A stretch of 64,000 nucleotides of DNA, from assembly GCA_002898255.1 (NCBI GenBank), contig BEIE01000001.1, positions 248,001-312,000 of the forward strand. The letters run 5' to 3'. Below are positions 1-64,000 of this stretch, one piece after another; within the stretch, counting starts at the first letter, position 1; each line of letters starts with the position of its first letter. The notes below the pieces were generated by a model. It saw only the letters and a list, made by a program, of their open reading frames with translations, made no database searches and had not been told where the DNA came from. Both the position numbers and the translations under genes were made by a program. This DNA comes from a bacterium HR28. GTDB lineage: Bacteria > Chloroflexota > Chloroflexia > Thermomicrobiales > Thermomicrobiaceae.

Positions 1-3000
1 CCTGCCGAGCCTCGATCGCACCATCCGGTCCGCGGATCACTCGCGCTTCGTGCCAGAGCCAGATTGGCTGACCATCCTTGCGGAGGAACCGATACTCCAG
101 GCGAAGCGGCTCCCCTGTCTCCTCGTGTTGCCAAAAGAGCTTGAGTACCCACTCACGATCCTCAGGATGCACACGACGGGCCCAAATACCGGGCTGTTTC
201 CACTCTTCCGGTGTGTAGCCAGTGATAGCTTCGATTTGTGGGCTCACATAGTGCGTCTCATATCCCGGCACGCCGTCAGGCTGACACTCAGCATATGGGG
301 CAACTCGTACAACGGCTGCCGGAAGCTGCTCAACCAGTGTCCGATATTGGGCCTCTGCGGTGCGTAGAGCCAGCTCCATTTGCTTGCGTGCAGTAATATC
401 GGTAAGCAGAACCTGCCGGTAGAGAGGCCGCCCCTCAGCGTCACAGATCACCTGTGTCCGATGCCAGATCCAGATGAGCGACCCATCCTTCCGGTAAAGC
501 CGGTATTCGATGTCCAACGGCTCGGCTGCCTCTTCGGAAGCATGCATTGCAGCAAAGACCCGCTCGCGGTCCTCCGGGTGTAACTGCCGAGTCCACGTGC
601 CCGGCACGAGCCATTCTTCCGGTGTGAATCCCGTGAGCCGCTCGATCCCTGGACTGATGTAATGAAACGTGTAGTGCCGAGTCCCGTCCTCGCCGGGCTC
701 CGAAAACGCTGAGCGAACAAGCACAGCACCTGGCAATTGCTCAACGAGCGCCCGGTAGCGTGCTTCCGCATCACGGAGGGCCAGTTCTGAGGCCTTACGC
801 TCTGTAATATCGAGTAACAGGACCTGCCGTTGTAGCGGTGTCCCGTCCGCACCGCAGATCACCCGAGAGACATGCCAGAGCCAAATAACCTGCCCATCTT
901 TCCGAATATACCGGTACTCGAGGTCAAGTGGCCCTCCTGTTCGTTCAGACTCTCGAAAAGCAGCCAACACCCGGTCGCGATCCTCCGGATGGAGTTGGCG
1001 TGACCACCGGCCTGGCTCATACCACTCCTCGACAGTAAAACCAGTAAGCCGCTCGATACCAGGACTCACATACTGGATCTCGTAGGCGATCGAACCATCA
1101 GGAAGAGGACGCGAAGATAATGCGCGAAGAATAACCGCACCTGGTAATTGTTCTACCAGGCTCCGATATCGTTCCTCAGCTGCACGCAGTGCCTCCTCAG
1201 CCTGCTTGCGTTCCGTGACATCCGTCAACAGCACTTGGCGGTAGAGTGGTTTCCCGTTTGAATCGCGAATAATTTGGGAGATACTCCATACCCAGATTAC
1301 GCTCCCATCCTTCCGGTACAAGCGATATTCGATCGAGAGCGAGGCACCTGTACGGTCGGCTTCGATAAGAGTTCGGATGACACGCTGGCGATCCTCCGGA
1401 TGCAACTGTGTCAGGAAACGTTCGGTAGTCCATTCGATCGGGGCGAAACCGGTCAGCCTTTCGATACCCGGGCCAACATAGAAATTTGGCAGATTCCTCA
1501 TCCAAGCCGCTTCGTCGGGCAGGATTGGGCGGACGAGCACCGCACCGGGTAACTGCTCGACCAGTGTCCGATAGCGCTCCTCAGCGAGCCGAAGCTGCTC
1601 AAGGAGCGTTCGCTGCTCGGTCACGTCTTGCGTGATCAGGTAGAGGTAGCGCGGCCGGCCGGCTAAATCGCGGACAAGTGCTCCCTCTTGGTGTATCCAA
1701 ACCACTCGACCGTCCTTGCGGAGGAAACGATACTCAAGTGGTCGTCTTGGTCCCTGGGTATACCATTCCTGAATCTCAGCCAGCACCTGCTCGCGGTCAT
1801 CCGGATGAATGCTGCGCATCCAGACGCCGAGTGCACTCCACTCCTCAGGGGTGTAGCCGGTGAGCTCAGTGATCCGCGGACTTGCGTACAGTGTCCGCCA
1901 ACCGAGCGTTCCATCCGGTAGTGACACCGGTTCCGGCTCAACAATGGTGACTGCAGCAGGATGATGCTCAGCAAGCAGCCGGAAGCGCTCTTCAGCCTCC
2001 TGGCGAGCTTCTTCAGCCAGCTTTTCAGCGGTCACGTCGAGTAAGAGCGAGTGCCAGTAGCGCGGAGTTCCGTCGTCATCGAGGACAAGCGTTGCTTCGT
2101 GGCGGATCCAGATGATCTGCCCATCCGCCCGTACCAGCCGATACTCGACTGCTTGACTACCGCGTTCACGGAGACACCGCTCCAGGCAAGCCAACACTTG
2201 CTGCCGATCGTCCGGGTGTACGAGGTGGAACCAGAAGCCTCCTTCAGTCCATGCTTCCGGCGGATAGCCAGTCAACCGTTCAATTTGGGGACTGACGTAC
2301 ACGAGCTCAAAGGCTGGGGTGCTGTCTGCCTGCCACGTTGGTTGGGCAGAGACAACGAGCAGTGCACCCGGGAGTTGCTCAACCAGTGTCCGGTAGCGTT
2401 CTTCTGCTTCGCGCAGTGCTTCCTCTGCGCGCTTCTGCTCTGTGACGTCGACAATAACCCCTTGCCAAGCAACCGGATGCCCAGCGCTATCTCGCAGAAG
2501 CAGGGCATACTCGCGCACCCACACGACTGAGCCATCGCGACGGATGAGGCGATAGTCGAGCGCAAAGGGCTCGCCAGTCGCGTCGGTTTGCAAACAACCA
2601 CTCGTGTAACGGGTAACATCCTCGGGATGGACCAGAGAAGCAAAGAGTTCCGGCTGCGCATAAAACTCTTCGCGCGAATAGCCCGTCAGCTGCTCGATCT
2701 GCTCATTGACATACTGCAATCGGTAGCAGGGCACACCGGAGGGATTAACAACCGGCTCCGGGTCAGTTGCGAAGATGACGGCTGGCATGGTGTGGAGCAA
2801 GGCTTGCAGCCGTGCTCGCGCCTCGTCATGTGCTCGCTCCAAGGCTTTCCGCTCGGTAATGTCAAGCATCACGCCATGGATAAAGCGCTCACCTTGTTCA
2901 TCGCGCTGCACACGTCCCCAGTCCTGCACCCAGACGATACGACCATCCCGATGCACCATACGGTATTCGAGAGAGAACTCCCTGCCCTCGGCTACCGCCT

Positions 3001-3892
3001 GCTCGATCGCAGCGATAACCGCCTCCCGATCGTCTGGGTGGAGGTGGCGTGCCCACATGCCACGCTCGCGGAGCCACTCTTCTGGCGAATAGCCGAGGAG
3101 ACGCTGGATCTGGGGACTCACATAGCTTGTCTCTGCAATCGCATCGGCCGGCGCTCGGTAGACGACGACCGACAGAAGCTCAACAAGCTCCCGGTAGCGT
3201 CGCTCGGCAGCCACAGCCCGTCGCTCACTGGCTCGCCGCGCCGAAATGTCGCGCAGGCGCAGCACATGAGCCACGGTGCAGCCATCTTCCCAAACAGGCA
3301 GATAGTCAAGCTCGATCACCGCACCGTCGCGACGCTCGAGTTCCACCTGTCGCAGTGTCTCTCCGTTGGCGAATGCCTGACGGAGACGCTCACCCAGCTC
3401 CGGGCCGAAGAACTCCTGACCGAGGAGCCGCTCGACGACGTCGAACGAAACACCAAGAGGGAACAGCGTCTCGGCACCAGTGAGCAGCCTTGCTGCTACC
3501 TTGTTCCCATAGCGCAGGACAAGCTCCGGATCGAAGACGAGGACACCGATCTCTACCTGTTCAACAAGGAAGGGGCCGAGCCAACGCTCAAGTGCCGTTG
3601 GATCGTCCAGTGGTGGTCGCAAACTATCCGGGAGCGGCCGGAGCAGCCAGCTGGCGGTGGCAAATTCCCCTGGCACACTCGCCACCTGGTACCGCTGCAT
3701 CCCTTCAGACAAGAGGAGCGTGAGTTCGGCCCACCCTGGCTCACCGTCTCGAGCAGCGACCAAGAGCGCCTCGGCCCGCTCCCGTTCCTGCGGGAGGACG
3801 AGCTCGACAATCGGTTGCCCGAGCGGCGCAGCACCAGGAGGAACCGCCTCGGTGATCAACCCGCGCGCATCCAATCGGAGGAGGATGGTCAT
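1..3892 (-). CDS. Tandem multi-PAS/PAC sensory protein, C-terminus outside window
   Basis: This leftward frame stays open from an ATG at 3892 to the window edge, giving about 1,297 codons with the stop not visible. After an N-terminal region of about 230 residues (a first PAS-like segment) come at least eight PAS-PAC units. They repeat every 402-423 bp and can be recognised at about 2950, 2550, 2125, 1715, 1310, 900, 495 and 85. Each unit starts with a segment like RYRTLVEQLPGA and contains a PAC strand of the type EYRFLRKDGQPIWLW. PAS domains bind small ligands or cofactors and mediate signalling; the output domain (histidine kinase, GGDEF or other) should lie left of position 1. No membrane segment is seen in this part, so a cytosolic location is likely. 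The start is not backed by a strong ribosome site; an in-frame TTG lies three codons upstream. Confidence 0.85.
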   Translation of the reverse strand, partial: MTILLRLDARGLITEAVPPGAAPLGQPIVELVLPQERERAEALLVAARDGEPGWAELTLLLSEGMQRYQVASVPGEFATASWLLRPLPDSLRPPLDDPTALERWLGPFLVEQVEIGVLVFDPELVLRYGNKVAARLLTGAETLFPLGVSFDVVERLLGQEFFGPELGERLRQAFANGETLRQVELERRDGAVIELDYLPVWEDGCTVAHVLRLRDISARRASERRAVAAERRYRELVELLSVVVYRAPADAIAETSYVSPQIQRLLGYSPEEWLRERGMWARHLHPDDREAVIAAIEQAVAEGREFSLEYRMVHRDGRIVWVQDWGRVQRDEQGERFIHGVMLDITERKALERAHDEARARLQALLHTMPAVIFATDPEPVVNPSGVPCYRLQYVNEQIEQLTGYSREEFYAQPELFASLVHPEDVTRYTSGCLQTDATGEPFALDYRLIRRDGSVVWVREYALLLRDSAGHPVAWQGVIVDVTEQKRAEEALREAEERYRTLVEQLPGALLVVSAQPTWQADSTPAFELVYVSPQIERLTGYPPEAWTEGGFWFHLVHPDDRQQVLACLERCLRERGSQAVEYRLVRADGQIIWIRHEATLVLDDDGTPRYWHSLLLDVTAEKLAEEARQEAEERFRLLAEHHPAAVTIVEPEPVSLPDGTLGWRTLYASPRITELTGYTPEEWSALGVWMRSIHPDDREQVLAEIQEWYTQGPRRPLEYRFLRKDGRVVWIHQEGALVRDLAGRPRYLYLITQDVTEQRTLLEQLRLAEERYRTLVEQLPGAVLVRPILPDEAAWMRNLPNFYVGPGIERLTGFAPIEWTTERFLTQLHPEDRQRVIRTLIEADRTGASLSIEYRLYRKDGSVIWVWSISQIIRDSNGKPLYRQVLLTDVTERKQAEEALRAAEERYRSLVEQLPGAVILRALSSRPLPDGSIAYEIQYVSPGIERLTGFTVEEWYEPGRWSRQLHPEDRDRVLAAFRESERTGGPLDLEYRYIRKDGQVIWLWHVSRVICGADGTPLQRQVLLLDITERKASELALRDAEARYRALVEQLPGAVLVRSAFSEPGEDGTRHYTFHYISPGIERLTGFTPEEWLVPGTWTRQLHPEDRERVFAAMHASEEAAEPLDIEYRLYRKDGSLIWIWHRTQVICDAEGRPLYRQVLLTDITARKQMELALRTAEAQYRTLVEQLPAAVVRVAPYAECQPDGVPGYETHYVSPQIEAITGYTPEEWKQPGIWARRVHPEDREWVLKLFWQHEETGEPLRLEYRFLRKDGQPIWLWHEARVIRGPDGAIEARQ

Positions 3893-4279
3893 GGTCGTCA
3901 AGGTCGTCTTCTGCACCCTGCCATTGTCCACAGCGCTGCCAGACCGATTCGCCAGTATATCCCGCGGACACACCACACCTGTGCAGAGTGTCGGCGAAGG
4001 CGGGCATGGAGAAGGTGACCAATTCCTCCCAAATTCTCCTCGCCAGGGCGGGAGAACCGATACGCCGCGAGAACATTTCCCTTCCCTGTTCGGCCTTTTC
4101 CCGAATCGCTGGCCGGTATCGTGGCGGTCTTCAGCTTCGCGTGCAAGCTGCAGCGGAAACGCGGCGCGTTTCTTAGTCCTTGCAGGAGAATTGATGAACC
4201 ACCCCGTAACGGATGCGAGCCGTCGTCGGTCCGGGCTGCTGCTCGGGTACAATGGCAGAGTGTGCCGGAGGCACGAACA
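3893..4279. other. Divergent intergenic region between the PAS protein and cca
   Basis: This 387-bp stretch separates two divergent genes. I see no gene. A TACAAT at 4248-4253 could be a -10 element for the rightward gene, but no matching -35 is evident. Confidence 0.5.
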
Positions 4280-5752
4280 GTGAACGAGCGAGGGGCGATC
4301 GAACTGCGAACGCGACTAGACAGCTCGGTACTCGAGCGACTGCCACCGCCGCTGCATGACATCAACGATCGGCTGGCGCGCGTCTTCAGCCGTACCGGCC
4401 ACGAACTCTACCTGGTCGGCGGTGTCGTGCGTGACCTCCTGCTCGGCCGACCGGTCACAGACCTGGACTACACCACCTCGGCACACCCAGAGGAGACAAA
4501 GCGCCTGGGCCTAGAGGCAGGGGCTGACAGCATCTACACAGTTGGGGAAGCCTTCGGAACGATCGGCCTCGTCTTTGCGGGCGTTACAGTGGAGATCACG
4601 ACGTACCGTACCGAGTGGTATCCGACACCTGACCGACGACCAGCGGTCCGCTTTGGAACCAGCCTCCGCGAAGACCTGGCACGACGCGATTTCACAGTGA
4701 ACGCGATGGCCGTCCATGCCGTCACCGGCGAATTGATCGACCCGTTCGGTGGCCTTCGCGACCTTGAACGGCGGATCCTGCGCGCCGTTGGCGACCCGCG
4801 CGAGCGTTTCCGGGAAGATCCTTTGCGCATGCTGCGGGCCGCACGCTTTGCCGCTCAGCTTGGCTTCGACGTTGAGCTGGAGACGCGTGCTGCGATCTGC
4901 GAACTTGCCGCTGAACTTCAGCGCGTGAGCGTCGAGAGGATTGCGTTAGAGCTGAACCGCTTACTCCTCTCGCCAGAACCGGATCGCGGCCTTGAGCTCT
5001 TGCGCCAGACCGGTCTCTTACCGTACGTCTTGCCAGAACTCGTTCCGCTGGCCGAGGATATTGCCGACCGGCGCCACAAAGACATCTGGCGCCATACCTT
5101 ACAGGTCGTCCGCCAGAGCCCACCGCGTCTCGCCGTGCGTTGGGCCGCCCTCTTGCACGACGCTGCCAAGCCGATGACGCGGACGATCGACGAGCGTGGC
5201 GAAGTCCACTTCTTCGGGCACGAGATCGAGGGCGCACATCTGGCGCGCAAGGCGTTGCGGCGCCTCCGACAAGAGAAGGCGCTCATTGAACGCGTGGCGC
5301 GGCTCGTCGAGCTGCATCTTCGTCCGGCTGCCTATGATGAGACGTGGACCGACTCGGCCGTGCGTCGTCTCATGGTCGAGGCCGGTGATCTCCTGGACGA
5401 CCTTCTTGACCTTGTTGCCGCCGACGTGACAAGTGCACGCGCTGCTCGTCGCCGAGAAGCTGCTGCACGGATCGCCCGCCTCCGGGCACACATCCGACGC
5501 CTCGAGGAAGAAGCAGCGCTGGCGCAAATCAAAAGTCCACTGGATGGCCATGAACTGATGGCGATCTTTGGCTTGCCACCGGGGCGCTGGATCGCTGAGG
5601 TGAAGAACTACCTCCGTGAACTCGTCATTGAGGGACAGCTCGCTCCTGGTGACAAAGAGACCGCTCGCATGCTCGCCGAGCGCTGGGTCGCTGAACACCC
5701 CGAAGTCATCACACAGGTCGCACGGCCGTCCCGCGGATCGTCTGCCCAGTGA
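4280..5752 (+). CDS. cca: CCA tRNA nucleotidyltransferase / poly(A) polymerase family, with HD domain
   Basis: This 490-aa protein belongs to the class II nucleotidyltransferases that add or repair the CCA end of tRNA. The head carries [22 protein letters not shown] (flexible loop plus the metal-binding DxD, read here as DLD), then [10 protein letters not shown] and the [24 protein letters not shown] region typical of the neck. The C-terminal half has an HD-type phosphohydrolase signature (WRHTLQVV, then LLHDAAKP). The frame is open upstream, but a GTG at 4280 is preceded by GGAGG at good spacing and gives a normal N-terminus. The tRNA in this window has no encoded CCA, which fits a need for this enzyme. 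Its 3' end overlaps the convergent next gene by 44 bp. Whether it is a pure CCA enzyme or has poly(A) activity cannot be told from sequence. Confidence 0.9.
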
Positions 5753-7526
5753 CCAGGACGTCGCTCCTCTCCTCGAGGGGCCGAAATGAGCCAGCGACTC
5801 GCGTGAGTTGCTGGGCCGCCTCATCGATCCGCGCCGTCATGTCATTGAGTTGCTCAGTTTCGGCATGCAGTTGCTCGACAAGAACAGCCAGCGCTTCCGC
5901 GGCACTGCTCGTCTCGCGGCTGCCAGCGGCGACCTCGCGCACCTGGTGGGCGACCCGACTCAACGTCGCAGCCACTTCTTCGGTCGCAGCGGTATGTCCC
6001 TCAACAACACGTGCGACGCGCTCAATTTCCGCGACGACCTCCTCCTTCGCTCGTGCCATCGTCGCGCTCGTGGTCCCGATCGCACTCATCCGCTGCCCGA
6101 TGTCCTGTGCACTTGCCATCAAACGCTGTAACGCGGACTCTGCCTCAGCTGCTAGTGTCACACCCTCCTCCACCTCGCGGACACCGGCCGAGGTGACAGC
6201 CACTACATCGTTCAGCGTCCGCAAGATCTGCTCGACAAGACCACGGATCTCCTGTGTTGTCGTGCTCGAGCGCTCAGCGAGCTTCCGGACCTCCTCTGCC
6301 ACCACTGCAAAGCCTTTCCCAGCCTCCCCAGCTCGCGCCGCCTCGATGGCCGCATTCAGCGCAAGCAGGTTGGTCTGTCGCGCCAGTTCGTCGACCGCTT
6401 CCACCATCTGTGTGATGGAGCGGGAGAGGTGGGCCATTTCCTCGACTCGCGTACTCACCTGGCGCATCCCCTCGCCTGACCGACGCAAGGAGGTAATCGC
6501 ACGACGAACCGTTTCGCCCCCAACCTGTGCTTCCTCCACGTTCCGTTGGCTCGCTACCACACCATCTTCGGCAGCGGCCGTCACGGCTTGGATATGCGCC
6601 GCGAGAGCTTGTGCGAGCTCGGTGAGACGACGCAACGCCTGCTGTTGTTCGCCCGCGCCGCGAGCGATATCGGCGACAGCACGCTGGACTTCTTCCACTG
6701 CCTGTTCGGCAGCTTGCAGATATTCGCTTTGACGGATTGCTCCTTTGGACACTACCTGTACAGCCTGGGTCGCCTCCGCCGCGGCATGAGTGAGACTACG
6801 GCTTGTCGCACCGAGTCGCTCGCTCGTCGTGATCGCCAGCTCCGTCGCCCGCTGTAGACTCGCGACTGCCTCCCGAACCGTTGCCTTGAGCTCACGGTAA
6901 CAATCAGAGAGATCATCCTCGGGTCGTTCTGGCACCACCGATGCAAGGTCGAAACCGACCGCATCAAGAAACTCGAAGAAGAAGGCATCGACCACTGCCT
7001 GCTGGTCAAGATTGAACACCTTGGCGAGCGCGCGCTCGACTCGCCACCATCGCCAGGGCTGAAGTGGGAAGCTACGGCGCAACTCGGCACGAACAAGGTC
7101 GAGGTAGCGTCCATAACTACCGACATACCACTTCATCGGAAGATCGATCACATTGTGCTGGGCGCCGATTCGTAAGCGTCGCCCGAAGTAGCCGAGATCA
7201 TAGCCGTCGCGAGCAGCGCGAAAGATTTCGCGAAAGTACTCGGCTTGGGTTCGCTCGAGACGGCGACGCAGTTCTGCGAGCGTGATTCCACGCGACTGCG
7301 CGTAGCGCTCAAAGAACCGTCGGGTCGGCTCAAAGCTGAACTGGAAGTCGTAGAAACGTTGGGCGATCCGGTCGGCTACACGCTCGGCCCACGGTGCCAT
7401 CCGGGCGAGCTCCTGCCGTTCCCGCTCGGTGAGTCCAAGGAAAGCAACACGCTGCCGTACCCCAGCTAATGTGATGCGGACCGCTGCTGCAAGGTCACGC
7501 GGTGCACTGTGGACACGATCATCCAT
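5709..7526 (-). CDS. Globin-coupled methyl-accepting chemotaxis protein (HemAT-like)
   Basis: This soluble 605-aa sensor has an N-terminal protoglobin domain (residues about 20-190) and a C-terminal MCP signalling domain. The proximal haem ligand is probably His124 in [20 protein letters not shown], which matches the HemAT segment around its haem histidine; [15 protein letters not shown] is also HemAT-like. The MCP hairpin tip reads [20 protein letters not shown] and [15 protein letters not shown], flanked by long Ala/Glu-rich coiled coil. There are no transmembrane segments, as in HemAT. The family senses oxygen or other gases through haem and signals to CheA/CheW. The ATG at 7526 is preceded by AAGGAGG; an upstream in-frame ATG adds 14 unlikely residues. 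No che genes are in the window, so the target pathway is unknown. Confidence 0.9.
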
Positions 7527-7748
7527 GACAGATAATCCTCCTTTCCACGTTCCGGCTGCCGTCTTCACACGCCTTTTGTTACTATCGTGTTGAGATTGGA
7601 ACGGAAGACATCCTCCTCCGTCGATTTCGTTCGCTAATTCTCCAGCGAATAACGACGAAACACGGCGTTCTCACCAGTCTTCCCTCCTAGGAAAGAAGTT
7701 GGATCGCATCGGTACGTTCGTTCATTAGACTGAGCAGCGAGGGAGACG

Positions 7749-8840
7749 GTGCAGGATCGAAATTCGCTCACCAGTACGATCGACGAGTGGCTCGCCGGTC
7801 GTCCTGCGGCAACGCGTCGCGCCTATATCCACGACGTCCAAGAGTTCCTCTCAGCAGTCGGCGGAAACTTCGCCCAGCTGGACGAGGCGGCGATTCGTCG
7901 TTGGCTAGCGACATTCGAGCGTCGTCATCTGGCACCAGCGACGATGCGACGCAAGCTTGCCGCCGTCCGTTCTTTTCTCCGCTTTCTCCACGACCAGGGA
8001 ATCTTGGAACGTGACTTGAGTCAAACTATCCCTACGCTAGTACGACCGAACGCCGCACCAGCGCCAGCAATCCGCACGACTGAACGAGGCCGTTTTCTTG
8101 CTGCCGCGCTGCGTGTGGCCGAGCCGCGTCTTAAGCTACTCCTGTGGCTCGTGGGCTGTGGTTGCCCCCTGCCGGCCATCACGCAACTCCGCTGGCAAGA
8201 CCTCCAGCAGAACGAGGGAGAAGGCATCGCCATTTGCCACGACGACCGCGACCGACCGCTGCGCTGCGTGATCCCAGGGATCATCTGGCGCTCGCTCGAG
8301 CAACTCAAAGCCACTGCTCCCGCCAACGCGCCTGTCTTCATTCGACCGGACGGGACGCCTGCTACACCGCAAGACCTCGCCGACACCATCGGCTGGGTTC
8401 TCGAGGGAACGACCACAGATCTATCACCCCCCACCACCCGAGAACATGACCGTCTCCTGACGCTCAGCGAGGTAGCCCAACGGCTCGGCCTGCCGGAGAC
8501 GACCGTTCGCTACTATCGAGACCGCTTCGCGCCATATCTCCCCGTGGTCGGGGAAGGACGATCGCGTCGTTATCCACCGCAAGCTGTCGAGCGGCTGCGC
8601 TGGATCGTTGAGCAACTCCGCGCCGGGTCTTCAGTACAAGAGATCGAGGCGCAACTCCGCAGTCATGCTCGCGCAGTCGTTCCCCCTTCGGGACAAGATG
8701 CTCAGCTTGTGGAAACGGTCGATCGGCTAAGCCAGCGCATCAGCGAGCTGACGGAGAGTCTTCTCCGTGTTGCCCGGGCACTCGAGGAACAGGGGCGTTC
8801 TCTTCTCACTGGGAAGCCACCAGAACCCTCATCATCCTGA
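7749..8840 (+). CDS. Degenerate tyrosine recombinase fused to MerR-type DNA-binding domain
   Basis: This 363-aa protein has three parts. Residues about 10-95 are a SAM-like core-binding domain of phage integrases (TRRAYIHDVQEFLSAV, then TMRRKLAAVRSFLRFLHDQG). Residues about 110-225 resemble the recombinase catalytic fold (LKLLLWLVGCGCPLPAITQL then RWQDL), but the first catalytic Arg position is lost and no HxxR box or nucleophilic Tyr follows. Residues about 235-300 are a clear MerR helix-turn-helix (LTLSEVAQRLGLPETTVRYY), followed by a helical tail. It starts with GTG. I infer a DNA-binding regulator or structural DNA-binding protein derived from a recombinase, not an active integrase. Neighbouring genes give no further clue. 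Confidence 0.75.
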   Translation: MQDRNSLTSTIDEWLAGRPAATRRAYIHDVQEFLSAVGGNFAQLDEAAIRRWLATFERRHLAPATMRRKLAAVRSFLRFLHDQGILERDLSQTIPTLVRPNAAPAPAIRTTERGRFLAAALRVAEPRLKLLLWLVGCGCPLPAITQLRWQDLQQNEGEGIAICHDDRDRPLRCVIPGIIWRSLEQLKATAPANAPVFIRPDGTPATPQDLADTIGWVLEGTTTDLSPPTTREHDRLLTLSEVAQRLGLPETTVRYYRDRFAPYLPVVGEGRSRRYPPQAVERLRWIVEQLRAGSSVQEIEAQLRSHARAVVPPSGQDAQLVETVDRLSQRISELTESLLRVARALEEQGRSLLTGKPPEPSSS

Positions 8841-9026
8841 CCAGCACATTGGGCCAGATGCTCCTGAGTAGACATCCACAACCTACAGGCCGGGGCTCGT
8901 TCATGAGCGACAGTTAACCAGGGCTCCTGCCCTCTGTCCTCGCTCCGGTACTGCTCCATCGTCAGCGCTGGTAGGCAGCATTGCTCCCTTGATCGTGGCC
9001 CCTTGAGTTGACACACACTCTCCCTG
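8841..9026. other. Convergent intergenic region
   Basis: This is a short stretch between convergent genes. No gene is visible and I saw no convincing terminator with a T-run. Confidence 0.4.
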
Positions 9027-9584
9027 TCAGTCGACGAGCGTACGAGCTGCCCAGATCGTGTCCGGAAAGCGCGTGCGAAGGATAGTCCAGACCCGATCGA
9101 GCTCTGGACGGGAGCGTGTCGCCAGGTAGACAGCGACACCCCACCAGTACGCCGCCTCCGGTGCCCAGGGGCTCGGCGGTTCCCGTTCGGCGATCCGGCG
9201 GAACAGCGCGCTCGCCTCCTGGAAGCGGGCCCAATGCAGTGCGACGTGTCCCTCACCAAGATCGAGGAGTTCCAGAAAGAGATCAGGGGGCAAGAAGTCT
9301 GGACTCCGGTAACGCACCTCACCACGCCGATCAAGAAAGAGGATCGTCGGCGTCCAAATCACCCCGAGCGGACGCAGCCATTCGCGCGGATCGTGAAAGA
9401 GATCCAGCGAAAGTGGCACGAATCGCTCTCTGATCGCCGCCACGACACGTGGATCGCTGAAGGTCGCGGCTTCCAGCCGCGCACATCCCCGTCAGTCGGT
9501 TTTCCAGACATAGACAAGAATCGGCTTGCGTTCTTGCTGCGCCGCCTCGAGCGCCTCTGGAAGGTTTCGTCGCCAGGTAAACAT
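9027..9584 (-). CDS. Thioredoxin-like protein with in-frame UGA at the first redox-Cys position (candidate selenoprotein)
   Basis: The ATG at 9584 has a strong ribosome site (GGAGGTG, about 6 bases away) and encodes MFTWRRNLPEALEAAQQERK followed by PILVYVWKTD. Codon 31 (9494-9492) is TGA, and the same frame continues RGCARLEAATFSDPRV and so on, giving D-UGA-R-G-C where thioredoxin-fold proteins have CxxC. Downstream are the cis-Pro strand WTPTILFLD and a helical, TPR-like C-terminus ending ARTLVD. With UGA read as selenocysteine the protein is 185 aa. The bases right after UGA can form a 7-bp stem, CGCGGCT/AGCCGCG, with loop GGA beginning 17 nt after the UGA. This is compatible with known bacterial SECIS spacing and loop-G rules. 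Expected role: a thiol or selenol oxidoreductase. The alternative is a nonsense mutation or sequencing error in a CxxC gene. Confidence 0.6.
9477..9493 (-). promoter_or_regulatory. Possible bacterial SECIS hairpin downstream of the UGA codon
   Basis: On the minus strand the UGA (9494-9492) is followed by 10 nt and then a 7-bp helix CGCGGCT/AGCCGCG around a GGA loop. A G stands at the first loop position, as selenocysteine-specific SelB recognition normally requires. The helix lies within roughly 9459-9482 of the coding strand just past the UGA; the coordinates given are approximate. In GC-rich DNA such helices also arise by chance, so this is supportive only. Confidence 0.35.
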
Positions 9585-9777
9585 CGAGACACCTCCAGCA
9601 CTCGTACAGCACTGGCAGTATCAGTGCCAGTCGGTCTGTTCGCAAGGGGCCGTCACTCCTGATCTCGACGCGAGGTTATCAAGGGTTTGGCGCATTCACT
9701 GGCCGAGGGCTCTGCGGAGCAGACCTTTGATCATTCCGCATACCCTACGGAATTGCGGCTACTATTTCGGAACCCTG

Positions 9778-12700
9778 TTAGCGTAAAAGCGGTAGGATTG
9801 CTTCGGGCGGCACGGGGCGGCCAAGCCAAAAGCCCTGACCGTAGTCGCAACCGAGCTGTCGCAAAAGCTCCTCCTGTTGTGCGTTCTCAATCCCCTCAGC
9901 TGTCACGCTAAGACCTAAGGCTCGTGCCAGCTCGAGCACCGAACGAATGACCGCTTCACTGGCACGATCGCGCTCGATATCGCGGATCAACTCACGGTCG
10001 AGCTTAAGGCCGCGCACCGGCAAGCGTTTCAGGTAGCCGAGCGAGGAATAGCCCGCTCCAAAGTCGTCGATCAGGACCGCCACGCCAAGCGCTCGCAGGC
10101 GTTCTAGTCGTTCCTGCGAGACGGCCGGGTCGAGCATGGCCGATTCAGTCAGCTCGAGCGTAAGCTGCTGAGGCTGAATGCCGGTCACTTGTAAGATGTC
10201 CTCGACGAGCTGGGGAATATCCAAGTGCACGAAGTCAATCGGGCTCAGGTTCACGCTGACTGCCAGGTCGGGGGCAGCCCCAAACCGCAGCCAGTACCGC
10301 AGCTGCCGGCAGGCCTGCAGAAGGACCCACTGCGTGAGCTGGCTAATCAGTCCAGTCACCTCAGCGAGCGGCACGAACACTGCGGGGGAAACCGGGCCAC
10401 GCGCTGGGTGGTGCCAGCGGACAAGCGCCTCCACGCTGGACACCTGTCGGTCTCTGAGATCGAGCACCGGTTGGTAGTGCAGACGGAGTTCCCCTTGTTC
10501 GAGTGCCCGCCGCAGATCGCGCTCCAGGAGCTGCCGCTCGACACTGGCCTGGTACAGTGTCGGATCGTAGACCGCCAGCGACTCCCGCCCCGATCGTTTG
10601 CCGATCTGGAAGGCAATCTCGGCACGTCGCAAGACACTGGCCGCATCGTCCCCGTCCTGCGCGATCGCGAGGCCCCCACGCATGTGGAGATAGACTTCGT
10701 CACCGCCAATCTCGTACCAGCCACTGAGGTCAGAGAGGAGCTCCTCCGCTGCTGTAATCAGCGCACTGCGATCTCGCGCACCGAGCACCACGGCAAAGCG
10801 ATCCGCCTCCAAGCGCGCGGCAAGCAGCGCACTGCCCACGCGACGCAGGCGTCCGGCAACCGCCCGCAGCGCAGCGTCACCCGCCTCCCAGCTCATTGTG
10901 TCGTTCAGGAGCGAGAAGCGCTCGAGATCACAGCAGAGCACTCCAATAATTCTGTCCGCAGACTGCTGCAACAGGGCATCAAACTCCTCGAGAAATCCAA
11001 AGCGGTTGACCAGACCGGTCAGTTGGTCACGCGTCGCCCGTTCCCGCAGGAGCTGCTCGGCCCGTCGCCGCTCACTGACATCACGGACCGAGAGAACAAT
11101 CCCCGCAATGTGTGGGTCAGTTCGCAGATCAAGGCCTGAAAGCTCCACAACCCGTCCCGGAAGGTTGGCAACAGCAACTTCAATCCGCCGGGGATGATCG
11201 GATGCGAGTTCGTTCAGTACCCACTGCTCAATCCGTTGCCCATCGGTAACCAGTTGCCATAGCGGCTGGCCGACAATCATCGACGGTTGAAGGCCGAGTA
11301 CCGAGCGGGTCACTGGCGAGGCAAAACGCACAACCCCCCGCTCGTCGAGGACGAGCAGCGCGTCAGGAGAGGCGAGAATCGTCGCGCGCAGCCAGGCATG
11401 GTGTTGCGCTTCTGCCCGCTCGGCCCGGCGCTGTTGCAAGGCAGCCGTGACAAGTTGCCCGACAAGCGCTACCAGGTCGATCTCCTCCTCACTCCAACGA
11501 CGCTCACACCGTTGCGTCGCAGCAACGAGGCATCCGCGCAGTTGACCGGAGGAGAAGAGCGGCACTGCGAGCAGAGAGCGGATCCCAAGTCGCTGGAGCA
11601 CACGCCGTTCGGGTTCTGCCTCTTCGGCGAGGTCTGCAAGCGAATGCAGGACGAGTGTCTGCCCCCGTTCGAGCTGTTGCCGAAGCCAGTGCAAGCACGA
11701 GAGCGCTGAACTATCAGGCATTTCAGTAGGGATATCGACTCCCTGTGTGCGCCAATGTGCCAGGCACATCACCTCGTCAGGCTCGCAGGTGAAGAGGAGG
11801 AGGTGATCGACCGCGAGGAACTGCCCCACCTCTCGCAGAGCTGCCGTAACAGCCTGCTCCATCTGATCGTGCGTTGCAGCGACGAGTTGGCTGGCAACAC
11901 CGAGGAGCGTATTGTGGAAAGCCAGTTCGCGCTGGAGTCGCGCTTCCAAGCGTTTCTGGTGCGTCACGTCGGTCAAAAGTCCGTGCCAGATCCACGGTTG
12001 GCCCAGTGGATCACGGACGAGAACCGCCTCGTCACGCAGCCAGATCGTCCGCCCATCGCCGGTACGGAACCGATATTCCACCCGGAACGATTCCCCCGAG
12101 CGATCGGTGCGCTCCTCCTCGTGCAAGGCCCAGGCACGATCCTCCTGCAGGACATAGCGCTCGTACCAGGTGATACGATCCACCTGGAGCGCCTCTGGTG
12201 GCCAGCCGAGCAAGCGCTCAGCCACCGGACTGACATAGATTTTCCGGTGGGGTGGAGCCGCCTCCTCGGCGTAGACAACGGCTGGCAGCTGCTCGACAAG
12301 CGCTTGGTAGCGGCGCGCGAGCGTCTCGAATTCGGGTGAGCGGCGAACCAACTCGCTCAGATCGTGCAACGTTGACCAGAGCAGAATCCGGTCACCAACC
12401 CGAACCGGACCAGTGATGACTTCGACCGAACGGACGCGTCCGTCGGCAAAGCGATGCTCGAAGACGTACCGTGATCGGGGACGCTGCATTGCTTCGGCTA
12501 GCCGAGCACGGATCTCGGCTGGTGGAAGCGTATTGATGCGATCGATGGTGAACGAGCGAAGGAGTTCGCGCGACCAACCATAGAAACGCGCCGCAGCATC
12601 GTTTGCATCGACGATCTGGCCGTCCGATGGATCGATCAACAGCTGCGGTTCTGGCCCATGCCAGAGCGCGAGGAGGAGCTCCGGTGCCTCAGCGTTTGGC

Positions 12701-12786
12701 GAGTCGGAGGGAGCGCGCGGGAGGGACGCTTGGCCAGGCAACACCCGTGGCTCCATTCGCTGCTCGTGAGACTCCCGCCCGTCCAC
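9778..12786 (-). CDS. PAS-PAS-GAF-PAS-GGDEF-EAL protein, probable c-di-GMP phosphodiesterase
   Basis: This 1,002-aa signalling protein has PAS domains at about 40-150 and 160-290 (RYQALVEQLPAVVYAEEA opens the second), a GAF domain at about 300-450, a third PAS at about 465-585, then GGDEF and EAL. The diguanylate cyclase motif is degenerate: RLEADRFAVVLG stands where GGDEF is expected. The EAL domain looks intact: VEALVRW, LELTESAMLD, IDDFGAGYSSLGYLKRLP and VTAEGIEN. I therefore infer c-di-GMP hydrolysis tuned by sensory domains, with the GGDEF part regulatory. The GTG at 12786 is chosen because GGAGG lies 5 bases upstream; another in-frame GTG four codons earlier overlaps that site. There is no clear membrane segment. 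Confidence 0.9.
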   Translation of the reverse strand: MDGRESHEQRMEPRVLPGQASLPRAPSDSPNAEAPELLLALWHGPEPQLLIDPSDGQIVDANDAAARFYGWSRELLRSFTIDRINTLPPAEIRARLAEAMQRPRSRYVFEHRFADGRVRSVEVITGPVRVGDRILLWSTLHDLSELVRRSPEFETLARRYQALVEQLPAVVYAEEAAPPHRKIYVSPVAERLLGWPPEALQVDRITWYERYVLQEDRAWALHEEERTDRSGESFRVEYRFRTGDGRTIWLRDEAVLVRDPLGQPWIWHGLLTDVTHQKRLEARLQRELAFHNTLLGVASQLVAATHDQMEQAVTAALREVGQFLAVDHLLLFTCEPDEVMCLAHWRTQGVDIPTEMPDSSALSCLHWLRQQLERGQTLVLHSLADLAEEAEPERRVLQRLGIRSLLAVPLFSSGQLRGCLVAATQRCERRWSEEEIDLVALVGQLVTAALQQRRAERAEAQHHAWLRATILASPDALLVLDERGVVRFASPVTRSVLGLQPSMIVGQPLWQLVTDGQRIEQWVLNELASDHPRRIEVAVANLPGRVVELSGLDLRTDPHIAGIVLSVRDVSERRRAEQLLRERATRDQLTGLVNRFGFLEEFDALLQQSADRIIGVLCCDLERFSLLNDTMSWEAGDAALRAVAGRLRRVGSALLAARLEADRFAVVLGARDRSALITAAEELLSDLSGWYEIGGDEVYLHMRGGLAIAQDGDDAASVLRRAEIAFQIGKRSGRESLAVYDPTLYQASVERQLLERDLRRALEQGELRLHYQPVLDLRDRQVSSVEALVRWHHPARGPVSPAVFVPLAEVTGLISQLTQWVLLQACRQLRYWLRFGAAPDLAVSVNLSPIDFVHLDIPQLVEDILQVTGIQPQQLTLELTESAMLDPAVSQERLERLRALGVAVLIDDFGAGYSSLGYLKRLPVRGLKLDRELIRDIERDRASEAVIRSVLELARALGLSVTAEGIENAQQEELLRQLGCDYGQGFWLGRPVPPEAILPLLR

Positions 12787-13365
12787 TGTATCCTCCACGT
12801 TCCGGTGAGGACACGCTCAATCTTCTGTATTCGGCACAAAGCGCGGCACGCTGAAGGGGTAGACGCGGTTTCGCTCCAGATTCTGGCCCGTCCCCCGGAG
12901 TTTGGCCGACGGGTGAAAACAGCCAACGAGCCAGGCCAGGGTTCGCCAGTGACAAGGCAGTCGTCTGCAACAACAGTGGCTTGGGATGACGCAACCCCGG
13001 CGAAGGGCGGTGATCCAGTTTGTATCCGTGCGTGGCGCAGTCAACCGAGCCTGTTCGTCCCATCCCACAAATGGCCTACAGATCACCAGCACACTGAAGA
13101 CACTTCCCACTTTCTTTCTCGTCACTGAACGACCAGAAGCGAGCGCGCGGCGAATTCTCATGACATGCCGTGGATACATCCCATCATCGGCAGCATGCGT
13201 CAGGGCAAACAGGTGTCGGCAACAGCATCGGTGGAGCAGACCATTGAGCCCACCACCCACTCGTGAGTTCTCTGCAATTGGATTGGCACGAGCCGAGTGC
13301 ACTGCTGCAACGGGCAGTCGTTCACGGAGCGGGACGATGCAGACCTTCCGCTTCACCCAGGGGGC
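12787..13365. other. Intergenic region upstream of the glutamine synthetase locus
   Basis: About 580 bp lie between the divergent EAL protein and the glnA promoter. Reading frames here have no recognisable protein. I see no RNA gene or insertion sequence. Confidence 0.4.
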
Positions 13366-13395
13366 TTGACATCGCGCAGTAGTCTCTGCTATTCT
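13366..13395 (+). promoter_or_regulatory. Sigma70-type promoter for structured leader RNA / glnA
   Basis: TTGACA at 13366-13371 is a perfect -35. TATTCT at 13390-13395 follows after an 18-bp spacer. The predicted start is near 13402, immediately before the 5' strand of the RNA helix described next. Confidence 0.75.
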
Positions 13396-13402
13396 ATGAA
13401 TG

Positions 13403-13575
13403 CACGGCCCTGATGGGTGAGTGCGCAGCCGGCGCAACGGTCGGTGCAAGCCGATCGGCCCTGGCTCTCACCGAGCCGCCATTGGCGGTCGCGGCGTCCG
13501 GTGAAGAACCGGCTCCGCGGGCCAATGAGAGTTGTGAGGGCGGCGTCGGCTGCGAGGCTGCCAGTCAGGGCCGTG
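13403..13575 (+). ncRNA. Structured 173-nt leader or small RNA upstream of glnA, class not recognised
   Basis: The first transcribed bases, CACGGCCCTGA (13403-13413), are exactly complementary to TCAGGGCCGTG (13565-13575). This 11-bp helix closes a branched domain. Inside it GGTGAG pairs with CTCACC to hold one arm. A second rod-like arm is made of CATTGGC/GCCAATG, CGCGG/CCGCG and CCGGT/ACCGG with a GAAGA loop. The 3' strand of the closing helix is followed by TTCTTCCCC, a weak U-rich tail. The layout resembles a riboswitch-type leader or a stand-alone small RNA starting at its own promoter. It does not match T-box, cobalamin, SRP, RNase P or tmRNA features that I know. Its position in front of two glutamine synthetase genes suggests a link to nitrogen control, which is inference. 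Confidence 0.5.
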
Positions 13576-13599
13576 TTCTTCCCCCTCCGCCCGCCTCGA

Positions 13600-13616
13600 T
13601 TGTGCACAGTGCACAA
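13600..13616. promoter_or_regulatory. Perfect palindromic operator-like site upstream of glnA
   Basis: TTGTGCACAGTGCACAA is a perfect 8-bp inverted repeat around one central base. It sits 25 bp after the structured RNA and 118 bp before the glnA start codon. It does not fit the GlnR consensus (TGTNA-N7-TNACA). The binding protein is unknown. A CATACT at 13637-13642 might be a second -10 close to it. Confidence 0.45.
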
Positions 13617-13733
13617 AACCGCCTCACAAGACGTAGCATACTGCCGAGGCTCTCCCGATCCTCCGGCGTCTACGCTGGTGTCAGGCCGGCAGGGGCGACT
13701 GTCGGCTAGAGGGCAACACGCGGGGGGATCGCG

Positions 13734-15182
13734 ATGTACGGCACGTGCAAAACACCGGAAGATGTCCTCGATCTCATCCGACAACACAATGTCCAGATCG
13801 TTGACCTCCGGTTCACCGACCTTCCGGGCACCTGGCAGCACGCGTCGTTACCGGCCAGTCAACTGAGCCTCGCCGACTTCGAACGCGGGATCGGGTTTGA
13901 CGGGTCGAGTATTCGTGGCTTCCAAGCCATCGAAGAGAGCGACATGCTCCTCGTCCCCGATCCAACGACTGCCTTCGTCGACCCCTTCGCCACGATCCCG
14001 ACATTAGCCATCATCTGCAATGTCATCGACCCGGAGACGCGGAAGCCCTATTCGCGTGATCCGCGCCACATCGCGCAGAAGGCCGAAGCGTTCCTTCGCG
14101 CCACGGGGATTGCTGACCAGAGCTTCTGGGGACCGGAGATCGAATTCTTCCTCTTCGACCATGTCAGCTACGATGTCCTGCCGTACCGGATGGGCTTTAG
14201 CATCGACTCACGCGAAGGTTATTGGAACAGCGGCCGAAACGACGGGAAGCCGAACCTCGGCTACACAATCCGTCCCAAGGAGGGATACTTCCCTGCCCCG
14301 CCGCACGACACCTTCCAGGACATCCGCAGCGAAGCTGCACTCATCCTGGAGCAGATCGGTGTACCGGTCGAGATGCACCACCACGAGGTCGCGACGGCCG
14401 GGCAGGGTGAGATCGACATGCGTCGCGATACGCTGACCGCGATGGCCGATAAGGTCATGATCTACAAGTATGTCGTCAAGAATGTGGCGCGCAAGCACGG
14501 CTGTACAGCCACCTTTATGCCGAAGCCGCTCTTCGGCGATAACGGCAACGGCATGCACACGCACCAGAGCCTCTGGCGGGACGGCACGAACCTCTTCTAC
14601 GCACCCTGCCACTACGCCGAGTTGTCGGAGACGGCACTCCACTACATTGCCGGGCTCTTGACGCATGTCGACGCGCTGCTCGCCTTCACGAGTCCGACAA
14701 CGAACTCCTATAAGCGGCTGGTACCGCATTACGAAGCGCCAGTCAACATCGCCTTCTCCAAGCGCAACCGTAGCGCCTGCGTCCGCATCCCGATGTACAC
14801 CACCGGGCCGGAAAATGCAGCGACCAAGCGTATCGAGTTCCGACCACCCGATCCGAGCTGCAATCCGTACTTGGCCTTTGCCGCCATGCTCATGGCCGGA
14901 ATCGACGGCATCATGCGGCGCCTCGACGCCAGCCCGTTCGGCCCGCTGGATGTGAACACCTACCACCTCCCACCGGAGGAAGCAGCTCGGATCAGAAGCG
15001 TCCCCGGTTCGCTCGGCGCAGTTCTCGACGCACTGGAGCGCGACCACACCTGGCTCCTCGAAGGCGACGTCTTTACGCGCGATGTGCTTGAGACCTGGGT
15101 CGCCTACAAGCGGGAAAAGGAGCTCCAGGAAGTGAATATCCGGCCACATCCCTATGAGTTCTACCTGTACTTCGATGTGTGA
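13734..15182 (+). CDS. glnA: Type I glutamine synthetase
   Basis: Glutamine synthetase condenses glutamate and ammonia with ATP in the cytosol as a dodecamer. The 482-aa protein has the family hallmarks: FDGSSIRGF near the N-terminus, GPEIEFFLF (metal-binding Glu), EVATAGQGEID, KPLFGDNGNGMHTHQSLW (ATP region), NSYKRLVPHYEAP (glutamate-binding loop) and RIEFRPPDPSCNPYLAFAA. The segment DVNTYHLPPEEA aligns with the adenylylation-site region of enterobacterial GSI-beta enzymes (NLYDLPPEEA), so the Tyr is kept. Length also fits the GSI-beta form. The ATG at 13734 follows a G-rich ribosome site. It lies behind the TTGACA/TATTCT promoter, the structured RNA and the palindrome, and is followed by a second, different synthetase. 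Confidence 0.95.
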   Translation: MYGTCKTPEDVLDLIRQHNVQIVDLRFTDLPGTWQHASLPASQLSLADFERGIGFDGSSIRGFQAIEESDMLLVPDPTTAFVDPFATIPTLAIICNVIDPETRKPYSRDPRHIAQKAEAFLRATGIADQSFWGPEIEFFLFDHVSYDVLPYRMGFSIDSREGYWNSGRNDGKPNLGYTIRPKEGYFPAPPHDTFQDIRSEAALILEQIGVPVEMHHHEVATAGQGEIDMRRDTLTAMADKVMIYKYVVKNVARKHGCTATFMPKPLFGDNGNGMHTHQSLWRDGTNLFYAPCHYAELSETALHYIAGLLTHVDALLAFTSPTTNSYKRLVPHYEAPVNIAFSKRNRSACVRIPMYTTGPENAATKRIEFRPPDPSCNPYLAFAAMLMAGIDGIMRRLDASPFGPLDVNTYHLPPEEAARIRSVPGSLGAVLDALERDHTWLLEGDVFTRDVLETWVAYKREKELQEVNIRPHPYEFYLYFDV

Positions 15183-15362
15183 CGGAAGTGTGAGCACATT
15201 GGTGGGTGGGGATGGGAGGTGGTGTGATGGGACCATGACGCGTTAAGGAGTACACTCATGGGCGGCCAGGATGGCCACGGCGCAGCCGCTCGGATCAACC
15301 GGTGGCAACGGCGCCGTCGGTGGATCGGCAGTGACGGTCGATTCCAAGAAGGAGGTTTTGCT

Positions 15363-16727
15363 TTGGTTGTCGATACGCGTGTTGTCGGTCGTCGCGCACC
15401 AGCTCCGACTCCAGAAGAGGTGCTGAAGCGTGCTGAGGAACTCAAGATCGAGTTCATCAGCCTCCAATTCACCGACATTATGGGGATCGTGAAGAACGTC
15501 CAAATCCCCATCGATGTCTTCCCGCACGTCATCGAGCAAGGACAGTGGTTCGATGGCTCCTCGATCGAGGGGTTCGCCCGCATCGCCGAGAGCGACATGT
15601 ATCTGATGCCGGATCTCTCTACCTTCGCCCCGATTCCCTGGGATCCCCAGACTGCACGTGTTATCTGCTGGGTTTACAACCCAAACGGGGAACTCTTCCC
15701 GGGTGATCCGCGTGTGGTCCTGCTGCGCCAGCTCGAGCGGGCAGCAAAGCTCGGCTTCGTCTATAACACCGGGCCAGAGCTCGAGTTCTTCCTCTTCCGC
15801 AAGGAGAACGGCAAGATCATGCCGCTCCCCCATGACCAAGGGAGCTACTTCGACTTGACCACCGACCTTGCTGCCGAGGTGCGCAAGGACATGATCCGAG
15901 CTCTGCAGGCCTTCGGCATCAAGGTCGAGGCTGGGCACCACGAGGTCGCTATCGGCCAGCACGAGATCGACTTCGAGTATTCCGATGCGCTCACTACGGC
16001 CGATAACGCGATCACCTTCAAGTACACGCTGAAGGCGATCGCACAGCAACATGACCTGCACGCGACCTTCATGCCCAAGCCGATCGCCGGCATCAACGGG
16101 AGCGGCATGCATACGCACCAGAGCCTGGCATCGATCGAGACCGGTGAGAACCTGTTTGTCGATGTCGACGACCCGTATGGGCTCTCTGATCTCGCCAAGC
16201 ACTTCATCGCTGGCCAGCTGTACCACGCCCGCGGGATGTGCGCCGTACTGGCGCCGCTCGTCAATAGCTACAAGCGGCTTGTGCCCGGCTACGAGGCACC
16301 GGTCTACATCAGCTGGGCACGGCAGAACCGCTCGGCCCTGATCCGTGTGCCAGCCGTGCGACATGGTCGCCTCCAGGCAACACGCATCGAACTCCGTTGT
16401 CCGGATCCCTCCGCTAACCCCTACCTGGCCTATGCCGTCATGCTGGCTGCCGGACTGGATGGGATCGAGCGAAAGCTGCCGCTTCCCGAGCCGGTGGAGG
16501 AGAACGTCTACCACTTCACGGACGAAGACCTCAAGCGGCGCAACATCCAGACACTCCCGGCAACGCTGGGTGAGGCGATGGCAGAACTGGAGAAGGACGA
16601 GGTGATCCGCGAGGCGCTCGGTGAGCACGTCTTCGAGCGGTTGCTCGAAGCACAGAAGCGCGACTGGGACGCCTTCCGGCAGTATGTGACCCAGTGGGAG
16701 CTCGATCGGTACCTCGAGATCTATTGA
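15363..16727 (+). CDS. glnA: Second type I glutamine synthetase (GSI-alpha-like)
   Basis: This 454-aa glutamine synthetase is clearly diverged from its neighbour. It has FDGSSIEGFARIAESDMYL, GPELEFFLFRK, EVAIGQHEIDF, KPIAGINGSGMHTHQSL, NSYKRLVPGYEAP and RIELRCPDPSANPYLAYAV. It is shorter and lacks the adenylylation-type tyrosine context, fitting the GSI-alpha form usually controlled by feedback or GlnR-like regulators. The start is TTG at 15363, placed 7 bases after a perfect AAGGAGG; the frame is open upstream from 15258, but those 35 residues are Arg/Gly-rich and unlike the family. The gap to the first synthetase is 180 bp, so co-transcription is possible. A strong terminator follows. Confidence 0.93.
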   Translation: MVVDTRVVGRRAPAPTPEEVLKRAEELKIEFISLQFTDIMGIVKNVQIPIDVFPHVIEQGQWFDGSSIEGFARIAESDMYLMPDLSTFAPIPWDPQTARVICWVYNPNGELFPGDPRVVLLRQLERAAKLGFVYNTGPELEFFLFRKENGKIMPLPHDQGSYFDLTTDLAAEVRKDMIRALQAFGIKVEAGHHEVAIGQHEIDFEYSDALTTADNAITFKYTLKAIAQQHDLHATFMPKPIAGINGSGMHTHQSLASIETGENLFVDVDDPYGLSDLAKHFIAGQLYHARGMCAVLAPLVNSYKRLVPGYEAPVYISWARQNRSALIRVPAVRHGRLQATRIELRCPDPSANPYLAYAVMLAAGLDGIERKLPLPEPVEENVYHFTDEDLKRRNIQTLPATLGEAMAELEKDEVIREALGEHVFERLLEAQKRDWDAFRQYVTQWELDRYLEIY

Positions 16728-16750
16728 CGGAGCACCCGCGAGGTTCTTGC

Positions 16751-16785
16751 ACGGCCCGCTCCGATCTGTCGGAGCGGGCCGTTTT
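16751..16785 (+). terminator. Rho-independent terminator after the glutamine synthetase genes
   Basis: ACGGCCCGCTCCGA pairs perfectly with TCGGAGCGGGCCGT around a TCTG loop and is followed by a short T-run. It lies 24 bp after the second glnA stop. Confidence 0.9.
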
Positions 16786-17323
16786 GCTCATGTCCGCCGT
16801 CGTTTCGTCCAGTCCAGCCCGGACGTGGCAGTCGGCATCCCACCGTCGAGCCACCCGCTCGCATTCCCCGCTGGTCGATTCACGGTCGTTCCGGTCCAGG
16901 TCAGTACCCCGTGCGGAGCAGAACCGTTTGCGGTTGTAGAGAGCACCCACCTCAGCCTGCCTCATCGCAGCCTGGCGAGATTGGCTGGCCTAGCTCGCGC
17001 TCATCCACCGCCACCGGTCTCGATCGTCCAGTACTGGAGTTTCGACTGAATGTCCGTACGACGACTGTGCCACCTTCGTTGGTTCGGCACTACTGTGCGA
17101 AGCTGGGACTTGACATCGCACACAGCCACCCAAGGCTCACAGCAAGAGCACAGAACGAGCCACAGCGCAGCACGGCATTGCCTTGAGTGTTGGCACACCG
17201 TTTGGACGGACATCGAGCTCGACCGCGCGACTTGAGCGCTGTTAAGCAACGCGTCGCGGTGTTCGCCTGACCACCTTCTCGATGCAGCACACTGGGAGCA
17301 GATGCGCTAGCAGCCGGCTTGGC
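16786..17323. other. Intergenic region without a recognisable gene
   Basis: About 540 bp lie between the terminator and the next promoter. No frame gives a believable protein. An isolated TTGACA occurs near 17110 without a good -10. Confidence 0.4.
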
Positions 17324-17353
17324 TTGACAGTCAGTGGAGTCGTCCAGGACACT
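17324..17353 (+). promoter_or_regulatory. Possible promoter of the lipoprotein gene
   Basis: TTGACA at 17324-17329 is followed after 18 bp by GACACT at 17348-17353, a weak -10. It stands 34 bp before the ATG. Confidence 0.4.
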
Positions 17354-17386
17354 GAGGGGTAGAACAGTTCTCGAAAGGACGTTGAC

Positions 17387-18076
17387 ATGAATCGCATCCT
17401 CCTGGCGTTAATCGCACTTATCCTGACGAGCGCCTGCGCCCTCGTGGCACCCCCAACGCCAACACCACTTCCCCCGACTCCGACACCAGTCCCTGAAGGG
17501 CCGCCGGCTGTCAGCGGCCCTGACCGAGAGCGCCTGACCGCCTGGGCTGAGGCGTGGTCAACCGTCAGCAAATTCCGTGCTGAGATTACCGTGTACGACC
17601 AGTCCGGCACCTTGCAGCAGCACCTCCGGCTGGCGGTCGTGCTTCCTGACCGGCTCCATGCGGTTCAGCTCGACCCAGCTAGTGGGCAACCAACGCAAGA
17701 GTGGATCATCGTGGGTGATGCTGGCTGGATCAAGCAAGGAGATCGCTGGCAACTAGGACAAATCCAGCAACCGCCGAATTTGGCCGAGCTCTACGACCCC
17801 GCTGCGCTCGCCGAAGCCCGCGATGCGACAGCAGGAGGCGCATCGGTGACCATACGAGAACTTGCCGGCGAGTCGATCGACGGGATTCCGTGTGAGCGGT
17901 GGGAGATCATCGTCACGCCAGCGGGTCAGCAGGCCAATCGGATGACACTCTGGGTCGGCCGTGAGGACCAGTTACCGCGCCAACTCCGTACCGAATATCC
18001 CGATGGCTCAGTACTGCAGCTCCGCTACTGGGGATACGATGAGGCCATCGACATCCAGCCGCCGAGCGAGCAGTGA
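17387..18076 (+). CDS. Secreted lipoprotein of unknown function (LolA/LppX-like fold possible)
   Basis: This 229-aa protein has a type II signal peptide: MNR, a hydrophobic stretch ILLALIALILTS and the lipobox SAC at about residue 16. A Pro/Thr-rich linker (PTPTPLPPTPTPVP) follows and probably spaces the domain from the membrane surface. The rest is a soluble domain with alternating strands (FRAEITVYDQSG, LQQHLRLAVVLPDRLHAVQL, WIIVGDAGWIKQGDRWQLGQ, RWEIIVTP, LWVGREDQLPRQLRTEYPDG). This order of strands resembles LolA/LppX-type lipid-binding domains, but I could not confirm that. An AAAGGACG ribosome site precedes the ATG. It is followed by rmuC after 45 bp. Confidence 0.75.
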   Translation: MNRILLALIALILTSACALVAPPTPTPLPPTPTPVPEGPPAVSGPDRERLTAWAEAWSTVSKFRAEITVYDQSGTLQQHLRLAVVLPDRLHAVQLDPASGQPTQEWIIVGDAGWIKQGDRWQLGQIQQPPNLAELYDPAALAEARDATAGGASVTIRELAGESIDGIPCERWEIIVTPAGQQANRMTLWVGREDQLPRQLRTEYPDGSVLQLRYWGYDEAIDIQPPSEQ

Positions 18077-18121
18077 GTCTGGCCAGGCACTCGTTCAGCC
18101 AAGGAAGGGAGGGGACTGGCC

Positions 18122-19513
18122 ATGGGGGACGGAGGTACCCTGCTTGTCGCTGGCGTTGTCGGGTTCGTGGGGTTCGCCCTCCTTGTGTTCGGCATTGTCC
18201 TTGGCACTGTGCTCAGTCGGCGCCCCACGACTTCCTCGCCTGATCTCGGAGCAATGCAGGCATCGTTGGCCTCACTTCAAGAGGCGGCTCGTGCCCAAGG
18301 GCAGCAGGTAAGTGACCTTCTTCGGTCGCTCCAGGAACTCGCGGCGCTCACGACCCAGCTTCAAGCACGAGCACAAGCGAACGAGCAGCACCAGCTGCAG
18401 CTCCAACACAGCTTCCAGCTCATGAGCCAAGGACTGGGCGAGCTACGCGCAACGTTCGCGGCACTCCCGGCGTTGCAGGAGGCGACACACATACAGGCAC
18501 AACGCTTGGACGAACTCACCCGAACACTCGAGACCCTTAAGACACTCACGGCCCAACTCCAGGCTCGGGCTGACGCCAGCGAGCAACGGCAGTCGCAGCT
18601 CCACGCCGGACTCCAACGGACAAGCGAACTCCTCGGCGAACTCCGTACCTCGTTGACGAGCATGCTCCAACAACAAGGAGCTACAGTGAACCGAATCGAC
18701 CAACTCCAGCAAGCGCTTGCAGCCGCGCACCAGGCATTGAACGAACTCAGACGGAACGATGAGGAGGCTCGTCGTCAGCAGGAAGAGCTCGCTCGTTTCG
18801 TCACACGTCTTGACACGATCCTCACCGGTTCGGCTTCGCGCGGCGCAGCTGGGGAACACGTCCTTGAAGCGATCCTGGAGCATCTTCCGCCTGAGTTTAA
18901 GGCCTTCAACCTCACCATCCGCAACCGGACGGTCGAGTTCGCATTTCGACTCCCCAACGGGAAACATGTGCCGATCGACTCGAAGTGGGTCGGCATCCGC
19001 CAGCTGGAGCAACTCGATGAAGCCTCCAGCGAGCAGACACGCAAGGAGCTCGAGCAGCTCTTGGCCCGGCGTATCGAGGAAGTGACGGCATACCTCGATC
19101 TCGACCTCACGCTCGGCTTGGCAATCGTTGCTGTCCCGGATGCAGTGTATCGCTGGACACAACGACTCCACGCCCGCGCGCTGGAAAAGGGCGTCATCGT
19201 CATCGCCTACAGTATGGCCATCCCCTATTTCCTTACCCTCCTGCATTTCGCCATTCGCTTCCTGCGCGACGAGGAAACAGCGCAGCTCTCCGCAATCACC
19301 CACCAACTCGAGCACGCACTGCGAGAGATCCAGTCCGAACTGAACGGACGCTACGCGAGAGCGCTCACCATGCTGCAGAATAGTCGCGACGCGCTGGCGC
19401 AGCAGGCTGCAGGCGCCTTGGGCACCCTGCGGCAACTGCAAGCGCTCAGCGGAGCAAGCGGAACGCTCGCGCTGGCGGAGGCGCTGGAAGGCGAGCAACG
19501 TGTCGACGAGTGA
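18122..19513 (+). CDS. rmuC: RmuC family DNA recombination protein
   Basis: This 463-aa protein has one N-terminal membrane helix (residues about 7-32), then about 200 residues of Gln/Leu/Ala-rich coiled coil, then the RmuC nuclease-like core. Family residues are visible in GAAGEHVLEAILEHLP, VEFAFRLPNGKHVPIDSKW and VVAVPDAVYRWTQRL-type segments, and in VIVIAYSMAIPYFLTLLHFA. RmuC was found in E. coli as a factor limiting inversions at short inverted repeats, and its core is related to restriction-endonuclease folds. The ATG at 18122 follows GGAAGGGAGGGG. The 3' end overlaps the next gene by 14 bp, suggesting a joint transcript with the lipoprotein and URO-D-like genes. Confidence 0.88.
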   Translation: MGDGGTLLVAGVVGFVGFALLVFGIVLGTVLSRRPTTSSPDLGAMQASLASLQEAARAQGQQVSDLLRSLQELAALTTQLQARAQANEQHQLQLQHSFQLMSQGLGELRATFAALPALQEATHIQAQRLDELTRTLETLKTLTAQLQARADASEQRQSQLHAGLQRTSELLGELRTSLTSMLQQQGATVNRIDQLQQALAAAHQALNELRRNDEEARRQQEELARFVTRLDTILTGSASRGAAGEHVLEAILEHLPPEFKAFNLTIRNRTVEFAFRLPNGKHVPIDSKWVGIRQLEQLDEASSEQTRKELEQLLARRIEEVTAYLDLDLTLGLAIVAVPDAVYRWTQRLHARALEKGVIVIAYSMAIPYFLTLLHFAIRFLRDEETAQLSAITHQLEHALREIQSELNGRYARALTMLQNSRDALAQQAAGALGTLRQLQALSGASGTLALAEALEGEQRVDE

Positions 19514-20504
19514 ACACTGGGAACGCGTGCGAGGTGCTATTGCCGGTGACGCGGTCGATACGCCGCCGGTGAGTCTCTGGCGTCACTTCCCCGAGGAGGA
19601 TCAACGGCTCGACTCGCTCGTCGCGGCGACGCTGGCCTGGCAGCGTCGCTTCGACTTCGACTTCGTCAAGCTGATGCCACCTGGCGATTACCCGGTCATC
19701 GCCTGGGGTGGGGAAAGTGAGTACCGTGGAAGTCCTGCAGGGACACGCACAGTCTCACGATATCCCGTCCAGGGCGTGCAGGACTGGAGCCGCATCCGAC
19801 CACTTTCCGTCGAAAGCGGTGTACTGCGCATGGTTGTCGAGACGGCTCGGCTTGTCAACGAGGCACTCGACGGTACCGTACCGGTGCTGCAGACGATCTT
19901 CAGCCCGTTGACGGTCGCCTACAAGCTCTCAGCTGGACGCGTGCTGCGTGATCTCGACGAGTCCCCAGGCCTGGTCGAGGAGGCGCTTGCCGCGATTACT
20001 GGGACGATGCGTCACCTCGTCCAGGCCTCGCTCGATGCCGGCGCACATGGCATCTTCTTTGCCACCCAGTGCGCGACGGCTGAGCTCACCGACGCAGCGA
20101 CGTATACTCGCTGGGGTCGCCCGTGGGATCTGGCGGTGCTTGAGGCAGCAGCGGGCGCGCCATTCGTCCTCTTGCACCTGCACGGGCTTCAGCCGCACTT
20201 CGAGTTGCTCATGGACTATCCGGTCCAGGTCCTCAACTGGCACGACCGACGCACAGCAATCAGTCTCGCCGAGGGCGAACGCCGCAGCGGCCGCTGCGTC
20301 GCTGGCGGCCTTGATGAGACGGCAATCGCAGCAATGCCTCCGAACGCAGTGGCCGAGCAAGCGCGCGAGGCAGTTGCACAACTTGGTGGACGGCACCTCA
20401 TGGTGACACCCGGCTGCGTGATACCGGTCGCAACTCCTGACGCGAATGTCGCCGCAGCAGTACAGGCCGTGCGTTCGGGCGGAGCGGAAAAGCAGCGGAG
20501 CTGA
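19500..20504 (+). CDS. Uroporphyrinogen decarboxylase (URO-D) family protein
   Basis: This 334-aa protein of the URO-D/CmuA superfamily has a TIM-barrel pattern: FDFDFVKLMPPGDYPVIAWG, VLQTIFSPLTVAYKLSAGRV, DAGAHGIFFATQCATAELTD, PFVLLHLHGLQPHFELLMDY, VLNWHDRRTAISLAEGERRS and HLMVTPGCVIPVATPDANVA. Classical HemE has an N-terminal RQAGRYLPEY motif, which is missing here. I therefore call only the superfamily: it could act on a corrinoid or methyl-transfer substrate or be a diverged decarboxylase. It starts with GTG inside the end of rmuC (14-bp overlap) and is followed 8 bp later by the next gene, so the three are probably co-transcribed. Confidence 0.8.
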   Translation: MSTSEHWERVRGAIAGDAVDTPPVSLWRHFPEEDQRLDSLVAATLAWQRRFDFDFVKLMPPGDYPVIAWGGESEYRGSPAGTRTVSRYPVQGVQDWSRIRPLSVESGVLRMVVETARLVNEALDGTVPVLQTIFSPLTVAYKLSAGRVLRDLDESPGLVEEALAAITGTMRHLVQASLDAGAHGIFFATQCATAELTDAATYTRWGRPWDLAVLEAAAGAPFVLLHLHGLQPHFELLMDYPVQVLNWHDRRTAISLAEGERRSGRCVAGGLDETAIAAMPPNAVAEQAREAVAQLGGRHLMVTPGCVIPVATPDANVAAAVQAVRSGGAEKQRS

Positions 20505-20512
20505 TCGTATCA

Positions 20513-21565
20513 ATGCCGCTCTTCACCGCCCCTCCTGCCCCGCGATTGGCTCGTTTTGTGGCCCCGCACCGTGAGACGCTGGCCCAGCGGCTCGCCCGGG
20601 CGGCGACGCCTGCTGACCGACGTGTGCGATCTCTCCTGGAGGCCTGGTTTGTGCGCCTCCCAGAGGCTGCACAAACCGACGTCCGCAGCCGACTCTGGGA
20701 GCGCGATCGCCGACTGGCACTTGCAGCCTTCTGGGAGCTCTACTTGCACGAACTGCTCCTCAGGTTAGGCTATGAACCAACCCCACATCCCGTTCTGCCG
20801 GCCGCAAGACCACGCCCGGACTTCCTTGCAGTTGGGCAGGGCGAATCCCTGTACGTGGAAGCCCTCGTCCACGGGCCGCCGACCGAGGTCTGGCGAGCCG
20901 AGCGCCGCCTCTATCCGATCCTCGACGTGCTCCACGAGTTCGCGTGCTCTGGGTGGTTCCTCACGCTTGGGCGCGTCGAGTGTGGCCACAGTACGCCACC
21001 GCTCCGCGACCTGCGTCTTGTGATCGCCGAGTGGTTGGAGTCGCTCTCTCCGGAGAAGGACGAGGCACGGCTAGAATGGCGCCGGAACGGCTGGACGGTA
21101 GAACTCCGAGCGAACCGTTCCCTACCAGCTCCAGCAAGAGACCTCCCAACCAGCGAACCAGCACCAGCGACGTCGCTGCGGACGCTTGCATCGAAGCTCC
21201 AGGCAAAGGCCAAACGCTACCGCTCGCTCGACTATCCCTTGCTCCTCGCACTCTGCATCTCACGGCCGCTGTCAGAGGCAACCCTCGCCGAGTCGCTCCC
21301 CCGTATCGTCGCGGGGCTCCCCAGCTGGGTCATGGGGGTCCTGGTCGCGTCCGGCCTTGATCCCTGGACCATCGCGACGACACCGCTGCGGCTCGTCCGC
21401 CGTGGGGACGCGCCACCGCTTACCACTGGCTTTTTCGCTGCACTGGAACGTATCGGTGCACGACAGCTGACTCCCGAACTCATGGAGATCGATGAGCCGT
21501 GGCGGATCTTCAACCTCTGGCCTCACTGGCCAGCTGACCCCCTTGCCGAGGAAGAGTGCACATAG
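20513..21565 (+). CDS. Unknown protein with a possible PD-(D/E)XK nuclease-like motif
   Basis: I do not recognise this 350-aa protein as a named family. An N-terminal helical part (LAQRLARAATPADRRVRSLL and LWERDRRLALAAFWELYLHE) leads into LLLRLGYEPTPHP, then RPDFLAVGQGESLYVEALVH. The order helix, PDF, strand, VEA resembles the active-site pattern of restriction-endonuclease-like folds (PD...ExK), but the final Lys is replaced by Ala-Leu, so catalysis is uncertain. A later region LAKLQAKAKRYRSLDYPLLLAL-like helix and strand is compatible with the same fold. It is the last gene of the run rmuC, URO-D-like and this one. Its start lies 8 bp after the previous stop. Confidence 0.55.
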   Translation: MPLFTAPPAPRLARFVAPHRETLAQRLARAATPADRRVRSLLEAWFVRLPEAAQTDVRSRLWERDRRLALAAFWELYLHELLLRLGYEPTPHPVLPAARPRPDFLAVGQGESLYVEALVHGPPTEVWRAERRLYPILDVLHEFACSGWFLTLGRVECGHSTPPLRDLRLVIAEWLESLSPEKDEARLEWRRNGWTVELRANRSLPAPARDLPTSEPAPATSLRTLASKLQAKAKRYRSLDYPLLLALCISRPLSEATLAESLPRIVAGLPSWVMGVLVASGLDPWTIATTPLRLVRRGDAPPLTTGFFAALERIGARQLTPELMEIDEPWRIFNLWPHWPADPLAEEECT

Positions 21566-22097
21566 TCCAGACGACAGACGAGCGAGCAAACACTCTCGTC
21601 ACTTCGCCACGGCCAAGAACGAGAATGAGGAACCAGCCGCTGCGCGGCCATGATTCATTGTCGGGACGGGCGCGCTAACGCGTACCTGCCCGACGCTCCT
21701 TCTGTTCTCTCGCTTCGCAGCAGTGAGAGAGGTTCTCCCTCCTATTCGCTGAGACCGCACACGACCATGAAGCAGCCCAAGATGTCCGGAGCTTCTCCCG
21801 AAGGCTGCCGCTCGTCAGTATTCCCAGGGTTGTGCGTTTGCCACCGCTTCGTACTGACTGGCAGAGGATCACCTTCAGGGAGGAAACCGTCGTGGCTCAG
21901 AGGACACGAGGCAGCCGACAGAGATCAGACAACCACGGGCGCAAGGAGACGATAGGAAACGCCGGGTAGCCACACCGTGGGGAGCACCAGACGCCTCCGA
22001 CCGAAGGGGCTCAGCTGCGGCAGAGCTTCTGCACAGCCCTACCGGAGGATGAGAGGCAATCCGGCACAGTCGGCCTGCTTCCGGACACCGGCCACCT
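21566..22097. other. Intergenic region between convergent genes
   Basis: About 530 bp lie between convergent stops. No gene is recognisable. A weak hairpin ACGAG/CTCGT lies just after 21565 without a T-run. Confidence 0.4.
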
Positions 22098-23585
22098 TCA
22101 CTCCTGGACGACCAGGACAGTGGCAAGCGTTGGGTCACTGGCACCATTGAAGCGCATGCCTGCGGCAATTCCCGCCTCAAGGAACTCAACGACCTCACGG
22201 CGGATCGCCTCACCTGGTGCGACGACTGGAATGCCTGGCGGGTAAGGGGTGATCGGTTCAGCAGCGATGCGATCCACTGCACGCGCGAGCGGTACACGCT
22301 CGGTCGGTGCGAAGAAAGCTTCACGAGGGGTCAGAACTTGCGGTGCTCCTGTCACGATCGGCCCGGTCGCCCGTAGCAAGGCGACAAGCCCGCTGACCGC
22401 CATGTCGCGTCGTTGCGCACCCTGCTCGCGAGCCAGTGCGGTAAAGGCACGGACGAGCGCCTCGATCGTCTCTGGCGTATCGCCGAGCGTCAGCAAGCAG
22501 ACGACGCTCACCAGATCAGCCATCTCGGCAGCAACACCGTGGTCGCGCCGCAAGCGTCGCTTCGCCTCCAGGCCGGTCAGGCCGAGCCCCTGAACATCTA
22601 CCACCAGGCGCGTCCGATCGAAACCTGCACCGGGTCGGTCAGCGACGATCTCTGGGCCGAGAACGCGCAGGCCGGGGATCGCCGCAAGTGCTGCGCGGGC
22701 ACGTTCTGCCAGTTCGAGTGTTCGGGCGAGGAGCTGCTCCCCCTCCAATGCCAACCGTCGTCGTGTAGCATCGAGCGATGCGTACAGGAATGCAGCAGGA
22801 CTCGTCGTCTGCACCATGGCCACGGTGGCGCGGAGGCGTGCCGGATCGACCAGCTGCCCGGCAATGAGCAAGAGAGCAGTCTGTGTGAGTGCGCCCGCCA
22901 GCTTGTGCAGGCTGGTAACCGCCAGATCGGCACCCGAGGGGATTGCCGCTGGCGGGAGCTCCGGGTGGAACGGCAGATGGGGCCCCCAAGCCTCATCGAC
23001 GAAGAACGGCACCCCGCGCTCATGACAGATCGCAGCCAAGCGAGGAAGGTCACTCGTGACACCGGTGTAAGTCGGACTCACGACCGCGACCGCTGTTGCA
23101 TCAGGGTGCGCAGCAAGGGCCTGCTCGACCGACTCAGGAGCCACATCGAGCAACATTCCACTCTCGCAGTGCACTTCGGGGACGACGTAGACCGGTCGCG
23201 CGCCACTGAGCACGAGGCCAGCGAGCAACGACTTGTGCATCGCGCGGGTCACGACGATCGGCCGGCCTGGTCGACCAAGTGTCAGCAGCGCTGCAAGGTT
23301 CCCGGTCGTACTCCCGTTGACGAGGAAGACCGCGTCGCGCGCCCGCCAGAGTCGGGCAGCCAATCGCTCGGCCTCCTCCAGAGGATCGCTACTGAGATGG
23401 CTGTCGTACGTGCCGCCGTCGTGGGGAATGTCGAGCTGTAAAGCACGAGCACCGAACACCGCACAGAACTCCGGCGGCGCTCCGCGCCCTTGCTTGTGCC
23501 CGGGTGTCGAGAAAGGAACGACCCCCTCGTCAAGATAGGCGACCCACTGCCGTAAATACGGTGCTGCACGCTGCTCGTCGTCCAC
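22098..23585 (-). CDS. Orn/Lys/Arg-type PLP-dependent decarboxylase
   Basis: This 495-aa fold-type I PLP enzyme is of the short 'YaaO/SpeA-like' group. It has FSTPGHKQGRG near the N-terminus, SHLSSDPLEEAERLAARLW, VFLVNGSTTGNLAAL (phosphate binding), VSPTYTG, FFVDEAWGPHLPFHP (Asp and Ala over the pyridoxal ring) and VTSLHKLAGALTQ (Schiff-base Lys). The C-terminal domain contains AVDRIAAEPITPYPPGIPVV, the family's conserved motif. Likely substrate is arginine, lysine or ornithine; the sequence does not settle which. The product would be a polyamine precursor, relevant in thermophiles. The GTG at 23585 is preceded by GGGAGGGCGGTGG. A longer open frame upstream (to 23948) is not protein-like. Confidence 0.88.
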   Translation of the reverse strand: MDDEQRAAPYLRQWVAYLDEGVVPFSTPGHKQGRGAPPEFCAVFGARALQLDIPHDGGTYDSHLSSDPLEEAERLAARLWRARDAVFLVNGSTTGNLAALLTLGRPGRPIVVTRAMHKSLLAGLVLSGARPVYVVPEVHCESGMLLDVAPESVEQALAAHPDATAVAVVSPTYTGVTSDLPRLAAICHERGVPFFVDEAWGPHLPFHPELPPAAIPSGADLAVTSLHKLAGALTQTALLLIAGQLVDPARLRATVAMVQTTSPAAFLYASLDATRRRLALEGEQLLARTLELAERARAALAAIPGLRVLGPEIVADRPGAGFDRTRLVVDVQGLGLTGLEAKRRLRRDHGVAAEMADLVSVVCLLTLGDTPETIEALVRAFTALAREQGAQRRDMAVSGLVALLRATGPIVTGAPQVLTPREAFFAPTERVPLARAVDRIAAEPITPYPPGIPVVAPGEAIRREVVEFLEAGIAAGMRFNGASDPTLATVLVVQE

Positions 23586-23818
23586 GCCACCGCCCTCCCG
23601 GACACGATCACCGAAGGGTCGAGTATACCCCCAATCGCTCGAGCCGTCCGGATTGCGCTCTACCGTTGGCACCCGATCGTCACGCGCGTGTTCTTCTCTC
23701 AGACGAGCATGTGCCCATGGGAGGCTCCTTACGGTGCCCGGTAGACACGTCGCAGAGGGAGGTGCATAATGGCATTCGATACGGCCCACGTTGTGGGTGG
23801 CAGAACGCGGAGCGCGCC

Positions 23819-24598
23819 GTGGCAGAACAGCCGACACGCGACCAATTCCAGCCCGACGATGAGCTGTTCGAAGCGATCCAGCGTTTCCTTGCGGAGCAGT
23901 CCTCCGACACGATTGATGCGGAGCTCCGCCGTGCTCTGTCCGAAGCACGCCGGTTCATTGACCAGGAATTGCGGGATCGCCCAGAGTATGAGCGGATGCT
24001 CCGTGCACTTGAGCGGGTGATTGAGGACGAGTTCCCAGGCGCATTCACGGCTCCAGTGCGAACTCGCCTGGCCGAACTCCTCTACCGCTACGGGCTTGCG
24101 CACTATTGGCTAGTCCAGGGGCGGGAACTCCCAGAATGGCTCGCTCCCGCCGAGGAAGGCGAGGAAGCTGGCGAAGCTCCTCCAGAAGAAGCCCGCCCAT
24201 TGGTGATCTACGATATCTGGTTCCCCCAGGACATCGCGCTTGAGCATGCTGATGATGGCTACTACCTGCACATCAGTGACGGACGAATCGATCTCTCGCT
24301 CTACTTGGGAGAAGAGCCGAACGAGCGCGGCGCACTCACTGACCTCCTTGGCCATTATCGGTTCGCCTTAACTCATGCGCCACATGGTGAACCGGCGGAA
24401 CCGAGCGATCGCCTCACTCCGGTCTTGACGGTCGAACTCGACTACAGCGGCTCCGAGCTCGTCGAGGCCAACGACCATGTGGACGTGCTGTTCCTTGACC
24501 CGCAGGGTGAGCCGATCGTCCGGATGCACGCTCGGGCCGCCGAGCTCCGTCTCATCGTGGAAGAACTCCAGGCGATTGGCCGGGACGGTGGGTTCTGA
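23819..24598 (+). CDS. Conserved-looking acidic protein of unknown function
   Basis: I do not recognise this 259-aa protein. Its N-terminal half is helical and charged (DDELFEAIQRFLAEQSSDTI, ELRRALSEARRFIDQELRDR, RMLRALERVIEDEFPGAF). A Glu-rich linker, EEGEEAGEAPPEEARP, follows, and then a strand-rich C-terminal half (LVIYDIWFPQDIALEH, YYLHISDGRIDLSLYLGE, VLTVELDYSGSELVEANDHV, VRMHARAAELRLIVEELQ). The GTG start at 23819 is preceded by GGAG; the frame is open further upstream but reads as Arg/His-rich non-protein. It stands divergent from the decarboxylase and ends 90 bp from the convergent CvpA-like gene. Confidence 0.6.
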   Translation: MAEQPTRDQFQPDDELFEAIQRFLAEQSSDTIDAELRRALSEARRFIDQELRDRPEYERMLRALERVIEDEFPGAFTAPVRTRLAELLYRYGLAHYWLVQGRELPEWLAPAEEGEEAGEAPPEEARPLVIYDIWFPQDIALEHADDGYYLHISDGRIDLSLYLGEEPNERGALTDLLGHYRFALTHAPHGEPAEPSDRLTPVLTVELDYSGSELVEANDHVDVLFLDPQGEPIVRMHARAAELRLIVEELQAIGRDGGF

Positions 24599-24688
24599 CT
24601 CTGATGGGGATGGCCGTTCTCGCGTGAGAGCCGGGCCCTTCTCGGTGCAGAGAATCGCCTCCGTCCCTGGCCGGACAGTGGCAAGGCA

Positions 24689-25570
24689 TCACACCACACG
24701 TCCACAGCGGGGACAAAAGACCTCGGCCTCGCTGATATCCGCATGACAGTAGGGGCACCGCCCACCTGCAGGACGCGGTGCGGCCGGTGTTGCTGGGCGA
24801 GCCAGCACCGCAGTCTCCTGGTTCGCAAGATCGCTTACCTCTCGTCCACCGGTATCGCTGCGTTCAGGACTCGAACGCAGGGGACGCGTCGGCTCTTCAG
24901 CGGGACGTACCGGCTCGGTCTTATAGGCCACTGCCGACGCACGATAGCTCGATGGCACACGTGGGGGAAGCGGCCGTGTCGGAGTGTGCTGGAGCGCAAA
25001 TTCTGCCTCACCGCGGCTGACCTCGACCTCCTCTTCGACGGCCCGTGCGCCAAACACTGCCGCCACCGCAATCACTGGTAGACCTAGGACAGCTCCGGCC
25101 AGCAGCACCCAAGGCATGCTTTCGCTTAGGATCCGGGCGACGAGTGCCTGCTCGAAGAGACCAGAGGGTAGACCACCAAGGAGATAGAGCCGGATCGCCC
25201 GCAAGGCAAAGCCGAGGAGAAGCGTCCCGTTTGCGAAGGCAACCAGCGCACCCAGTAAGCGCCCGATGAGTCCGGGTTGTGGCGTAAGGATGACCGCGCT
25301 CGAACCGTAGCCGATCAAGAACGTACAGGCTACGAGCAGCAGCACTGCTGCCAGAAAGCTCGCGGCCCCCTCCCCTAACCCAGTCCGATCAGCAAGGTCG
25401 AGACCCCACGGTTGCGCCCAGAACTCGCCAAGCGCAAAACCGAGCAGGATCCCAAGCGTCACGAGCACCTCGCGCGCCGCACCGCGCCAGAACCCGATCG
25501 GGACGAAGAGTGCCAGTAACACCAGGAGGAGGATGTCGAGAACGAGATAGAGCGTCACAACCAGTCCCAC
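24689..25570 (-). CDS. CvpA-family membrane protein with C-terminal zinc ribbon
   Basis: This 293-aa protein begins with four or more hydrophobic helices (VVTLYLVLDILLLVLLALFV, REVLVTLGILLGFALGEFW, FLAAVLLLVACTFLIGYG, LVAFANGTLLLGFALRAI, WVLLAGAVLGLPVIAVAAVF), the pattern of the CvpA/colicin V production family. A long Pro/Arg/Ser-rich disordered linker then leads to a C-terminal zinc ribbon CPYCHADISEAEVFCPRCG. The family's function is poorly known (peptidoglycan or envelope homeostasis). The zinc ribbon should lie in the cytoplasm. GTG start at 25570; the ribosome site is not strong. Confidence 0.75.
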   Translation of the reverse strand: MGLVVTLYLVLDILLLVLLALFVPIGFWRGAAREVLVTLGILLGFALGEFWAQPWGLDLADRTGLGEGAASFLAAVLLLVACTFLIGYGSSAVILTPQPGLIGRLLGALVAFANGTLLLGFALRAIRLYLLGGLPSGLFEQALVARILSESMPWVLLAGAVLGLPVIAVAAVFGARAVEEEVEVSRGEAEFALQHTPTRPLPPRVPSSYRASAVAYKTEPVRPAEEPTRPLRSSPERSDTGGREVSDLANQETAVLARPATPAAPRPAGGRCPYCHADISEAEVFCPRCGRVV

Positions 25571-25861
25571 CCCGCGGCAGCTTGCCGACTCCGCGCCAAG
25601 CCTACCACGTGTCGGACATCCTTCGATACCTGTCCAGCCGTCAGCCGTACCATCCGGGATGAGACGAGTGCAACGGGACCAGCTTCTTTCTGCCTGAGCT
25701 GCCCCAAACGTCCTCTGTCACTCTGCCACAACCCAAGCCGTGAGCAACACGCACCATGCGGTGGCACACGTTCCCTCGACGAGTCACGAGTTTCCTGCCT
25801 CGCAGGCTTCGCAAGGAGGTGGGGAGCACGCCGGGCGGCCGACGTCCGGTTACCATGTCGG
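25571..25861. other. Intergenic region
   Basis: About 290 bp lie between the end of the acyl-CoA operon and the start of the CvpA-like gene. No gene or clear terminator is seen. Confidence 0.4.
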
Positions 25862-27160
25862 TCACCGGGCGAGTTGGAACACACCCGCGAGGACGTCGCG
25901 GAGAAGGCGTGTCGGACGAACATCGCGCATGAGCTCGCGGACGATCGCGCGATACTTCTGTGCCTTTGGTGTGCCGTCCACCGTCAAGTAGTGCTGGAAT
26001 GCCCGCGCGAGCGCCTCGGGATACTCACGGAGGAGATACGGTCGCTGGTGTACAAATGGGGTCACATTACGGATGGTTTCCAGATCAGACAGAATAAAGC
26101 TTTCCTCAAGCTTCTGCCAGTACCGGCTGAGAGCGAACGCCGAAAAATCGCCAGCAGCACGAGCTTCCAGGATTGTCTCGGCAGCCAGCTTGCCAGAGAT
26201 CATGGCAAAGTTGGAGCCCTCACGACTCAAGGGATTGACAAAACCGGCCGCATCCCCAACGACGAGTGCACCGTCAGTGAAAAGGGTAGGCAGAGCTCGC
26301 CAGCCACCTTCGGGGATGAGGTGCGCACTGTACTCGACGAGTTCTGCCCCTTCAAGCAACGGCGCAATCGCTGGATGTCGCTTAAAACGGTCAAGCAGAT
26401 CACTCACATTGACCTCGTGGGTGATGAGGTCGCTCAACAGCGCACCCGTACCGACCGACACCGTGTCGCGGTTCGTATACAGAAAGCCGTAGCCAAGCAG
26501 ACCACCGGTGGAAGCACCAAACGCCTCGATTGCCACCCCCTGCCCCGGTGGGACTCCAAATCGCCGCTCAATCTCTGTTTCCGAGAGTCGCAGGAGTTCC
26601 TTGGCAACGAGCGCTTGCTCTTCCGGCCGCCACTCGCGGGCTAGCCCCGCTTTCTGGGCCAAGAGAGAGTTCGCCCCATCGGCCAGAATGACAACGTCCG
26701 CATACAGCTCGCCTTGTTCGCCTGCACGAACACCAACAATCCGGCCATCTTCCCAAAGGACATCCTCAACGGTCACACCAGTCGCCAGGAGTGCACCGGC
26801 GTTCTCTGCCTGTTGCGCAAACCAACGGTCCCACTCAGCCCGCAGAACACTAAAGGCATTATAGGGCGGCTGCCCAAAGGCCGGTGTTCGGTAGGTCACA
26901 CCGAGAGCGTCCTCATCGGTCAGGAGGAGATACCGCTGCTCGACAATCGCGCGCTCGAGTGGTGCCTCGCGCCAGAAGCCGGGAACGAGCTCCTCAGTCG
27001 GTTGACGATAGAGGATCCCGCCCATGACGTTCTTTGCGCCGGGATAGGCCCCACGCTCGAGCACGACAACTTCCACACCGGCACGTGCAAGCGTCAGTGC
27101 CGCCGCAACACCGGCTGGGCCTGCCCCAACAACGATAACCTCAACACGCTCTTGGCTCAT
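25862..27160 (-). CDS. fixC: FixC-like electron-transfer flavoprotein:quinone oxidoreductase
   Basis: This 432-aa FAD enzyme passes electrons from ETF to the membrane quinone pool. It has the dinucleotide motif VIVVGAGPAGVAAALTLARA, then GAYPGAKNVMGGILYRQPTE (a FixC/ETF-QO signature), VILADGANSLLAQKAGL, and GALVVGDAAGFVNPLSREGS near the C-terminal half. The ATG at 27160 is chosen over an upstream in-frame one because the family begins at the FAD strand; it overlaps no coding sequence and lies 2 bp from the etfA stop. It is the last gene of the leftward acyl-CoA oxidation operon. No 4Fe-4S ferredoxin-like (FixX) gene follows in the window, so the immediate electron partner is uncertain. Confidence 0.9.
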   Translation of the reverse strand: MSQERVEVIVVGAGPAGVAAALTLARAGVEVVVLERGAYPGAKNVMGGILYRQPTEELVPGFWREAPLERAIVEQRYLLLTDEDALGVTYRTPAFGQPPYNAFSVLRAEWDRWFAQQAENAGALLATGVTVEDVLWEDGRIVGVRAGEQGELYADVVILADGANSLLAQKAGLAREWRPEEQALVAKELLRLSETEIERRFGVPPGQGVAIEAFGASTGGLLGYGFLYTNRDTVSVGTGALLSDLITHEVNVSDLLDRFKRHPAIAPLLEGAELVEYSAHLIPEGGWRALPTLFTDGALVVGDAAGFVNPLSREGSNFAMISGKLAAETILEARAAGDFSAFALSRYWQKLEESFILSDLETIRNVTPFVHQRPYLLREYPEALARAFQHYLTVDGTPKAQKYRAIVRELMRDVRPTRLLRDVLAGVFQLAR

Positions 27161-27162
27161 CC

Positions 27163-28149
27163 TCAGCGCCCTCGCCGTTCGCGGAGCCGAGCAATCAAGC
27201 GGGGAACCACCTCGTTCCAATCAGCAATCAGGGCAAAGTCGGCCATCTTGACCAGTGGTGCGTTGGGATCCCGGTTGATGACGACAATCGTCTCACTACC
27301 CTGCATACCAACAGTGTGCTGTACCGCACCGGAGACTCCGACCCCGAGATAGAGCCGCGGTCGCACCTGTTTCCCCGTCTGCCCTATCTGCTCTGCATGT
27401 GGCCGCCAGCCCAGGTCACTGACTGCTCGTGTACAGCCGAGTGCCCCGCCCAACAGCTCGGCGAGTTCGGCGAGCTGTGCAAATCCCTCCGGCCCGCCGA
27501 CACCGCGTCCCCCAACCACCACGACAGGAGCATTCTCCAGATCGACCTGCCCACGTGGCTTCTCGACCATCCGCGTCACCCGTGCACGCTGGTCAGCGGG
27601 GGAAAAGGCCACTGCCAGGTCTTCCACCCTCGCCTGCTGACCACGTGGCTCCGGCACACGGTATGTTCCAGCACGGATCGTTGCGACAGCCGGACGAGTT
27701 CGACTGGCACGCACGGTGGTCAAGAGCTTGCTCTGGTAGACAGGCCGAGTTGCCACAAACTGCTCCGACGTGACATCGAGCGCCACAATGTCAGCGAAAT
27801 GGGGTACGCCATGGCGTGCAGCAACGAGGGCCGCCACATCTCGCCCGAGGGTTGTACTTGGGAGGAGCGTGAGCGCGGGCTGGACAACGTCCCACGCCGT
27901 CAATACCGCGCGCGCCATGACCGCTGCCACTGGATGCGCACAGTGTGGGTCATCAACCACGAGCACACGATCCGGCCCTAGGGCAGCAACCTGCTCTACG
28001 GCAGGAGCGATACCGTGTCCAACCACCAGTGCAGTTACCGGCCCGAGGACAGCCTGCACCGCTGCTGCTGCGCCAAAGAGCTCTAAGGCGGTTGCTCGTG
28101 CGGCACCACCGGACGTCTCCACAAACACCAAAATCCCACTGCTCTGCAT
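27163..28149 (-). CDS. etfA: Electron transfer flavoprotein alpha subunit
   Basis: This 328-aa FAD-binding subunit has the family's C-terminal FAD domain: VVVGGRGVGGPEGFAQLAEL, VSDLGWRPHAEQIGQTGKQV, LYLGVGVSGAVQHTVGMQGS and VVINRDPNAPLVKMADFAL. The N-terminal half is the ETF alpha/beta fold. ETF takes electrons from acyl-CoA dehydrogenase. The ATG at 28149 has GAGGAGG 5 bases upstream. It follows etfB by 10 bp and precedes fixC by 2 bp. Confidence 0.96.
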   Translation of the reverse strand: MQSSGILVFVETSGGAARATALELFGAAAAVQAVLGPVTALVVGHGIAPAVEQVAALGPDRVLVVDDPHCAHPVAAVMARAVLTAWDVVQPALTLLPSTTLGRDVAALVAARHGVPHFADIVALDVTSEQFVATRPVYQSKLLTTVRASRTRPAVATIRAGTYRVPEPRGQQARVEDLAVAFSPADQRARVTRMVEKPRGQVDLENAPVVVVGGRGVGGPEGFAQLAELAELLGGALGCTRAVSDLGWRPHAEQIGQTGKQVRPRLYLGVGVSGAVQHTVGMQGSETIVVINRDPNAPLVKMADFALIADWNEVVPRLIARLRERRGR

Positions 28150-28159
28150 CAGGTCCTCC

Positions 28160-28924
28160 TCAGCCCAGGAGACCACGCGACTCGAGGAAGGTCAGCAGGC
28201 GTTCCACTGCCTCGTCCGGTGGCACATCCTGTACCACCACGCCCGCTGCCTTGGCCACGGGCTGACTCAACCCCTCCCACTGCACGAGTGGCTGCAGCGC
28301 ATCGTCGCTGAGTCCAAGATCAGCCGCAGTGAGACGCTCAACCGGCTTCCGGCGCGCATCCATAATGCCGCGCAAAGTGGGCAGACGAGGCTGAGGCAAT
28401 GCCGAGAGCGCACACAGGACAACTGGTGGCGCTACCTCCTGAAACTGGTGACCGTCCTCGATCTCTCGCTCGATCTCAAACACCCTGTCGCGGAACTCCC
28501 ACCCAACAACATTGCTCACCAGCGGGAGATCCAGTTGCGCGGCAACCGCCGGACCGACATTCCCCGTTCCCGAGTCGCTCGTTTCCTGCCCGCACCAGAT
28601 CACATCAGGCTGTTCACGCTGCAGCCAGGCCACGAGTGCTCTCGCGGTGGTCCAGGCATCACCTGGCAAAGCCTCTCCCTCCAGAGTGACTGCCCGATCT
28701 GCGCCCATCGCCAGAGCACGATTGAGCGCATCGCGCGCCGGGCCAACGCTGGCCACGACGACCTCACCGCCGACTTGCTCGCGGAGGCGCAGTGCCGCCT
28801 CGAGCGCATAGAGGTCATACTCGTTCGCCACCCTTTGAATTCCGGGGACCAGGTCACCGAGTCGCGGATCGTAACGGACGGCGTTGGGATCCGGCACCTC
28901 TTTGAGCAGCACCACGATCTTCAT
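28160..28924 (-). CDS. etfB: Electron transfer flavoprotein beta subunit
   Basis: This 254-aa ETF beta subunit has MKIVVLLKEVPDPNAVRYDP, NEYDLYALEAALRLREQ, VASVGPARDALNRALAMGAD, GQETSDSGTGNVGPAVAAQL and LPTLRGIMDARRKPVER, all typical. It binds AMP and pairs with EtfA. The ATG at 28924 is chosen because the family begins MKI; the frame is open further upstream. It sits between the enoyl-CoA hydratase (71 bp upstream) and etfA in the same operon. Confidence 0.96.
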   Translation of the reverse strand: MKIVVLLKEVPDPNAVRYDPRLGDLVPGIQRVANEYDLYALEAALRLREQVGGEVVVASVGPARDALNRALAMGADRAVTLEGEALPGDAWTTARALVAWLQREQPDVIWCGQETSDSGTGNVGPAVAAQLDLPLVSNVVGWEFRDRVFEIEREIEDGHQFQEVAPPVVLCALSALPQPRLPTLRGIMDARRKPVERLTAADLGLSDDALQPLVQWEGLSQPVAKAAGVVVQDVPPDEAVERLLTFLESRGLLG

Positions 28925-28995
28925 ACCCACTCCATCCCAGTCCGAGGACCATTCGTAGCGCCCTTGGGCAGTCCGGTGTCCACGGGCATAAGACC

Positions 28996-29769
28996 TCATT
29001 GACCGCGGAACTGTGGTTGTCGTTTCTCGAGGAAAGCCCGCATCCCCTCACGTTGATCCGCGGTGGTGAAGGCATAGGCAAAGCACTGCCGCTCGTAGGC
29101 AAGGCCTGCCGCAAGGCCATGCTCCTCGCCGAAGCGCGTTGCCGCCTTGGTGAGGCGGACTGCAACCGGACCATTGGCCGCGATCTGCTGCGCGAGCTGC
29201 CGTGCCCGATCCATGAGCTCAGCCGCAGGATACACAGCATTGACCAAGCCGATCCGCAGCGCTTCTTCAGCCGTGATCCGTCGACCCGTATATAGGAGTT
29301 CACGTGCAATTCCTGGCGGGACGAGCCGTGGCAAGCGCTGCGAGCCACCCCAACCCGGGGGGATACCAAGCGTCACCTCCGGTTGCCCGAACACCGCACG
29401 GTCACTGGCCAGGCGGATATCGCAGGCTAGTGCGATCTCACAACCACCACCCAGTGCGTACCCATTCACAACCGCGATCACCGGCTGGGGAGCCTCTTCG
29501 ATTGCCCGACACACAGCATGGCCGAGCTCGGCGAAGGCCAAAGCCTCAGCAGGTGACTTTTCTGCCATCTCACTGATATCGGCGCCAGCGATGAAAGCGC
29601 GCTCGCCAGCACCAGTCAGCAGAATAACAGAAATGGACTCGTCGGCTGCCAACTGGTGGAGGGCTTCCAACAGTGCACGGAGCGTCGGTGTGTCGAGTGC
29701 ATTCAAGCGCTCGGGCCGATCTACTGTGACCAGAGCAATCCGCTCCTGGCGCGTGACCGTGATGCTCAT
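28996..29769 (-). CDS. Enoyl-CoA hydratase/isomerase
   Basis: This 257-aa crotonase-fold protein hydrates trans-2-enoyl-CoA in fatty-acid breakdown. It has RPERLNALDTPTLRALLEAL, GERAFIAGADISEM (oxyanion hole), NGYALGGGCEIALACDIRLA with the first catalytic Glu nearby, FGQPEVTLGIPPGWGGSQRL (second catalytic Glu) and a C-terminal FAYAFTTADQREGMRAFLEK followed by RQPQF. Start and stop overlap the upstream hexapeptide gene by 4 bp, so translation is coupled. Confidence 0.93.
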   Translation of the reverse strand: MSITVTRQERIALVTVDRPERLNALDTPTLRALLEALHQLAADESISVILLTGAGERAFIAGADISEMAEKSPAEALAFAELGHAVCRAIEEAPQPVIAVVNGYALGGGCEIALACDIRLASDRAVFGQPEVTLGIPPGWGGSQRLPRLVPPGIARELLYTGRRITAEEALRIGLVNAVYPAAELMDRARQLAQQIAANGPVAVRLTKAATRFGEEHGLAAGLAYERQCFAYAFTTADQREGMRAFLEKRQPQFRGQ

Positions 29770-30308
29770 GGTTCGCCTCCTCCATGACCGGCCAAGAGCG
29801 CTCGGAATTCCCGAGCACGTTCGGCGTAGCGTCGGGCGCGTTCGAGCAAGGCCAGGCGCTCCTCGGCGCTCACTTCGCGCCGGATACGGGCCGGAATGCC
29901 CATCGCTACAGTTCCTGGTGGGATCTCCATCCCTTCGGGAACCACGGCACCAGCCGCTACGATGGCCCCCGCACCAACGCGTGAACCGGTCAAAAGAACC
30001 GCTCCCATCCCGATCTGAGCCCCTGCGCCGACCTGGGCACCATGGACAATCGCGCCGTGGCCGACAGTGACGTCGTCCTCGAGCACAACGGGAAATCCCT
30101 CGTCCAGGTGGACAATGACCCCTTCCTGGAGGTTCACACGGGCGCCAAGGCGGATCGGACCAATATCACCCCGCACCACGACACCAAACCACAGACTGGA
30201 TCCTGGCCCCACGACGACGTCACCGATGACAACCGCGGTCGGTGCGAGAAAGACGTCATCGGCCAGCTGTGGTTTTTTGCCCCGATAGGCGAGAATGAGC
30301 GGCTGCAT
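29766..30308 (-). CDS. Gamma-carbonic anhydrase-like hexapeptide repeat protein
   Basis: This 180-aa left-handed beta-helix protein has repeated [LIV]G-x4 hexapeptides (VIGDVVVGPGSSLWFGVVVR, VGHGAIVHGAQVGAGAQIGM, RVGAGAIVAAGAVVPEGM). Residues resembling the zinc-binding histidines are present in VIVHLDEGFPVVLEDDVTVG and GHGAIVHG. A C-terminal helix follows. The group includes carbonic anhydrases and CaiE/PaaY-type proteins linked to CoA-thioester metabolism. Placement inside an acyl-CoA operon favours the latter, perhaps thioesterase-like or structural. The ATG at 30308 has GGAG upstream. Confidence 0.85.
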   Translation of the reverse strand: MQPLILAYRGKKPQLADDVFLAPTAVVIGDVVVGPGSSLWFGVVVRGDIGPIRLGARVNLQEGVIVHLDEGFPVVLEDDVTVGHGAIVHGAQVGAGAQIGMGAVLLTGSRVGAGAIVAAGAVVPEGMEIPPGTVAMGIPARIRREVSAEERLALLERARRYAERAREFRALLAGHGGGEP

Positions 30309-30309
30309 C

Positions 30310-31521
30310 TTAGCTCCGCATCGCCAACGTCTCGTACCCCTGAGCCGGTGGTTGTGGGCAGCGGAGTGGCTTATCGACCCGGTACCCGAGGGCGTACTCC
30401 GCCTGGAGGAGCGTGTGGATCTCACGAGTTCCCTCGTAGATCACCGCGCCGCGAGCATTCCGCAGATAGCGCTCGACCGGATACTCGTTGGAATAACCGT
30501 AAGCACCGTGAATCTGGACCGCGTCGTTGGCTGCCTCAAACGCGCAGTCGCAGGCGTGCCACTTGGCGAGTGAGGTCTCACGCGTGTTGCGAATCCCGCG
30601 GTTCTTGAGCTCGGCAGCACGGAAGACGAGCAGTCGAGAAGTCTCATAGCCACGAACCATCTTGGCAATCATTTGCTGCACGAGCTGGAAGCGCCCGATT
30701 TCCTGTCCAAAGGCCTGTCGCTCATGGCAGTACTTGACGCTCGCCTCCAGACAGGCCCGGATGAGCCCACAGGCACCAGCGGCAACAGTAAAGCGTCCCT
30801 GGTCGATGGCACTCATCGCGATCTTAAAGCCCTCGCCAGGCTCACCAATCATATTCTCGGCCGGCACGCGGACATTCTGCAGAGAGATCCAACCGGTGTC
30901 TCCAGCACGCACACCGAGCTTACCGTGGATGGAGCCGGTGGTCAGGCCGGGCGTCCCGCGCTCGACCATGAAGGCACAGAGGCCACGGTGGCCCAGGGCC
31001 GGATCGAGTGTGGCAAAGATGAGGAAGTGATCGGCAGTGTTGGCGAGCGAGATCCACATCTTCTCGCCGTTCAAGATGTAAGAATCACCGTCCCGGACAG
31101 CTCGTGTTTGGATGTGTCCAGCATCGGACCCCGCGCCAGGCTCTGTCAGGGCGAACGTTGCCAGCTTTTCGCCCCGCGCTTGAGGGACGAGCCAGCGCTG
31201 CTTCTGCTCCTCGGTGCCCCACTGGAGGAGCGTGAGACTATTCAGTCCGACGTGGACACTGATTGCAACCCGCAAGAAAGTATCGACCGCCTCGAGCTCC
31301 TCACAGACAAGCGCAAGGGCCACGTAGTCAAAGCCACCGCCGCCATAGCGCTCGGGGATCGGCAAACCTAAGAGCCCGAGCTCACCCATCCGGCGATAGA
31401 TTTCTGGGTGGTACTCTCCCTTGGCATCCCACTCCCGGATAAAGGGTGCTACTTCGCGCTGCGCCCACTCGCGGACCATATCGCGAACTTGGATCTGTTC
31501 GGGCGTGAATTCGAAGTCCAT
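30310..31521 (-). CDS. Acyl-CoA dehydrogenase
   Basis: This 403-aa flavoenzyme makes the first double bond in acyl-CoA. It has the signatures LTEPGAGSDAGHIQTRA, GEKMWISLANTADHFLIFA, and the C-terminal RQAFGQEIGRFQLVQQMIAK. The catalytic base lies in VIYEGTREIHTLLQAEYALG (Glu of YEGT). It opens the leftward operon and hands electrons to EtfAB and then FixC. The substrate chain length cannot be set from sequence. A promoter is found 60-88 bp upstream. Confidence 0.94.
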   Translation of the reverse strand: MDFEFTPEQIQVRDMVREWAQREVAPFIREWDAKGEYHPEIYRRMGELGLLGLPIPERYGGGGFDYVALALVCEELEAVDTFLRVAISVHVGLNSLTLLQWGTEEQKQRWLVPQARGEKLATFALTEPGAGSDAGHIQTRAVRDGDSYILNGEKMWISLANTADHFLIFATLDPALGHRGLCAFMVERGTPGLTTGSIHGKLGVRAGDTGWISLQNVRVPAENMIGEPGEGFKIAMSAIDQGRFTVAAGACGLIRACLEASVKYCHERQAFGQEIGRFQLVQQMIAKMVRGYETSRLLVFRAAELKNRGIRNTRETSLAKWHACDCAFEAANDAVQIHGAYGYSNEYPVERYLRNARGAVIYEGTREIHTLLQAEYALGYRVDKPLRCPQPPAQGYETLAMRS

Positions 31522-31580
31522 GGTCGACCTCCCACCAGTGCCGCGTTATCGGCGTGCCGGGACGGCACCATCCGGCGGGC

Positions 31581-31609
31581 AGTATAGGCCAGACACCATG
31601 CAGTCACAA
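31581..31609 (-). promoter_or_regulatory. Promoter of the acyl-CoA oxidation operon
   Basis: Read leftward, TTGTGA (31609-31604) and TATACT (31586-31581) are spaced by 17 bp. This places the start near 31574 and leaves a 5' leader of about 50 nt. Confidence 0.6.
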
Positions 31610-32895
31610 GACAACGCGCGAGGAGAGAAAGGATGGCAACCTGGTGAGGGTTCCACATTGTGGGCAGCTCCAGGGTGGGGAGGCTCCAGCTGGCTCTTGC
31701 GCGACAGGGTGGGGGTCATGGCATGGCGGGAACCGACGGCAACTCGGTTGGAGTACTATCCCGGTCCGAGACACGGCTAAGGGCAGCTTGTCGCCCCCGC
31801 CTGGAGGCAAGGGCTTGCAAGACACCGCAGGGGCCGGGGCCGGAGAGTTGTCCTCCTCGAAAGAAGTCGCAGCGGTAGAAGGCACAAGGTCATCGTAACG
31901 AATCGAGCCAGGCCGTGACATCTTCGACGAGATCGACGGCAACGCCAAAACCGCACAGACCAGGGCGACTGCCGCAGTCGGACACCGTTATCCAACACCC
32001 CAACCTGTGAGAAGCCGGGTAGTCTCCTCAGTTTCTCGTGAGCGACCTTTCAAGGTCGGTACGGGTGATCGGTTTACCAGACTTGTGACGTCCTGCGACC
32101 GTTTTGCGGAGAGGCGGCCACGTGCACGTGGGTCCGGAGTTGGGATACTCAGTGTCCACCACTCACACAACTGCGGTCAGTGCCAACCGAGCCGCGGGCC
32201 TATGCAGCGGACCGTCCGGTTCAAACGATCCTCGGTCCTTCAGGCGACTTTGACCGGGAAGGCTCGGCAACCAATCAGCACACCGACCTCGCCATCCAAT
32301 CGTCGGAGGTTTCTGGGGACACATCGCCTCCGGAGCACTCTCCCCCGATGACATCTCCGACCGTCGAGGCGGCCAGGAGCAGGAACCTGCTCCGAGGGAA
32401 ACGACGTTCCACTGGCGTGGTAGGGAACAGCGCAACAGTCAACTCTTCTGATGCCTTCTGGACCAGCACTCTGCCACTACGGATGTGACCCGTATCCCTA
32501 CTCATTGACCCCGGAGCGCACGCTTCTCTGGCCGGGCTTTGCCTGGCTGGGTGTCCACCATCTCCGTGCAGCCTCCTCGCACGCCGCGTACAATAACCCG
32601 TCTTTCTCGGCTGCGATTGAACCGGCTTGGCGCACCTTGCTCCCCCGCTTTCCGGTCGCACACCCGTAGCCCCCGCAGACTGTCACACTCCACCGCTGGC
32701 CGTCACCCACTGTTTCGCGTTCCATTACCAGGGCTCAGAGGGAAAAGGTCCAACACTAACCAGGGCAGCATCGAGAGAATCGGTCGACACCATCTCCGTC
32801 GACCTCCGGTCGTGCACAAACCCTGGGGGGTCGACGACACGGGTCTTATCCGGGAAAAGCGCGGCGCGGTGCGAAATCGACCGGTCCAAGGCCTC
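31610..32895. other. Long gene-free stretch before the CRISPR leader
   Basis: About 1.3 kb without a recognisable gene on either strand. It contains a short perfect hairpin CGACCTT/AAGGTCG near 32044-32059. It may include the distal CRISPR leader or decayed sequence. I see no transposase or other remnants. Confidence 0.4.
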
Positions 32896-32924
32896 TTGTG
32901 CGCTGCAAATCGAGCGGGTATACT
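32896..32924 (+). promoter_or_regulatory. CRISPR leader promoter
   Basis: TTGTGC (32896-32901) and TATACT (32919-32924) are separated by 17 bp. A start near 32931 would lie about 31 nt before the first repeat and read in the crRNA direction. Confidence 0.6.
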
Positions 32925-32961
32925 GCAAACAAACTTCCGCATCGTGACGCCGGCGGGCTGG

Positions 32962-35900
32962 GTTTTGGCAGTACCTATGAGGGCTTGAAACATCTCCATG
33001 AAGACGCGGCTCGGCGAACCGATGCCGGTTTTGGCAGTACCTATGAGGGCTTGAAACTCGATGCGGAGCCGCTCGCCGGTCGCCAGCGTGCGCGTTTTGG
33101 CAGTACCTATGAGGGCTTGAAACCGTCGATCGCGTCGAGGGTCATCGAGATCACGTTCTTGTTTTGGCAGTACCTATGAGGGCTTGAAACAGCTCGTCGG
33201 AGAGGCTGAGCGCGCGGTCGGGGAGGGTTTTGGCAGTACCTATGAGGGCTTGAAACGAAACCGAGCAACAGCGCGGTCGAGGTACACAGTTGGAGTTTTG
33301 GCAGTACCTATGAGGGCTTGAAACATCTCGACGACACCGTTTCGCCCGGCATCTTCCACTGTTTTGGCAGTACCTATGAGGGCTTGAAACGGCTTGCCGT
33401 TCGAGCCTCCAGACGACCTGTGTGCCCGGTTTTGGCAGTACCTATGAGGGCTTGAAACTACTCGGGCAGCCTGCGTGCCTCTTCGACCGGGAGGTTTTGG
33501 CAGTACCTATGAGGGCTTGAAACGTAGTACGCGAAGCACGACGCGCGGCACATGCGTATCGTTTTGGCAGTACCTATGAGGGCTTGAAACTGAGTTCCGC
33601 CAACTGCTCCTGACTCAGGCCACGCAAGTTTTGGCAGTACCTATGAGGGCTTGAAACCGTGAACGCTGTCGCTTCGCGCCCGTAGCACATCACGTTTTGG
33701 CAGTACCTATGAGGGCTTGAAACTTCATCTTCATCAACACTGGTCGGGAGCGAACGAAGGTTTTGGCAGTACCTATGAGGGCTTGAAACACGAGATCGCG
33801 CACTGGGTCGAGCAGGCGCGGTATCGGTTTTGGCAGTACCTATGAGGGCTTGAAACGCGGCTGGGCCTGCTCCTCAAACTGGCCTGGGCGTGTTTTGGCA
33901 GTACCTATGAGGGCTTGAAACGATGACCGCGATCGTTTCCAGGTTCACGACGGCCGAGTTTTGGCAGTACCTATGAGGGCTTGAAACAGGGAGGCTTCTG
34001 GTGTGGCTCGTACAGCGGGAACCGTTTTGGCAGTACCTATGAGGGCTTGAAACCGCCTCGCTGAGGGCGTGACCATCCTTCCCGACTGGGTTTTGGCAGT
34101 ACCTATGAGGGCTTGAAACGCGACCCGGTGCGGTGGATTTCGGCGTAGGCCGTGTGTTTTGGCAGTACCTATGAGGGCTTGAAACGTGGCGCGGAGCGCG
34201 GACAATAGAAAAACGGGGCCGTTTTGGCAGTACCTATGAGGGCTTGAAACCTGCACGAGTCGATGGCCGACATCGCCGTCGATCTCGTTTTGGCAGTACC
34301 TATGAGGGCTTGAAACGCGTATTACGCAGAGCATCCGAGACTACTTCGCCAGCGTTTTGGCAGTACCTATGAGGGCTTGAAACCACGCACGAGATCGCGC
34401 ACCAAGGCTTGCTTCTGCTGTTTTGGCAGTACCTATGAGGGCTTGAAACGCACCCAGCCCTCGTCCCAGAGGAGCACGAGAAAGCCGTTTTGGCAGTACC
34501 TATGAGGGCTTGAAACGTGCGAGTGTCTGGTTCGTCAAGAGTTCGTACACCATCGTTTTGGCAGTACCTATGAGGGCTTGAAACCCGTTACGCCGCGCTC
34601 GCGGACGAGTGTCAGTGCGTGTTTTGGCAGTACCTATGAGGGCTTGAAACCGGCGTGCGCGAGGTGCACGGTCTGGACGGCGCGGGGGTTTTGGCAGTAC
34701 CTATGAGGGCTTGAAACACCAGTGTCCGTGTCCGTGTCTCCATCGCCGTCCTCGTTTTGGCAGTACCTATGAGGGCTTGAAACCTCCTTCGCGCGAGCGA
34801 TGACCGGTGCGAGTGTCTGGGTTTTGGCAGTACCTATGAGGGCTTGAAACAGCTCGGACTGGGGTACGGTGACCCACGTCGGCATCGTTTTGGCAGTACC
34901 TATGAGGGCTTGAAACGGACTCACGATCCCGGCCCAGCAGCTACGCCTGACGAGTTTTGGCAGTACCTATGAGGGCTTGAAACAAGCTGTAGGACGTCGG
35001 CTCGGTACCGTCGGCGATCGTTTTGGCAGTACCTATGAGGGCTTGAAACGCAGGAGTCGGCGCAGTACCCGTGCCTCGTCTTCGAGTTTTGGCAGTACCT
35101 ATGAGGGCTTGAAACTGCCTTCGACGACAGGTTCTCGTGCTCGGCCTGGTGGTTTTGGCAGTACCTATGAGGGCTTGAAACGGGGGCGGGGCAGTCGGGC
35201 TCTGCAGGGTGCTCGCGGTTTTGGCAGTACCTATGAGGGCTTGAAACGCCTCGCACTCGCTCGCCGCTGGCGATCCGGCCTCGGTTTTGGCAGTACCTAT
35301 GAGGGCTTGAAACCGGGGTTCTCCATCGCTCCTCCCGGGGGGAACGCTAGTTTTGGCAGTACCTATGAGGGCTTGAAACTGCGGCTGGGGCAGCGCTGAC
35401 CGCTCTCGAGACGATGTTTTGGCAGTACCTATGAGGGCTTGAAACCCGGAACCGGAACCAGTCCACCGCGTCGAGGAGGCCGTTTTGGCAGTACCTATGA
35501 GGGCTTGAAACTCCGCTCCGCACGGGAGTCGTGGAGCGTTCTACCGCACGTTTTGGCAGTACCTATGAGGGCTTGAAACCGGCAACGGGGGCAGACCATG
35601 CCGCTTCCCGCGCACGTTTTGGCAGTACCTATGAGGGCTTGAAACGTCCGTGCAGTCCGGGCAGCCGACCTGCGGCAAGCGCAGTTTTGGCAGTACCTAT
35701 GAGGGCTTGAAACGACTGTCCGCCCGCGCTGGCAGCCGGACCAGTCGCCATGTTTTGGCAGTACCTATGAGGGCTTGAAACTCGCCTCAGCGCGCGAGAA
35801 CCCGGCACGCTCCAGCGGTTTTGGCAGTACCTATGAGGGCTTGAAACCGCTCGCAGCATCGGGTAACCGGGGCGGTTCGGGTTCGTTTTGGCAGTACCTA

Positions 35901-38900
35901 TGAGGGCTTGAAACCGCACTGGCAGTCGAACTTCCCGGGACGCCCGCGAGTTTTGGCAGTACCTATGAGGGCTTGAAACGCCAGACCGTGAGACTGCGCG
36001 GGCGCGGCATGCGTGGTTTTGGCAGTACCTATGAGGGCTTGAAACATCTTCGGTGCGGTGGCGGCGGTGATCGGCGGGGTGTTTTGGCAGTACCTATGAG
36101 GGCTTGAAACCTTCTCGTCCAGGTAGTCCCAGGACACGATGATCCGCGTTTTGGCAGTACCTATGAGGGCTTGAAACATAGCCTGCGCAGCCAGACGACG
36201 CCCGCGCACTTCGAGTTTTGGCAGTACCTATGAGGGCTTGAAACTCAATGAAGAGCAACAGGTCGCGCGGGATCGTGATCGGTTTTGGCAGTACCTATGA
36301 GGGCTTGAAACCCGCGCTCGGCCTGCACGTCGACCCGGAGGAGTGGTGTTTTGGCAGTACCTATGAGGGCTTGAAACTGCGGGACGGGATCGGGGCAGGC
36401 TTCGCGCTCCCGGTTTTGGCAGTACCTATGAGGGCTTGAAACCACGTAGTCGATCGCTTCCTCAGCCCCCATACCGCGAGTTTTGGCAGTACCTATGAGG
36501 GCTTGAAACTCGTCGTGTGTGTCGTGTGTGTGGTGTGCCGGTATGCGTTTTGGCAGTACCTATGAGGGCTTGAAACGAATGCGCAGTGCCAATATCGAGC
36601 CCCTATGATATTGTTTTGGCAGTACCTATGAGGGCTTGAAACGAAACAACACGACACAGGTTTTCATCACCGGAAAATTCGTTTTGGCAGTACCTATGAG
36701 GGCTTGAAACGCTTCTACGCCTTCGAGGAGCGCCTGCTGCAACGTCGTTTTGGCAGTACCTATGAGGGCTTGAAACATATTGCGCCTCAACATGAAACGG
36801 AAGTGGGTCGAGTTTTGGCAGTACCTATGAGGGCTTGAAACTTCGGCGCGCAGCTCGTGGTCACGCGGGTGCGTGACAGTTTTGGCAGTACCTATGAGGG
36901 CTTGAAACTAGAGCGGGTCACGGGTCGTAGTGGGTCACGCTGATCGTTTTGGCAGTACCTATGAGGGCTTGAAACCGCGCGGAGTTCGAGGCGGCCAGGC
37001 GGCAAGCGCCCGTTTTGGCAGTACCTATGAGGGCTTGAAACTCGGTATACACCGTAACTTGAGTTGTTTCTCCTTGGTTTTGGCAGTACCTATGAGGGCT
37101 TGAAACATGGGCTGGTAGCCTGTGCGGAGCATGCCGTTGAGAGTTTTGGCAGTACCTATGAGGGCTTGAAACCGAGCATCGACCGCGTACGCGTCGAGAC
37201 CGCGATAGGTTTTGGCAGTACCTATGAGGGCTTGAAACTGTGTCATGTGTCGTGTGTCGGGTGTCATGTGTCGGGTTTTGGCAGTACCTATGAGGGCTTG
37301 AAACGCACACCCACACCCCATACCCACACGGCATACCGGCGTTTTGGCAGTACCTATGAGGGCTTGAAACACCCCCAAGCCAGAGCCGGGGCAGCCGCGC
37401 CAGCCGGTTTTGGCAGTACCTATGAGGGCTTGAAACCTGTCCCTCACGCTCGATCACGTCGAACGGCATGACGTTTTGGCAGTACCTATGAGGGCTTGAA
37501 ACTCCTTGGTGACGATCTTCCCGGCACCGACCTCGCGAGTTTTGGCAGTACCTATGAGGGCTTGAAACGTTGACACGGATCCGTTTCCCGCCGTACCACT
37601 GCCGGGTTTTGGCAGTACCTATGAGGGCTTGAAACTTGGATCATGCCCAAGATCGCGATCCAGGCCTGGGGTTTTGGCAGTACCTATGAGGGCTTGAAAC
37701 ATCCTCGATTTCTTCCAAGGGCAGTTTTCCACGATCCGTTTTGGCAGTACCTATGAGGGCTTGAAACTTGACGCGATAGAACCGGTACAGGACGTCGCTC
37801 ATGCGTTTTGGCAGTACCTATGAGGGCTTGAAACTACGCCGTAGCACCCGCATAGCCGGTCCAGGCGAAGAGTTTTGGCAGTACCTATGAGGGCTTGAAA
37901 CCATACGCGTCGAGACCGCGATAGAGACGCAGTGGTTGCGTTTTGGCAGTACCTATGAGGGCTTGAAACGATTCGTTATGGTGAATCGGGCATCCCGAAT
38001 CCTCGTTTTGGCAGTACCTATGAGGGCTTGAAACTGAATTCTACAGACAATCCTTCGAGTACGTATGCCGGTTTTGGCAGTACCTATGAGGGCTTGAAAC
38101 AACTGTGCCAGGAGCAGCGCGACCAGTCGCCGACCAGGTTTTGGCAGTACCTATGAGGGCTTGAAACAAGCAGTTCCGCCAAGTAGCGCAGCCGTGCTTC
38201 CATCGTGTTTTGGCAGTACCTATGAGGGCTTGAAACCTTCCTTTAGCTTGTCGACACCACCAGCTTACTCGGGTTTTGGCAGTACCTATGAGGGCTTGAA
38301 ACGTTGCTGATCAGCTTCGGAAGCTCGGCCTTTCGGAAGTTTTGGCAGTACCTATGAGGGCTTGAAACTCCAGTGATAGACTGCGCGTTGTGCTAGGCCG
38401 TCGAGTTTTGGCAGTACCTATGAGGGCTTGAAACTAGCCACCCCCACTTGTCCGCCACCCACCCTGACCAGCCGTTTTGGCAGTACCTATGAGGGCTTGA
38501 AACTCCGGTGGCCCGCCCAGCCGATGCAAACCGGGCCGGTTTTGGCAGTACCTATGAGGGCTTGAAACCGGCATTGAGCTCACCGCGGGCCGTCCGCGTC
38601 AATGTGGTTTTGGCAGTACCTATGGGGGCTTGAAACGCGCATCCATGGGCCGGTACACGCGCCAGCGACGGCTGTTTTGGCAGTACCTATGAGGGCTTGA
38701 AACGAGCAAACGCAGGGAAGCCGACGCCAATGCGAGTACGTTTTGGCAGTACCTATGAGGGCTTGAAACGGTTTTGGCGCGTCCCGCCTGGTTCCGGTAC
38801 GATCGAGTTTTGGCAGTACCTATGAGGGCTTGAAACGTGGCCAGGCCACGGCGCGCGGCTGCGACGTCGGGAGTTTTGGCAGTACCTATGAGGGCTTGAA

Positions 38901-38968
38901 ACCGTCTCGCGTCGCGACGAGGATATCGTGACGCGCGTGTTTTGGCAGTACCTATGAGGGCTTGAAAC
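32962..38968 (+). CRISPR. CRISPR array: 91 repeats, 90 spacers, type I-B repeat
   Basis: A 30-nt repeat beginning GTTTTGGCAGTACC and ending GAGGGCTTGAAAC occurs 91 times at 65-69-bp intervals, giving 90 spacers of 35-39 nt. All copies I checked are identical except one near the right end (38607-38636), where GAGGG has become GGGGG. The 3' CTTGAAAC of the repeat fits the 5' handle of crRNAs made by Cas6, so the array reads left to right. The promoter lies on the left and degenerate copies on the right, so the left end is the growing end. Processing would use the Cas6 encoded at 62.6-63.4 kb. Several spacers overlap each other in sequence (see findings). Confidence 0.99.
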
Positions 38969-38997
38969 TTAACAGCCGTGCAGATATCATATAGGTA

Positions 38998-39235
38998 GCT
39001 ATGGGCATGTGTGCGGAGGCTTGAAACTTCCTTCCTTGTCGACCCGTCTGGGGAGTAAGTCCCCAGGCGGCTCTTCTGTGTTTCAGTGGTACTCGGAGGT
39101 CTGGAGCGATCCTGACCCCGCGGGATATGAGTAAGACCGTTTTCACACCACCTTTGGGGGCTTGAAATCCACTCTCGGAGAGCGCGAGGGCTGCGAAGCG
39201 ATGCGCCTTGGCAGTACCTACTAGGGGTTTGAGAC
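38998..39235 (+). repeat. Decayed trailer repeats of the CRISPR array
   Basis: After the last good repeat, about four degenerate copies continue near the 66-bp period. One ends in GAGGCTTGAAAC at 39027; a weak one lies near 39078; one at 39139-39168 starts GTTTTCACACC and ends GGGGGCTTGAAAT; one at 39205-39235 reads GCCTTGGCAGTACCTACTAG and onward. They mark the oldest end. Confidence 0.8.
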
Positions 39236-39295
39236 ACCTGCTGGTTGCTCCTGGAAGAGAGTCTGAAGCAAGGAAGACTGAAAGGAGCGGTAGAT

Positions 39296-39772
39296 ATGGC
39301 CTGTCAACATGATGCCGCTTACACCATCTTTGAGGATCAGGGTCGGCAGCTCCGCGCAGCAAACCAACCTGGACTCCAGGATGCACTGAAGCGAGCTGAT
39401 TGTCTCGTGGATCTGGCTGGTTTGATGGATGATGACCCTGCGCTGCGGTTCATCCTCCCAGGGAGCCATTCACGGTTTGCACCGCTGCACGAGACGCTTG
39501 GTCTGCCAATGCTCCTCCGACTTGACTGGGAGGACAGGCGCGTACCGCCAGTTGGTTTGGCGTTCTGGGAAAAGCTCTGGGAACTCCTTCCCGAGGGAGT
39601 AACGGTCTTTGCCTGTTGTGGAGGGCATGGGCGGACGGGAACCGCACTTGCGGCCATGCTCATTGCACGGGGGATGGATCCAGAGGAGGCAATCGAGTAT
39701 GTCCGTCGCATGCACTGTCGGCTTGCTATTGAGACGCCAGGACAGGAGGCATATCTCCGCTCGCTCCGTTGA
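39296..39772 (+). CDS. CX5R protein phosphatase (dual-specificity/tyrosine phosphatase-like)
   Basis: This 158-aa protein has the cysteine phosphatase P-loop FACCGGHGRTGTALAA: Cys107, five residues, Arg113. A candidate general-acid Asp lies in LRLDWEDRRVPP (Asp77 or Asp80). The C-terminal helix AIEYVRRMHCRLAIETPGQE and onward resembles the end of small dual-specificity phosphatases. It would remove phosphate from Tyr/Ser/Thr proteins or another phosphoester. The ATG at 39296 follows AAAGGAGCGG; the start lies only 60 bp after the last decayed CRISPR repeat. It stands alone. No function in immunity can be claimed from position alone. Confidence 0.8.
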   Translation: MACQHDAAYTIFEDQGRQLRAANQPGLQDALKRADCLVDLAGLMDDDPALRFILPGSHSRFAPLHETLGLPMLLRLDWEDRRVPPVGLAFWEKLWELLPEGVTVFACCGGHGRTGTALAAMLIARGMDPEEAIEYVRRMHCRLAIETPGQEAYLRSLR

Positions 39773-39957
39773 ACGGGACAACGTCAGGGACTAAGCTTTC
39801 CGCCCCCTCTCTGTTGTCTTGGGCAGCAAGGTGAGCAGAATCGGTTCTGGAAGTAGCGATCAGGGCTTGGCACGAACTGCCCGGCACCGCAAGCTCCCAC
39901 TGCAGTAACACGGGAGCCCGGACACGGCAGCACGGCGAACGCCGCAGCCGCCTTCCG
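39773..39957. other. Short convergent intergenic region
   Basis: About 185 bp lie between convergent genes. No convincing hairpin terminator was found. Confidence 0.3.
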
Positions 39958-40503
39958 TCACTCTGGCGGGAACAATGCGGTCTCTCGTGCCAACTCCTTC
40001 AAGACCGCCGCCAACAGGACGCTGCGGTCCACCGGCCGTCCGAGCTCCACCAGCAGGCTCGTCGCGGTCGGCAGTGGCAGCTGCTCCCGCGGGATATTCA
40101 CGTTAATCCCGATCCCGACCAGCAGGTAGTCCACTGTCTCGCCACGAACACGGCTCTGTAACAAAATCCCCGCCAGCTTCCGTCCGTTGACCATTAGGTC
40201 ATTTGGCTCTTTAATCTGGGGCCGCAGTCCACACACCGCCGTTATCCCCTCGGCCACCCGTTCCGCCACCCGCACCGAGAGTCGCTCGTCCTGCACCGCT
40301 GCAAGCTCCGGCCGTGCCACTACTGTAAACAGCAGAGACGTCCCGGCCGGGGCCTCCCAGCGCCGTCCCTCTCTCCCCCGCCCCTCTGTCTGTTCCTCCG
40401 CCACAACGACCGTTCCCGCCGGAGCTCCCTCGGCAGCGAGTGCCGCCGCCACGTCCATGGTCGAGGTCACCCGTTCATGGCGAACGATCCGCCAGCTCAC
40501 CAT
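39958..40503 (-). CDS. birA: Biotin-protein ligase, short form without HTH
   Basis: This 181-aa catalytic-domain-only biotin ligase attaches biotin to carboxylase carrier domains. It has RHERVTSTMDVAAALAAEGA, EEQTEGRGREGRRWEAPAGT (biotin/AMP-binding GRGRxGRxW), IKEPNDLMVNGRKLAGILLQ and VGIGINVNI. The usual KWPND motif reads KEPND, an odd Trp-to-Glu change. The C-terminal SH3-like domain seems shortened. It starts 8 bp after the corC-like stop and is probably co-transcribed with it. Confidence 0.87.
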   Translation of the reverse strand: MVSWRIVRHERVTSTMDVAAALAAEGAPAGTVVVAEEQTEGRGREGRRWEAPAGTSLLFTVVARPELAAVQDERLSVRVAERVAEGITAVCGLRPQIKEPNDLMVNGRKLAGILLQSRVRGETVDYLLVGIGINVNIPREQLPLPTATSLLVELGRPVDRSVLLAAVLKELARETALFPPE

Positions 40504-40510
40504 CGCTCGC

Positions 40511-41794
40511 TCAGCTCCCGTTATCGCTCGAAGGAACTGGTGTTGATACCCGTCGCACCCGCAGCTTGCGCACCCGGTTGCCATCGACCGCCAGTACCGT
40601 CACCTCGAGCCCGTCCACCAGTACCGACTCGCCTGGCTGCGGGATTCGCCCAAGATGCGCTTGCACCAATCCCCCAATCGTCGACGTCTCCTCCTCTTCG
40701 AGCGACACGCCAAAGATGTCCGCAATCTCCTCCAGCGTTATTCTCCCGTCGACGATTGCCTCCTCGGCACTGACTCGCTCTACCAGTGGTGCCTCAATGT
40801 CGTACTCGTCTTGAATCTCGCCAACGATCTCCTCCAAGACGTCCTCGATCGTGACGAGTCCAGCAGTCCCACCAAACTCATCAACCACGATAGCCATGTG
40901 CACCCGTTGCCGCTGCAAATCACGCAGTAGCTCATCGACCCGCTTCGACTCCGGAATGAAGTAAGCCTCTCGCATCACATCGCCAACCTTGACCCCCTCG
41001 GCTGGCTCCAGGGCAAAGCGCACCAGATCACGAACGTGCACAATCCCCACGATTCGGTCGATCGTCCCTTGGTAGACCGGCAAACGAGAGTGCTTGCTCT
41101 CCCGAGCCAACACCACCGCCTCACGCACTGAGGCTTCAAACGGCACCGCCACGATGTCAGTGCGCGGAACCATGATGTCACGCGCAATCAGCCGATCCAG
41201 CCGGAGCACCCGCTCAATCAGTTCTTCAGCTTCCTCAACCGCCTCTTCAGTCGGCACTGCGGGCGCAACCGCTGGCGGCGGAACGACCGGTGCGGGCGGC
41301 ACCAGCACGCTCAGTGGGCGCTCAAGGAACTCGCTCACAGCAGCTAATGGTGCCCCCACCCTGCTCAAGACACGGGCGAGGAGACGCAGCCGCCCTCCTG
41401 GCCGCTCTCGCCGCCGTTCCAAGATCGCCATGGGCAACGCACTGGCCAGGACAAGCAGCGCGAGGGTCGCAATCAAGCCCGCAACGGCCAACGCATGAGC
41501 TGGCCACCAGTAGAGGCCAAGTCGGACGGCAAGCAGTGTGAGCACGAGAAACGCTACTCCCTGCACGAGTCGCACTGCTGGCCGTGCCGCGTGCAGTTGC
41601 TCCAGCACCGTTGCTCCGTTGCCGTTGTGCAGTTCTGCGAGTTCGGCAAGGAACTCGCGCAGTGAACGTCGTGCTGGGAGACAGCTGGCCAAATCAGCAA
41701 GCGCCGCAAGCGTAAGCAGGATCGCTGCTGCAACGAAGAGGATCAGTTCTATCCAGGGACTACTCAATCGCACACTCCCGGGGTGGCCCCGCAC
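40511..41794 (-). CDS. CorC/HlyC-family protein with CNNM-like membrane region and CBS pair
   Basis: This 427-aa protein has an N-terminal membrane region of three or four helices ([60 protein letters not shown]). A Pro/Val linker follows, then two CBS domains ([80 protein letters not shown]) and a CorC_HlyC domain ([20 protein letters not shown]-like). The group is linked to Mg2+/Co2+ efflux or transport-associated control. The exact start is uncertain; I use the GTG at 41794, and another candidate lies about 10 codons in. Confidence 0.85.
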
Positions 41795-41808
41795 AACGCG
41801 GCACGCGG

Positions 41809-42747
41809 TCAGGTGAAGAGCGCACTAATGCTCAGATCCTTGTGGATCCGCATGATCGCCTCCGCCAACAGCGGTGCGACCGTCAGCACCTCCACCTTGT
41901 CCGTGCACACCCCTTCTGGTAACGGAATAGTATCAGTCACAAAGACCTTCTCAATCGGCGACATCTGAATGCGCTCAAGCGCGTTCCCGGCAAAGACCCC
42001 GTGGACCGCGGCAGCGAAGATCCGGCGCGCTCCGCGCTCCCGGAGAAGCTCCACCGCCTTCAGCAGCGTGCCCCCTGTCGCGATGATGTCATCGACGATG
42101 ACCGCATCGCGCCCCTCTACATCACCGACCATCTCCAGTACCTCGGCAACCTCCGGCCCCGGTCGCTTCTTGGAGATGATCGCCAGACTGCCACCGGCAC
42201 GCCGACGAAACTCGTCGGCGCGAACCACTGCACCAGCATCCGGGCTTACCACCACGAAGTCGCTGAGCCCAAGCCGTCGAAAATGGGCAGCAAGAATCGG
42301 GGTGGCACGCAGGTGATCCACCGGAATGTCAAAAAACCCTTCGATAGCCGGTGCATGCAAGTCGAGCGTCAGGACGCGGTCGGCACCAGCCGTCGTCAGC
42401 AGGTTAGCCAGGAGCTTGGCACTGATCGGCTCACGTCCCGCTGTCTTCTTCTCCTGTCGCGCGTAGGCGTAGTATGGGATAACCGCGGTGATGCGCGCGG
42501 CCGAGGCCCGCTTGACTGCATCCAGCATGATCAGGAGCTCCATGATGTTCTGATTGACCGGCGCGCAGAGTGACTGAATGACGAAGACGTCCGAGCCCCG
42601 GACGTTTTCCTCCAAGCGCACCCGCGTCTCACCATCGCTCCAGCTTGAGACCTCAGCACGTCCCAGCGGGGTCTCAAGCACACTCACGATCGCCTGCGCC
42701 AAGCGCGGATTGGAGTTTCCTGCAAAGATCTGGAGTCGTCCATCCAC
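41809..42747 (-). CDS. prs: Ribose-phosphate pyrophosphokinase
   Basis: This 312-aa enzyme makes PRPP from ribose-5-phosphate and ATP for nucleotide, His and Trp synthesis. It has FAGNSNPRLAQAI, FSDGETRV-type loop (SWSDGETRVRLEENVRGSDV), MELLIMLDAVKRASAARITA, PYYAYARQEKKTAGREPISA, LTLDLHAPAIEGFFDIPVDH and the PRPP loop VIVDDIIATGGTLLKAVELL. Start is 3 bp from the glmU stop. The pair glmU-prs is common in bacteria and links sugar-nucleotide and PRPP supply. Confidence 0.97.
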   Translation of the reverse strand: MDGRLQIFAGNSNPRLAQAIVSVLETPLGRAEVSSWSDGETRVRLEENVRGSDVFVIQSLCAPVNQNIMELLIMLDAVKRASAARITAVIPYYAYARQEKKTAGREPISAKLLANLLTTAGADRVLTLDLHAPAIEGFFDIPVDHLRATPILAAHFRRLGLSDFVVVSPDAGAVVRADEFRRRAGGSLAIISKKRPGPEVAEVLEMVGDVEGRDAVIVDDIIATGGTLLKAVELLRERGARRIFAAAVHGVFAGNALERIQMSPIEKVFVTDTIPLPEGVCTDKVEVLTVAPLLAEAIMRIHKDLSISALFT

Positions 42748-42750
42748 TGC

Positions 42751-44187
42751 CTACGCTCCTGTCTCCTCACCCCTCCGGACGCGGCGTGACCCGATCGGCC
42801 GTGCAGGCACCCCAACCACGGTGGCTCCTGGTTGCACGTCCTTGGTCACCACACTCCCCGCTCCGGTACGCGCACCACGCCCCACCCGCACCGGCGCGAC
42901 GAGCATGGTGTCGCTGCCGATGAACGCGTCGTCCTCGATGATCGTCCGGTGCTTGGCCACACCATCAAAGTTGCAGGTCACCGTTCCGGCGCCAATGTTG
43001 ACCCGTGCACCCAATTCGGCATCACCAACATAGCTCACGTGCCCAATCCGCGTCCCGCGCCCGACACGAGCGTTCTTGAGCTCGGCAAAGTTCCCGATAT
43101 GCACATCGTCCTCCACGACCGTTCCCGGTCGCAAGTGACTATACGGGCCAACGTGGACGCGGGCACCAAGGGTCGCCTCCTCTAGCACCGAGGCGACGAC
43201 CACACAGTCAGGCCCAATCACGCTGTCACGCACAAAAGCCTGCGGGCCGATACAGGATCCGCTCGCGATCCTTGTCCGCCCACGCAGAATGGTGAACGGC
43301 TCGATCCGCACGTCGGCCTCAATCTCGACCCCCGGCTCGATCCAGGTCGAGGCTGGATCGACGATCGTCACCCCAGCCCGCTGGTACGCCTGCACAATCC
43401 GATCACGGAGCAGCGCCTCAGCCCGCGCCAGATCCACCCGATCGTTCACGCCAAGCGCCGTCTCCGGTGGCGCGACAACGGTGATGACCGGATCGGTCGG
43501 GTGCTCGCTTGTCGCAGCGAGTGCGACCAACGCGGTGTGGTAGTACTCGCCTGACGGGCTACGCGGTACGCGCGGCAGAGCTTTCTCCAACCATGGCCGC
43601 CAGTAGAGCGTCGCTCCGCTCACCACCTCAACCGGCCCAGTGTACGTCTGCTGATCGTCCCGCGCCTCGACGACCCCCTGCACACGCCCCGTCCCATCAC
43701 GCTGGATACGCCCATAGGCGCCCGGATCGGGCAAGATCGTCGTGAGCACCGCAGCGAGCGGCCGCTTTACAAGCGCTGCCGTCCACAGCCGCTCCAGATC
43801 CTGCGCCGTCAGCAGCGGATGATCCCCGAAGACAAGGAGAACCCAGGATACTTCCGACCGGAGGGAGGGGAGCGCCTGTGCCAATGCATGCGCCGTCCCA
43901 AGCGGCTCAGGCTGCACCACAACGTCCCACCCATCTGGCAGGAGCGCGCGGAGCTCCGTCTTCGCCGGGCTGACGACGAGGATCCGTTGCGTGGCGGGAA
44001 GCGCCTGCGTGGCCTCGAGGACATAGGTGATCAAGGGTCGACCGGCGAGGGGGTGCAGTTCTTTCGGAATGCGGGAACGCATCCGCGTCCCCAGCCCGCC
44101 GGCGAGCACGACGACCGCGAGCGATTCGCCACTCGCCGCTTGCGTTGCGTCAGGCTTCTCGTCCACTTCCGTCGTCTGGTCGGGCAC
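42751..44187 (-). CDS. glmU: Bifunctional GlcNAc-1-P uridyltransferase / GlcN-1-P acetyltransferase
   Basis: This 478-aa enzyme makes UDP-GlcNAc for peptidoglycan. The N-terminal pyrophosphorylase domain has VVVLAGGLGTRMRSRIPKEL and VFGDHPLLTAQDLERLW. The C-terminal left-handed beta-helix has the acetyltransferase residues in HLRPGTVVEDDVHIGNFAEL, KNARVGRGTRIGHVSYVGDA and INIGAGTVTCNFDG-type motif (VNIGAGTVTCNFDGVAKHRT), then FIGSDTMLVAPV. A short N-terminal tail of about 20 residues (acidic, Thr/Ala-rich) precedes the first strand. It is the first gene of glmU-prs, with tRNA-Gln just upstream on the same strand. Confidence 0.97.
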   Translation of the reverse strand: MPDQTTEVDEKPDATQAASGESLAVVVLAGGLGTRMRSRIPKELHPLAGRPLITYVLEATQALPATQRILVVSPAKTELRALLPDGWDVVVQPEPLGTAHALAQALPSLRSEVSWVLLVFGDHPLLTAQDLERLWTAALVKRPLAAVLTTILPDPGAYGRIQRDGTGRVQGVVEARDDQQTYTGPVEVVSGATLYWRPWLEKALPRVPRSPSGEYYHTALVALAATSEHPTDPVITVVAPPETALGVNDRVDLARAEALLRDRIVQAYQRAGVTIVDPASTWIEPGVEIEADVRIEPFTILRGRTRIASGSCIGPQAFVRDSVIGPDCVVVASVLEEATLGARVHVGPYSHLRPGTVVEDDVHIGNFAELKNARVGRGTRIGHVSYVGDAELGARVNIGAGTVTCNFDGVAKHRTIIEDDAFIGSDTMLVAPVRVGRGARTGAGSVVTKDVQPGATVVGVPARPIGSRRVRRGEETGA

Positions 44188-44222
44188 GCCCGTTCACAAC
44201 GCGGTTCGGGCGTGCCACCCGG

Positions 44223-44293
44223 CTGGCGGGCCAGGATTCGAACCTGGAACAGAGACTCCAAAGGCCCCTGTGATACCGTTTCACCACCCGCCA
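44223..44293 (-). tRNA. tRNA-Gln (anticodon TTG)
   Basis: The acceptor strands are TGGCGGG (5', at 44293) and CCCGCCA (3'), with discriminator G. The D arm is GTGA/TCAC, the anticodon loop CTTTGGA gives TTG, and the T arm is CCAGG-TTCGAAT-CCTGG. No CCA is encoded, so a CCA-adding enzyme is required. Confidence 0.95.
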
Positions 44294-44836
44294 ATGTTGT
44301 AACCATCATCTAGCCTACACGCCCGCGGCCAACTCCGTCAACCTTCCGGGCGATAGTCCAGGTGCCGCAGAGTCACGCAGATCCCACTGCAAGCAAGACA
44401 ACACCGCACCGCAACAGCTCTCTCCGTGGCACGCTGGCCATAGCCTGCTTGCCTCCCGCAGCCGATCCCTCCCAGTCTTCGGCCAGCGTAAGCCGCGCTC
44501 CGCTCCCCGCCACGTTGGTCCCCTGTCGCGCGAGCCAGCCTACCGCAACCGCACGTAGGCAGCGGGTCACTGGCCAAAGAGCTGATGCCTCGGCCCGCTC
44601 TCGCTCGGTCGAGCAATTCGACACCACTCGCCACCCGATGCTTGCCATGCGCCCCTTTCGACGAGACGAAGGACGCGGAGATCATCTGCCCCCAACGGCT
44701 GCTCGGCTGTCCGATCTCACTGCGCCAACATCCGTCCCGGCAAGGCCAGCGAGAGAGTAGGGACATCTTTCCTACCCTGCTTGTCTTGTGTCGTGCCGAT
44801 CCCCGAACTAGACTCCTCCGCGACGGAGGCGCAGTG
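44294..44836. other. Intergenic region upstream of the DegS-like gene
   Basis: About 540 bp with no recognisable gene. The rightward frame is open through part of it but lacks protein character, so I start the next gene at 44837. Confidence 0.4.
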
Positions 44837-45895
44837 ATGGCAGAGCGCCAGGAGACAGGAACATTCACTGAACAACTGCGCGCCACGGTTGAGCGTTGCC
44901 GAGCCGAACTCGGAGAGACCGGACGGTCGCTCGAGGAGATCGAGCTCCTGCTCGCTCAGACCGCGACAGAGGTCGAGCGACTAAGCCAGCGCGAGATCCA
45001 GCTGAGCGCTCGCCTCCGTGAAGTAGAGACCAACCTCGAGGCCTATCCGCGTAGCGAGATTCGCGACGCCTATCGAGCTGTCCACGAGGCGACCCTTCGG
45101 CTCTTCATGCTGCGCAACCAAATGGAACAGCTGGAGGAGCGCCGTCGTAGCCTCTCGCTGTACCAGGAGCGCCTCCGCGAGCTCCTCTCCTTGGCCGAAA
45201 ACCAGCTCGCCGCTGCCAGCGACCGCACGAGCGAGCGGCGCACCCGGCTGCTCAGTCCTTCCCACGAGCCATTCCCGACGGAGGACCTCCTCTCGCTCCC
45301 CGAACGTGAACGTGCGTCCGTCCGGCGGATGCTGGAGCATGAACTCGCACAACTCTTAAGTGCACTCGTGTTAGAGATTGAGATCTGCCTCCAGCTCGAG
45401 CGGCAGCGACCAGAAGAGCTGCACGTCGAACTGCTGCGGCTGCGCCAGATGGCGAGCGAGGCAGTGCACGGCTTGCGTCGCACCCTGCTCGAGCTGGCGC
45501 CGAGTCAGGTCGAGGAAATCGGACTCGTGACCACCTTGCGCCGGTATGTCCGCGAGTTGGCACGGGTGAGTCGGCTCGAGCGGTTTGAAGTCAGTGGCCC
45601 GGACCGCGATGACACGCTGCCCCCAGCCTTCACACAGCTCGCCTATCGGCTCCTACAGGCAACGTGCGCCCACTTAGCCCGGCACGCGGGGGTTACAGAG
45701 CTCCTCGTTGACATCCACTACGAGCCAGCTCAGCTCATCGCGCGCATGGAGGCAGCCGGCCCTGCACCACTCGACCCCCTGCCACCGTTCGACCCGCTCC
45801 TGACCGAGCGGTTGGAGCGACTCGGCGCGAGCCTTGCCAGTGAGCAACTCGCGTCGGAGCGGCTGCGTCTCACGCTCCTCATCCCCCTGACTTGA
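44837..45895 (+). CDS. DegS/NarX-like degenerate histidine kinase
   Basis: This 352-aa protein has about 170 residues of coiled coil (LRATVERCRAELGETGRSLE and onward), then a HisKA_3-type dimerisation helix (RRMLEHELAQLLSALVLEIE) and a C-terminal ATPase-like domain. The usual phosphoacceptor pattern is LHDELxQ; here it reads LEHELAQ, so His is shifted by one and Glu stands in its place. The N-box Asn also seems lost (QATCAHLARHA versus the usual QEALTNVxRHA), and no clear G-boxes follow. I infer a kinase-derived regulator or a poor kinase. The ATG at 44837 follows GGAGG. No response regulator gene is adjacent; pilin genes follow. Confidence 0.7.
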   Translation: MAERQETGTFTEQLRATVERCRAELGETGRSLEEIELLLAQTATEVERLSQREIQLSARLREVETNLEAYPRSEIRDAYRAVHEATLRLFMLRNQMEQLEERRRSLSLYQERLRELLSLAENQLAAASDRTSERRTRLLSPSHEPFPTEDLLSLPERERASVRRMLEHELAQLLSALVLEIEICLQLERQRPEELHVELLRLRQMASEAVHGLRRTLLELAPSQVEEIGLVTTLRRYVRELARVSRLERFEVSGPDRDDTLPPAFTQLAYRLLQATCAHLARHAGVTELLVDIHYEPAQLIARMEAAGPAPLDPLPPFDPLLTERLERLGASLASEQLASERLRLTLLIPLT

Positions 45896-45955
45896 GTCCT
45901 CCTCGTTTGCCGCTCTGTGGGCTGGTCAAGATCCCCCGTTCGGATCGGAACCGAA

Positions 45956-45971
45956 CTCCCGATTGCGATCG
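45956..45971. repeat. Short perfect hairpin downstream of the DegS-like gene
   Basis: CCCGAT and ATCGGG pair around TGCG about 60 bp after the stop. There is no T-run, so terminator function is doubtful. Confidence 0.35.
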
Positions 45972-45989
45972 GGACAACCGCTCCTACAA

Positions 45990-46040
45990 GTCGGTCGTGG
46001 CGGCGCCGTAGTGTAAAGGCAGGCATCTGACACGACCGAC
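45990..46040. promoter_or_regulatory. 10-bp inverted repeat with conserved-looking loop upstream of the pilin genes
   Basis: GTCGGTCGTG (45990-45999) and CACGACCGAC (46031-46040) are perfectly complementary across a 31-nt loop. The loop contains GTAGTGTAAAGGCAGGCA, reminiscent of a tRNA D arm. No T arm follows, so it is not a tRNA. It lies in the leader of the pilin genes and may be a structured RNA element or operator. Confidence 0.35.
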
Positions 46041-46171
46041 CTCGACGCGGCAGCGAGAGAGGGGGTGAAGGATCCGACAGCGGCGCCAGGCGGTCGGTCG
46101 TCAGAGGGTCATTGGAGTCATCATGCCGGGCCGTCATCGGCCGGCGACAGTGGTGGAGGGAGCAGGAAACC

Positions 46172-46378
46172 ATGCTGCAGCGATATCTCTACGACGTCCT
46201 CGCCTGGTGGGAGACGCAGAAGGTGCGGGCAGCCGAGGGACAGGGACTGGTCGAGTATGCGCTGATCATCGCCCTTGTCTCGATTGCGTTGATCGCCGCC
46301 TTGACGGCACTTGCGGGAGGGATCGGAAACGTCTTCTCAACCATCCAGGGTGCACTTGGTGGCGGCGGCGGCCAGTGA
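46172..46378 (+). CDS. Flp/Fap-type pilin subunit
   Basis: This 68-aa class III-type prepilin has a short leader ending in EGQGLVEYALIIALVSIALI. The G-x-x-x-E-Y pattern (GLVEYALI) is the Flp processing and assembly motif, followed by one hydrophobic helix and a Gly-rich tail. It would be exported, trimmed by a TadV-like peptidase and polymerised by a Tad system, none of which is in the window. The ATG at 46172 follows GGAGGGAGCAGG. It pairs with a second, smaller pilin gene. Confidence 0.88.
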   Translation: MLQRYLYDVLAWWETQKVRAAEGQGLVEYALIIALVSIALIAALTALAGGIGNVFSTIQGALGGGGGQ

Positions 46379-46418
46379 CGCCAGGCACCGCGGTGTTGTC
46401 GAGCAGTGGTGGCATGCC

Positions 46419-46580
46419 ATGACCAAGAGCCACCGGGTCGTCGCGGCCGGCCAGGGTCTGGTCGAATACGCGCTGATCATCCTCTTTGTCGCCATCGCAC
46501 TCGTTGGCGCGTTGACTATCCTCGGCGGAACACTTGCCGACTTCTACCAGACCGCCGCAGCCGCTTTCCCCGGCTCGTAA
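46419..46580 (+). CDS. Second small Flp-type pilin
   Basis: This 53-aa protein has AAGQGLVEYALIILFVAIAL, the same GxxxEY processing motif and hydrophobic helix as its neighbour, but a shorter tail ending in TAAAAFPGS. It starts 41 bp after the first pilin with only a weak ribosome site. Together the pair may be a major and a minor pilin. A terminator follows 6 bp after the stop. Confidence 0.85.
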   Translation: MTKSHRVVAAGQGLVEYALIILFVAIALVGALTILGGTLADFYQTAAAAFPGS

Positions 46581-46585
46581 ACGGG

Positions 46586-46617
46586 ACGCCCTGCACTTGG
46601 AACAGTGCAGGGCGTTC
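46586..46617 (+). terminator. Rho-independent terminator of the pilin genes
   Basis: ACGCCCTGCACT pairs perfectly with AGTGCAGGGCGT around TGGAAC, followed by TTC. The T-run is short but the stem is strong. Confidence 0.8.
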
Positions 46618-47247
46618 TGCCGACGGCAGTACCACCCCGGAACGGCGGGCGTCTTCTACAGCGCCCGCCGTTTGCCTTTGCTCTCGCCCCGCACCCACCC
46701 AGACCACCGACGACGCGTCAAGGACATTCGCCCAGCGACATCGCCCAGTGTCTTCCCGACCGCCACGGCTTCTCACGAATGGATGCACTGCACCAGACGC
46801 TGCCAGACAAAGCCAGCGTCATGCGCGCCGGTGGGCACCCGACTCGCCCTCCCCGAGAAAGGACGGTCGCTCGTGCCCTGGAAATCGGCCGCCTGGTGCG
46901 TCGAGGACGAGGCTGCCAAGAGGCGGTGCGGACTACCGGAAACCGTGCCCAACCCGCTCTTGGCAGACCTACGCAATCGCGCCACTGGCAAATCGACGCT
47001 GTAACAGCCCCGCTCGATGGCGACAGCTCAACCTTCATGGCGGTGCGTCAGGAAAGACGCCTCGGCATCCTGACGCATTGTCACCGGGAGATCACGTGGG
47101 AGGACGCACTCGACACTGACAGACAGTCGGCCACATCACCAGTACTGTCACTCGCACACCACCGCAGGAGCTGGCGAGCTCGACCACACGGAGAGGCACT
47201 CGCCGCAGCTCACTTGGAACGTGCTGCCGCCCGCCGACGACACTGCC
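46618..47247. other. Intergenic region before the dnaJ stop
   Basis: About 630 bp between the pilin terminator and the end of dnaJ. No recognisable gene. Confidence 0.4.
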
Positions 47248-48384
47248 TCACACGCCGAGCACCTCTTTTATCCGTTCAAAGAGCCCCTTGCGGTGCGCCT
47301 CACGGACGTCCGGTCGTTCCAGCGACTCGGCGAGCTCCTCGAAGAGCTCCCGCTGCCGTGGTGTCAGCTCGGTCGGCACGACGACCCGTACGGTCACAAT
47401 AAGGTCGCCACGGTGCCCCGTGCCGAGCTCCGGAACGCCCTTCCCACGCAGGCGGAAGCGCTGCCCCGGCTGCGTCCCAGGCGGGATAGTGAGCAGCACC
47501 GGGCCATCGACCGTGGGCACTTCGACTTCAGCGCCGAGCGCCGCCTGCGCAACGTTGATCGGCACGTCCAGGTAGAGTGTCGTCCCCTCGCGGCGGAAGA
47601 ACTCGTGTGGCCGTACCCGCACGTGGACGTACAGGTTCCCCGGCGGCGCACCCGGCTCGCCGTGCTCTCCTTCGCCAGTCAGGCGGAGTGTCGCGCCGTC
47701 CTCGATCCCCGCCGGGATCTCCAGGCGTACTGTCCGGCGCCGCAACAGCCGACCACGTCCACGACACGTCGGGCAAGGATCGGAGATCACCCGACCTTCG
47801 CCGCCGCAGTGGCTACAGGTCGTTGCGGTGATCATCGCACCGAGGATCGTTTGCTGGTAGCGACGCAGTTGCCCACTGCCGCCACAGACTGGGCAGGTGG
47901 CCGGTCGCGCACCGTGGCGCATGCGGGTGCCGCGGCAGTCAGGGCAGATCTCCAACCGCTCGATCTCGAGCTCCTTCTCAACGCCGCGCAGCGCCTCCTC
48001 AAACTCCAACTCGATCGCCGCTTCAAGGTCGGCACCCCGCGCTGGGCGGCGTCGGCTAGCCCCAGTCATGTCACCGAAGAACGAGTCGAAGAGGTCGGTG
48101 AACAGCGAACCGAACCCGAACGGGTCGGCACTCGCCCCTGCATTCCCGCCCACACCGGCCTGCACGCCAGCATGGCCGAAGCGATCGTAGGCTGCGCGCT
48201 TATCCGGGTCGCTCAGCACCTCGTACGCTTCGTTGATTTCCTTAAACTTCTCCTCGGCGTCCGGCGATTTGTTGACGTCCGGGTGGTACTGCCGCGCGAG
48301 CCGGCGATAGGCCCGCCGGATCTCATCTTGGCTCGCCGTGCGACTGACGCCGAGCACCTCGTAGTAGTCTCGCTTCATCCCCAT
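47248..48384 (-). CDS. dnaJ: Chaperone DnaJ (Hsp40)
   Basis: This 378-aa co-chaperone stimulates DnaK. The J domain ([40 protein letters not shown]) holds the HPD motif. A Gly/Phe-rich segment follows ([20 protein letters not shown]). The zinc domain has four cysteine pairs: CPDC, CPVC, CSHC and CPTC; the first repeat lacks the usual second Gly (CRGTR). The C-terminal peptide-binding domains follow. ATG at 48384 with AGGGG upstream; a second ATG lies two codons in. No dnaK or grpE is adjacent, and I saw no CIRCE element. Confidence 0.96.
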
Positions 48385-49291
48385 GCGCGAACCCCTGCCT
48401 CACGGGCGACAGGCACACCCGCAGAGTCTGATATGGAGTATAGCAAGGTGGCGACTATCGACGGCCATCTCTGAATGCACCAACAGGGTGCGCTGCTTCG
48501 ACATCGGGTGCCTCCCAAACACGGGTGGCAACACGTTCCAGCCGCGAGCGTCCATTCCGCCTCTCCAGGCTCGCCAGCAAGTGAGCCGAGTCGAGCAATT
48601 CGATCACTCACACGTGGGGAAGGAGACCCATGTGTACCTCGGTGGCTGCGTGGAGAGCCACCTGAGCTGCACCCCGCTGCGCGCAGAGCTACGCCCCCAA
48701 GGCCGTCCATCAATGCGAGGCCACGCGGGACCGTTGGACCAGTCCACTGTGTGAAACCGCAGTAGCTCCTCGCTAAGATCCACTCTTTGCTGGCAACCTG
48801 TGAGCATCAGCGCTCCATACGGGAACAAATTGTTGTCACTCCCCTCAGCGCCAGAGCAGCCGATCGCATCTCCGCCGAGTGAACCATGCTTTGACAACTC
48901 CTCGACAACTGTGCTGCTCCGGCGTGTACGCACTCTCGACTCGAAGACGGTCGGGGCCGACCACTGGCACGTGTGCGCCAGCGCAGTCCCTCATCTCTGC
49001 CCAGACCACGTCTCTTCCCCAGACGCCATTGGTCAGGTCGACCGCTCTCCAGCCAGGGAGAAACGCGCCGCGCGTGCGGCTGCTCCCCACTGACCTGGAA
49101 CTCCGTGCTGGTGACCGCTGCGTGCTACGCCCCTCTGCCCGGATTCCCAGCCGTTCGATTTCGTGAGACCTTTTCACTTCTCCTGTACAGCCGCCCCTTC
49201 TACCAAGTTCGTCCATCATCGCCGGCACGACGCGACCCAAAACGACACCCGCAAAACCATCCAATGACGCAGAGTGGACGGTTTGGCTGGT
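48385..49291. other. Divergent intergenic region between dnaJ and pdxR
   Basis: About 900 bp. Long frames exist on both strands but none reads as a known protein. I see no RNA gene. Confidence 0.4.
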
Positions 49292-49316
49292 CCAGCAACG
49301 ATACAATGGTTGTTGG
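49292..49316. promoter_or_regulatory. Imperfect inverted repeat overlapping a -10, candidate PdxR operator
   Basis: CCAGCAAC and GTTGTTGG flank GATACAATG. The half-sites match at seven of eight positions, and the centre contains TACAAT (49302-49307), a good -10. It lies about 55 bp before the pdxR start, so autoregulation by PdxR is plausible. Confidence 0.45.
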
Positions 49317-49369
49317 CACCCGCTGATGGTGGTCGTAGTTTTTGATGAGGTCGAGCAGGGGAGAAGACG

Positions 49370-50872
49370 ATGCAGATTCAACTCGACCGTACAACTCGGA
49401 CGCCACTCTACCGCCAGTTGGCCCAACAGCTGCGCCGCCGTATCTTGAGTGGCGAACTCCCGCCTGGCACGCGTCTTCCTCCAGAACGACGCCTCGCCGC
49501 CATGCTTGGTGTCAACCGGAGTACGGTGGTGAGTGCCTACCGAGAGCTCGCCGCAGAGGGGCTCATTTCTGGGCATGTGGGGCGTGGCACAGTGGTCATC
49601 GATCACCGCCGGCCAGCAGCGCCCGAGCGACCCGCGGGCGGTGTCCCGTGGCCACAGCTCTTTGCTCCACTCGCCTCACTTCTCTACGACCCAGCACTGG
49701 AAGACGCGGCACTTGCCTCCTCTCGCTCCGACGTGATCAGCTTTGCCACGGGACTCCCAGCTCCTGAACTCTATCCGATCGGTGTTGTCCGACAGCTCCT
49801 CGACGAGGCGCTGCACCGCGAAGGACCGCGCCTTCTCCAGTACTGCCCGAGTGAGGGCTATCCCCCGCTCCGCGAGGCGATTGCTTCCTGGTCCCAGCGT
49901 TGGGGGATCCGCTGCAGTCCCGACCAGGTCCTCGTTGTCTCCGGCTCGCAGCAGGGGTTGTACCTTATTGCTCGCGCCTTGCTGGAACCTGGAGACCTCG
50001 TCGCGGTCGAGGCGCCGACCTATGTCGGGGCACTGCAGGTGTTTCGTGCAGTGGGAGCTCGCCTCCTCCCGGTGCCAGTCGACGACCATGGCATGCGGGT
50101 TAGCGTGCTGGAGCAGGCTCTGGAGCACCGCCGCCCCAAGCTCATCTACACGCTGCCGACATTCCAGAACCCCTCCGGCGCCACACTCTCACTCGACCGC
50201 CGCCAGCGACTCCTGGAACTGGCCGCACGTGCCGGTATCCCGGTGATCGAGGACGACCCGTACCGCGAGCTCTGGTATGAGGCACCGCCGGCGCCTCCGC
50301 TCGCCGCCCTTGACGACGCCGGCGTTGTGATCTCCCTGACCACCGTCTCCAAGATCTTGTTCCCAGGTTTTCGGATTGGTTGGGTCATCGGCCCCTGGCC
50401 AGTCATCCACCAGCTAGCTCTGGTCAAGCAGCTGGTCGATCTGGACACCAATCCGCTCATGCAGTGGGCGGTGTGGGCATTCATCGAGCGGGGTCTCCTA
50501 CTCCCCCACCTCGAGACACTGCGCGCTGCCTATCGGGAGCGTCGCGACATCCTTGTCGCTGCGCTCCGTGCCGAACTCGGCACCGCGCTGCGTTTCCGCG
50601 TGCCAGGTGGCGGGCTCTACCTCTGGTGCGAGCTGGCGGAAGGGCTGCGTGCCCGAGACCTCTTGCCGGAAGCTGCCCAGCGTGGCGTGGCCTTTACACC
50701 AGGTGAGAGCTTCTTCCCCGACCCCACCACCGGTCGCGCCTTCCTGCGCCTCAACTTCACCTACCCGGCACCAGCGACGATGGTCGAAGGAGTACGCCGT
50801 CTTGCGGCAGCACTGACGGCTCTGCAGGCTGCCCATGAGGTGCGCCAGCGGGCGAGTACACCGATCGTGTAG
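49370..50872 (+). CDS. pdxR: PdxR: MocR/GntR-family regulator with aminotransferase-like domain
   Basis: This 500-aa protein has an N-terminal winged helix of the GntR type (PLYRQLAQQLRRRILSGELP, LGVNRSTVVSAYRELAAEG, HVGRGTVV). An aminotransferase fold-type I domain follows: VSGSQQGLYLIARALLEPGD, PTFQNPSGATLSLDRRQRLL, VIEDDPYRELWYE and the PLP Lys in TTVSKILFPGFRIGWVIGP. MocR proteins sense PLP. The pdxS-pdxT genes follow 32 bp later on the same strand, so this is most likely PdxR, which activates PLP synthesis when PLP is low. A separate aminotransferase role is less likely. Confidence 0.88.
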   Translation: MQIQLDRTTRTPLYRQLAQQLRRRILSGELPPGTRLPPERRLAAMLGVNRSTVVSAYRELAAEGLISGHVGRGTVVIDHRRPAAPERPAGGVPWPQLFAPLASLLYDPALEDAALASSRSDVISFATGLPAPELYPIGVVRQLLDEALHREGPRLLQYCPSEGYPPLREAIASWSQRWGIRCSPDQVLVVSGSQQGLYLIARALLEPGDLVAVEAPTYVGALQVFRAVGARLLPVPVDDHGMRVSVLEQALEHRRPKLIYTLPTFQNPSGATLSLDRRQRLLELAARAGIPVIEDDPYRELWYEAPPAPPLAALDDAGVVISLTTVSKILFPGFRIGWVIGPWPVIHQLALVKQLVDLDTNPLMQWAVWAFIERGLLLPHLETLRAAYRERRDILVAALRAELGTALRFRVPGGGLYLWCELAEGLRARDLLPEAAQRGVAFTPGESFFPDPTTGRAFLRLNFTYPAPATMVEGVRRLAAALTALQAAHEVRQRASTPIV

Positions 50873-50904
50873 TTCCCAGCGGTAATGAGGGAAGGAGGTA
50901 GCTG

Positions 50905-51807
50905 ATGGCAATCCCGAACGGTGACATCCAGCAGGCGACCTGGCGGACCAAGGTTGGGCTAGCCCAGATGCTCAAGGGGGGCGTGATCATGGACGTCGTG
51001 ACCCCCGAGCAAGCCCAGATTGCCGAGGAAGCGGGAGCTGTCGCGGTTATGGCGCTCGAGCGGGTGCCAGCCGACATTCGGCGTGAGGGCGGTGTGGCCC
51101 GGATGGCCGATCCTGATCGAATCCTGCGCATTAAGGAGGCCGTGACGATCCCCGTCATGGCCAAGGTGCGGATCGGCCACTTTGTCGAGGCGCAGATCCT
51201 GGAAGCCCTTGGCGTCGACTTCATCGACGAGAGTGAGGTGCTGACGCCAGCCGATGACCGCTACCACATCGACAAGCATGCCTTCCGCGTTCCCTTTGTC
51301 TGTGGCGCTCGCGATCTTGGTGAAGCACTCCGCCGCATTGCCGAGGGAGCGGCGATGATCCGCAGCAAGGGAGAGGCAGGCACAGGCAACATCGTCGAGG
51401 CGGTGCGTCACTTGCGGGACATCCTTGACGGGATTCGGCGGCTGGCTGCGCTGCCCCGCGAGGAACTCGTGACGGCGGCCAAAGAGCTGGGTGCACCTTA
51501 CGAGCTCGTTCGGGAGGTCGCCGAACAGGGACGGTTGCCCGTTGTCCTCTTCTGCGCCGGCGGTGTTGCCACGCCAGCCGACGCAGCGCTGGTGATGCAG
51601 CTCGGTGCGGAGGGAGTGTTTGTCGGCTCAGGGATCTTCAAGTCGGAGAACCCCTTTGCCCGCGCGAAAGCGATCGTCGAAGCAGTCACCCACTACCGGG
51701 ATCCCGAGGTACTGGCGCGAGTATCGCGCGGCCTTGGTGAGGCGATGCCAGGGATCGATTTGGCAACACTCGCTCCCGAGCAGCGCTTAGCACCACGCGG
51801 CTGGTGA
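50905..51807 (+). CDS. pdxS: Pyridoxal 5'-phosphate synthase subunit PdxS
   Basis: This 300-aa synthase forms PLP from ribose-5-phosphate, glyceraldehyde-3-phosphate and ammonia supplied by PdxT. It has [60 protein letters not shown] (imine-forming Lys at about 87), [20 protein letters not shown] (second Lys), [20 protein letters not shown] and [20 protein letters not shown]. The ATG at 50905 follows GAAGGAGG. It is followed by pdxT after 10 bp. Confidence 0.98.
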
Positions 51808-51817
51808 GGGGGGATGC

Positions 51818-52432
51818 ATGCCGCTCGTCATTGGTGTCTTGGCACTGCAGGGAGACTTTGCCGAACATCTTCAGGCGCTCCAGCGCATCGGTGTTGAAGG
51901 ACGTGAAGTGCGCCGACCGGCGGATCTGGAAGGGATTGCCGGCCTGATCATCCCGGGAGGCGAGAGCACCACCATTGGTCGGCTGCTGGAGCGGTTCGAG
52001 CTCGTTGAACCGATCCGCGCCTTTGCTCAAGCGGGTCGACCAATTTGGGGCACTTGTGCGGGCCTGATTCTGCTTGCTCGGGAGGTGGTAGCCGAGACAC
52101 GAGCGCGCTACCAGCCGCTGCTTGGGCTGCTGGACGTCGTTATCCGCCGTAACGCGTTTGGCTCCCAGCGCGAGAGTTTCGAGTGTGACCTCGTGGTTGA
52201 ACCGCTCGGTCTCCCACCCCTGCGGGCCGTCTTCATCCGCGCACCGGTGGTGGAGAGTGTTGGCCCGACGGTGGACGTGCTGGCGCGTCTTCCGGATGGA
52301 ACACCAGTCGCGGTGCGGCAGGGACAGCTGATCGGCACCGCCTTCCATCCAGAACTCACCGACGATCCTCGCTTTCACCGCTGGTTCTGCAGCCTGGCCA
52401 CGCCCGCAGCCAGCCTGCAGTCAACGGCGTAA
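51818..52432 (+). CDS. pdxT: Pyridoxal 5'-phosphate synthase glutaminase subunit PdxT
   Basis: This 204-aa class I glutamine amidotransferase feeds ammonia to PdxS. It has VLALQGDFAEHLQALQRIGV, LIIPGGESTTIGRLLER, IWGTCAGLILL with catalytic Cys at about 80, RNAFGSQRESFECDL and AFHPELTDD with the catalytic His and Glu. The stop-to-start gap from pdxS is 10 bp. Confidence 0.97.
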   Translation: MPLVIGVLALQGDFAEHLQALQRIGVEGREVRRPADLEGIAGLIIPGGESTTIGRLLERFELVEPIRAFAQAGRPIWGTCAGLILLAREVVAETRARYQPLLGLLDVVIRRNAFGSQRESFECDLVVEPLGLPPLRAVFIRAPVVESVGPTVDVLARLPDGTPVAVRQGQLIGTAFHPELTDDPRFHRWFCSLATPAASLQSTA

Positions 52433-52651
52433 GGCAGTTTCCTCGCCACCGCGCATGCAGCAGTCCAGATCATGCCGCATAGCCGATGCGCGGTGGTCGG
52501 TTTGGCGGGCACGCCGCGAGACAACTCGTCGTCAGCGCAGAGGCAACGCGATGGGGCAGCAGACCGTCGTTGCGAAGAGTGACCAGCGAAAGACACATCC
52601 CCGCGCTGATACCGTCGCCTGACAGGTGAACCAACGACGCTTCCTCAGGTC

Positions 52652-52704
52652 GCCTGCGCTGGGCAGCCACATGGGTGCTTCCAGCGCAGGCTTCTTTGTT
52701 TCTT
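52652..52704 (+). terminator. Terminator or attenuator between pdxT and the HypE-like gene
   Basis: GCCTGCGCTGG pairs perfectly with CCAGCGCAGGC across an 18-nt loop that can itself pair partly (GCAGCC/GGGTGC region), followed by TTCTTTGTTTCTT. It lies 220 bp after pdxT and 400 bp before the next start, so it may end pdxST or act in the leader of the next gene. Confidence 0.7.
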
Positions 52705-53103
52705 GAGCGGTACACGCTCTCCAGGAGAACGGCTCAGGAGGCTGCCATGTCTCATTGTCTCCTTGCCAGCTGTCAGGCAAGTGGGCAGCACGGTACAGTT
52801 GCTGCCACCAGGCAGAGACTTAGCGGAGGGGAGGACAACCTCTCCCGAGAGGCACATGGAGGTCTCAGCCGGCATCTGCTCGCTCGCCTCGCGTCGCGCC
52901 TCTCGGCTAATCAGCTCGCCGAAAACGACCGTGGCAGCTTGCGGGGCCACCCGCTTTCCCTCGAGTACGGGGATAGGGTGCGCTGGCACCGTGGCAGCGT
53001 TGCTCGACGAGCGGAACGTATTGTCGCGGAGAAGAGGCCTCGGCCTTCCGTGGCCAGGGTGTCTCTGCCATCATGGAATAGGCCAGGGGAAGGAGGAGGA
53101 CGG

Positions 53104-54174
53104 ATGGAACTCGAACTTCCGACGCTTGGCAAGATCTCGCGTGAGGTGTTTGACCAGATCATCTTGCCCAATCTGGGTGCTCCCTCACCACAGGTGCTCG
53201 TGCCGCCTCAGCACGGGGTCGATGTTGGCATTGTCGACCTTGGGAACGGGCTGGTGATGGCCGTGACCACCGACCCAGTGTTTGTGGTTCCGGCCTACGG
53301 TTGGGAGCGGGCAGCCTGGTTTGCCATTCATATCCTGGCTTCAGACGCGGCCACGAGTGGGCTGCGTCCGACCTACATGGCGATCGACCTCAATCTGCCG
53401 CTGGAAATCACCGCCGAGGAGCTCGCGCTGCTCTGGACGACGATGCACCGGGTCTGTGCTGAACTAGGGATTGCCATCGTTGCTGGACACACGGCACGGT
53501 ACGAAGGGTGCAACTATCCCATGGTCGGTGGCGCGGCGGTGCTGGCGATCGGGCCGGCGGACCGCTATGTCACCCCGAAGATGGCGCGAGTTGGAGACTT
53601 GGTCGTTGTGACCAAGGGAGCGGCGATTGAGGCTGCGGGACTGTTTGCGGTGAGCTTTCCGGAGCGGATCGCAGCGGCGTACGGTCGGGAATTTGCGGAG
53701 CGGGCACAGGAACTCTTTTGGCAAATGACGGTGGTGGAAGATGCGCTGACGGCGGTGAGTGTCGGAGTTCGTGATGACGGGGTGACCGCGATGCACGATG
53801 CCACGGAGTGTGGCGTCTTTGGGGGGCTGGTGGAGGTAGCCGAGGCATCTGGTGTCGGGATGCGGATCGAGCAGGAGCGGATCATCCTGCGGGAGGACGT
53901 CGCGAAGATCTGTGAGCTGTTTGGGATGAATCCGTATGCGGCGATCAGCGAGGGGACATTGATCATCACAGTGCGTCCACACAAGGCAGAAGCCTTGTTG
54001 GCTGCACTCGCGACCAAGGGGATTGCCGCGAGCATTGTGGGCGAGGTAGTCCCGCCCGAGCGTGGGCTGACGCTGGTGGTAGAGGGGCGCGAACAGCGGC
54101 TGGAACATCCGCGCGTTGATCCCTTCTGGGCCGCCTTTGGCCGGGCCATGGCGGAGGCACAACAGGCTGGCTGA
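53104..54174 (+). CDS. AIR synthase/HypE superfamily protein, substrate unknown
   Basis: This 356-aa protein of the PurM/HypE/SelD/ThiL ATP-binding fold has ELPTLGKISREVFDQIILPN, VDVGIVDLGNGLVMAVTTDP, RAAWFAIHILASDAATSGLR, IAIVAGHTARYEG, LVVVTKGAAIEAAGLFAVSF and TAMHDATECGVFGGLVEVAE. The start KISREVF...LPNLG resembles HypE, but the C-terminal cysteine tail of HypE is missing and the SelD glycine/cysteine N-terminal motif is absent. So it is neither a typical HypE nor SelD. The ATG at 53104 has AAGGAGGAGG. Neighbours are PLP genes and the cas operon; neither explains it. Thiamine or purine-type chemistry is possible. Confidence 0.78.
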   Translation: MELELPTLGKISREVFDQIILPNLGAPSPQVLVPPQHGVDVGIVDLGNGLVMAVTTDPVFVVPAYGWERAAWFAIHILASDAATSGLRPTYMAIDLNLPLEITAEELALLWTTMHRVCAELGIAIVAGHTARYEGCNYPMVGGAAVLAIGPADRYVTPKMARVGDLVVVTKGAAIEAAGLFAVSFPERIAAAYGREFAERAQELFWQMTVVEDALTAVSVGVRDDGVTAMHDATECGVFGGLVEVAEASGVGMRIEQERIILREDVAKICELFGMNPYAAISEGTLIITVRPHKAEALLAALATKGIAASIVGEVVPPERGLTLVVEGREQRLEHPRVDPFWAAFGRAMAEAQQAG

Positions 54175-54808
54175 GACAGATCCGGCCCCCTGAGCGACTC
54201 GTGAATCGTGCCTGCCAACCGGTGGTCAGGCAAAGATCCTCCGGTGCCCATGTCGATTCCGGAGCCGACGAAAAGCTGATGTCTCGGCAAGAAGGGCATA
54301 CTCACCGGAGGTGCTCAGGCAGCCGACTGTGTGTTTGGGTTGGTGCTCCGCTGTCGAGGGTACGCCCACCATATCTGGGGCAGCAGGCAACGCGGGAGGA
54401 GAAACGAACATTGCTCCCAACCTGGAGCACGATGCGTCACGGGAACGGGCTATGCCCAAGACTCAGCGGATTGCAGCTCTGTTCGGTGAGCGCTCTCTGG
54501 TGAGACAGGCGGGGTGAGCGTCGCGACCAGACAATCCGCGATCCGGAGTCACCAACAGAGGGAGCGCAAGCGCAACCTCTTCGCTCGAGTGAGGTGGCTC
54601 GAGAACTCAGTTAGTCGCTCCGATCGCTCGACGATTGCACGAGTGCAATGGAGATTCGGGAGCAGGAGAGAGCGTGGTATCAGACCAGCGCGGAGAAGCT
54701 GAAACCTAGCGTTTCCGGCAAGTCTTCGAGCAGTCCTGATGCACTATTCTGCAATCGCTACTCGCTCTGCCACGCACTGCACAGCGGACTTTATTGAAGA
54801 CGATCAGT
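54175..54808. other. Intergenic region between convergent genes
   Basis: About 630 bp downstream of cas2 (leftward) and of the HypE-like gene (rightward). No gene and no CRISPR repeat copy were found. Confidence 0.45.
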
Positions 54809-55072
54809 TCAGATTAACTGTGATGGTTCATTCTTGACGATCCCCAGGGTGAAACGCTTGGCTACTGAGGCCTGTGGGAGAATGTAGAACTGAACGGTGT
54901 CAGATTCCAGATCGATCGCGCGTTCCAGCTCCTGTTGCAAGCGACGCAGCTGAGCCGGGGTGAGTTCACCCTCGAGCAGGGAGTTCTGTACCCAGGTGAG
55001 GTACTTTCGGCAAATTTTGAGTACCCGGGCCACACGCTCCACCCCCACGTCATAGGCGACGATAACGTACAT
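54809..55072 (-). CDS. cas2: CRISPR-associated endoribonuclease Cas2
   Basis: This 87-aa ferredoxin-fold protein is the structural partner of Cas1 in spacer integration. It has MYVIVAYDVGVERVARVLKI with Asp8 after the first strand, TWVQNSLLEGELTPAQLRRL and SDTVQFYILP. It is the last gene of the leftward cas operon, 86 bp after cas1. Confidence 0.96.
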   Translation of the reverse strand: MYVIVAYDVGVERVARVLKICRKYLTWVQNSLLEGELTPAQLRRLQQELERAIDLESDTVQFYILPQASVAKRFTLGIVKNEPSQLI

Positions 55073-55158
55073 GCCCGTTCTCGCCTCCTCATCGACACTT
55101 CAGGTACTGTCTTCAATTTTTGAGGATACTGAGTGGAGAGAAACCGGGGATGCGGATG

Positions 55159-56145
55159 CTACCCGCGGAGGGCAAACGGCACGTACGACTGCTCACCGAG
55201 CAGATGTTTTTCGATCTTATAAAGTTCGAGTCGCAAGGTAGTGCGGTAGGAGACCGAGCGATTGAGCACTGGGTGGCGATACGTTTCCTGCAAGGTTTGC
55301 TCCCAGGCCTCCACAACCAGCTTTCGGCCGTCGTCATCGAGAAAGACACCTTCCGCACCAGTCACAAAGTGACGTCGCTGGAGCTGCCCACGGTTGACCA
55401 GGCGGAAGATCAGCCGATCGACCAGGACTGGCTTAAAGACCTCGGCCACGTCCAGATTCAGCGTATGCCGGCGGAAGTTGGTTTCGTGGAGGTAGCCGAT
55501 CCGTGGATCGAGGTGTGTCTGATAGATCTGGGCGAGGACCGCGGTATAGAGGAGAGAGTTCCCGAACGAGATCAGGGCATTTGTCTCGTCGCGAGGTGGC
55601 CGACGGGTGCGTGGGCCGAAGGGGAACTCGGCGTCGATAATACTCGGCCAGACAGCATAGTACGCCTCGCGGGCATGACCTTCAACGGCCATCAGGGCAG
55701 CAGGTGAGTCGGCCTGCTCCAGGTCGACGAGCGCTCGTTCGACGATATCCAGTGCATCCTGGGTATCGACATTGCGCCGTCGGTAGTACAGCATCACAGT
55801 CCGGATATTGCGGAGTGCGCCGCGGACGAAGGCGCGGGCAAGAGTGAGGCGACGAGTGCTATCCAGATAGTGTTCGACCTGGCGGAGGAGAAGTGCGCCG
55901 CTGGAGAGGTATTCGCGTGGGTAAAACGTTCCGGTGTAGTAGCCGTAGCGGTTGAAGAAGTGGAGGAGGATTCCCTCGCGCGCGACGAACTCGAGGAAGC
56001 GCTTATTGAGGTCAACCTCGCCGAAGATATAGAGTTCGCTGACCTGTTCGATAGGAAGGAAGCGTTTCCCTTCGTCGGTCTCGAGCACAATCGTGTTCTG
56101 ATGACGAGAGAGTCGGCCGGAGGAAAAGACGTAGACAGGCTTCAT
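55159..56145 (-). CDS. cas1: CRISPR-associated integrase Cas1
   Basis: This 328-aa metal-dependent integrase inserts spacers at the leader end. It has MKPVYVFSSGRLSRHQNTIV, PIEQVSELYIFGEVDLNKRF, NALISFGNSLLYTAVLAQIY with the first catalytic Glu in the preceding DETNALI, DPRIGYLHETNFRRHTLNLD (His) and VAEVFKPVLVDRLIF (Asp/Glu side). The ATG at 56145 overlaps the cas4 stop by 4 bp and has GAGGGAGCAG upstream. The frame is open for 28 codons before it. Confidence 0.97.
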   Translation of the reverse strand: MKPVYVFSSGRLSRHQNTIVLETDEGKRFLPIEQVSELYIFGEVDLNKRFLEFVAREGILLHFFNRYGYYTGTFYPREYLSSGALLLRQVEHYLDSTRRLTLARAFVRGALRNIRTVMLYYRRRNVDTQDALDIVERALVDLEQADSPAALMAVEGHAREAYYAVWPSIIDAEFPFGPRTRRPPRDETNALISFGNSLLYTAVLAQIYQTHLDPRIGYLHETNFRRHTLNLDVAEVFKPVLVDRLIFRLVNRGQLQRRHFVTGAEGVFLDDDGRKLVVEAWEQTLQETYRHPVLNRSVSYRTTLRLELYKIEKHLLGEQSYVPFALRG

Positions 56146-56735
56146 CGTTTCTGCTCCCTCGTCCGTGTAGTGCGTGCTGAGCGGCGCTCCATCCTGGCCG
56201 AGGGAGGGATCGGCTCTTCGGCGATCCAACAGAACTCATAGTAAGCGCAGTGCGTGCAGGCAGGGATACGAGCGGGAGGTGGGGGAGTGGGCTGGGCCAG
56301 GAGGGCCTGGACTTGGGCAATCGCCTGGCGCACCTCAGCTTCCAGTTCGGGGGTGAGCTCGACTGGCTCGACACGACGCTGCTCGGGGTAGCGCAGCTCG
56401 CCGCGGACGTGGAGGCCAGCCTCACGGAGCCGGAGGAGGTAATAGCCGAGCTGGAGTCGCTGTGCATGTTGGGCGCGTGGCGAGCGCTTCACCTCACCGA
56501 TGACGAGCGCTTCGTCCTCGTCCGCATCGGCAGGGCGGCGTCGGAGCACGTCGACCTTCATGCCAGGGAGAGAGAGCTCCTTGCGTTCGCGGGGATACGC
56601 TGACTCCGCGAGCAACCGTCCCAACGCCAGGAGCTCGTGGTCGTGGTATCCCTCGATGGCGTGACCGGCGAGCCAAATCTTTCGGTTGCAGATCCCGACA
56701 TAGGACATCAGTGTTCCGGTGACAATACCTTCCAT
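56142..56735 (-). CDS. cas4: CRISPR-associated exonuclease Cas4
   Basis: This 197-aa RecB-type nuclease trims prespacers. It carries Cys16 in GICNRKIWLAGH, Asp62 (GMKVDVLRR), Glu81 and Lys83 (IGEVKRSPRAQ), the QLGYYL helix, and the cysteine cluster CTHCAYYEFCW at 160-169 for a 4Fe-4S cluster. The ATG at 56735 lies 13 bp after the cas3 stop. It overlaps cas1 by 4 bp, suggesting coupled production of the adaptation proteins. Confidence 0.95.
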   Translation of the reverse strand: MEGIVTGTLMSYVGICNRKIWLAGHAIEGYHDHELLALGRLLAESAYPRERKELSLPGMKVDVLRRRPADADEDEALVIGEVKRSPRAQHAQRLQLGYYLLRLREAGLHVRGELRYPEQRRVEPVELTPELEAEVRQAIAQVQALLAQPTPPPPARIPACTHCAYYEFCWIAEEPIPPSARMERRSARTTRTREQKR

Positions 56736-56748
56736 AGCCGCACCGCAG

Positions 56749-59073
56749 TTAGATCGCCAGGAAATCCGGAGACGCAGCGTCAGGCAAGAGTCCAAGTTCT
56801 GGATCGTAGCTGACAGCAGCCACCAACGTTCCATCTTTCAGTTGTGAGATTCGATTGGCACGATGCAACTTCCAGAATGTGCCCAGTGGCAGTGGAACAA
56901 GCAACTGGTTTGCAAGTAACGTACGTTTCTCCACACTATGGCGCGTATATTCCTCCCGAAATACTTCGGGGAGCACCTCAACACCCTGAAATAACTGATA
57001 GAACTCCTCATATGCTGTCTCGATAGTTTGAAGCGGCCGCAAGCCCTCGATGACACTACGGAAAGATGCCAGGGCTTGCTCGAACCGTTTCCCCTCATTG
57101 GTTGTCCAGCCGTCGTGATAGACCGCCTCAACCCACTCCTCAGCATCGATGGCGTTGAGGCGTGTTCCATTCGGTGGTGCAGTCTGGGCTGTCAGCTGTA
57201 GGCGCTCGATGTCGTACACATGCTGAATGATTGGATCGAACTGGCGACTGATCAGCACCGGAACCGGCCGCTTGTGCTCGTTATACCGGTTGACGCGTCC
57301 CAGACGCTGAAGGAGGTCATCGACGGGAGCAATTTCGGTCAGCATGGTATCGAAGCTCACATCGAGGGACACCTCAACAACCTGGGTGGAGACAAGGACA
57401 CGTAAATCGAGAGGAAGCTCTCCTCGTAGTGCCGCCAAGATTTTTTGCTCGCGCTCGACACGGTCACGCCTCGTGAGGCGTGCATGCAGGAGGTGCACGC
57501 CTGAGCCCAGTCGTTCCCGAAGCGCTTTGTAAAGTGTCTGTGCCTGTTGCACTCGGTTCGCAACAACCAAAACGCGTCTCCCGCTTTCCACCGAGGACAC
57601 GACGCTGCCAACAAGATCCTCCAGCGGATCATCGTGCCAGCAGAGTTCGTGGCGCGCAGTGGTGAGAAAGGCGGAGGCCCACTCGTCGCGCGCTGGAGGG
57701 GACTGAAGGCGGAACAATGGTAAAGGCGCTCCCCAGGCACGCTCGATTTCCTCACGGAGGAAGGCTGGGAATGTTGCAGACATAAAGAGGCAACGACCAT
57801 CAAGCTCACGGAGTACCCGTACGAGTTCCAGCAGCAAAGCAGTGACATGCGCATCGTAGGCGTGGATTTCATCAAAGACGACGAGCGCTCCAGTCAGTTC
57901 GGCGAGACCGAGCTCGTAGCGTTTAATCCCGAACAGCCATTTGATTAACTGAAAGGGAGTCGTTACTTTGATTGGCTTATGCACCAGTCGGTTCAGCTCG
58001 CTATCTTCCCGAGCAGCCTGATACGCCGTAGCGTAGTCATCCTCACTGCTGAAATAGCGTTGAAAGGCCACTTCAAGTGCACGGGCGTGTAAGACTCCAA
58101 CGATATCCCGTCCAAATACCTCACCAAGCGTTCGCCCCATTGCCTCGATACTCGCCTGGTAAGGGAGGATGTAAAACACGCGCTCACCCGCTCGGCGGTT
58201 GCGAGCAATCCAACGAAGTGCAGCGTGTGTCTTTCCAGCACCGGTCGGAGCAATCAGCACCGCGCTGCCAGTATGTTCGCCGAGAGCCCGCTGGAAGGCC
58301 CGCAGGCCGGAGTTCTGCAAAGCTGGCGAAGACGAAAAACGATGCCGGTAATGGTGTTCCCACTCTATCGGCAATGTTGTCTTAAGCGCTGGCACCCCTG
58401 CGCTCGCCGCATGGTCCGCCGCTAGTAACCAGCCACGCACGAGTGTGAAGAGCAGCCCATCACGAGAGCGGAATGCGTGCAGATCCTGACATTCGCTGAG
58501 AAGTTCGCGCAGAAAGGCTGCTGGAGGCTCAATGGCTGACCAATGCTCCGGGAGCCGGTACTCAGCCAAGAGAGGGACACAAGACCAAAACCTCTGAATC
58601 CACTCCCAGAACGTTGCTAGCTCCTCTACCCGCTGACGAAACTGCTCGCGGGCTTTGGCGAGAAACTCTGGCTTCAAAATGACAGGTAGTCCACAGTTTC
58701 CCTGCAACTGGGAATCAGTCAGGTCGCGGTGGTGTGTGAGCACCGCAGCACTGGCGAGCCTCCTTACGACGTGATTTGTGGTTTCTGTAGCGAGCAAGAG
58801 GGCAGTCGAAAGAACCTCGTGGCGAAACTGCCACCGGAATGAGTGGTCGGTCAGTGATCGCTGGAATCCGGTTGCGGCCTTGCCAAGATCGTGGGCAGCG
58901 GCTGCAAGGCAAAGCGCTGTCGCAAGCGTTTCCGCTCCTTGGGGGCCAAGCAGAGCTACCCAAATGGGCTGATAAGCGTGGATGACCGACTCAACGTACC
59001 GAACAACTTCGAGAGTGTGATCGCGAAGGGTCAGCGGAGGGTCGGACTTGGCAAGTGGTTCAGCGGTCACCAT
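56749..59073 (-). CDS. cas3: CRISPR-associated helicase-nuclease Cas3 (HD fused)
   Basis: This 774-aa effector nuclease degrades DNA marked by Cascade. The N-terminal HD domain has DHTLEVV (His19), AAAHDLGKAATGFQ (His61, Asp62, Lys65), RHEVLST (His85) and THHRDLTD (His114, 115). The SF2 helicase has APTGAGKT at about 275-282, VVFDEIHAYDA (DEIH at about 401), LFMSATFPAF, and VSTQVVEVSLDVSFDTMLTE then QRLGRVNRYN. The ATG at 59073 overlaps cas5 by 14 bp; an 18-codon upstream extension is not protein-like. Confidence 0.96.
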   Translation of the reverse strand: MVTAEPLAKSDPPLTLRDHTLEVVRYVESVIHAYQPIWVALLGPQGAETLATALCLAAAAHDLGKAATGFQRSLTDHSFRWQFRHEVLSTALLLATETTNHVVRRLASAAVLTHHRDLTDSQLQGNCGLPVILKPEFLAKAREQFRQRVEELATFWEWIQRFWSCVPLLAEYRLPEHWSAIEPPAAFLRELLSECQDLHAFRSRDGLLFTLVRGWLLAADHAASAGVPALKTTLPIEWEHHYRHRFSSSPALQNSGLRAFQRALGEHTGSAVLIAPTGAGKTHAALRWIARNRRAGERVFYILPYQASIEAMGRTLGEVFGRDIVGVLHARALEVAFQRYFSSEDDYATAYQAAREDSELNRLVHKPIKVTTPFQLIKWLFGIKRYELGLAELTGALVVFDEIHAYDAHVTALLLELVRVLRELDGRCLFMSATFPAFLREEIERAWGAPLPLFRLQSPPARDEWASAFLTTARHELCWHDDPLEDLVGSVVSSVESGRRVLVVANRVQQAQTLYKALRERLGSGVHLLHARLTRRDRVEREQKILAALRGELPLDLRVLVSTQVVEVSLDVSFDTMLTEIAPVDDLLQRLGRVNRYNEHKRPVPVLISRQFDPIIQHVYDIERLQLTAQTAPPNGTRLNAIDAEEWVEAVYHDGWTTNEGKRFEQALASFRSVIEGLRPLQTIETAYEEFYQLFQGVEVLPEVFREEYTRHSVEKRTLLANQLLVPLPLGTFWKLHRANRISQLKDGTLVAAVSYDPELGLLPDAASPDFLAI

Positions 59074-59779
59074 GCAGTAGCCACTCCTGCCGATAGAGAG
59101 GAACGACGATACCCGTTTCTCGGTCACGCATTAGCCAACCATCTGCCTGACGAATGTTGGCAGTCGAGGGCCGACGCTGTGTGCGTTGCCCATCAATGAT
59201 CCCAAACATTTCAACCCGCACAGGCTGTCGGTCAGGGTCAGCCGTGAAGGCAATCGGCAGATTATGCAGGACAGCGGTCACGCCATTTTGCGCAATGAGG
59301 CGGACGGGAAGAAGAACACCGAAGAGCTGCCCCTCCTCAACGGGATCCAGTATTGTTTCTGTCATCTCTTCGGTTGACGCCAAGTCCTGACTGCGACCAA
59401 GCACAAGCGGATACCGAGGTCGGCGGAATGGCTCTTGCCATTCGACCGGCAGAAAGAGCGTTAACTCCGGGTGAACCAAAAACTCGCGCCAGACAATATT
59501 GCGCTCCGAGTAGCGAGGAGTATCCTCAGGTTTCCTTCGCTCGACGCCGTAAATTGCTTCGAGATCTTTGACACGGGCATCATATGTACAACAGTAAGCA
59601 AGCCAGGGAACCTCATTTGGAAGGATCCAACGCCCCGCTACTGCAGATAGCAGCCCAAAGATCGTGGCAAGCGGCGGTACGGGAAGGGACAGCTGGTAGG
59701 CCACAAAGCTCGGTGCGCGGAACGACGCTGTGTACGCCCTCAGCCGGATACGAATCGATCGCAGTGCTCCGCGGCTCAT
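59060..59779 (-). CDS. cas5: Cascade subunit Cas5 (type I-B, Cst-type)
   Basis: This Cas5 of about 239 aa caps the 5' crRNA handle. It has the family start RSIRIRLRAYTASFRAPSFV, LSLPVPPLATIFGLLSAVAG, and the mid-region WREFLVHPELTLFLPVEWQE and RPRYPLVLGRSQDLASTEEM. The C-terminal part contains the LPIAFTADPDRQPVRVEMFG strands. ATG at 59779; a GTG one codon upstream is also possible. It follows cas7 by 21 bp. Confidence 0.9.
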   Translation of the reverse strand: MSRGALRSIRIRLRAYTASFRAPSFVAYQLSLPVPPLATIFGLLSAVAGRWILPNEVPWLAYCCTYDARVKDLEAIYGVERRKPEDTPRYSERNIVWREFLVHPELTLFLPVEWQEPFRRPRYPLVLGRSQDLASTEEMTETILDPVEEGQLFGVLLPVRLIAQNGVTAVLHNLPIAFTADPDRQPVRVEMFGIIDGQRTQRRPSTANIRQADGWLMRDRETGIVVPLYRQEWLLHGDR

Positions 59780-59800
59780 CACAAACCCATCACCTTTGCG

Positions 59801-60865
59801 TTACGCCACGCGCATGAAAGCCATTTCGACCAGCTGTGCAGCCTTCTCCAACACTGCGCCAGGCGAGTCGAGAAGTTCCACACAATCGAACGGCTCCTCA
59901 CCTGACTGAAGGGCTCGGCGCACCTCCTCTTCATTCGCAAGAATGGTTGGTCGGAAACCGACGAGAACTGAGCGGCCGCCATTGAGCGGCAGTAATCGAT
60001 CCTTGTAGTCACTCAACACAGAGCGGAACCGCTCCAGGTTGAACAGCAGCTGTTCGCTGGCTAGTGAGTCAGGCATAAACAGATTCTGGAAAGGAGCATT
60101 ACCGCCATCGACAAAACCCACCACCAGCGCAACAGGGGTCACATCAGAAAGGTTGCGAGCGAGACGAGCACCACCGCGGAGCCGGCCAAGCGCCCGGAGG
60201 AGATCTTGCACACGCCGCACCCGCTCGCCGCGTGGTAGTAGGTAAGTCGCCCGACCATTGCCATCATTGGGACCAGGCTCAAGACCATTGTGTCCCTTGG
60301 CCAGGTCCTCCGCAATATCAGCCATGGCACCAACAGCAAATCGACCCACTTCATTCAAGGCAATCGTAAAAGCACCTTGGAGATAAGTTGAATAGAGCTG
60401 TGATTCGAACGGGATGATGTCACTCCCTGCAGGAAGATTGCGCGAGAAGTGACCGAAATCATCGACAATCACATTTGGAAAGACAGAGATTAGCAGGCTC
60501 GCACGCAGCGGAGAAATCCGGCGATAGGTATCGGATCCGCCGCCGCGCTTTCGCGCAGCCATGTACCCGAAAAGGTCGTCTTCTGCGAACTCGACAGGGT
60601 TCCCCTGCGTATAAGCGCTTTTCGCTTCCCGTGTAATTGGGCTTGGCGTCCAGCCAAAGTCGCTGTAGAGCACCTCCCGCCACCAGCGGCGCCAGGCCTG
60701 CCCGGATACATAGGGGTAACGGAGGCGCCCAATTTGAATCTGCTTCACCGCGATCGTGTTATCGGTCCGTCGTCCTTCGTCCTGACCAGCGTTGTTGAGC
60801 GCCGCGCCGTTGGCTTCGATCAGCACCGCTCCAGTCACGATGGGATAGGCCACTCGTCGCTCCAT
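59801..60865 (-). CDS. cas7: Cascade backbone Cas7 (Cst2/DevR family)
   Basis: This 354-aa backbone subunit binds the spacer part of crRNA. It has the DevR/Cst2 pattern: GAVLIEANGAALNNAGQDEG, AVKQIQIGRLRYPYVSGQAW, RISPLRASLLISVFPNVIVD, LYSTYLQGAFTIALNEVGRF and FRPTILANEEEVRRAL. Several copies assemble along one crRNA. It lies 46 bp after cas8. Confidence 0.92.
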   Translation of the reverse strand: MERRVAYPIVTGAVLIEANGAALNNAGQDEGRRTDNTIAVKQIQIGRLRYPYVSGQAWRRWWREVLYSDFGWTPSPITREAKSAYTQGNPVEFAEDDLFGYMAARKRGGGSDTYRRISPLRASLLISVFPNVIVDDFGHFSRNLPAGSDIIPFESQLYSTYLQGAFTIALNEVGRFAVGAMADIAEDLAKGHNGLEPGPNDGNGRATYLLPRGERVRRVQDLLRALGRLRGGARLARNLSDVTPVALVVGFVDGGNAPFQNLFMPDSLASEQLLFNLERFRSVLSDYKDRLLPLNGGRSVLVGFRPTILANEEEVRRALQSGEEPFDCVELLDSPGAVLEKAAQLVEMAFMRVA

Positions 60866-60911
60866 TCCAACTCCTCCAATCGACCCTTGTCCGCCCAGAC
60901 TCCCAATTCGA

Positions 60912-62645
60912 CTACTGGCTCAGTGATGCCGATTCCTCTATGCCTGTCAAAGCGACAGTCGCCTCCTCTCCCTCCACAACTTCAAGATCGGGCGGAAGTT
61001 CATCCCGGGCCTGCTCAAAGAGAAACGCAAGGAGGTAGTCGCGCAACTGCCAGACGCGGCTCACCTCACCGAAGGGAACGAGAAAGAGAAAGTCACTCGC
61101 ACTCAACGCTCCTTGGCGCACCGCGCGGAGATAGACACCTCGAATCTGAGCCACCGTTCGAGCTGTACTCAGGTCAGCAAGCCACGCCTTCGGGTTCTGA
61201 AGACCACGGCGAAGCTGCTCGGCCAGTCTCTCCAGTCGCTGGATCACGCCGTCGGTTTCCAGGTATTGGGGCATTTCCAAGAGCCGCGGAAACTCCGCCC
61301 CATTGGCTTGATAACGCTGCCACTCGTAAGCAACTGCGAGTACCACATCGCGGGCAAGGCCAGCCGCCCACGGTTCATTCGGTGGAACAACTGCGGCGAG
61401 CTCGCGCGCAGTCAAGAACTGCGCTCGCACCATGTCGAGCAGGATCGCCCGCAACTCGTTCAGGCGGGCTCGTTCCAAGCGACCCAGCCACTTCTTCGCG
61501 TCATCGTGCTGGGCGAGCGTGATCCCGAGCCGTTCGAGAATGGCCAACGTCGTTGGAGCCATACCGTAAACCTCCAGAAGATAAAGGCGGTGACCGATCC
61601 AGCCCCCGAGCAGCTGCTTCCCCTCATCGCCGGTAGAGACGAGGCACTGAGAAAGCAGCGGTTCCGCACGGAGCATGCGCTGTGCAATGTTCTGGACAAA
61701 GCCTCTTCGAGCATCAGCCTTCCGCTTATCGAGATCGGGAGGAAGGTCGAGTAGTTGATGCTCGAAGTCTTGAAATGCCTGCTTCGACTCCAGGAGTAGA
61801 CTTTGCAAAAAGTCCAGGAGTGTTGCAGGGATGGGAAGAGCATCGACATAGCCACCACGATTATCATTGCTGAAGACATACGCGATCGCTGGAATGCCGA
61901 GCTCATAAATAGCTCGCAGCTGGTTCGGGAACTGTCGCAAGAGCTGAAACAGGAGGCGCACAACGGCACCTTCGACCCCAGCACTCCGCCACTCACCGTA
62001 AAAGTCGAGAGCTTGCCCCGCACTGATTTGCTTGTTGAAGTGCTGCCACCCGTATTGCTCGGCGATTTTCCCGCTCACAGTCAGTTCTTGACAATGAAGA
62101 AACCAGATCCGTCCCCCTTCGCCGGCACGCAGCACCGATAGCGGGAGAAAACGCAGGGCCAGCGTGCAGAGCCCACAGAGTTCAACGCCAAATGCCAGCC
62201 CTGGATAGAAATTGACGGCACCAGACGTCAACGGTAACCGATCCCGCCGAAGAGGGGAGAAGGTCTCCGCGGGGCGAAGATCGCCACAAACAACGCATCG
62301 CTGTAGGGAAGCGCTTTGGTCACGCACTGCGGCAATAGCACGTTTGAGGTCCTGATCCAACGCATCCCGATACTTTCGGCGGACACCATCAGGTCCATTC
62401 TTCCAGTTCGACGGGTTGACAAGCTCGCTGTTCGGGAATACCTGGGACAGTGAGCTCTTCGCGAAGGCGCGGTCGAGGTTCAGGCCGAGCGCCTGATCGC
62501 TGGTCATGATCCGCTCGAGTTCACGACAAGCAACCTTCAGGTGCCCCTCGTCAAGGTCCTCAAGCCGGTTCACCTTGGCCACAGCAGCAAGTGCTGCCAA
62601 CCCGGCATCAACGAATGGCTGCCCAGTCCAATGCACTCCACTCAT
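60912..62645 (-). CDS. cas8: Cascade large subunit Cas8 (Cst1, CXXC-CXXC type)
   Basis: This 577-aa large subunit, expected to read the PAM and recruit Cas3, carries the two zinc-binding pairs that name the Cst1 group: CVVC at 117-120 and CGLC at 157-160. The rest is mostly helical and diverged. The ATG at 62645 overlaps the cas6 stop by 4 bp. With Cst2 and Cas5 it identifies the Tneap-type I-B arrangement. Confidence 0.87.
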   Translation of the reverse strand: MSGVHWTGQPFVDAGLAALAAVAKVNRLEDLDEGHLKVACRELERIMTSDQALGLNLDRAFAKSSLSQVFPNSELVNPSNWKNGPDGVRRKYRDALDQDLKRAIAAVRDQSASLQRCVVCGDLRPAETFSPLRRDRLPLTSGAVNFYPGLAFGVELCGLCTLALRFLPLSVLRAGEGGRIWFLHCQELTVSGKIAEQYGWQHFNKQISAGQALDFYGEWRSAGVEGAVVRLLFQLLRQFPNQLRAIYELGIPAIAYVFSNDNRGGYVDALPIPATLLDFLQSLLLESKQAFQDFEHQLLDLPPDLDKRKADARRGFVQNIAQRMLRAEPLLSQCLVSTGDEGKQLLGGWIGHRLYLLEVYGMAPTTLAILERLGITLAQHDDAKKWLGRLERARLNELRAILLDMVRAQFLTARELAAVVPPNEPWAAGLARDVVLAVAYEWQRYQANGAEFPRLLEMPQYLETDGVIQRLERLAEQLRRGLQNPKAWLADLSTARTVAQIRGVYLRAVRQGALSASDFLFLVPFGEVSRVWQLRDYLLAFLFEQARDELPPDLEVVEGEEATVALTGIEESASLSQ

Positions 62646-63421
62646 CGCTCACCTGCCTCCTGCGGGCTGGCCTGTGTCTCCGCGCTTGCTCTCACCTCCT
62701 CCACATACCCAAAGCCTTGACTGTTTTTCGCACCGAGGCCGGCTTCGAGGGCTAGCCGGAGATACTCCGGCGGCCCCTCCAAGAGAAACCGCCCTACCCA
62801 GCCCTCAATCCAGGTCTCTTTGTACCGCTCCAGTCGTTTCCCTCGGGGATGGACCGCCAGCGGCCGGATCCGTACCGCACCACCCCCGCCGTTCTCCATC
62901 CCCAGCACCCGCGCCTTCCGCTGCAGGTTCGCCACCACCAGCTCGCCAAACTCCTCGTTCAGCGGGTTGTAGTACTGCGTGCGACGCTTCCCCTCGATCT
63001 CCAGCGTCCGATACACCGTGATCGGCGAAAGGGCCCGTACCACGAGCCGCTCCTCCAGCGGCGGCAACGCCAGCGTGGCAATCTCCCGCACCGCAAACTC
63101 CAACGTCGCAATGCGCACCCGGCCAAACCCCAACAAGCCCGCCGCCAGCCCCAGCGCCAGATCCCGCTCCGGCGATGCAAAGCGGAACCAGACCGGCCCC
63201 GTTACCTCTACCCCTTCACCCGGCCGATACCGCACCTCCCCATGCAGCTGCGAGAACACAAACAGCTTCAGCGGCCGTTCACCTGGCCAGTAGGCACCAT
63301 CGTGCAACGGCTGACCAATCTCCCGCGGCAAGTGCCGGTAGATCATCGCCTGCAGCGCTTCACGGTAATGCAGCGGGAGGAGCCCCAAGCGGTCCGGCTC
63401 CAGCCGGATCTCTAGACGCAC
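62642..63421 (-). CDS. cas6: CRISPR RNA endonuclease Cas6
   Basis: This 259-aa repeat-cleaving RNase has two ferredoxin-like folds and the typical C-terminal glycine-rich loop GLGAKNSQGFGYVEE. The N-terminal strand is MRLEIRLEPDRLGLLPLHYR; a His in PLHYREALQ or YRHLPREIG may be the general base. It would cleave in the repeat to leave the 8-nt handle CTTGAAAC. GTG start at 63421 with TAGGTGAG upstream. It is the first gene of the operon. Confidence 0.93.
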   Translation of the reverse strand: MRLEIRLEPDRLGLLPLHYREALQAMIYRHLPREIGQPLHDGAYWPGERPLKLFVFSQLHGEVRYRPGEGVEVTGPVWFRFASPERDLALGLAAGLLGFGRVRIATLEFAVREIATLALPPLEERLVVRALSPITVYRTLEIEGKRRTQYYNPLNEEFGELVVANLQRKARVLGMENGGGGAVRIRPLAVHPRGKRLERYKETWIEGWVGRFLLEGPPEYLRLALEAGLGAKNSQGFGYVEEVRASAETQASPQEAGER

Positions 63422-63457
63422 TGTCTCACCTACCCAATCGCATTGCTGTTCTCGCTA

Positions 63458-63487
63458 ACCATAACCGCCCGACTGATTCTCTGTCAA
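63458..63487 (-). promoter_or_regulatory. Promoter of the cas operon
   Basis: Read leftward, TTGACA (63487-63482) is followed after 18 bp by TATGGT (63463-63458). The start would lie near 63451, leaving a leader of about 30 nt before cas6. Confidence 0.7.
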
Positions 63488-63521
63488 GAGCTTCCTTCGC
63501 TTTCTAGTCTCCTCGGTCGGT

Positions 63522-63539
63522 GGGAACACTGGTGTTCCC
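63522..63539. promoter_or_regulatory. Palindrome upstream of the cas promoter
   Basis: GGGAACACTGGTGTTCCC has two perfect 8-bp half-sites around TG. It lies about 35 bp upstream of the -35 of the cas promoter, a usual position for an activator or auxiliary operator. The binding protein is unknown. Confidence 0.5.
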
Positions 63540-64000
63540 GTTGAACCACAGCTTCTCGCAAGTCCCCTCCCCACGCGCACAGCAAAACGTGACGGCGGTC
63601 GCCTGACCTCCGTGCGGTGCTGCAGATCTCCGCGCGCAGCACAAAAGAGCAGCGAGGCTCCGGAGCAGCTGCCGTACTTGCTGCGGCCGCCGGCTCGTGA
63701 CGGATGGCGTGGGCATCTCCCGCGTCTCAGGAGACCGCGACGACTAAGCAACTGCGCACCACGCCAGCAACGCGATCCGGCGGTAGTAGGTAGCCTACGA
63801 GACACGGCACTCACGCACGTACCTCTTGCTGCGTACCCCTATCACTCACCGCCTGGCGAGCGATGGGGCAGCGGACGTGAGTGGGAGGAGACGCGAGCGG
63901 TGTTCTGGTGACAACCCGCACAATGCGTGCACCATCCGCACATCACTGTTCAGCACGATTCCTTTCCAACCTGGTGCGCTCTCCATGAGGACGTCACCCA
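63540..64000. other. Window end without a recognisable gene
   Basis: About 460 bp upstream of the cas palindrome. No protein or RNA gene is recognised. Confidence 0.4.

Follow-up and report, generated by a model that had tools for sequence, protein, structure and literature searches.

The gene described here lies in a window of 64,000 nucleotides (the whole stretch of DNA analysed) from the bacterium HR28, a relative of Thermomicrobium, whose genome as examined comprises 3.12 Mb in 8 contigs and is 99.6% complete. On the minus strand of this window, a reading frame opens with an ATG at 9584, runs through 30 codons to a TGA at 9494-9492, and continues for a further 154 codons before reaching its terminal TGA. 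The features assigned to the gene, all on the minus strand, and the evidence used for each are as follows.

9027-9584, minus strand: predicted selenoprotein gene, 185 residues including Sec31, terminal stop TGA at 9029-9027 (reading of the frame, orthologues)
9590-9596, minus strand: ribosome-binding site GGAGGTG, with the ATG 5 nt downstream (sequence)
9492-9494, minus strand: predicted Sec codon, a TGA at codon 31 that opens the UxxC motif (orthologues all have TGA or TGC/TGT here)
9483-9485, minus strand: codon TGT of the predicted resolving Cys34 (invariant in the alignment)
9465-9481, minus strand: putative SECIS hairpin, 7-bp stem CGCGGCU/AGCCGCG, loop GGA at 9474-9472 (bSECIS scan, covariation, codon freezing in orthologues)
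9228-9584, minus strand: thioredoxin-fold domain that spans about residues 1-119 and includes cis-Pro79 of WTP (Pfam, AlphaFold, PDB matches)
9030-9227, minus strand: C-terminal helical tail with two TPR-like hairpins, about residues 120-185, the first helix starting from residue 100 (AlphaFold, TPR matches in homologues)

The initial annotation had described a well-initiated frame, a single TGA after 30 codons at the place of the first Cys of a CxxC motif, and a thioredoxin fold with the cis-Pro strand WTPTILF followed by a helical tail. The sequence agrees on each count, GGAGGTG at 9596-9590 standing properly ahead of the ATG and the TGA at 9494-9492 being the sole internal in-frame stop, and so do Pfam and AlphaFold (pLDDT 97.2). 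With U at codon 31, the product reads MFTWRRNLPEALEAAQQERKPILVYVWKTDURGCARLEAATFSDP...VIWTPTILFLD..., in which the motif around Sec31 is TDURGCARLEAATF and the cis-Pro strand is IWTPTILF; the Pfam models Thioredoxin_7 (49.6 bits) and Thioredoxin_2 (44.5 bits) both score above their cut-offs. A mechanical list of open reading frames contains only a 138-residue piece of this protein, starting from GTG 9443 and missing the active site.

Several neighbouring genes were also recorded. Directly upstream of the gene, a PAS/GAF/GGDEF/EAL signalling protein is encoded on the minus strand (9778-12798), and convergent with it is a 363-residue ORF on the plus strand (7749-8840), where a phage-integrase N-terminal SAM-like domain precedes, in an unusual combination, a MerR-type helix-turn-helix domain. 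Further away lie a globin-coupled sensor, a fusion of a protoglobin with a methyl-accepting chemotaxis signalling domain (5709-7568, minus strand), and an adjacent pair of ORFs that by eye resemble glutamine synthetases (13734-15182 and 15258-16727, plus strand). No conserved gene neighbour hinting at a partner was found in the window and 23 named records; one protein cluster, represented in the window by a poly(A) polymerase/tRNA nucleotidyltransferase-type protein, recurs near the gene, only in four Thermomicrobia-type members.

A class-level survey of 158 genomes yielded 39 orthologues that were read at this position, where the codon is TGA in 29 and TGC or TGT in 10. Besides HR28, another 28 genomes of the class keep both the TGA and the frame downstream of it. 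Among 66 distinct homologues the column holds TGA in 56 and Cys in 10, with no instance of TAA or TAG, so that the alternative to TGA is always Cys; Cys34 is invariant across the alignment. A conserved in-frame UGA with Cys in other homologues is the pattern by which bacterial selenoproteins are recognised, and this is what was found. Outside the class, TGA forms occur in other Chloroflexota and, in named records, in Acidobacteriota, Brocadiaceae and other Planctomycetota, Actinomycetota, Armatimonadota, Desulfobulbales and relatives of Geobacter, giving a spread over at least six bacterial phyla. The records from other phyla carry TGA in 20 of 20 cases, a ratio that is no census, the alignment used as search seed having consisted mostly of TGA forms. 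The closest named record is from Thermomicrobium sp. CFH 73360 (85% protein identity). TGA homologues are also present in Geobacteraceae, including Trichlorobacter, the family being found in only 7 of 76 Geobacteraceae genomes. One Chloroflexota genome (G328) encodes two divergent copies (L078 and L084), both with TGA.

One in-frame TGA interrupting what is otherwise a normal CxxC protein resembles a nonsense mutation, and the locus might be read as a drifting pseudogene of a Cys-type thioredoxin gene, or as a sequencing error. However, 56 distinct sequences carry TGA at this codon, the codons that follow it are frozen at synonymous sites (see below), and eleven pairs compared downstream of the TGA give dN/dS of 0.04-0.28, similar to that upstream. 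The TGA is not an isolated one, and no decay of the gene, which had been named as a sign against a selenoprotein, was seen; on the conservation of the TGA and dN/dS we have ruled out this explanation, its probability being vanishingly small. The UGA might instead be a true stop, with a shorter functional product made from an internal start such as GTG 9443, whose 138-residue frame is the one that the mechanical list offers. Such a product would be without the active site, whereas residues 1-30 are preceded by a ribosome-binding site and evolve under purifying selection (dN/dS mostly 0.06-0.34), and the TGA column is the redox Cys in relatives without sel genes, all of which keep the reading frame ahead of it. 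Given this Cys column, the kept frame ahead of it and dN/dS, we have rejected the internal start as well, and consider it extremely improbable.

The distribution of the two codon states is related to that of selA. Among the 29 genomes with TGA, selA scores above the cut-off in 27, is a fragment at a contig end in one, and is missing from one that is 64% complete, while it is absent from seven of the ten Cys genomes, the other three Cys forms occurring in selA-bearing genomes. The resulting co-occurrence of TGA and selA (Fisher p = 5.7e-5) overstates the independence of the observations, because the seven selA-less Cys genomes form one clade, nested among Sec forms, and therefore stand for one event or a few rather than seven. 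In a tree of the 66 sequences, four changes between Sec and Cys are sufficient, and none of 500 shuffles gave a number as low. These data suggest that Sec may have been replaced by Cys together with the loss of Sec decoding, a direction that we infer, since the root of the tree is a midpoint one.

Judged by gene content, HR28 itself decodes selenocysteine, as the initial annotation had supposed, and the absence of the sel genes, which would have counted against it, was not seen. Its genome encodes selA (548.6 bits), selD (359.5 bits), selB (365 bits, with its neighbours) and a tRNA-Sec (73 bits) with the anticodon UCA according to ARAGORN; selA, selB, selC and selD together are the decoding set expected of a bacterium with selenoproteins. 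The SelD gene (L010, C1:1068420-1069352, minus strand) carries a TGA in frame within ASCAGUAGK, which would make SelD itself a UxxK-type selenoprotein; the UxxK loop is known from Sec-SelD. Furthermore, two formate dehydrogenase alpha-type genes (L147, C2:344601; L148, C1:441682) contain one in-frame TGA each in ARIUHSSTVPGLG, in both cases at the UH motif.

The published model of the bacterial SECIS specifies a stem of 4-16 bp and a loop of 3-9 nt with G in its first two positions, located 16-37 nt from the UGA and with an energy of at most -7.5 kcal/mol (PMC13188914). The 7-bp stem with a G-starting loop, which had been noticed in the sequence at a suitable distance from the UGA, conforms to all four points: the hairpin CGCGGCU-GGA-AGCCGCG has an exact stem of 7 bp starting 10 nt past the UGA, a GGA loop, a distance of 17 nt from the UGA to the loop, and -11.1 kcal/mol when folded alone. 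With our own implementation of the model as printed in PMC13188914, used in place of the bSECISearch program, 40 of 57 TGA homologues passed. Not one Cys homologue out of 10 did so, and among all 1767 TGA triplets that the window contains the rate was 2.9%; the 17 TGA homologues that failed include most of the Geobacter-type ones. Two alternative helices can be distinguished: Thermomicrobium, Acidobacteriota and a few others use helix A, and most of the remaining Chloroflexota use helix B (CUGGAUGC/GUAUCCAG). One or the other is present in 45 of the 56 distinct TGA sequences and in none of the Cys sequences. In helix A, 94% of the pairs are kept across 14 homologues, which were chosen for using this helix. 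Its outer two pairs show double changes (C-G/A-U/G-U and U-A/G-C/A-U), and the covariation signal is gone when the partner is slid by 1-3 columns. The folding stability of the region is unremarkable relative to shuffles (z = -0.84), and since stability alone is uninformative, the case for the hairpin rests on covariation and on codon freezing. Among 79 columns with conserved residues, the seven most biased in synonymous codons are codons 6-12 past the TGA, where, for example, all 23 Asp are encoded by GAT and all 23 Val by GTG; the binomial p values of this bias ignore relatedness, equally for all 79 columns. No freezing of synonymous codons was found after the column in the Cys forms. The Geobacter-type homologues (L111, L113-L117 and L128-L132) keep the TGA and are without helices A and B. 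Their stretch past the TGA (ATGGACGCGGTCGCGTAC) is strongly conserved, which suggests that they may use an atypical SECIS.

Readthrough of UGA with insertion of Trp or Cys is a known phenomenon, and near-cognate suppression could place an ordinary amino acid at position 31 instead of Sec. Against this stand the presence of tRNA-Sec, SelA, SelB and SelD, a hairpin that fits a SelB-type SECIS, and an alternative residue that is always Cys; such readthrough is very unlikely, if marginally less so than a pseudogene or an internal start. The selenocysteine reading is supported by coding past the UGA, by Sec/Cys interchange, by the SECIS and by the decoding genes, and each computational test proposed for it (the search for sel genes, the alignment of the UGA column and the SECIS scan) turned out in its favour. 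On this comparative evidence, UGA 31 would almost certainly be recoded as selenocysteine, and with high confidence we regard the gene as a selenoprotein gene that employs SelB, Sec-tRNA(UCA) and the hairpin for recoding and would encode a soluble thioredoxin-fold oxidoreductase.

The structure predicted by AlphaFold (pTM 0.91) consists of a DsbD-gamma-like thioredoxin domain and two TPR-like helical hairpins, the fold being followed by helices 100-117, 121-132, 141-156 and 159-172. In a structure search, DsbD-gamma and related thioredoxin chains matched residues 1-119 with Z of about 14-16.6; because this search spanned residues 1-119, it hardly tests the tail. TPR models score in the tail of some homologues, with TPR_6 above its cut-off only in one (L118). 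No signal peptide is apparent by eye in the window protein, which is probably cytosolic, while homologues in Brocadiaceae and a GWA2 Planctomycete seem to have one. By homology, the product is likely to be a thiol-disulfide oxidoreductase. In thioredoxin-fold UxxC proteins Sec attacks and Cys resolves. In the proposed mechanism, UGA 31 would be recoded by SelB, acting together with Sec-tRNA(UCA) and the hairpin that closely follows the codon, the selenolate of Sec31 would attack a disulfide or an oxidised thiol, Cys34 would resolve the selenenylsulfide, cis-Pro79 would shape the active site, and the TPR-like tail would probably hold a client or partner.

Among known proteins, the C-terminal (gamma) domain of DsbD is the best match to residues 1-119 in both sequence and fold, with a CxxC at the same place; the HR28 protein differs from DsbD in being without the membrane and alpha domains and an apparent signal peptide, and in having Sec for the first Cys and an extra helical tail. 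The chaperedoxin CnoX/YbbN likewise has a thioredoxin domain, followed by helices to which the TPR-like tail of the HR28 protein may correspond, and E. coli YbbN is ranked fifth by Foldseek; YbbN is absent among the 50 matches listed in the search with residues 1-119, and a joint superposition on it is poor (rmsd 11.6). Compared with CnoX/YbbN, the HR28 protein has a much shorter tail, a thioredoxin domain of DsbD-gamma type and UxxC, and a client-holding role like that of this chaperedoxin seems rather unlikely. The NCBIfam selenoproteins TsoB (NF045694), VPGUxxT (NF041383) and Trx7/PDZ (NF041199) have a related thioredoxin-type domain but other motifs and other partner domains, and their models score far under the cut-offs (45 vs 805, 30 vs 275 and 18 vs 300 bits, respectively); no model of NCBIfam release 20 reaches its cut-off for the HR28 protein or six diverse homologues. 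Searches against plasmids returned no match at the DNA level; the protein matches, to thioredoxin, DsbD or DUF255, were all partial.

Thioredoxin-fold UxxC selenoproteins are a well-known kind. A 2026 review lists 119 selenoprotein families, including a 'thiol:disulfide interchange protein' with PF13098 and UxxC (PMC13188914), which was known from three deltaproteobacteria in 2006 (PMC1794560); its listed hosts are Geobacter metallireducens, G. uraniireducens and Syntrophus, and its reference is WP_011366075.1 (PMC1794560, PMC13188914). The chances are about even that the HR28 family is this listed family, now found in Thermomicrobia and other phyla. PF13098 scores 44.5 bits against a cut-off of 27, the UxxC motif (URGC) is the same as far as the listing, with its domain and motif, allows comparison, and TGA members occur in Geobacteraceae including Trichlorobacter. 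On the other hand, only 7 of 76 Geobacteraceae genomes have the family, PF13098 is a broad class, and the listing is silent on the TPR-like tail with P-x-[ST]-x-W, which is conserved in the HR28 family; this family reaches Chloroflexota, Acidobacteriota, Planctomycetota and others. Of the original claim of a new selenoprotein, the selenoprotein stands and the word 'new' calls for caution: proteins of this kind are known, and a family already listed may be identical to this one. No literature report of the family in Thermomicrobium or Sphaerobacter was found, in a search outside which most subscription papers lay.

A bolder reading, which we hold to be somewhat less likely than not, is that the gene belongs to an unrecorded family with a thioredoxin domain and a TPR-like tail in at least six phyla, Sec-dependent and chaperedoxin-like, in which Sec prevails and is probably ancestral and Cys occurs where decoding was lost. 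Plain gene callers would truncate such a protein ahead of its active site. The gene brings a widespread, Sec-rich redox family into the selenoproteomes of Chloroflexota and of several further phyla, and it exemplifies a class of genes that lose their active site when every stop codon is read by the ordinary rules. The seven-species selA-less Cys clade, nested among Sec forms, would offer a clean natural example of Cys taking the place of Sec while the RNA element is lost.
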